Below are positions 1 to 16,806 of a stretch of 16,806 bases of DNA, one piece after another. Below the pieces are notes generated by a model. That model made no database searches. It had not been told where the DNA came from and saw only the letters and a list, made by a program, of their open reading frames with translations. This DNA comes from Limisphaerales bacterium (GTDB lineage: Bacteria; Verrucomicrobiota; Verrucomicrobiae; Limisphaerales; UBA11358), in NCBI GenBank assembly GCA_003152145.1, contig PLZL01000123.1, positions 1 to 16,806 on the forward strand, given 5' to 3'. The translations under genes were made by a program, and so were the position numbers. Every line of letters begins with the position of its first letter. Position 1 is the first letter of the stretch.

Positions 1-626
1 GTATACATGCCGCCGCAGGAACCGGGCCCGGGAATGGCGCATTGCTCGACGGCCTGAAGCTCGGCGTCGGAAATCTTTTTGTTCGCGTGCGCGCCGATGG
101 CTTCAAAGACGGACACGATGTCGAGTTTGCGCGTGTCGCCAGTGATGCAGCCGGGTAGGATGGTTCCGCCATAAACGAACACGGCGGGACGGTTCAGCCG
201 CGCCATGGCGATGATGGAGCCGGGCATGTTTTTGTCGCAGCCGCCTATGGCCACAAAGCCGTCCATGCCCGCGCAGCCCACGACGGTTTCGATGGAGTCG
301 GCGATGACTTCGCGTGAGACGAGGGAGTATTTCATGCCTTCGCTGCCCATCGAGATGCCGTCGGAGATGGTGATGGTGTTGAAGACGATGGCCTTGCCGC
401 CGGCGGCGTTCGCGCCCTTCTCGGATTCGAGCGCGAGTTTGTCAATGTGCATGTTGCACGGCGTGGTGTTGCCCCAGGTGGAGGCGATGCCGACGAGCGG
501 CTTCTTGAAGTCCTCGGGCTTGAAGCCGACAGGATAAAGCATGGAACGGGCGGCGGCGCGTTCAGGGCCGTCGAGCAGAATGCTGGAATGGGGACGAAGT
601 GGATCGGATGATTTGGTCTTTTTCAT
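1..626 (-). CDS. ilvD: Dihydroxy-acid dehydratase, N-terminal part (3' end cut by window)
   Basis: IlvD converts 2,3-dihydroxy-isovalerate and 2,3-dihydroxy-3-methylvalerate to their 2-keto acids in valine/isoleucine synthesis in the cytoplasm. The gene reads leftward from ATG at 626, and 208 complete codons are visible out of roughly 560 for the family. Family signatures seen are TPCNMH (C57), GGCDKNMPGS (C130) and GPGSCGGMY (C204). These three cysteines are the known Fe-S ligands. ISDGISMG lies near residues 88-94. No strong Shine-Dalgarno sequence precedes the ATG, which is usual in this window. It is transcribed away from the tRNA-Ser gene and is not part of the selenocysteine block. Identification is secure; the C-terminal two thirds lie outside the window. 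Confidence 0.96.
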   Translation of the reverse strand, partial: MKKTKSSDPLRPHSSILLDGPERAAARSMLYPVGFKPEDFKKPLVGIASTWGNTTPCNMHIDKLALESEKGANAAGGKAIVFNTITISDGISMGSEGMKYSLVSREVIADSIETVVGCAGMDGFVAIGGCDKNMPGSIIAMARLNRPAVFVYGGTILPGCITGDTRKLDIVSVFEAIGAHANKKISDAELQAVEQCAIPGPGSCGGMY

Positions 627-721
627 GGCGGCGATTCTAGGCGGAAAGGAGAGCGTCGGCAAGCCGCGGCGATTTGAATTGAAAAATGCGGCGGGCTTGG
701 CCACAGTGCAGGTTCCGCTGT

Positions 722-812
722 GGAGAGATGGCCGAGTGGTTGAAGGCACACGCCTGGAAAGCGTGCATACTCCAAAAGGGTATCGAGGGTTCGAATCCCT
801 CTCTCTCCGCCA
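722..812 (+). tRNA. tRNA-Ser (anticodon GGA)
   Basis: A 91-nt class II tRNA with encoded CCA. The acceptor stem GGAGAGA (722-728) pairs with TCTCTCC (802-808), and G809 is the discriminator. The anticodon stem CACGC/GCGTG encloses loop CTGGAAA (754-760), giving anticodon GGA at 756-758. A long variable arm precedes the T arm (GGGTTCGAATCCC). A poor -35-like TTGAAA sits at 679-684 with no convincing -10. The selenoprotein operon begins about 115 bp downstream on the same strand. Confidence 0.97.
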
Positions 813-889
813 GTTTGATTTCATTCAATTCCTGCAAACGTCCCGATTAAAAATGGGAGGCGCCCTTTTCGCCGCCTTACAGATTTATA

Positions 890-918
890 TTGAAATAACC
901 TGTTGAATCTGCTAGAAT
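890..918 (+). promoter_or_regulatory. Sigma-70-type promoter of the selenoprotein operon
   Basis: TTGAAA (890-895), a 17-bp spacer, then TAGAAT (913-918). Expected transcription start is near 925, almost on the ATG at 927, so the mRNA would be leaderless or nearly so. The same two hexamers with the same spacing occur in front of selC (7672-7700). The match is by eye; there is no experimental support. Confidence 0.5.
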
Positions 919-926
919 TCCAACTA

Positions 927-3035
927 ATGGCAAAGCGAAAGACTGGTTGCTTGTCACGGCACTGGCTGGGAAACGTCCGGGTGGTTTGTTTGACGTCTGC
1001 GCTGATGGTGGTGCTTTGTCCGGGAAATGTTCTCCGCGCGGCTGATATTGTCCTTTCCAATTCCCCGTCCTCAAACGCGACCGCGGCTTCGCTGGAATAT
1101 CAGGAAACGGACTACAACATCGTCAATTTGGGCGTTCCCCAGACGACGCAAACCACTCCTTTCAAAAATGAGCCGGAAGCGGCTTCGGGGAAGATCTTTC
1201 GCGGCGTTTTGAATTTCGGAGGCGATTCCAGCAATTCCATCGCCTTTGTCTGGCAGCGCGACGCGGGAAAACTTTTTCTCGACCTGAATCGCAACCAGAA
1301 TTTCACCAATAACCCCGCCGGCATATTTTCGACCCGTGTGGCGAAGCCGGTTAATTACCAGACATTCACAAACGTCCATCTGTTTTTCAATACCGCTTCC
1401 GGCAGGTGCCGGGTGCTGGCGGACATCAATTTCTATGACTACGGTTCACGGGCCAATTGCACGCTCGCAGTGCGCTCGTTCTGGCAGGGCAAACTGATGT
1501 TGCAAGGGCGGGACTGGCAGGCGGGCATCGTCCAAAATGACTTGAAACAATCGGGTTCGTTCGAGAACGGCCGGTTGCTGCTGCGTCCCTGGGAAAAACG
1601 AAACCAGCCATTCAACACTTCCAGTGGTTCGCTCGCCACCATTCCCTTTTCGCGGAAACTTTTTGTTTACGGCCACGCCTATCAACTGGACTTGGTGGCC
1701 AAAGCGCAGAACGGCGAAGCCAGGCCCGCGCTCCGATTCACGGAACAATCCGTTCCGCTGGGCGAATTGAAAATCACCGGCAAATTTGTTCAGCGGCTTG
1801 TCCTGTCGGGCGGATCCTATCTCACGGTTCTCGATCAACCGGCAGCCAGCGTCAAAGTCCCGACCGGCAGCTACAACCAGCCGGACATCCTGCTGGAACA
1901 AAATGGCGCCGAGGCCTACTGCAATTCCGGCCAGTCGCAAATTGGCGGGCGGATTTCCGTGGACGCCAGGACACCGGCGGTTTTGGACGTGGGCGGGCCG
2001 TTGACCAATTCCGTCATCGCCAGCCGCCACGGGCAGGATTTGCGTCTGGATTACCGGTTGATCGGCGCCGGCGGCGCGACTTATCAACTGGCGAATCAAG
2101 ATCGCTCCAAGCCGCCGGAGTTTGCCATTTACAGGGGCGACAAAAAAATTGCGTCCGGCAAATTTGAGTTTGGTTGAGGCGGCACCTGTTCGCACTCATG
2201 GCGAGTGCCTCTCACCGCGGGCGGCAAACTGACCATCGTGGCTTCGTCCGACCTCGGCGCGCTGGGTTCCCGCGACGGTTCTCCGGTTGCCTACAACTGG
2301 GTGCTGCCCGGCATTGCGCCGCTGCTGCTGCCGTGGCTGGTGATTCTGGGATTGCTCGCCTTGAAACCCAACCGGCGCGCGGCGGCGTGGCTGATCTGGC
2401 TGCCGCTCGGATGCGTGATGGCGTTCACCCTGGCGCCGCTGCCAATCCTGCCGGAGGGAACAAACTTTTTCCTGGATGCCATCGCCGCGCTGGCGGTTGG
2501 GCTGGCCGCAGTCTGGCTCCTGACAAGTTATCTGCGACAGCAACATCGCCTGCTCACTTTTCTGTGTGTCCTGTTCACTCTGGCGGGCTTCAGCGCGCTG
2601 GCGGCGGTGGCAAAACAAGGCGTGAGCTTGCTGACTGTCGAATCACTTCAAATCGGCATCGTGCTGGCAGTTGGTGTTCTGACCAGTGCGGCGGCGTTGA
2701 GTCTTGGCGGACTGATTTGTCGTGGCCGCTACCGTCCGTCCGGACTTTATTTGTGGCTGCTTGTCTTGGTGTCCGGGGTCTGGCTGGCGGTCACCCTGCC
2801 GTTCTTTTCATTTGCGGTGTTGGTTTCCGACGGGAACATTTCGTGGAATTCGTGGAGCGAGTTTTTCTTTCCCGTCTTGGCGGTGGCGACGGCCAATTAC
2901 GCAACGTTGCTGCCGTTCCTGATCCTGTCGTCGGCCAACCCGTTATTCCGCGAACGACTCAAGGCGTTGCTGCATGTGAAACCGGAAGCGCCGCCTGTGA
3001 TCGCGCCTTTGCCAGATGCCAGCTTGAATACTTGA
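927..3035 (+). CDS. Selenoprotein 1: exported U-GG-T-C protein with 7-helix membrane tail (TGA 2175-2177 read as Sec)
   Basis: Not a family I recognise. Read through the TGA, the gene gives 702 residues with Sec at 417. Residues 1-39 form a signal peptide (hydrophobic VVCLTSALMVVL core, then LRAA). Residues 40-416 look like an extracytoplasmic beta-rich region with an acidic EF-hand-like stretch (LFLDLNRNQNF). Next come FEFG-U417-GGT-C421-SHSWR, then seven hydrophobic helices at about 458-680. Reasons for recoding rather than a stop: the downstream reading frame is the same and stays open for 286 codons, the paralogue at 3067 has the same FEFG-TGA-GGxCSxSWR arrangement, a SECIS-like hairpin follows, and selB, selC and selD are in the window. 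ATG 927 is preferred over TTG 903, which lies upstream of the likely transcription start. The stop at 3033 is 31 bp before the next gene. UxxxC suggests a selenenylsulfide redox pair; the substrate is unknown. Confidence 0.85.
2192..2208 (+). promoter_or_regulatory. SECIS-like hairpin, selenoprotein 1
   Basis: Stem GCACTC (2192-2197) pairs perfectly with GAGTGC (2203-2208) around loop ATGGC (2198-2202). The loop starts exactly 20 nt after the TGA at 2175-2177. The hairpin lies within the coding sequence, and its loop falls on the Ser-Trp-Arg codons. It would position SelB-bound Sec-tRNA at the UGA. Loop, stem length and spacing match the hairpins at 4221 and 8347. Confidence 0.85.
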
Positions 3036-3066
3036 ACCCGATGGACAAAAAACCAACCGCAACATT

Positions 3067-4338
3067 ATGAAACTTAAATTGATTCTGGCCGGAATGGTTC
3101 TCGCCGGCCCCGCGTTCGCGCAATCCGAGCAATGGCTGGAATACCACACCAGCGCCGATGGCCGCGCCTACCACCAGGTGGAGTTGACCACCAATCCGCC
3201 GCCCGGCGTCGCCCTGCCCAAGTTGAACGCGTTGCCCTATTTCGCGCGCTGGCTTACACCGATGGACCCCGCCGGCGGGCGCTGGCTCTGCTTCGACCGA
3301 ACACGCAAGTCCGGGCCGTATGACCGCCTGTTCGTGGACAGCAACGGCAACGGCCGGTTAGACGACGAATCGCCCGTCCGGGCGCGGCTGGATTCCAATA
3401 GCGCCTATTTTCCGCCGGCCCCCGTTGTTTTCAAGGGTGAGGACGGGCCGATTACCTATCATCTCGTGTTCCGGTTCTATCAATACGAAAACAATGCCGC
3501 GCAACTGCTGGTATCGTCCGCCGGCTGGTATGAAGGCGTGGTGAATTTCGACGGCGCGAAAAAGCGCATCCATCTGATTGACGGCAACGTCAACGGCACG
3601 TTCAACGACATTGCGCCCGATCCCTATGACAGCGACCGCATCCAAGTCGAGGGCGACAAGACGGACGAGCGGTTTCTGGGCAAGATGCTGGAAGTGGACG
3701 GAAAGTTTTTCCGGGTTGAAGCTGCCCGCGACGGCGCGTTCGTCAAGGTGCAAAAGGCGGAGAACGTCACGCCCGGCCAGGTGCGCGTGCCGGAAAATAT
3801 TTCCGAATTTGCCGCGTTCGGCGGGAACGGCCATTTCGTGCGCAAACCGGTGAACGGCGAATTCACCCTGCCGGCAGGCAATTACCGGATTTTCCACTGG
3901 ACGATCAACCAAAAGGATGCAAAAGGCACGGCGTGGACGTTGTCCGGCTACAGTTTCCCCAAAACCGCCAGCTTCGAGGTCGCCGCCGACAAGCCCGCCG
4001 TGCTGGAAATCGGCGAGCCGGTGCAAGCCGTGCTCGCGGCGACGGAGAACACCAACCGCCAGGTCGCCTTCAGCCTCCGCTTCGAGGGCCGGCAAAAAGA
4101 ATCCATCGAGATGCTGCGCGAAGGCCAGCGTCCGGGCGGGCCAAAGTTGATGCTGGCCAATGCCGCCGGGACGTTGTGTTACACCAACACGTTCGAGTTT
4201 GGGTGAGGCGGCGTTTGTTCGCTCTCATGGCGGGAGCCAAAAAATGTTCAGCGTCCGTTGGTTGGCAGCGTCAAAATTGTCAGCCCGTTCCAGGTGCTGG
4301 CGGGTCCGTTGACGCTTGAGGCCAAAAAAACAGAATGA
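3067..4338 (+). CDS. Selenoprotein 2: secreted U-GG-V-C paralogue without membrane tail (TGA 4204-4206 read as Sec)
   Basis: A paralogue of the preceding protein with no recognised family. It has 423 residues when TGA 4204-4206 is read as Sec380. The signal peptide MKLKLILAGMVLAGPAFA is followed by Q19 (AFA cleavage site). Acidic EF-hand-like loops occur at LFVDSNGNGRLDDE and DGNVNGTFND. Similarity to selenoprotein 1 runs through the C-terminal half (compare KPAVLEIGEPV with TPAVLDVGGPL) into FEFG-U380-GGV-C384-SLSWR. After Sec it continues only 43 residues (GSVKIVSPFQVLAGPLTLEA, then KKTE) to TGA 4336-4338 and has no transmembrane segments. The start is ATG 3067, 31 bp after the upstream stop. 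The lipoprotein ATG follows 7 bp after its end, so co-transcription is likely. If the TGA were a stop, the protein would end just before its only UxxxC pair. Confidence 0.85.
4221..4237 (+). promoter_or_regulatory. SECIS-like hairpin, selenoprotein 2
   Basis: Stem GCTCTC (4221-4226) pairs with GGGAGC (4232-4237), including one T-G pair, around loop ATGGC (4227-4231). The loop begins 20 nt after TGA 4204-4206. Compared with the hairpin at 2192, the third pair is T-A instead of A-T. This compensatory change also alters the encoded residues (His to Leu, Val to Glu), so the pairing itself seems to be selected. Confidence 0.85.
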
Positions 4339-4345
4339 TCATCGT

Positions 4346-7300
4346 ATGAAAATGACACGGCAAGTCCTTCTGGTCTCTGCCGTTTCTGTGCTCATGGGCG
4401 CCTGCTCGCGCACCCAGACACCGGAACCGCCACAGACCGTCATTCAGCAAGCGCCGGACGCTGGCATGAACGTCAGCGCGCAAAGACTCAACTGTTCCGG
4501 GACGGTCACCGACACCGCCGGCAATCCACTGGCCGGCGCAACGGTGGAGTATTGGTGTTACGAGGGGCGGTTGAACAATCTGGTATTGAATAAACAAATT
4601 ACCACGGGAACCAACGGCGCTTTTGACTTCCAATCGTCGCGGGCGTCTGGATTCCTGCTGGCGCGAAAACCGGGACTGGGCCCGGCTTGGAAACAGTTGA
4701 ACCAGTCGTTCAATTCCGTTCGAGACGGGCAACAATATTTGGTGCTGACTCCGCAGGCAGCTCTGGCGGGCGTGGTGGTGGACGAGGCGGACAAACCTGT
4801 CGCCAACGCCGGGGTTTCCGTGGTGGTGGCCGTCTGCGAAATTTCGAGGGAGGATGGAGGGCGAAGTTTTAACTATTTTGCCGGCAAACCCGCGCACGAT
4901 TATTTTGCCGCCCGCACCGACGCCGCCGGCCATTTCCGCATCGAAAGTTTTCCGACCAATGCCACGGCTGCTCTCGCGGTTCAGTCGCCGGGAAAAGCTC
5001 TGCGCCAATCACCGTCGGATTCCGGCGGCTTGGACTCGCTGCCCTGGCGCGCGGGCCAGGACGACATCAAATTGGTCATGGAACCCGCCGGCAACATCGA
5101 AGGCAAAATAGTCGCTGACGAAACCAATCAGCCGCCGCCGGTTGCGCGGTTGACATTGCAGTCGGACAACCCGGGCTTTTCTCGTTTCTCAGGAAGCGAG
5201 CCGGCACAATCGGGGGCTGACGGCGCGTTCCACATTAGCGACGTGGCCGCCGGTTCCTATGCAATTCATGCCATCTTCGGCACCAATGCCGTTCCGGAAT
5301 GGATTGCGGACGCGGTTCCAGTTTCGGTTGAGTCCGGACAGATCACGCGCGGCGTCCAGGTAACCGCGATGCGCGGCGGTTTGCTGGAAGTGGCCGTGCT
5401 GGGACAAAATGATCGCAAACCGCTAACGCAAATCACGGTCAACGCCTACAAGGATAATTTTCAATCCAACGCCCGCTCCGACACCAATGGCATCGCCCGC
5501 CTGCGGCTGCAGCCCGGGGATTACCAGATTACGGCGTCCGGTGAGTCCATGGCAGCGAACCAGACTTCCGCCAGCGTGGAAGCCGGCAAGACAAACCGCG
5601 CGGAGATCGAAATCGCCACGCCGAAAAAAATCACCGGCATCGTTCGCCAGCCGGACGGCCAGCCGGCGGTGGGACTGCCGGTGAAATTGATCGGCAGCTT
5701 CGGCCCGAATGTAGCTGATGTCAAAACCGATGCCGGCGGCAGATTTGAATTGGAATGGATCCAGCGCCAAATCAGCCAAATCGACACGACTCCTTGCATT
5801 CTGGTTCGGGACGTGGAGCACAATTTGGCCGTGGCGCAGGACATTGACGAAGACACCGGCCCACTCGATCTGAAACTCGCGCCGGGACTCACGCTGGCTG
5901 GCCGCGCGGAATGCGACGGCAAACCCATTACAAATGCCACCGCTTCGCTGGTCTTCTGGACAGGTCGCAGCGGCAGGTGGCTCAATGGCTTGGCGCGGAC
6001 CAACACGCCGGGACAATTTGATATTCCAGCGCTGCCACCCGGCAGAAAATACGGCGTAGCTGTCTCCGCGCCGGGATACGGGCGGAAGCAAATTTACGAT
6101 GTCGGCGCCTCCGCCGATGCCACCCGTCAGGAACTCGATCCCGTGGAACTCCAGCCCGCCAATCTTCCGCTTGCCGGCCAGGTGCTTGACGCGGACGACA
6201 AGCCGGTCGCCGGTTGTTACGTGAATCTTAACGGCGAGGGACAGCCCAGTGCCAATGTGCGCACGGATCGCGAAGGACGATTCCGTTTCGAGCATGTCTG
6301 CGAAGGCGCGGCGCAACTCTCGGCCAACAGTCAGAGATCGTTTGGCAACGTTTCGGCGGAAGGCGGCGACACGAACGTCGTGCTGCGGCTCGGCCAAACT
6401 TACAATAATTCTTCCGGTGCCACGGCGCACAAATTGAAAGGCACGGTGACGGATGCTGATGGCAAACCCGCCGCCGGAGCGCAGGTGGCGGTTTTCCCCA
6501 ACAACGGCACGCGCTGGGTCAAGGCCGGGATCAACGGCGCGTTCAGCCTCACTTGGTCGCTCCAGTCGTGGCAACAGCAGTCCGGCGGCGCGCTGCTGGT
6601 CGTCCGCGACACCGTTCATAACCTGGCGGGCACTGAAGAATTAGAGGAGGAAACCACGAATATGGACGTGAAATTGAAAACGGCGCTGACCTTGATCGGG
6701 CGTGTGCAAGACCCGAACGGTTCTCCGCTCGTTGGTGCGCAGGTTGACGTGCAACTCAAGGCGGGCAACAGCTACGACCGGTTGAACGAACAAATGGCCA
6801 CCGCCGACGCGCGAGGCCGTTACGAAATCAAGTGCCTGCCGCCGGACGCGCAATACATCGTTTTCGCCACCGCCAAAGGCCACGGTCGAAGCCAGCAGCA
6901 AGCTCAAGGCGACTCCGAAACCAACCGCATGGATCTCGATCCGTTTGTGCTGAAGCTCGCCGACCGTGTTTTGGCCGGGCAGGTGCTGAACGAAAATGAC
7001 AAGCCGGTTTCCGGCGTGAACGTGTCGTTGAATGGCGAAGACCAGCCGGACGGTTACATGACCACTGACAGCAAGGGCCGGTTTCACTTTCAGGTTTGCG
7101 AGGGACAGGTTCGCCTTTTCGCCAGTTCCCAAGGTGGTTCTGCACAGGCCACCGCAGAGGCGGGCGACACCAACATCGTGATAACATTGAGTTCCCAGCC
7201 AGGGAATTCCCGCCAGACGCCAAGTCGTGCTCCGCTCAAAGGCAGCCCGCTGCCTGATTTGACGACCGTGAATCTCACCGCCGATACCGCGCCTGCCGGA

Positions 7301-7639
7301 AAGCCGGTGCTGTTGTGCCTGTTCGATGCGGGCCAGCGTCCGTCGCGACATGTCATTAATCAACTGGAGCAGCAGGCCGCCGCGCTCCGGCTGCAAAATG
7401 TTTCCGTGCTGGGCGTTCAAGCCGCAGTTGCCAGCGATGACGTTTTCAATGAATGGAAAAGCGCCAGTCCGGTTTCCTTTCCCGTCGGGCGCGTGACGGA
7501 GAAATCCGAAAAATCAAAATGGGCCACGGCGGTTCCCGCGTTGCCGTGGCTGATTCTCACCGATGCCGATCACCGGGTCATCGCGGAAGGTTTTGCGCTC
7601 GACGAGTTGGACGCACAGATCAAAAAACTGGCGAAGTGA
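4346..7639 (+). CDS. Large lipoprotein with repeated CarboxypepD_reg/Ig-like domains and cysteine-less thioredoxin-like C-terminus
   Basis: 1097 residues from ATG 4346. The TTG at 4316 lies inside the upstream gene and would spoil the signal. The N-terminus has a lipoprotein-like signal (VLLVSAVSVLMGAC, lipidation at about C19). The body holds about ten beta-sandwich repeats of the carboxypeptidase regulatory-like type, each opening with G-x-V-x-D-x-x-x-x-P-V/L-x-G-A-x-V (for example SGTVTDTAGNPLAGATV and AGQVLDADDKPVAG). A three-domain unit of about 260 residues is duplicated (about 426-685 and 694-950): both halves have LVRDxxHNLA, LTLxGR, AGQVL, VCEG and GDTN at matching places. The last ~130 residues resemble a thioredoxin/TlpA fold (GSPLPDL, KPVLLCLFD, then a cis-Pro-like ALPWLIL), but the CxxC position reads AGQRPSRH. 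It is the third gene of the selenoprotein operon. A surface scaffold or adhesion/binding role is inferred only from domain type. Confidence 0.85.
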   Translation: MKMTRQVLLVSAVSVLMGACSRTQTPEPPQTVIQQAPDAGMNVSAQRLNCSGTVTDTAGNPLAGATVEYWCYEGRLNNLVLNKQITTGTNGAFDFQSSRASGFLLARKPGLGPAWKQLNQSFNSVRDGQQYLVLTPQAALAGVVVDEADKPVANAGVSVVVAVCEISREDGGRSFNYFAGKPAHDYFAARTDAAGHFRIESFPTNATAALAVQSPGKALRQSPSDSGGLDSLPWRAGQDDIKLVMEPAGNIEGKIVADETNQPPPVARLTLQSDNPGFSRFSGSEPAQSGADGAFHISDVAAGSYAIHAIFGTNAVPEWIADAVPVSVESGQITRGVQVTAMRGGLLEVAVLGQNDRKPLTQITVNAYKDNFQSNARSDTNGIARLRLQPGDYQITASGESMAANQTSASVEAGKTNRAEIEIATPKKITGIVRQPDGQPAVGLPVKLIGSFGPNVADVKTDAGGRFELEWIQRQISQIDTTPCILVRDVEHNLAVAQDIDEDTGPLDLKLAPGLTLAGRAECDGKPITNATASLVFWTGRSGRWLNGLARTNTPGQFDIPALPPGRKYGVAVSAPGYGRKQIYDVGASADATRQELDPVELQPANLPLAGQVLDADDKPVAGCYVNLNGEGQPSANVRTDREGRFRFEHVCEGAAQLSANSQRSFGNVSAEGGDTNVVLRLGQTYNNSSGATAHKLKGTVTDADGKPAAGAQVAVFPNNGTRWVKAGINGAFSLTWSLQSWQQQSGGALLVVRDTVHNLAGTEELEEETTNMDVKLKTALTLIGRVQDPNGSPLVGAQVDVQLKAGNSYDRLNEQMATADARGRYEIKCLPPDAQYIVFATAKGHGRSQQQAQGDSETNRMDLDPFVLKLADRVLAGQVLNENDKPVSGVNVSLNGEDQPDGYMTTDSKGRFHFQVCEGQVRLFASSQGGSAQATAEAGDTNIVITLSSQPGNSRQTPSRAPLKGSPLPDLTTVNLTADTAPAGKPVLLCLFDAGQRPSRHVINQLEQQAAALRLQNVSVLGVQAAVASDDVFNEWKSASPVSFPVGRVTEKSEKSKWATAVPALPWLILTDADHRVIAEGFALDELDAQIKKLAK

Positions 7640-7671
7640 ACGCGTGCCTCGCAAGCCGCGATTACTTCGGA

Positions 7672-7700
7672 TTGAAATCATTCTTCCAATCGGGTAGAAT
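7672..7700 (+). promoter_or_regulatory. Promoter of selC
   Basis: TTGAAA (7672-7677), a 17-bp spacer, then TAGAAT (7695-7700). Transcription would start near 7707, about 63 bp before the tRNA. Hexamers and spacing are identical to those of the selenoprotein operon promoter at 890-918. Confidence 0.5.
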
Positions 7701-7769
7701 GCCCATGTGATACAGCCCGCCGGAAATGAATCACGCCAACCATCGGCAAGCGGTGCCGTGACCCGGTGT

Positions 7770-7866
7770 GGAGGTGTGGGGCGACCTGGTGGCGCTCCTG
7801 GTCTTCAAAACCAGCGTGGGGCTCAACAAAGTCCCAGGTGGGTTCGATTCCCATCCACCTCCGCCA
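7770..7866 (+). tRNA. selC: tRNA-Sec (anticodon TCA)
   Basis: A 97-nt tRNA with encoded CCA and discriminator G7863, which inserts Sec at UGA. The acceptor strand GGAGGTG (7770-7776) pairs with CACCTCC (7856-7862). The eighth position is T7777 opposite C7855, so the molecule is either 8/5 with one mismatch or 7/6 if G7837 pairs with C7855. The D stem is long for a tRNA, GGGGCG/CGCTCC (7778-7783 with 7793-7798), although C7798 is shared with the anticodon stem. The anticodon stem CTGGT/ACCAG holds loop CTTCAAA with TCA at 7805-7807. The variable arm has a 7-bp stem (7817-7823 with 7830-7836) and loop CAACAA. TCA anticodon, long variable arm, extended D stem and length distinguish it from tRNA-Ser. 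It lies directly between the selenoprotein operon and the small selenoprotein gene. Confidence 0.96.
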
Positions 7867-7872
7867 CTTTAA

Positions 7873-7958
7873 AAATGCCAAAGGCTGAATGCTAAATGCT
7901 AAAGTTTATGAACAGATTTTCACCACCCGCAAGTTTCAGCCTTCAGCCTTTGGCATTT
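7873..7958. repeat. Dispersed palindromic repeat, copy 1
   Basis: 17-bp perfect inverted arms: AAATGCCAAAGGCTGAA (7873-7889) and its complement (7942-7958), separated by 52 nt. The heptad-like words TGCTAAA and AAGGCTGA recur inside and around it. The arm differs at one of 17 positions from copy 2 at 13222. It separates selC from the small selenoprotein gene and could form a terminator or processing hairpin, but there is no clean T-run. Confidence 0.75.
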
Positions 7959-7969
7959 AGCCTTGATAT

Positions 7970-8341
7970 ATGAAACGCGTGCCACAACCGCCGGTCAATC
8001 CCGCCTTGCGCAACGTGGAGCGCCACGATTTCTGGCCCGGCTTCGTTGCGGTGGTCGCCGGTGTTGTCCTGGCATTTTGCGGCGTGCGCCATCTGACCGG
8101 CATGGACACCGTCACGGGGAACACCGCCTCGGAGATTCAGTTGGTCAAGGCGTTTTCCTCCGGCGGTCTGCAATTCGCGGATCAACTCGCGCCGCCACCG
8201 CCGCCAAACTTGGCGGATGCGGCCGCGGAAGCCGAAGCGCTGGATCGCTGGGCCAAACAACAGGCGAACGCGACTCCTCCCACTTGGAAAGTCCGGGTGG
8301 ACACCGCTGCAGCAACACCCTGTCCGACCTGACTAAAATAA
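7970..8341 (+). CDS. Selenoprotein 3: small one-helix membrane protein ending in C-P-T-U-L-K (TGA 8330-8332 read as Sec)
   Basis: No family recognised. With TGA 8330-8332 read as Sec the product is 123 residues ending ...TPCPT-U121-L-K, with stop TAA 8339-8341. If the TGA is a stop, it is 120 residues. Residues 1-21 are basic and proline-containing, about 22-42 form one transmembrane helix (FVAVVAGVVLAFCGV), and the rest is polar with a PPPPP stretch and an Ala-rich helix. The positive-inside rule places the C-terminus outside the cytoplasm. The Sec reading rests on a hairpin 14 nt after the TGA whose loop (ATGGC), stem length and spacing equal those of the other two selenoprotein genes, and on the CxxU pair it creates. 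This hairpin lies beyond the stop codon, so coding constraint cannot explain its conservation. The gene is followed closely by a NapH-like gene, so partnership is likely. The coding region itself is well supported; the Sec reading is somewhat less certain than for the other two. Confidence 0.75.
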
Positions 8342-8346
8342 ATTCC

Positions 8347-8363
8347 GGCCACATGGCGTGGCC
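8347..8363 (+). promoter_or_regulatory. SECIS-like hairpin, selenoprotein 3
   Basis: GGCCAC (8347-8352) pairs perfectly with GTGGCC (8358-8363) around loop ATGGC (8353-8357). One more C-G pair (8346-8364) can extend the stem. The loop starts 20 nt after TGA 8330-8332. Stem bases are almost entirely different from the other two hairpins while loop and spacing are identical. The 3' arm contains a possible GTG start (8358) of the next gene. Confidence 0.75.
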
Positions 8364-8375
8364 GCCCCATCCCTC

Positions 8376-9263
8376 ATGGAATGTTCTGCGCCAAATTGTC
8401 CGCCGCGTCCGGTTGCCGCACTCGGCAGGAAACTGTCGCGCCTTCGGCCCTGGGTGCAAACCGGTTTTCTCGGTGTGTGGCTTGCGCCGGTGGGCCGGTG
8501 GCTGCACGGCATTCCCGGATGCGTGTTTCATTGTTACTCGTGTCCCTTGTCGGCGTTTGCCTGTCCCGTTGGCGTGGCGGCAAATTACGCGGCCCTGCTG
8601 CCGGTGGTGTGGGAAGTGCCCTATTTGCTGATCGGTCTGCTGGTGTTCGTCGGCGCGGCCAGCGGTTCGCTCGTCTGCGGCTGGGCCTGTCCGTTCGGGT
8701 TTCTCCAGGATTTGCTGGGCAAAATCGTTCCCCGGAAGATTTTGCTGCCGGGTTGGGCCGGCTATTTCCGCTACGTGGTGCTGGTGGGCTTGGTGATTCT
8801 GCTGCCGATGATTCTTGGATTCAGAGGCATTCCCTTTGAGAAACAGGTGATTTCCATCTGCCGGCTTTGTCCGGCGGGCGCACTGGAAGCCGGCCTGCCC
8901 TATTCCGTTCAAAGTTACATGGCCGGCCATGGCTGGGTGATGAGCTGGACCAAATCGCTGATTCTGCTGGCGTTCCTCGCCGCCGCGCTTTTCGTTCATC
9001 GTCCCTGGTGCCGGATGTTTTGTCCGCTCGGCGGCTTTCTGGCGCTGTTCAACCGGTTCAGCCTGTTTCATCTCCGCTACAATCCCAAGGAATGTGTCGA
9101 GTGCAATCTCTGCCGCAGCCGGTGTTCGATGGGCGTGAAGGTGGACCAGAAGGTGAACGTGTCTGGTTGCATCCGCTGTCTCGAATGCACTACCTGCGGC
9201 GCGATTGAGCCGTGCTTTGCCCTGCCGGAAAAGAATCCACCGCCGCCCAAGGCGACGGCTTGA
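8376..9263 (+). CDS. NapH-like membrane-bound polyferredoxin ([4Fe-4S] binding, COG0348 type)
   Basis: 295 residues from ATG 8376. GTG 8358 is an in-frame alternative but lies inside the SECIS hairpin. The protein shows the NapH/CcoG-type pattern: CYSCPLSAFACPVG, a hydrophobic helix, CGWACPFGFLQDL, further helices, CRLCPAGA, and PWCRMFCPLGGF. Two ferredoxin cysteine clusters close the C-terminus (CVECNLCRSRC and CIRCLECTTC). About five transmembrane segments are visible. Members of this family pass electrons between the quinone pool or cytoplasmic donors and periplasmic enzymes. Here the gene follows the CPTU protein by about 35 bp, suggesting the pair moves electrons to or from that selenoprotein, which is an inference. 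There is no strong Shine-Dalgarno sequence. The stop TGA at 9261 has no matching hairpin and is a genuine stop. Confidence 0.9.
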   Translation: MECSAPNCPPRPVAALGRKLSRLRPWVQTGFLGVWLAPVGRWLHGIPGCVFHCYSCPLSAFACPVGVAANYAALLPVVWEVPYLLIGLLVFVGAASGSLVCGWACPFGFLQDLLGKIVPRKILLPGWAGYFRYVVLVGLVILLPMILGFRGIPFEKQVISICRLCPAGALEAGLPYSVQSYMAGHGWVMSWTKSLILLAFLAAALFVHRPWCRMFCPLGGFLALFNRFSLFHLRYNPKECVECNLCRSRCSMGVKVDQKVNVSGCIRCLECTTCGAIEPCFALPEKNPPPPKATA

Positions 9264-9299
9264 AAATTGTTCTGGCGATGGCATGACATCGGTTTCCTT

Positions 9300-9507
9300 G
9301 ACGCGATATGTCGCGTCGGACCAAAGCGCGGATGTGTCCGCGCACTCCAAATCCGCCATCCGAATGTGCAGGGGAAACGGGTGGACTTGTCGCGCCGACT
9401 CGCCGCGGCGAAGCTTTGCGAAGACGGAAATCAGATGAAGGCGGATGGGGCGCACCCGCAAGGTGGCAAAAGACGGACTTGTCGCGCCGAAATCAGATGA
9501 AGGCGGA
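9300..9507. repeat. Repeat-rich intergenic patch: perfect hairpins and two direct repeats
   Basis: Between the polyferredoxin gene and the island (9264-9532) I see no gene. It holds two consecutive perfect 7-bp hairpins with 4-nt loops: GACGCGA-TATG-TCGCGTC (9300-9317) and GCGCGGA-TGTG-TCCGCGC (9326-9343). A palindrome TCGCCGCGGCGA lies at 9400-9411. Two words are repeated directly: GGACTTGTCGCGCCGA (9383-9398 and 9475-9490) and AAATCAGATGAAGGCGGA (9428-9445 and 9490-9507). Neither hairpin has a T-run. It resembles REP-like or degenerate intergenic repeats and borders the AT-richer island. Confidence 0.7.
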
Positions 9508-9532
9508 AGGGAACTCTTTTCCTGAATACATT

Positions 9533-10168
9533 TTACCACCTTTTCAAATCATTCTGTAAAGCGCCAAAGCCATGAGGAAATAAAATTTCCAAATTTTTAA
9601 GATTTGCCGCAAGACGTAAAGCTGCGGTTTTCATCGCTTCGGTCTCAACAGCAAGTGATGGGTGAGACGTTCCATAAAGTTCATTTTTCAGGCTCGGTCT
9701 GGTGTATGGCTGCTGGCCTGCTTTCATTCCATTGATCCAGGCCGCTTCGGTAATATGAGGATTAACGCCGCTCAGAAGCCATGCTTCAATTGTTGGCACA
9801 GCCAAGCCTAAAGCGATTTTTAGGGGAGTTTGATGCTGTCGTGGCTGGACTTGTTGCAGCACTTCATCTGCAATTCGACGCAGTTGGCAGAGACGGCACA
9901 ATGGATCACGTGCGTTTGGTGGCTCATGCGAAGCCAGATGCGGCGGAGTGCCGTTTGCATCTACGATAAACACGAACCCTGCTGCGTCGGAATGATAGTG
10001 CAATTCCCTGAGAACAGGGCGTAAGGAAATTCTGACAGTGGGCCAACCGCTACGATTTCGCAGTCCTTTGTAATCAACTGATTGAGTTTTTTTACCGAGG
10101 ATTGCTTCGGTCAGAATAGTCAGCGCAGCCTGGTCCGCCCGAGATTCTGCGAAATAGGCGACTTTCAT
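9533..10168 (-). CDS. TOPRIM-like (DUF4276-type) partner of the adjacent ATPase
   Basis: 211 residues. The start ATG 10168 overlaps the ATPase stop (shared ATGA), so translation is coupled. The N-terminus has YFAESRADQAALTILTEAIL (acidic E8), a middle strand reads FIVDANG (D near residue 70), and the ALGLAVPTIEAWLLSG segment is typical of small TOPRIM-like proteins that accompany OLD/SMC-type ATPases. Such pairs are known from anti-phage systems, where the TOPRIM protein is often the nuclease effector. Assignment to DUF4276 is from motif memory only. It has lower GC than the selenoprotein block, suggesting acquisition. Confidence 0.65.
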   Translation of the reverse strand: MKVAYFAESRADQAALTILTEAILGKKTQSVDYKGLRNRSGWPTVRISLRPVLRELHYHSDAAGFVFIVDANGTPPHLASHEPPNARDPLCRLCQLRRIADEVLQQVQPRQHQTPLKIALGLAVPTIEAWLLSGVNPHITEAAWINGMKAGQQPYTRPSLKNELYGTSHPSLAVETEAMKTAALRLAANLKNLEILFPHGFGALQNDLKRW

Positions 10169-11175
10169 GTTCCAGCCGGCACACCGCCGAGAACACCACT
10201 ATACCAGACTTCGCTTAACGGAGCGTCGCCGAGAATTTCCTCCAAATCGGTTCGATCGGAAAGACGCGAGAATTTAGATTCCAAACCCGCCTTTTCGGCA
10301 ATGACGATTTCATCCGGATGTTGCCGGAAAAGGTCGAGTAAATATGGGTTGTGCGTCGTGGCGACAACTTGAACAGGACTGCGTTTGTCCTGAGAGCCTT
10401 CGGGATAGGCCAAACGGTAAAGGGCATCACGCAAATCACGAAGCAGGCGAGGATGTAACCCACGGTCCGGTTCTTCGAGGCAGATTATGGACGGTGGATC
10501 AGGCAGGAATGCAATGGTAAGCAGTGCAAGTGCAATGAGCGTGCCTTGGGAAAGGGTGTTGGCCCTGATGATGTGATTGCCTTCACGGGTGCGGAGTGCG
10601 ATAGAACGTTGTCCCATACTTGGAGTCTCAAACAAGATTTGGTTGAATTCTGGAATCCAATGTCCCAATTGGTCGTTTAATGCTTCAAAACGCTCTGGGT
10701 TTTTATCGCGAAGCCGGTCCAGCACGCCGGGCAAACCAGCACCATTAGGCGCTAATTCCATGTCAGGCAAAAGCTGAATTGGCGCAGCGATTGCAGTCGC
10801 ATCTAGCGAGTAAATTTTAGCCCTGCTCAGCGCCTTACGAGGTTGTTCAAGTTTCTCAGTTGTTAACTGGATTGGTGGGATTGGTCTGAAAGATGGCCCG
10901 CCAAAGCTGTTGTCGCTCTGCCAAGTGACTTGAACGAGGATTTTATTCTCTTCCTCTCGCCACATGGCTGAAAGCGTGGTTTTGTTCAGAGCTGGCACAC
11001 CTACGCTGCGGCATTGCAAAAATTGGGCCTGGCCTGGTTGGCGAAGAGCAGAAAAAGCGTTAAGCGCGGTGCTCTTTCCGCTTCCGTTTGGGCCGACGAT
11101 AAGTGTAAAAGGACTGAGGGGCAGCGTTGTGTCACGCAGCGTTTTGAAATTCTCGAATTTAATTGACTCAAACAT
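10165..11175 (-). CDS. AAA/ABC-type ATPase of the OLD/SMC-like class (defence-type)
   Basis: 336 residues from ATG 11175. Walker A is at residues 28-36 (GPNGSGKST), preceded by the family-typical start FESIKFENFKTLRDTTLPL. An ABC-signature-like LSQGT follows in the second half. Walker B is SIICLEEPDRGLHPRL, and the H-loop lies in VVATTHNPYLLDLF. This is the compact chromosomal AAA_21-type ATPase arrangement (no long coiled coil) that pairs with a small TOPRIM-like protein. The downstream gene overlaps by 4 bp, so the two form one unit. A defence role is inferred from architecture and from the neighbouring restriction-type nuclease. Confidence 0.85.
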   Translation of the reverse strand: MFESIKFENFKTLRDTTLPLSPFTLIVGPNGSGKSTALNAFSALRQPGQAQFLQCRSVGVPALNKTTLSAMWREEENKILVQVTWQSDNSFGGPSFRPIPPIQLTTEKLEQPRKALSRAKIYSLDATAIAAPIQLLPDMELAPNGAGLPGVLDRLRDKNPERFEALNDQLGHWIPEFNQILFETPSMGQRSIALRTREGNHIIRANTLSQGTLIALALLTIAFLPDPPSIICLEEPDRGLHPRLLRDLRDALYRLAYPEGSQDKRSPVQVVATTHNPYLLDLFRQHPDEIVIAEKAGLESKFSRLSDRTDLEEILGDAPLSEVWYSGVLGGVPAGT

Positions 11176-11306
11176 AAAGACCGCTTAACAGGCGCAGTTT
11201 AACTGTCAGCGCGTCTCGAATCCAGCACTTTGCGCGATATTTTTCTTGCGCCTGAATTCTCGACATCCGGCTTGCTAGAGCGCAAAATGTGAACGATTTA
11301 ATTGCA

Positions 11307-13109
11307 ATGAACACGCGCTCACAAAAATACGCAGTTAATCAATATCACGTTGAGGTCGTCCTTGCTTGGGTTTTGTCGGGCGAGATCGCCATTCCGGAAA
11401 TCCAGCGGCCATTTGTTTGGGATGCAACCAAGGTGCGCGATTTGATGGACTCGCTTTATCAAGGTTTTCCAATTGGCTACCTGATTGCATGGAAAAATCC
11501 TAATGTCCGATTGAAAGACGGCACGCTTTCGGAAGGGAAAAAGATTTTGATAGACGGTCAGCAACGTGTGACAGCACTGACCGCTGCGATTCTGGGTCAA
11601 CAAGTCGTGGATCAAGAATATCGTCGTATCCGAATTAAAATTGCGTTCAATCCGATTAAAGAACAATTTGAAGTTCAGAATCCGGCCATCTTAAAGGACT
11701 CAAGTTGGCTGCCGGACATCGCCGAAATTTTTGAAAGTGATTTGGACATCTTCCGCCTCGTTGGAAATTACTGCGCGAAAAATCCGAACATTAGCCAGCA
11801 AGACGTGTTCAGCCGTGTTCAAAGTGTTCAGCAAATCAAGGGCAAGCAAATAGGGCTGATTGAACTCGATGCTGATTTGGACATTGAAACCGTCACAGAG
11901 ATCTTTATCCGCATCAACTCGAAGGGTGTCGTTCTGAGCCAAGCGGACTTTGCGATGTCTAAAATCGCCGCCAATCAAATTTACAACGGTGCTCACCTCC
12001 GAAAGTGTATTGACTATTTTTGTCATTTGGCGATTGCGCCGCAATTTTTCGAGCAATTGCGTGAACGTGATCCCGACTTTGCGGCTACGCCTGAATTTCA
12101 AAAAATGGCCTGGTTACGCAATGAAAATGATGATCTCTATGACCCCGATTATACCGATGTGTTGCGCGTAGCCTTCACGTCGGAATTTGAGCGCGGACGG
12201 TTGACCGACTTGGTTAGCCTGCTCTCTGGCCGCAATTTTGAAACAAAATCGTTTGATGAGACGATTGCCGAACAATCGTTCGCTCAATTGCGTGCTGGCG
12301 TGGAAAACTTCGGCAACGAGACCAACTTCAAACGGTTTGTAATGATTGTCCGTTCGGCTGGATTTGTGGATGCGAGTCTCCTCCGGTCGAAGAACGTGGT
12401 AAATTTTGCTTACATCCTTTTTCTCAAGCTGCGCAAGCTTGGTGCTTCTGCGGAAAAAATCGAGAGCGCCGTTCGCCGGTGGTTTGTGATGAGCATTGTC
12501 ACCGGGCGTTACAGCGGTTCTCCCGAATCGTCATTTGATTTCGACATTAAACAAATTGCTGCCCGCGGAATTGATGCAGTGTTGCAAGATCGTGAAGAAG
12601 CCGACCTGTCCGAAGCCTTCTGGTCGGCATCACTTGTTCAGGCTCTCAACACGTCCGTAGCAAGCAACCCAATCTTTCTTGTTTTTCTCGCGGCACAAAT
12701 TCGAGCCGGGGACAAAGGCTTCCTGTCGAAAGACATTTCCGTGCATGATTTGGTCACGCACAAGGGAGACATTCATCACATCTTCCCAAAGGAATATCTG
12801 AAAAAGAACGGACTGTCGAAGGGCGACTATAATCAGATTGCGAACTACGTCTATATGCAGTCGGAAATCAACATCCGCATCGGCAGCAGGTCTCCAAAGG
12901 AATATCTGGCGGACGTGAAGAAACAATGCAGCGGAGGAAATTTGAAATTTGGGCGTATTGATTCAGTGGAAAATTTGCTCGCGAACTTTAGGATGAACGC
13001 CATTCCCGAATCTGTTTTCGATATGGAACTGGCCGAGTATGAAAGCTTTCTCGCCCAGCGGCGTCGGCTGATGGCCATCAAGATTCGCGATTATTACTTA
13101 TCGTTGTAA
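11307..13109 (+). CDS. GmrSD-type (DUF262 + DUF1524) nuclease
   Basis: 600 residues from ATG 11307; GTG 11289 in the same frame is an alternative. N-terminal DUF262 signatures: GEIAIPEIQRPFVWD (about 25-39), GFPIGYLIAWK, and ILIDGQQRVTAL (about 80-91), the ParB-like DGQQR motif. The C-terminal DUF1524 HNH-type motif is DIHHIFPKEYL (about residues 487-497), followed by the NYVYMQSEINIRIG segment common to the family. GmrSD-like proteins cleave modified phage DNA in an NTP-dependent way. Here both halves are in one chain. The gene is divergent from the ATPase pair, and the 131-bp space between them probably carries both promoters, though I see no convincing hexamers. Codon use is AT-richer than in the selenoprotein block. 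Confidence 0.88.
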   Translation: MNTRSQKYAVNQYHVEVVLAWVLSGEIAIPEIQRPFVWDATKVRDLMDSLYQGFPIGYLIAWKNPNVRLKDGTLSEGKKILIDGQQRVTALTAAILGQQVVDQEYRRIRIKIAFNPIKEQFEVQNPAILKDSSWLPDIAEIFESDLDIFRLVGNYCAKNPNISQQDVFSRVQSVQQIKGKQIGLIELDADLDIETVTEIFIRINSKGVVLSQADFAMSKIAANQIYNGAHLRKCIDYFCHLAIAPQFFEQLRERDPDFAATPEFQKMAWLRNENDDLYDPDYTDVLRVAFTSEFERGRLTDLVSLLSGRNFETKSFDETIAEQSFAQLRAGVENFGNETNFKRFVMIVRSAGFVDASLLRSKNVVNFAYILFLKLRKLGASAEKIESAVRRWFVMSIVTGRYSGSPESSFDFDIKQIAARGIDAVLQDREEADLSEAFWSASLVQALNTSVASNPIFLVFLAAQIRAGDKGFLSKDISVHDLVTHKGDIHHIFPKEYLKKNGLSKGDYNQIANYVYMQSEINIRIGSRSPKEYLADVKKQCSGGNLKFGRIDSVENLLANFRMNAIPESVFDMELAEYESFLAQRRRLMAIKIRDYYLSL

Positions 13110-13221
13110 ATGCCGGCCAAGCGGGAAATTGGGTCGCTGTCCAGCGCGGCGGATGACCGGCGCTATTTTTAAATGAGCGTGCCATACAGCCGGCGTTTGC
13201 CGTCCCGGAAAAAACAAGGCT

Positions 13222-13273
13222 AAATGCTAAAGGCTGAAACACTTTGGCCATTAGCCTTCAGCCTTTAGCATTT
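13222..13273. repeat. Dispersed palindromic repeat, copy 2 (possible bidirectional terminator)
   Basis: AAATGCTAAAGGCTGAA (13222-13238) and its perfect complement (13257-13273) enclose an 18-nt spacer. The arm is 16/17 identical to that of copy 1 at 7873. It lies between the convergent DUF262 and selD genes and supplies the last codons and stop of selD (K-M-L-K-A-E-G, then TAA). An A-run precedes and a T-run follows, so it may end transcription from both sides. Confidence 0.75.
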
Positions 13274-14888
13274 TTGCCGCGTTTTCTTGATAAAACATTT
13301 TCACCGGCGCGCCGCCCATCGCAATCGCGCACCACGCCGCCTCGTCCAATTCTGCTTGAGTGATGCCCAACTCGCGCGCCCGGCGAAAATGCGCGTCGAA
13401 GCACGCTTCACACCGGCTCTGGACCACCAGGCTGAAGAGAATCAATTCCTTGGCCTCTTCATTCAACGCGCCCGACGCCTGCGCCGCGCGCATCATGGCA
13501 CCGAAAGCCCTCTGTGTTTCGCCGACAGAACTTGGCGCGGCTTGGTCGTTGAAGACATCCGCGCAGCAGCCTTCGTGGTGGGCGGGAGAATTTTTCGTTG
13601 GTGTTTTCATGGTATCAATTTCGTGTGGTTGAATGGCTGGATTTGATTTTGAAATTTCGACCGGCGAAAGAAAAATTTGTCCGGTGTCGTCGGCAACAAT
13701 TTTGCCGATGACAAAACTGCCCGCGCCGCGCCGGGTCAGGGATTGCCGCAGCATTTCCAGGCGCTCCGGCGGAACGGCGATCAGCAGTCCGCCGGACGTC
13801 TGCGCGTCGAAGCCCAGATCCACCGCCGCCTCATCCACGCCCGGCGCAATGTGGATGGCATCGCCGACATACTCGCGGTTGCGCTCAATCGCACCGGGAA
13901 TCACGCCCTGCCGCAAGGCGTCCAGCGCGCCGTCGAATGCCGGCAGCGTCTCCGCGAAAATTTCCGCGCCGAGCCGGGACGCCCGCAGCATCCGCAGCAG
14001 ATGCGCGAAGAGGCCGAAGCCCGTGATGTCCGTGCAGGCCGACGCGCCCGTCTCCTTCATCGCCTCTGCCGCGTTCTGGTTCAGTGCGGCCATGGAAACT
14101 TCCGCCACCGCCATTCCGGCCGGATAATCGCGCCCGATCTGCCGGCAAAACGCCAGCACACCCGTGCCGAGCGGCTTGGTGAGGACCAGCACGTCGCCGA
14201 CATTGGGTTTTTCAAGCGCGGCAGCAACCGCCGGATCAATCAATCCGGTGATGGCAAAACCCAGTTTTATTTCGTCGTCCTTGACGCTGTGACCGCCGAC
14301 GAGCGCGACGCCGGCCTGCTTGAAAATCTCCATCGCGCCGTCAAGCATTTGGAAAATAATTTCGCCCGGCAATTTTTCGGAGGGAAACGCCAGCACGCTC
14401 AACGCCGTGCGCGGTTCGCCGCCCATCGCATAAATGTCCGAGAGACAATTCGCCGCGCAGATTTTTCCAAAGAGCCGGGGATCATCCACGCACGGCGTGA
14501 ATACGTCCACCGTCTGCACCAGGCAAAGGTCGTCTGCGATCCGGTAAATCGCCGCGTCATCGGCGGCGGCCAGCCCGGAAATCACCGCCGGATCATCCAC
14601 CGCCGGCAGGCGTCCCAGCACCGCGTCCAGATCGGCGGGCGAAATTTTCGAGGCGCAGCCGGCGTTGCGGACGAGCTGCGTCAATTTCACCTGCGAAATA
14701 TCCACCGGCTCCGGGCGTTCCCCGGCGCACGGACAAATGTTCTGTTCGCGCAGCACGTCGCAAGGACAAGGCCGCCGCACGTCGCAGATGCAATGCCCCA
14801 GCAGCTTGGATCGCTCCATCACCCGGCGGCGTTTGGCTAAATCAATTTTCATTTTGTTATTTGTAGCAGCCGACGTGAGGAGGCTCAT
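13251..14888 (-). CDS. selD: Selenophosphate synthase with Cys-rich N-terminus, fused to AhpD-like domain
   Basis: 545 residues. SelD makes selenophosphate from selenide and ATP for Sec synthesis. The catalytic pair corresponds to C78 and K81 (NAGCASKIS); the second Cys of the E. coli GCGCK motif is Ser here. DDAAIYRI, VDVFTP, LSDIYAMGG, GGHSVKD and TDITGFGL are typical of the AIR-synthase-like fold. An N-terminal extension carries three CxC pairs (C33/C35, C41/C43, C52/C54), unusual for SelD and possibly metal- or selenium-binding. Residues about 428-545 are a carboxymuconolactone decarboxylase/AhpD-like domain with C493-E-A-C496 and H500. There is no stop between the domains, but an internal ATG at 13610 could allow separate translation. 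The start used is ATG 14888, with ATG 14852 possible. It lies 19 bp downstream of selB in the same direction. Confidence 0.92.
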   Translation of the reverse strand: MSLLTSAATNNKMKIDLAKRRRVMERSKLLGHCICDVRRPCPCDVLREQNICPCAGERPEPVDISQVKLTQLVRNAGCASKISPADLDAVLGRLPAVDDPAVISGLAAADDAAIYRIADDLCLVQTVDVFTPCVDDPRLFGKICAANCLSDIYAMGGEPRTALSVLAFPSEKLPGEIIFQMLDGAMEIFKQAGVALVGGHSVKDDEIKLGFAITGLIDPAVAAALEKPNVGDVLVLTKPLGTGVLAFCRQIGRDYPAGMAVAEVSMAALNQNAAEAMKETGASACTDITGFGLFAHLLRMLRASRLGAEIFAETLPAFDGALDALRQGVIPGAIERNREYVGDAIHIAPGVDEAAVDLGFDAQTSGGLLIAVPPERLEMLRQSLTRRGAGSFVIGKIVADDTGQIFLSPVEISKSNPAIQPHEIDTMKTPTKNSPAHHEGCCADVFNDQAAPSSVGETQRAFGAMMRAAQASGALNEEAKELILFSLVVQSRCEACFDAHFRRARELGITQAELDEAAWCAIAMGGAPVKMFYQENAAKMLKAEG

Positions 14889-14907
14889 TCTAAATTCGGG
14901 AATAAAG

Positions 14908-16806
14908 TCAGAGCCTCGTTACCTCGGCTGCTGCGGGATTCAAAAGTTTCTTCGCCTCCACTCCCGGCGTGCGGTTGTTGCCGGAACGCACGGTGAAGCG
15001 GATTTTATCCAGGTGATCCACCAGCGGCACGGCGAACTTGCGACTGACGCCGAGCGCATCGCGGAACTCCATCGTGGAAAACGCCGGTGAGCGCCGGAAT
15101 AATTTAAGCGCGGTCTGCTTGCCGGCTTCCACGGCGTCGCGGTGCATCCAAATCCGATCATCCAACTTCACCACCACGCCGCGCTCGGCCAGCAGTTTTG
15201 CCATCGTGGTCACGCGCGGCAGCGGCTCATTCGCAGCCACCGCCAGTTCTTCCAAACCCGGTGGTGCCCAGCCGGCGTGCAGCAACTTCGCGGCGATCTG
15301 GTCACAGAGCTGCTGGTCACGGTCGGGAACCTGCGCATTCCAGCTGGCCCGCGCCAGCAAAGCGCCGTTACGTTCAAGCTGCTTCGACTGGAGCAACGAA
15401 TCCGCCGCCGCCTCCAGAATATCGGGATTGGCTTTGAGCGACGCCAACAATTCTTCGCGACCAATGCCGGCGCGTTGCGGGCTGACCGTGTGAAAAGTTT
15501 GAACGGCGGTGACAATGTTCTCCGCCAGCTTTTGAATGACTTCGCGATGAAGCCAGCCACCGCCTGTCGCCGCAACCACGCGGTTTTCCGCGCGCAGCTT
15601 TTCGAGTGCTGCGGTGATTTCCTCCGACTCGGCTCCAGCATTTTTTTTGAAGGTTGGCGACGGTGGCGGGCGATTCGCCTTCGCGCACCATCTGTTCACA
15701 CCAGCGCACCGGATCAGCGACTGCTTCGCGCCGGGCGGCGAGTAGATCAAGCGTCCACTGCTTTTTGCGGCGCAGGCGCGTATTGCTCAAACCGAGGATT
15801 TGTCCGCCGCCGATGGTCGTCAGCCCGCTGCCGGCTGCGTCGGTGATGTTGGCCCGCACCACAAACCGTTCACCGGGCACGAGTGACAGCGGTGTGGCAA
15901 GGCGAAGCTGCACAAATTGTTTTTGCCCGCCGGTCATCACCGTGTCTTCCAGCATCGCCAAATGCGCCGAAACCGAAGCCGTTCCGACATGAAATTGCAC
16001 TTCGAGGTAGTCTTCAATTTTGCCGGAAATAGATTTCAGGATATGCAATTCCGCCTCGGCCATCGTGACCGGCTCGAATGAATTTGATCCGCAGAGCACC
16101 GTGCCGCGCCGCACTTCTTCGTGGTCGAGTTCCGGAATGTTCAGCGCGACACATTCGCCGGCGTTTCCTTCCGTGGCGTCTTCGCCATAAACCTGCATCC
16201 GGCGGACATGTCCTGACAGGCTGGCGGGCAACAGATGAAGCTCGTCGCCGGGGTGAATCCGGCCATGCGTGGGAATGCCGGTGACAACAGTGCCCGCGCC
16301 GCGAATCGTGAACGCATCCTCCACCCACATCCGGAAATGCCCGGCGCATTCGTGGTCGCCGCAGGCGTTCACGACTTGATTCAGCGAATCGAAGAATCCG
16401 TCGAAGCCTTCGCCATTGATGTTGGAAATCGGACAAATGGGCGCGCCGGCCAGAAATGTTTCCGCCAGCAGCCAGCGCAAATCCTGGATCACAAAATCGC
16501 GCCGCGCGGCGTCCACGAGATCAATTTTCGTCAACGCTACCAGCCCGTGCCGCAAGCCCATCAGCGTGAGAATGTGCAAGTGTTCGTGCGTTTGCGGCAT
16601 GATGCCGTCGTCCGCCGCGACGACAAAAATGACCACGTCAATGCCATGCGCACCAGCAACCATGTTGCGGATGAAATCCACGTGGCCGGGCACGTCCACG
16701 ATGCCCACCACGCGCTTGTCGGCGAGCTGGCACGGCGCGAAGCCGAGATCAATGGTCAGGCCGCGCTGCTTTTCCTCGGCGAGCGTGTCGGTTTCGCAGC
16801 CGGTGA
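14908..16806 (-). CDS. selB: Selenocysteine-specific elongation factor (5' end cut by window; apparent frameshift at A8 tract)
   Basis: SelB is the EF-Tu-like GTPase that carries Sec-tRNA to UGA codons next to a SECIS hairpin. The visible part starts after the P-loop, with TGCETDTLAEEKQRGLTIDLG (switch I), DVPGH (G3), TKID (G4) and a SNINGEG segment (G5), then beta-barrel domains and a winged-helix C-terminus ending with GVSRKFAVPLVDHLDKI and R-SGNNRTPG, the mRNA-binding W4-like part. The frame changes at the A8 run (T8 at 15641-15648 on the plus strand): upstream ANLQKK must join downstream NAGAESEEI, a +1 shift. Without it, translation ends at 15374 and lacks the RNA-binding end. It heads the selB-selD unit. 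Identity is certain; the cause of the shift is not. Confidence 0.93.
15641..15648 (-). other. A8 homopolymer at the selB frame change
   Basis: On the minus strand, C followed by eight A and then TGC. Zero frame reads Q-K-K-C-W; the SelB-like continuation N-A-G-A-E needs one A fewer (or two more). This is compatible with a sequencing/assembly indel, a real mutation, or RNA-polymerase slippage. Confidence 0.8.

What the first reader, a model, noticed from the sequence alone, without database searches (positions are those of the whole stretch)
927..4338. A tandem pair of apparently undescribed selenoproteins with motif FEFG-U-GGxCSxSWR
Two neighbouring paralogous exported proteins both have an in-frame TGA at exactly the same place, between FEFG and GGxCSxSWR, with the frame open beyond it (286 codons in the first, 43 in the second). 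The U-G-G-x-C arrangement would form a UxxxC redox pair. selB, selC and selD are in the same window. I know no described selenoprotein family with this motif or with this N-terminal domain.
Basis: partly seen in the sequence, partly recalled or inferred. Interest (0 to 1): 0.95.

Follow-up and report, generated by a model that had tools for sequence, protein, structure and literature searches.

The report
Selenium proteins built on immunoglobulin folds
Two neighbouring bacterial genes each carry a UGA stop codon, very likely read as the rare amino acid selenocysteine, in probably exported proteins of a large family that none of the sources searched describes and that would use selenium for electron transfer outside the cell membrane.

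Summary
The finding holds and is larger than stated. Genes A (927-3035) and B (3067-4338) have in-frame TGAs at 2175-2177 and 4204-4206. Relatives carry TGA at the same place in 9 of 9 B loci and 5 of 5 A loci and stay homologous beyond it. Deposited relatives stop just before it (B 120 of 120 listed, A 119 of 120 listed). The TGA lies inside one predicted immunoglobulin-like domain; beyond it A has predicted membrane helices and some B relatives a Laminin-G domain. A 6-bp hairpin after the TGA is kept by compensatory changes. The window and sampled Planctomycetota and Verrucomicrobiota genomes gave 137 distinct TGA domains; among the loci read, two were clearly Cys-for-Sec. No Pfam, NCBIfam or catalogued family matched. 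selB, selC and selD are in the window, and an iron-sulfur membrane protein goes with the family (24 of 28 genomes, against 2 of 14 and 0 of 14). Selenocysteine decoding is near certain from sequence; export, redox function and electron donor are inferred.

The parts
927..3035 (+). Gene A: probably exported membrane protein with in-frame Sec codon (702 aa with U417)
   Evidence: TGA also in 5 of 5 A loci
2175..2177 (+). TGA predicted to be read as selenocysteine, U417 of A
2192..2208 (+). Hairpin after the TGA of A, predicted SECIS: GCACUC-AUGGC-GAGUGC
1998..2312 (+). Predicted Ig-like domain of A (residues 358-462) that contains U417
2295..2972 (+). Hydrophobic helices downstream of U417 (about seven predicted membrane helices, residues 457-682)
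   Evidence: AlphaFold2 model; hydropathy
3067..4338 (+). Gene B: probably exported protein with in-frame Sec codon (423 aa with U380)
   Evidence: TGA also in 9 of 9 B loci
4204..4206 (+). TGA predicted to be read as selenocysteine, U380 of B
4221..4237 (+). Hairpin after the TGA of B, predicted SECIS: GCUCUC-AUGGC-GGGAGC
4015..4335 (+). Predicted Ig/macroglobulin-like domain of B (residues 317-423) that contains U380
4346..7639 (+). Conserved neighbour: CarboxypepD_reg repeats ending in a thioredoxin-like stretch with QRPSR and no CxxC (thioredoxin-like is my reading)
7770..7862 (+). selC, tRNA-Sec, anticodon TCA
7970..8332 (+). Conserved small protein between selC and the FeS gene (120 aa)
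   Evidence: L002, L003, L004
8358..9263 (+). Membrane iron-sulfur protein, NapH/NosR-like; proposed electron donor
13251..14888 (-). selD fused to a CMD/AhpD-like domain
14908..16804 (-). selB, in two frames here (frameshift), cut by the window end

Best explanation
Two adjacent genes carry an in-frame UGA that is very likely read as selenocysteine, within a predicted immunoglobulin-like domain of probably exported proteins where it would act as a redox centre likely fed by a neighbouring membrane iron-sulfur protein. Steps, with what is shown and what is inferred. (1) Decoding (near certain, about 0.97; inferred from sequence): SelB, SelD and tRNA-Sec are encoded nearby, and a conserved hairpin follows the UGA. 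(2) Place (predicted): the U and the Cys four residues on lie between two late strands of an Ig-like sandwich. In A this domain leads straight into predicted membrane helices; in B it ends the protein, or in some relatives a Laminin-G tail follows. (3) Chemistry (inferred, about 0.7): the U is the reacting nucleophile, because it is the constant residue while its partner varies (Cys at +4, -1, +3 or +5, a second Sec, or none). In A and B it would form a selenenylsulfide with the Cys at +4. (4) Electron supply (inferred, about 0.45): the NapH/NosR-like polyferredoxin encoded beside selC reduces these domains from the membrane side. The substrate (peroxide, protein disulfide or metal(loid)) is unknown.
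For: TGA in 9 of 9 B loci and 5 of 5 A loci. Deposited relatives end just before it: 120 of the 120 listed (of 574) for B, 119 of the 120 listed (of 381) for A. In genome searches, with overlapping genome sets, one TGA lay inside 27 of 28, 8 of 8, 49 of 49 and 66 of 97 matches. Neither TAA nor TAG stood at the U site in the contexts read. Laminin-G follows the TGA in frame in the three relatives tested (E 1.2e-19, 4.7e-25, 4.1e-26); A's part after the TGA gives predicted membrane helices. Codon position 2 changes least after the TGA in 10 of 10 comparisons. Hairpin: 83 of 94 sequences have all 6 pairs, mean 5.75 against 3.56 for synonymous recoding, 0 of 500; 56 two-sided changes against 13.3 in shuffles, 0 of 500. 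A and B themselves end in TGA, so TGA still means stop here. tRNA-Sec of 64.9 bits or more in 67 of 76 genomes with the domain, against 16 of 60 without a first-round match. FeS gene in 24 of 28 genomes with the domain, 2 of 14 with tRNA-Sec but no TGA domain found, 0 of 14 with neither; in 18 of the 24 it lies within 4 kb of tRNA-Sec.
Against: No experiment shows selenium. The hairpin is atypical for the published bacterial SECIS model: only 28 of 94 have a G in the first two loop positions, and only 31 of 94 hairpins reach -7.5 kcal/mol. A generic folding-energy test against synonymous recoding shows no excess (mean z -0.22), and one of five covariation measures, pairs with a change on both sides, is not beyond shuffles (5 against 3.7, 59 of 500). 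31 of 97 planctomycete matches had no TGA in the aligned part; 9 of these have a U just beyond, one is Cys, and 21 show no U (one at an assembly gap), so the fold also exists without Sec. 18 of 137 TGA domains have no Cys at -1, +3, +4 or +5, against an obligate intramolecular pair. Codon order 2<1<3 fails in 2 of 10 comparisons after the TGA, both for the short tail of B. Nine of 76 genomes lack a strong tRNA-Sec (incomplete assemblies possible). Export is my reading; a 19-residue hydropathy scan finds no segment in B. The donor role rests on co-occurrence alone; the 14 genomes with neither are all of the Verrucomicrobiota sample, so kinship may play in. The neighbouring thioredoxin-like stretch lacks CxxC.
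Confidence: 0.65

Rival explanations
1. Selenoprotein, but the Sec (alone or with its Cys/Sec partner) binds metal or metalloid ions outside the cell rather than transferring electrons.
For: Adjacent CU, UC, UU and CC pairs occur in the planctomycete branch; the 2026 review lists CU motifs for HgcA and SaoL. Several paralogues per genome (up to 9) would fit a binding or surface role.
Against: Steady company of a polyferredoxin-like membrane protein (24 of 28); the partner varies while U stays, which fits a nucleophile better than a fixed ligand set.
Confidence: 0.2
2. Selenoprotein whose domain serves mainly as a structural surface module with a stable Se-S cross-link.
For: Best-scoring folds include S-layer, adhesin, macroglobulin and PorU C-terminal Ig-like domains; three B relatives tested carry Laminin-G tails; several paralogues per genome.
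Against: Sec is costly where a disulfide would do, and Cys replacements are very rare (two clear cases among the loci read); 18 of 137 TGA domains keep U without a Cys at the usual places.
Confidence: 0.12
3. The proteins stop at the UGA; what follows is a separately started small protein (a GTG at 2205 in A) or decayed 3' sequence.
For: The listed public gene calls stop there. A GTG start at 2205 is available in A.
Against: Conserved residues start right after the TGA, before that GTG. The stop would cut the predicted Ig-like domain and drop its last strands. The hairpin covaries. In L005-L009 the protein runs on for some 270 to 570 codons.
Confidence: 0.02
4. UGA is read as another amino acid (Trp, Cys or Gly) by a changed code or a suppressor tRNA.
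For: The site is read through in frame.
Against: A, B and the third gene end in TGA. tRNA-Sec with anticodon TCA is near the genes in the window and in 8 of 13 related loci scanned. A site-specific hairpin would not be needed.
Confidence: 0.01

Closest known systems
DsbD N-terminal domain (nDsbD)
   Same: Ig-fold redox domain in the periplasm, part of a protein with a membrane domain; active-site Cys C103 and C109 (passages of PMC7347389).
   Different: No Pfam match of A or B to any model; spacing UxxxC instead of C103/C109; Sec instead of Cys; A's model shows no C-terminal thioredoxin domain.
Catalogue of prokaryotic selenoproteins (119 families, PMC13188914 Table 1)
   Same: In-frame UGA, SelB/SelC/SelD, downstream hairpin, redox-type motif.
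   Different: No entry has FE[FY]GUGGxC; by motif the nearest is hypothetical protein DG (GUxG, NF049953), which is another family: the model is named ribbon_DG_selen, A and B do not hit it, and no match in 6 family genomes reached its cut-off.
Glycine reductase selenoprotein A (GrdA)
   Same: A Sec protein lacking Cys homologues, the one such case named in a passage of the deep-Sep paper.
   Different: CxxU motif; subunit of the glycine reductase enzyme; the present family has two clear Cys members.
CU-motif selenoproteins such as HgcA and SaoL
   Same: Adjacent Cys-Sec pair, as in the planctomycete CU branch.
   Different: No NCBIfam match of ten class representatives; Ig-like domain instead.
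NapH/NosR ferredoxin-type membrane proteins (the FeS neighbour)
   Same: Fer4_5 domains; E about 1e-12 to TIGR02163 and NF046105.
   Different: Far below both curated cut-offs (47.8 against 213; 45.9 against 1000).

Membership tests
Bacterial selenoprotein | In-frame UGA with coding conservation on both sides | tested here: met
Bacterial selenoprotein | Sec machinery (selB, selC, selD) in the genome | tested here: met
   All three in the window; selB shows a frameshift there; selA was not looked for
Bacterial selenoprotein | Hairpin just after the UGA under selection as RNA | tested here: met
   for the UxxxC class; not tested for the other classes
Bacterial selenoprotein | Strict bSECIS model of PMC13188914 Fig. 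2 (loop 3-9 nt, stem 4-16 bp, spacing 16-37 nt, G in first two loop positions, MFE <= -7.5) | tested here: inconclusive
   Loop 5 nt, stem 6 bp, spacing 20 nt are met; G rule in 28 of 94; energy rule in 31 of 94 (hairpin alone); in the window A -8.0, B -7.3, loop AUGGC in both, so the G rule is not met there
Bacterial selenoprotein | Cys homologues | tested here: inconclusive
   Very rare: L161 (S-C) and L213 (C-C); none in a protein search for the long architecture
Bacterial selenoprotein | Selenium in the protein | not testable with these tools
   needs 75Se labelling or mass spectrometry
DsbD family | Match to DsbD sequence models | tested here: not met
   Pfam and NCBIfam scans of A and B, none
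DsbD family | Ig-fold redox domain next to membrane helices | tested here: inconclusive
   Ig-like domain then helices predicted in A; DsbD is not among the rows shown, which does not exclude it; no redox data
Hypothetical protein DG (NF049953) | Score over the family cut-off of 130 bits | tested here: not met
   No hit of A or B; in 6 family genomes one match, 21.5 bits
Thioredoxin-fold selenoproteins | Thioredoxin fold around the Sec, with UxxC/CxxU | tested here: not met
   Predicted all-beta Ig-like Sec domain; UxxxC

The most novel reading that the evidence does not exclude
Planctomycetota and Verrucomicrobiota own an unrecognised selenium-based electron-transfer system outside the cell membrane: a superfamily of immunoglobulin-like domains whose selenocysteine is near-obligate (almost no Cys form), with a mobile partner (Cys at +4 or -1, twin Sec, or none), often encoded near selC and served by a dedicated membrane ferredoxin. 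Cys-based selenoprotein finders could not see it.
Probability: 0.5. Interest if true: 0.92.

Novelty: new variant of a known kind. Interest (0 to 1): 0.87.

Why it matters
[quoted passage not shown] the deep-Sep paper says that families lacking Cys homologues may be filtered out (passage). This family goes against all three: predicted Ig-like fold, almost no Cys form, atypical hairpin. It points to a class of selenoproteins that current pipelines truncate and miss, makes the question 'when can Sec not be replaced by Cys?' testable, and offers a new kind of redox-active Ig domain.

Tried and rejected

In one search the printed codon column is two positions too far right; I used the contexts and recounted. 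One search's 162 matches hold at least two doubled places. The 76 genomes are those with TGA domains known at that point less one left out by oversight (G876). The 60 were the first-listed non-matching genomes of three searches, not a random draw; two of them (G590, G603) later proved to bear the TGA domain, and without them it is 14 of 58. The 28 'with' genomes were my choice from the 76. Of the matches I read 30 loci and 20 fetched regions; Cys forms among the rest are not excluded.
Full report
Observation. Gene A (927-3035) and gene B (3067-4338) each have one in-frame TGA, at 2175-2177 and 4204-4206, after FEFG and before GGTCSHSWR or GGVCSLSWR. A stays open for 285 codons, B for 43. Both end in a further TGA. 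selC, selD and selB are in the window.

The codon is conserved. A scan of one genome for each of 84,980 species with B, which finds close relatives only, gave nine loci, all MAG records: six named as Verrucomicrobiota or orders within it, one unnamed bacterium, two of planctomycete orders. All nine carry TGA at the U column and go on matching beyond it. Gene A is found next to B in five of them, all five with TGA. Among predicted proteins the 120 listed of 574 B relatives all end in FEFG, and 119 of the 120 listed of 381 A relatives end in FEFG or a close variant; one ends a few residues earlier. So the listed members sit in databases in truncated form.

The family is large. With a 21-sequence domain alignment (A3), the genome search found it in 5 of 288 genomes of the phylum of G002 (Verrucomicrobiota by the locus title), 20 of 293 of its order and 67 of 294 of the phylum of G008 (Planctomycetota by the locus title). 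A second alignment for the CU branch (A7) matched 91 of 392 genomes of the latter phylum, including matches without TGA. In the first three, matches with exactly one TGA inside were 8 of 8, 49 of 49 and 66 of 97. Of the 31 without, 9 have a U just past the aligned part, one (L161) has Cys, and 21 show no U, one of them at an assembly gap. After removal of duplicates by the 60 bases from the TGA on, and of three artefacts (two in L123, one in L161), 137 distinct TGA domains remain, the window's two included.

The partner moves, the U stays. Of the 137, 94 have Cys at +4, 22 belong to the branch with FPGxCU, FTGCU or similar (19 of them with Cys at -1), 3 have Cys at +3 or +5, and 18 have none at these places. 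Further members have UU (L220, L221, L222) or UC (L223); L168 has UU as well. Cys for Sec is clear in L161 (S-C, an otherwise ordinary reading frame) and L213 (C-C). A search of 5.8 billion proteins with residues 160-440 of the L008 read-through protein, which admits only proteins of about 527 to 1,678 residues and so shuts out most truncated forms, took 4,011 candidates and found none at E <= 0.001. Cys forms of ordinary length among the 454 unlisted B hits cannot be excluded.

Hairpin. In the 94 UxxxC sequences six pairs can form between positions 18-23 and 29-34 counted from the T of TGA, that is, 14 bases after the TGA. 83 of 94 have all six; the mean is 5.75, against 3.56 (sd 0.11) when codons are replaced by synonymous ones from the same reading frame (0 of 500). 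On 52 of the 94 (50 after thinning at 88% identity, plus the window's two) 93.3% of cells pair against 73.1% in shuffles, 56 cells show changes on both sides against 13.3, and the covariation score is 0.544 against 0.151 (each 0 of 500; slid versions at most 0.171); pairs with any two-sided change, 5 against 3.7, are not beyond shuffles (59 of 500). Codons covary: CAC with GTG, TAC with GTA, CTC with GAG. The hairpin meets loop, stem and spacing rules of the published model but mostly not its G rule (28 of 94) or energy rule (31 of 94), which would help to explain why model-based scans missed it. A generic energy test was negative, and the fixed stem does not describe the other classes.

Company. 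In L002, L003 and L004 the order is A, B, CarboxypepD_reg repeat protein, selC, small protein, FeS protein (with some 4.6 kb between the repeat protein and selC in L003), followed by selD in L002 and L003 and by selB in L002. In the window about 4 kb of other genes lie between the FeS gene and selD. Four planctomycete loci (L123, L127, L129, L130) hold Sec-domain genes with selC, the FeS protein and selD or selB. A tRNA-Sec of at least 64.9 bits is in 67 of 76 genomes with TGA domains and in 16 of 60 first-listed genomes without a match; tRNA-Ser-like matches reach about 59 bits, so the cut is mine. The FeS protein is in 24 of 28 genomes with the domain (my choice from the 76), 2 of 14 with tRNA-Sec but no TGA domain found and 0 of 14 with neither, the last all from the Verrucomicrobiota sample; in 18 of the 24 it lies within 4 kb of tRNA-Sec.

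Mechanism. Decoding as Sec is near certain from sequence. Export is my reading of the N-termini; no predictor was run, and hydropathy found no 19-residue segment in B. That the U is a redox nucleophile is inferred from its constancy against a variable partner. That the FeS protein is the donor is inferred from co-occurrence. The arrangement of A (Ig-like domain, then membrane helices) recalls DsbD, whose N-terminal Ig-fold domain holds C103 and C109 (PMC7347389, passages), but no sequence test supports membership.

Novelty. Outside the Laminin-G tails no Pfam or NCBIfam model matches A, B or ten class representatives above its cut-off. Table 1 of PMC13188914 (read whole; of that paper I also read sections 5 and 8 and passages) has no such motif; hypothetical protein DG, the nearest by motif, is another family. 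Of PMC12013277 and PMC4807772 I saw passages only. Sources not readable are named under Tried and rejected.

Noticed in passing
window 14908-16804 (-): selB is split over two frames, while in L002 both parts lie in one frame: a frameshift or an assembly error in this window.
   Followed up: partly
window 13251-14888 (-): selD is fused to a C-terminal CMD/AhpD-like domain; the match also spans both parts in L002, L123 and L127.
   Followed up: partly
window 4346-7639 (+): CarboxypepD_reg repeat protein ends in a thioredoxin-like stretch with conserved QRPSR (QRSSR in L003) instead of CxxC, also in planctomycete L127.
   Followed up: partly
L220, L221, L222, L168: Twin adjacent TGA codons (UU) at the motif; L223 has U then C.
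   Followed up: partly
L093, L100, L135, L137, L144, L145, L147, L159, L167, L178 and others: Large planctomycete proteins share the first part of the domain alignment but show no U or motif: perhaps a non-Sec branch of the fold.
   Followed up: no
G005 (L104-L107, L110, L117, L121, L035): One genome holds nine matches of the Sec domain, each with one TGA.
   Followed up: partly
window 10165-13109: An AAA_21 ATPase gene (-) with a small neighbour at 9533-10168 (-) and a GmrSD_N gene at 11289 (+) lie between the selenium genes, perhaps a defence island.
   Followed up: no
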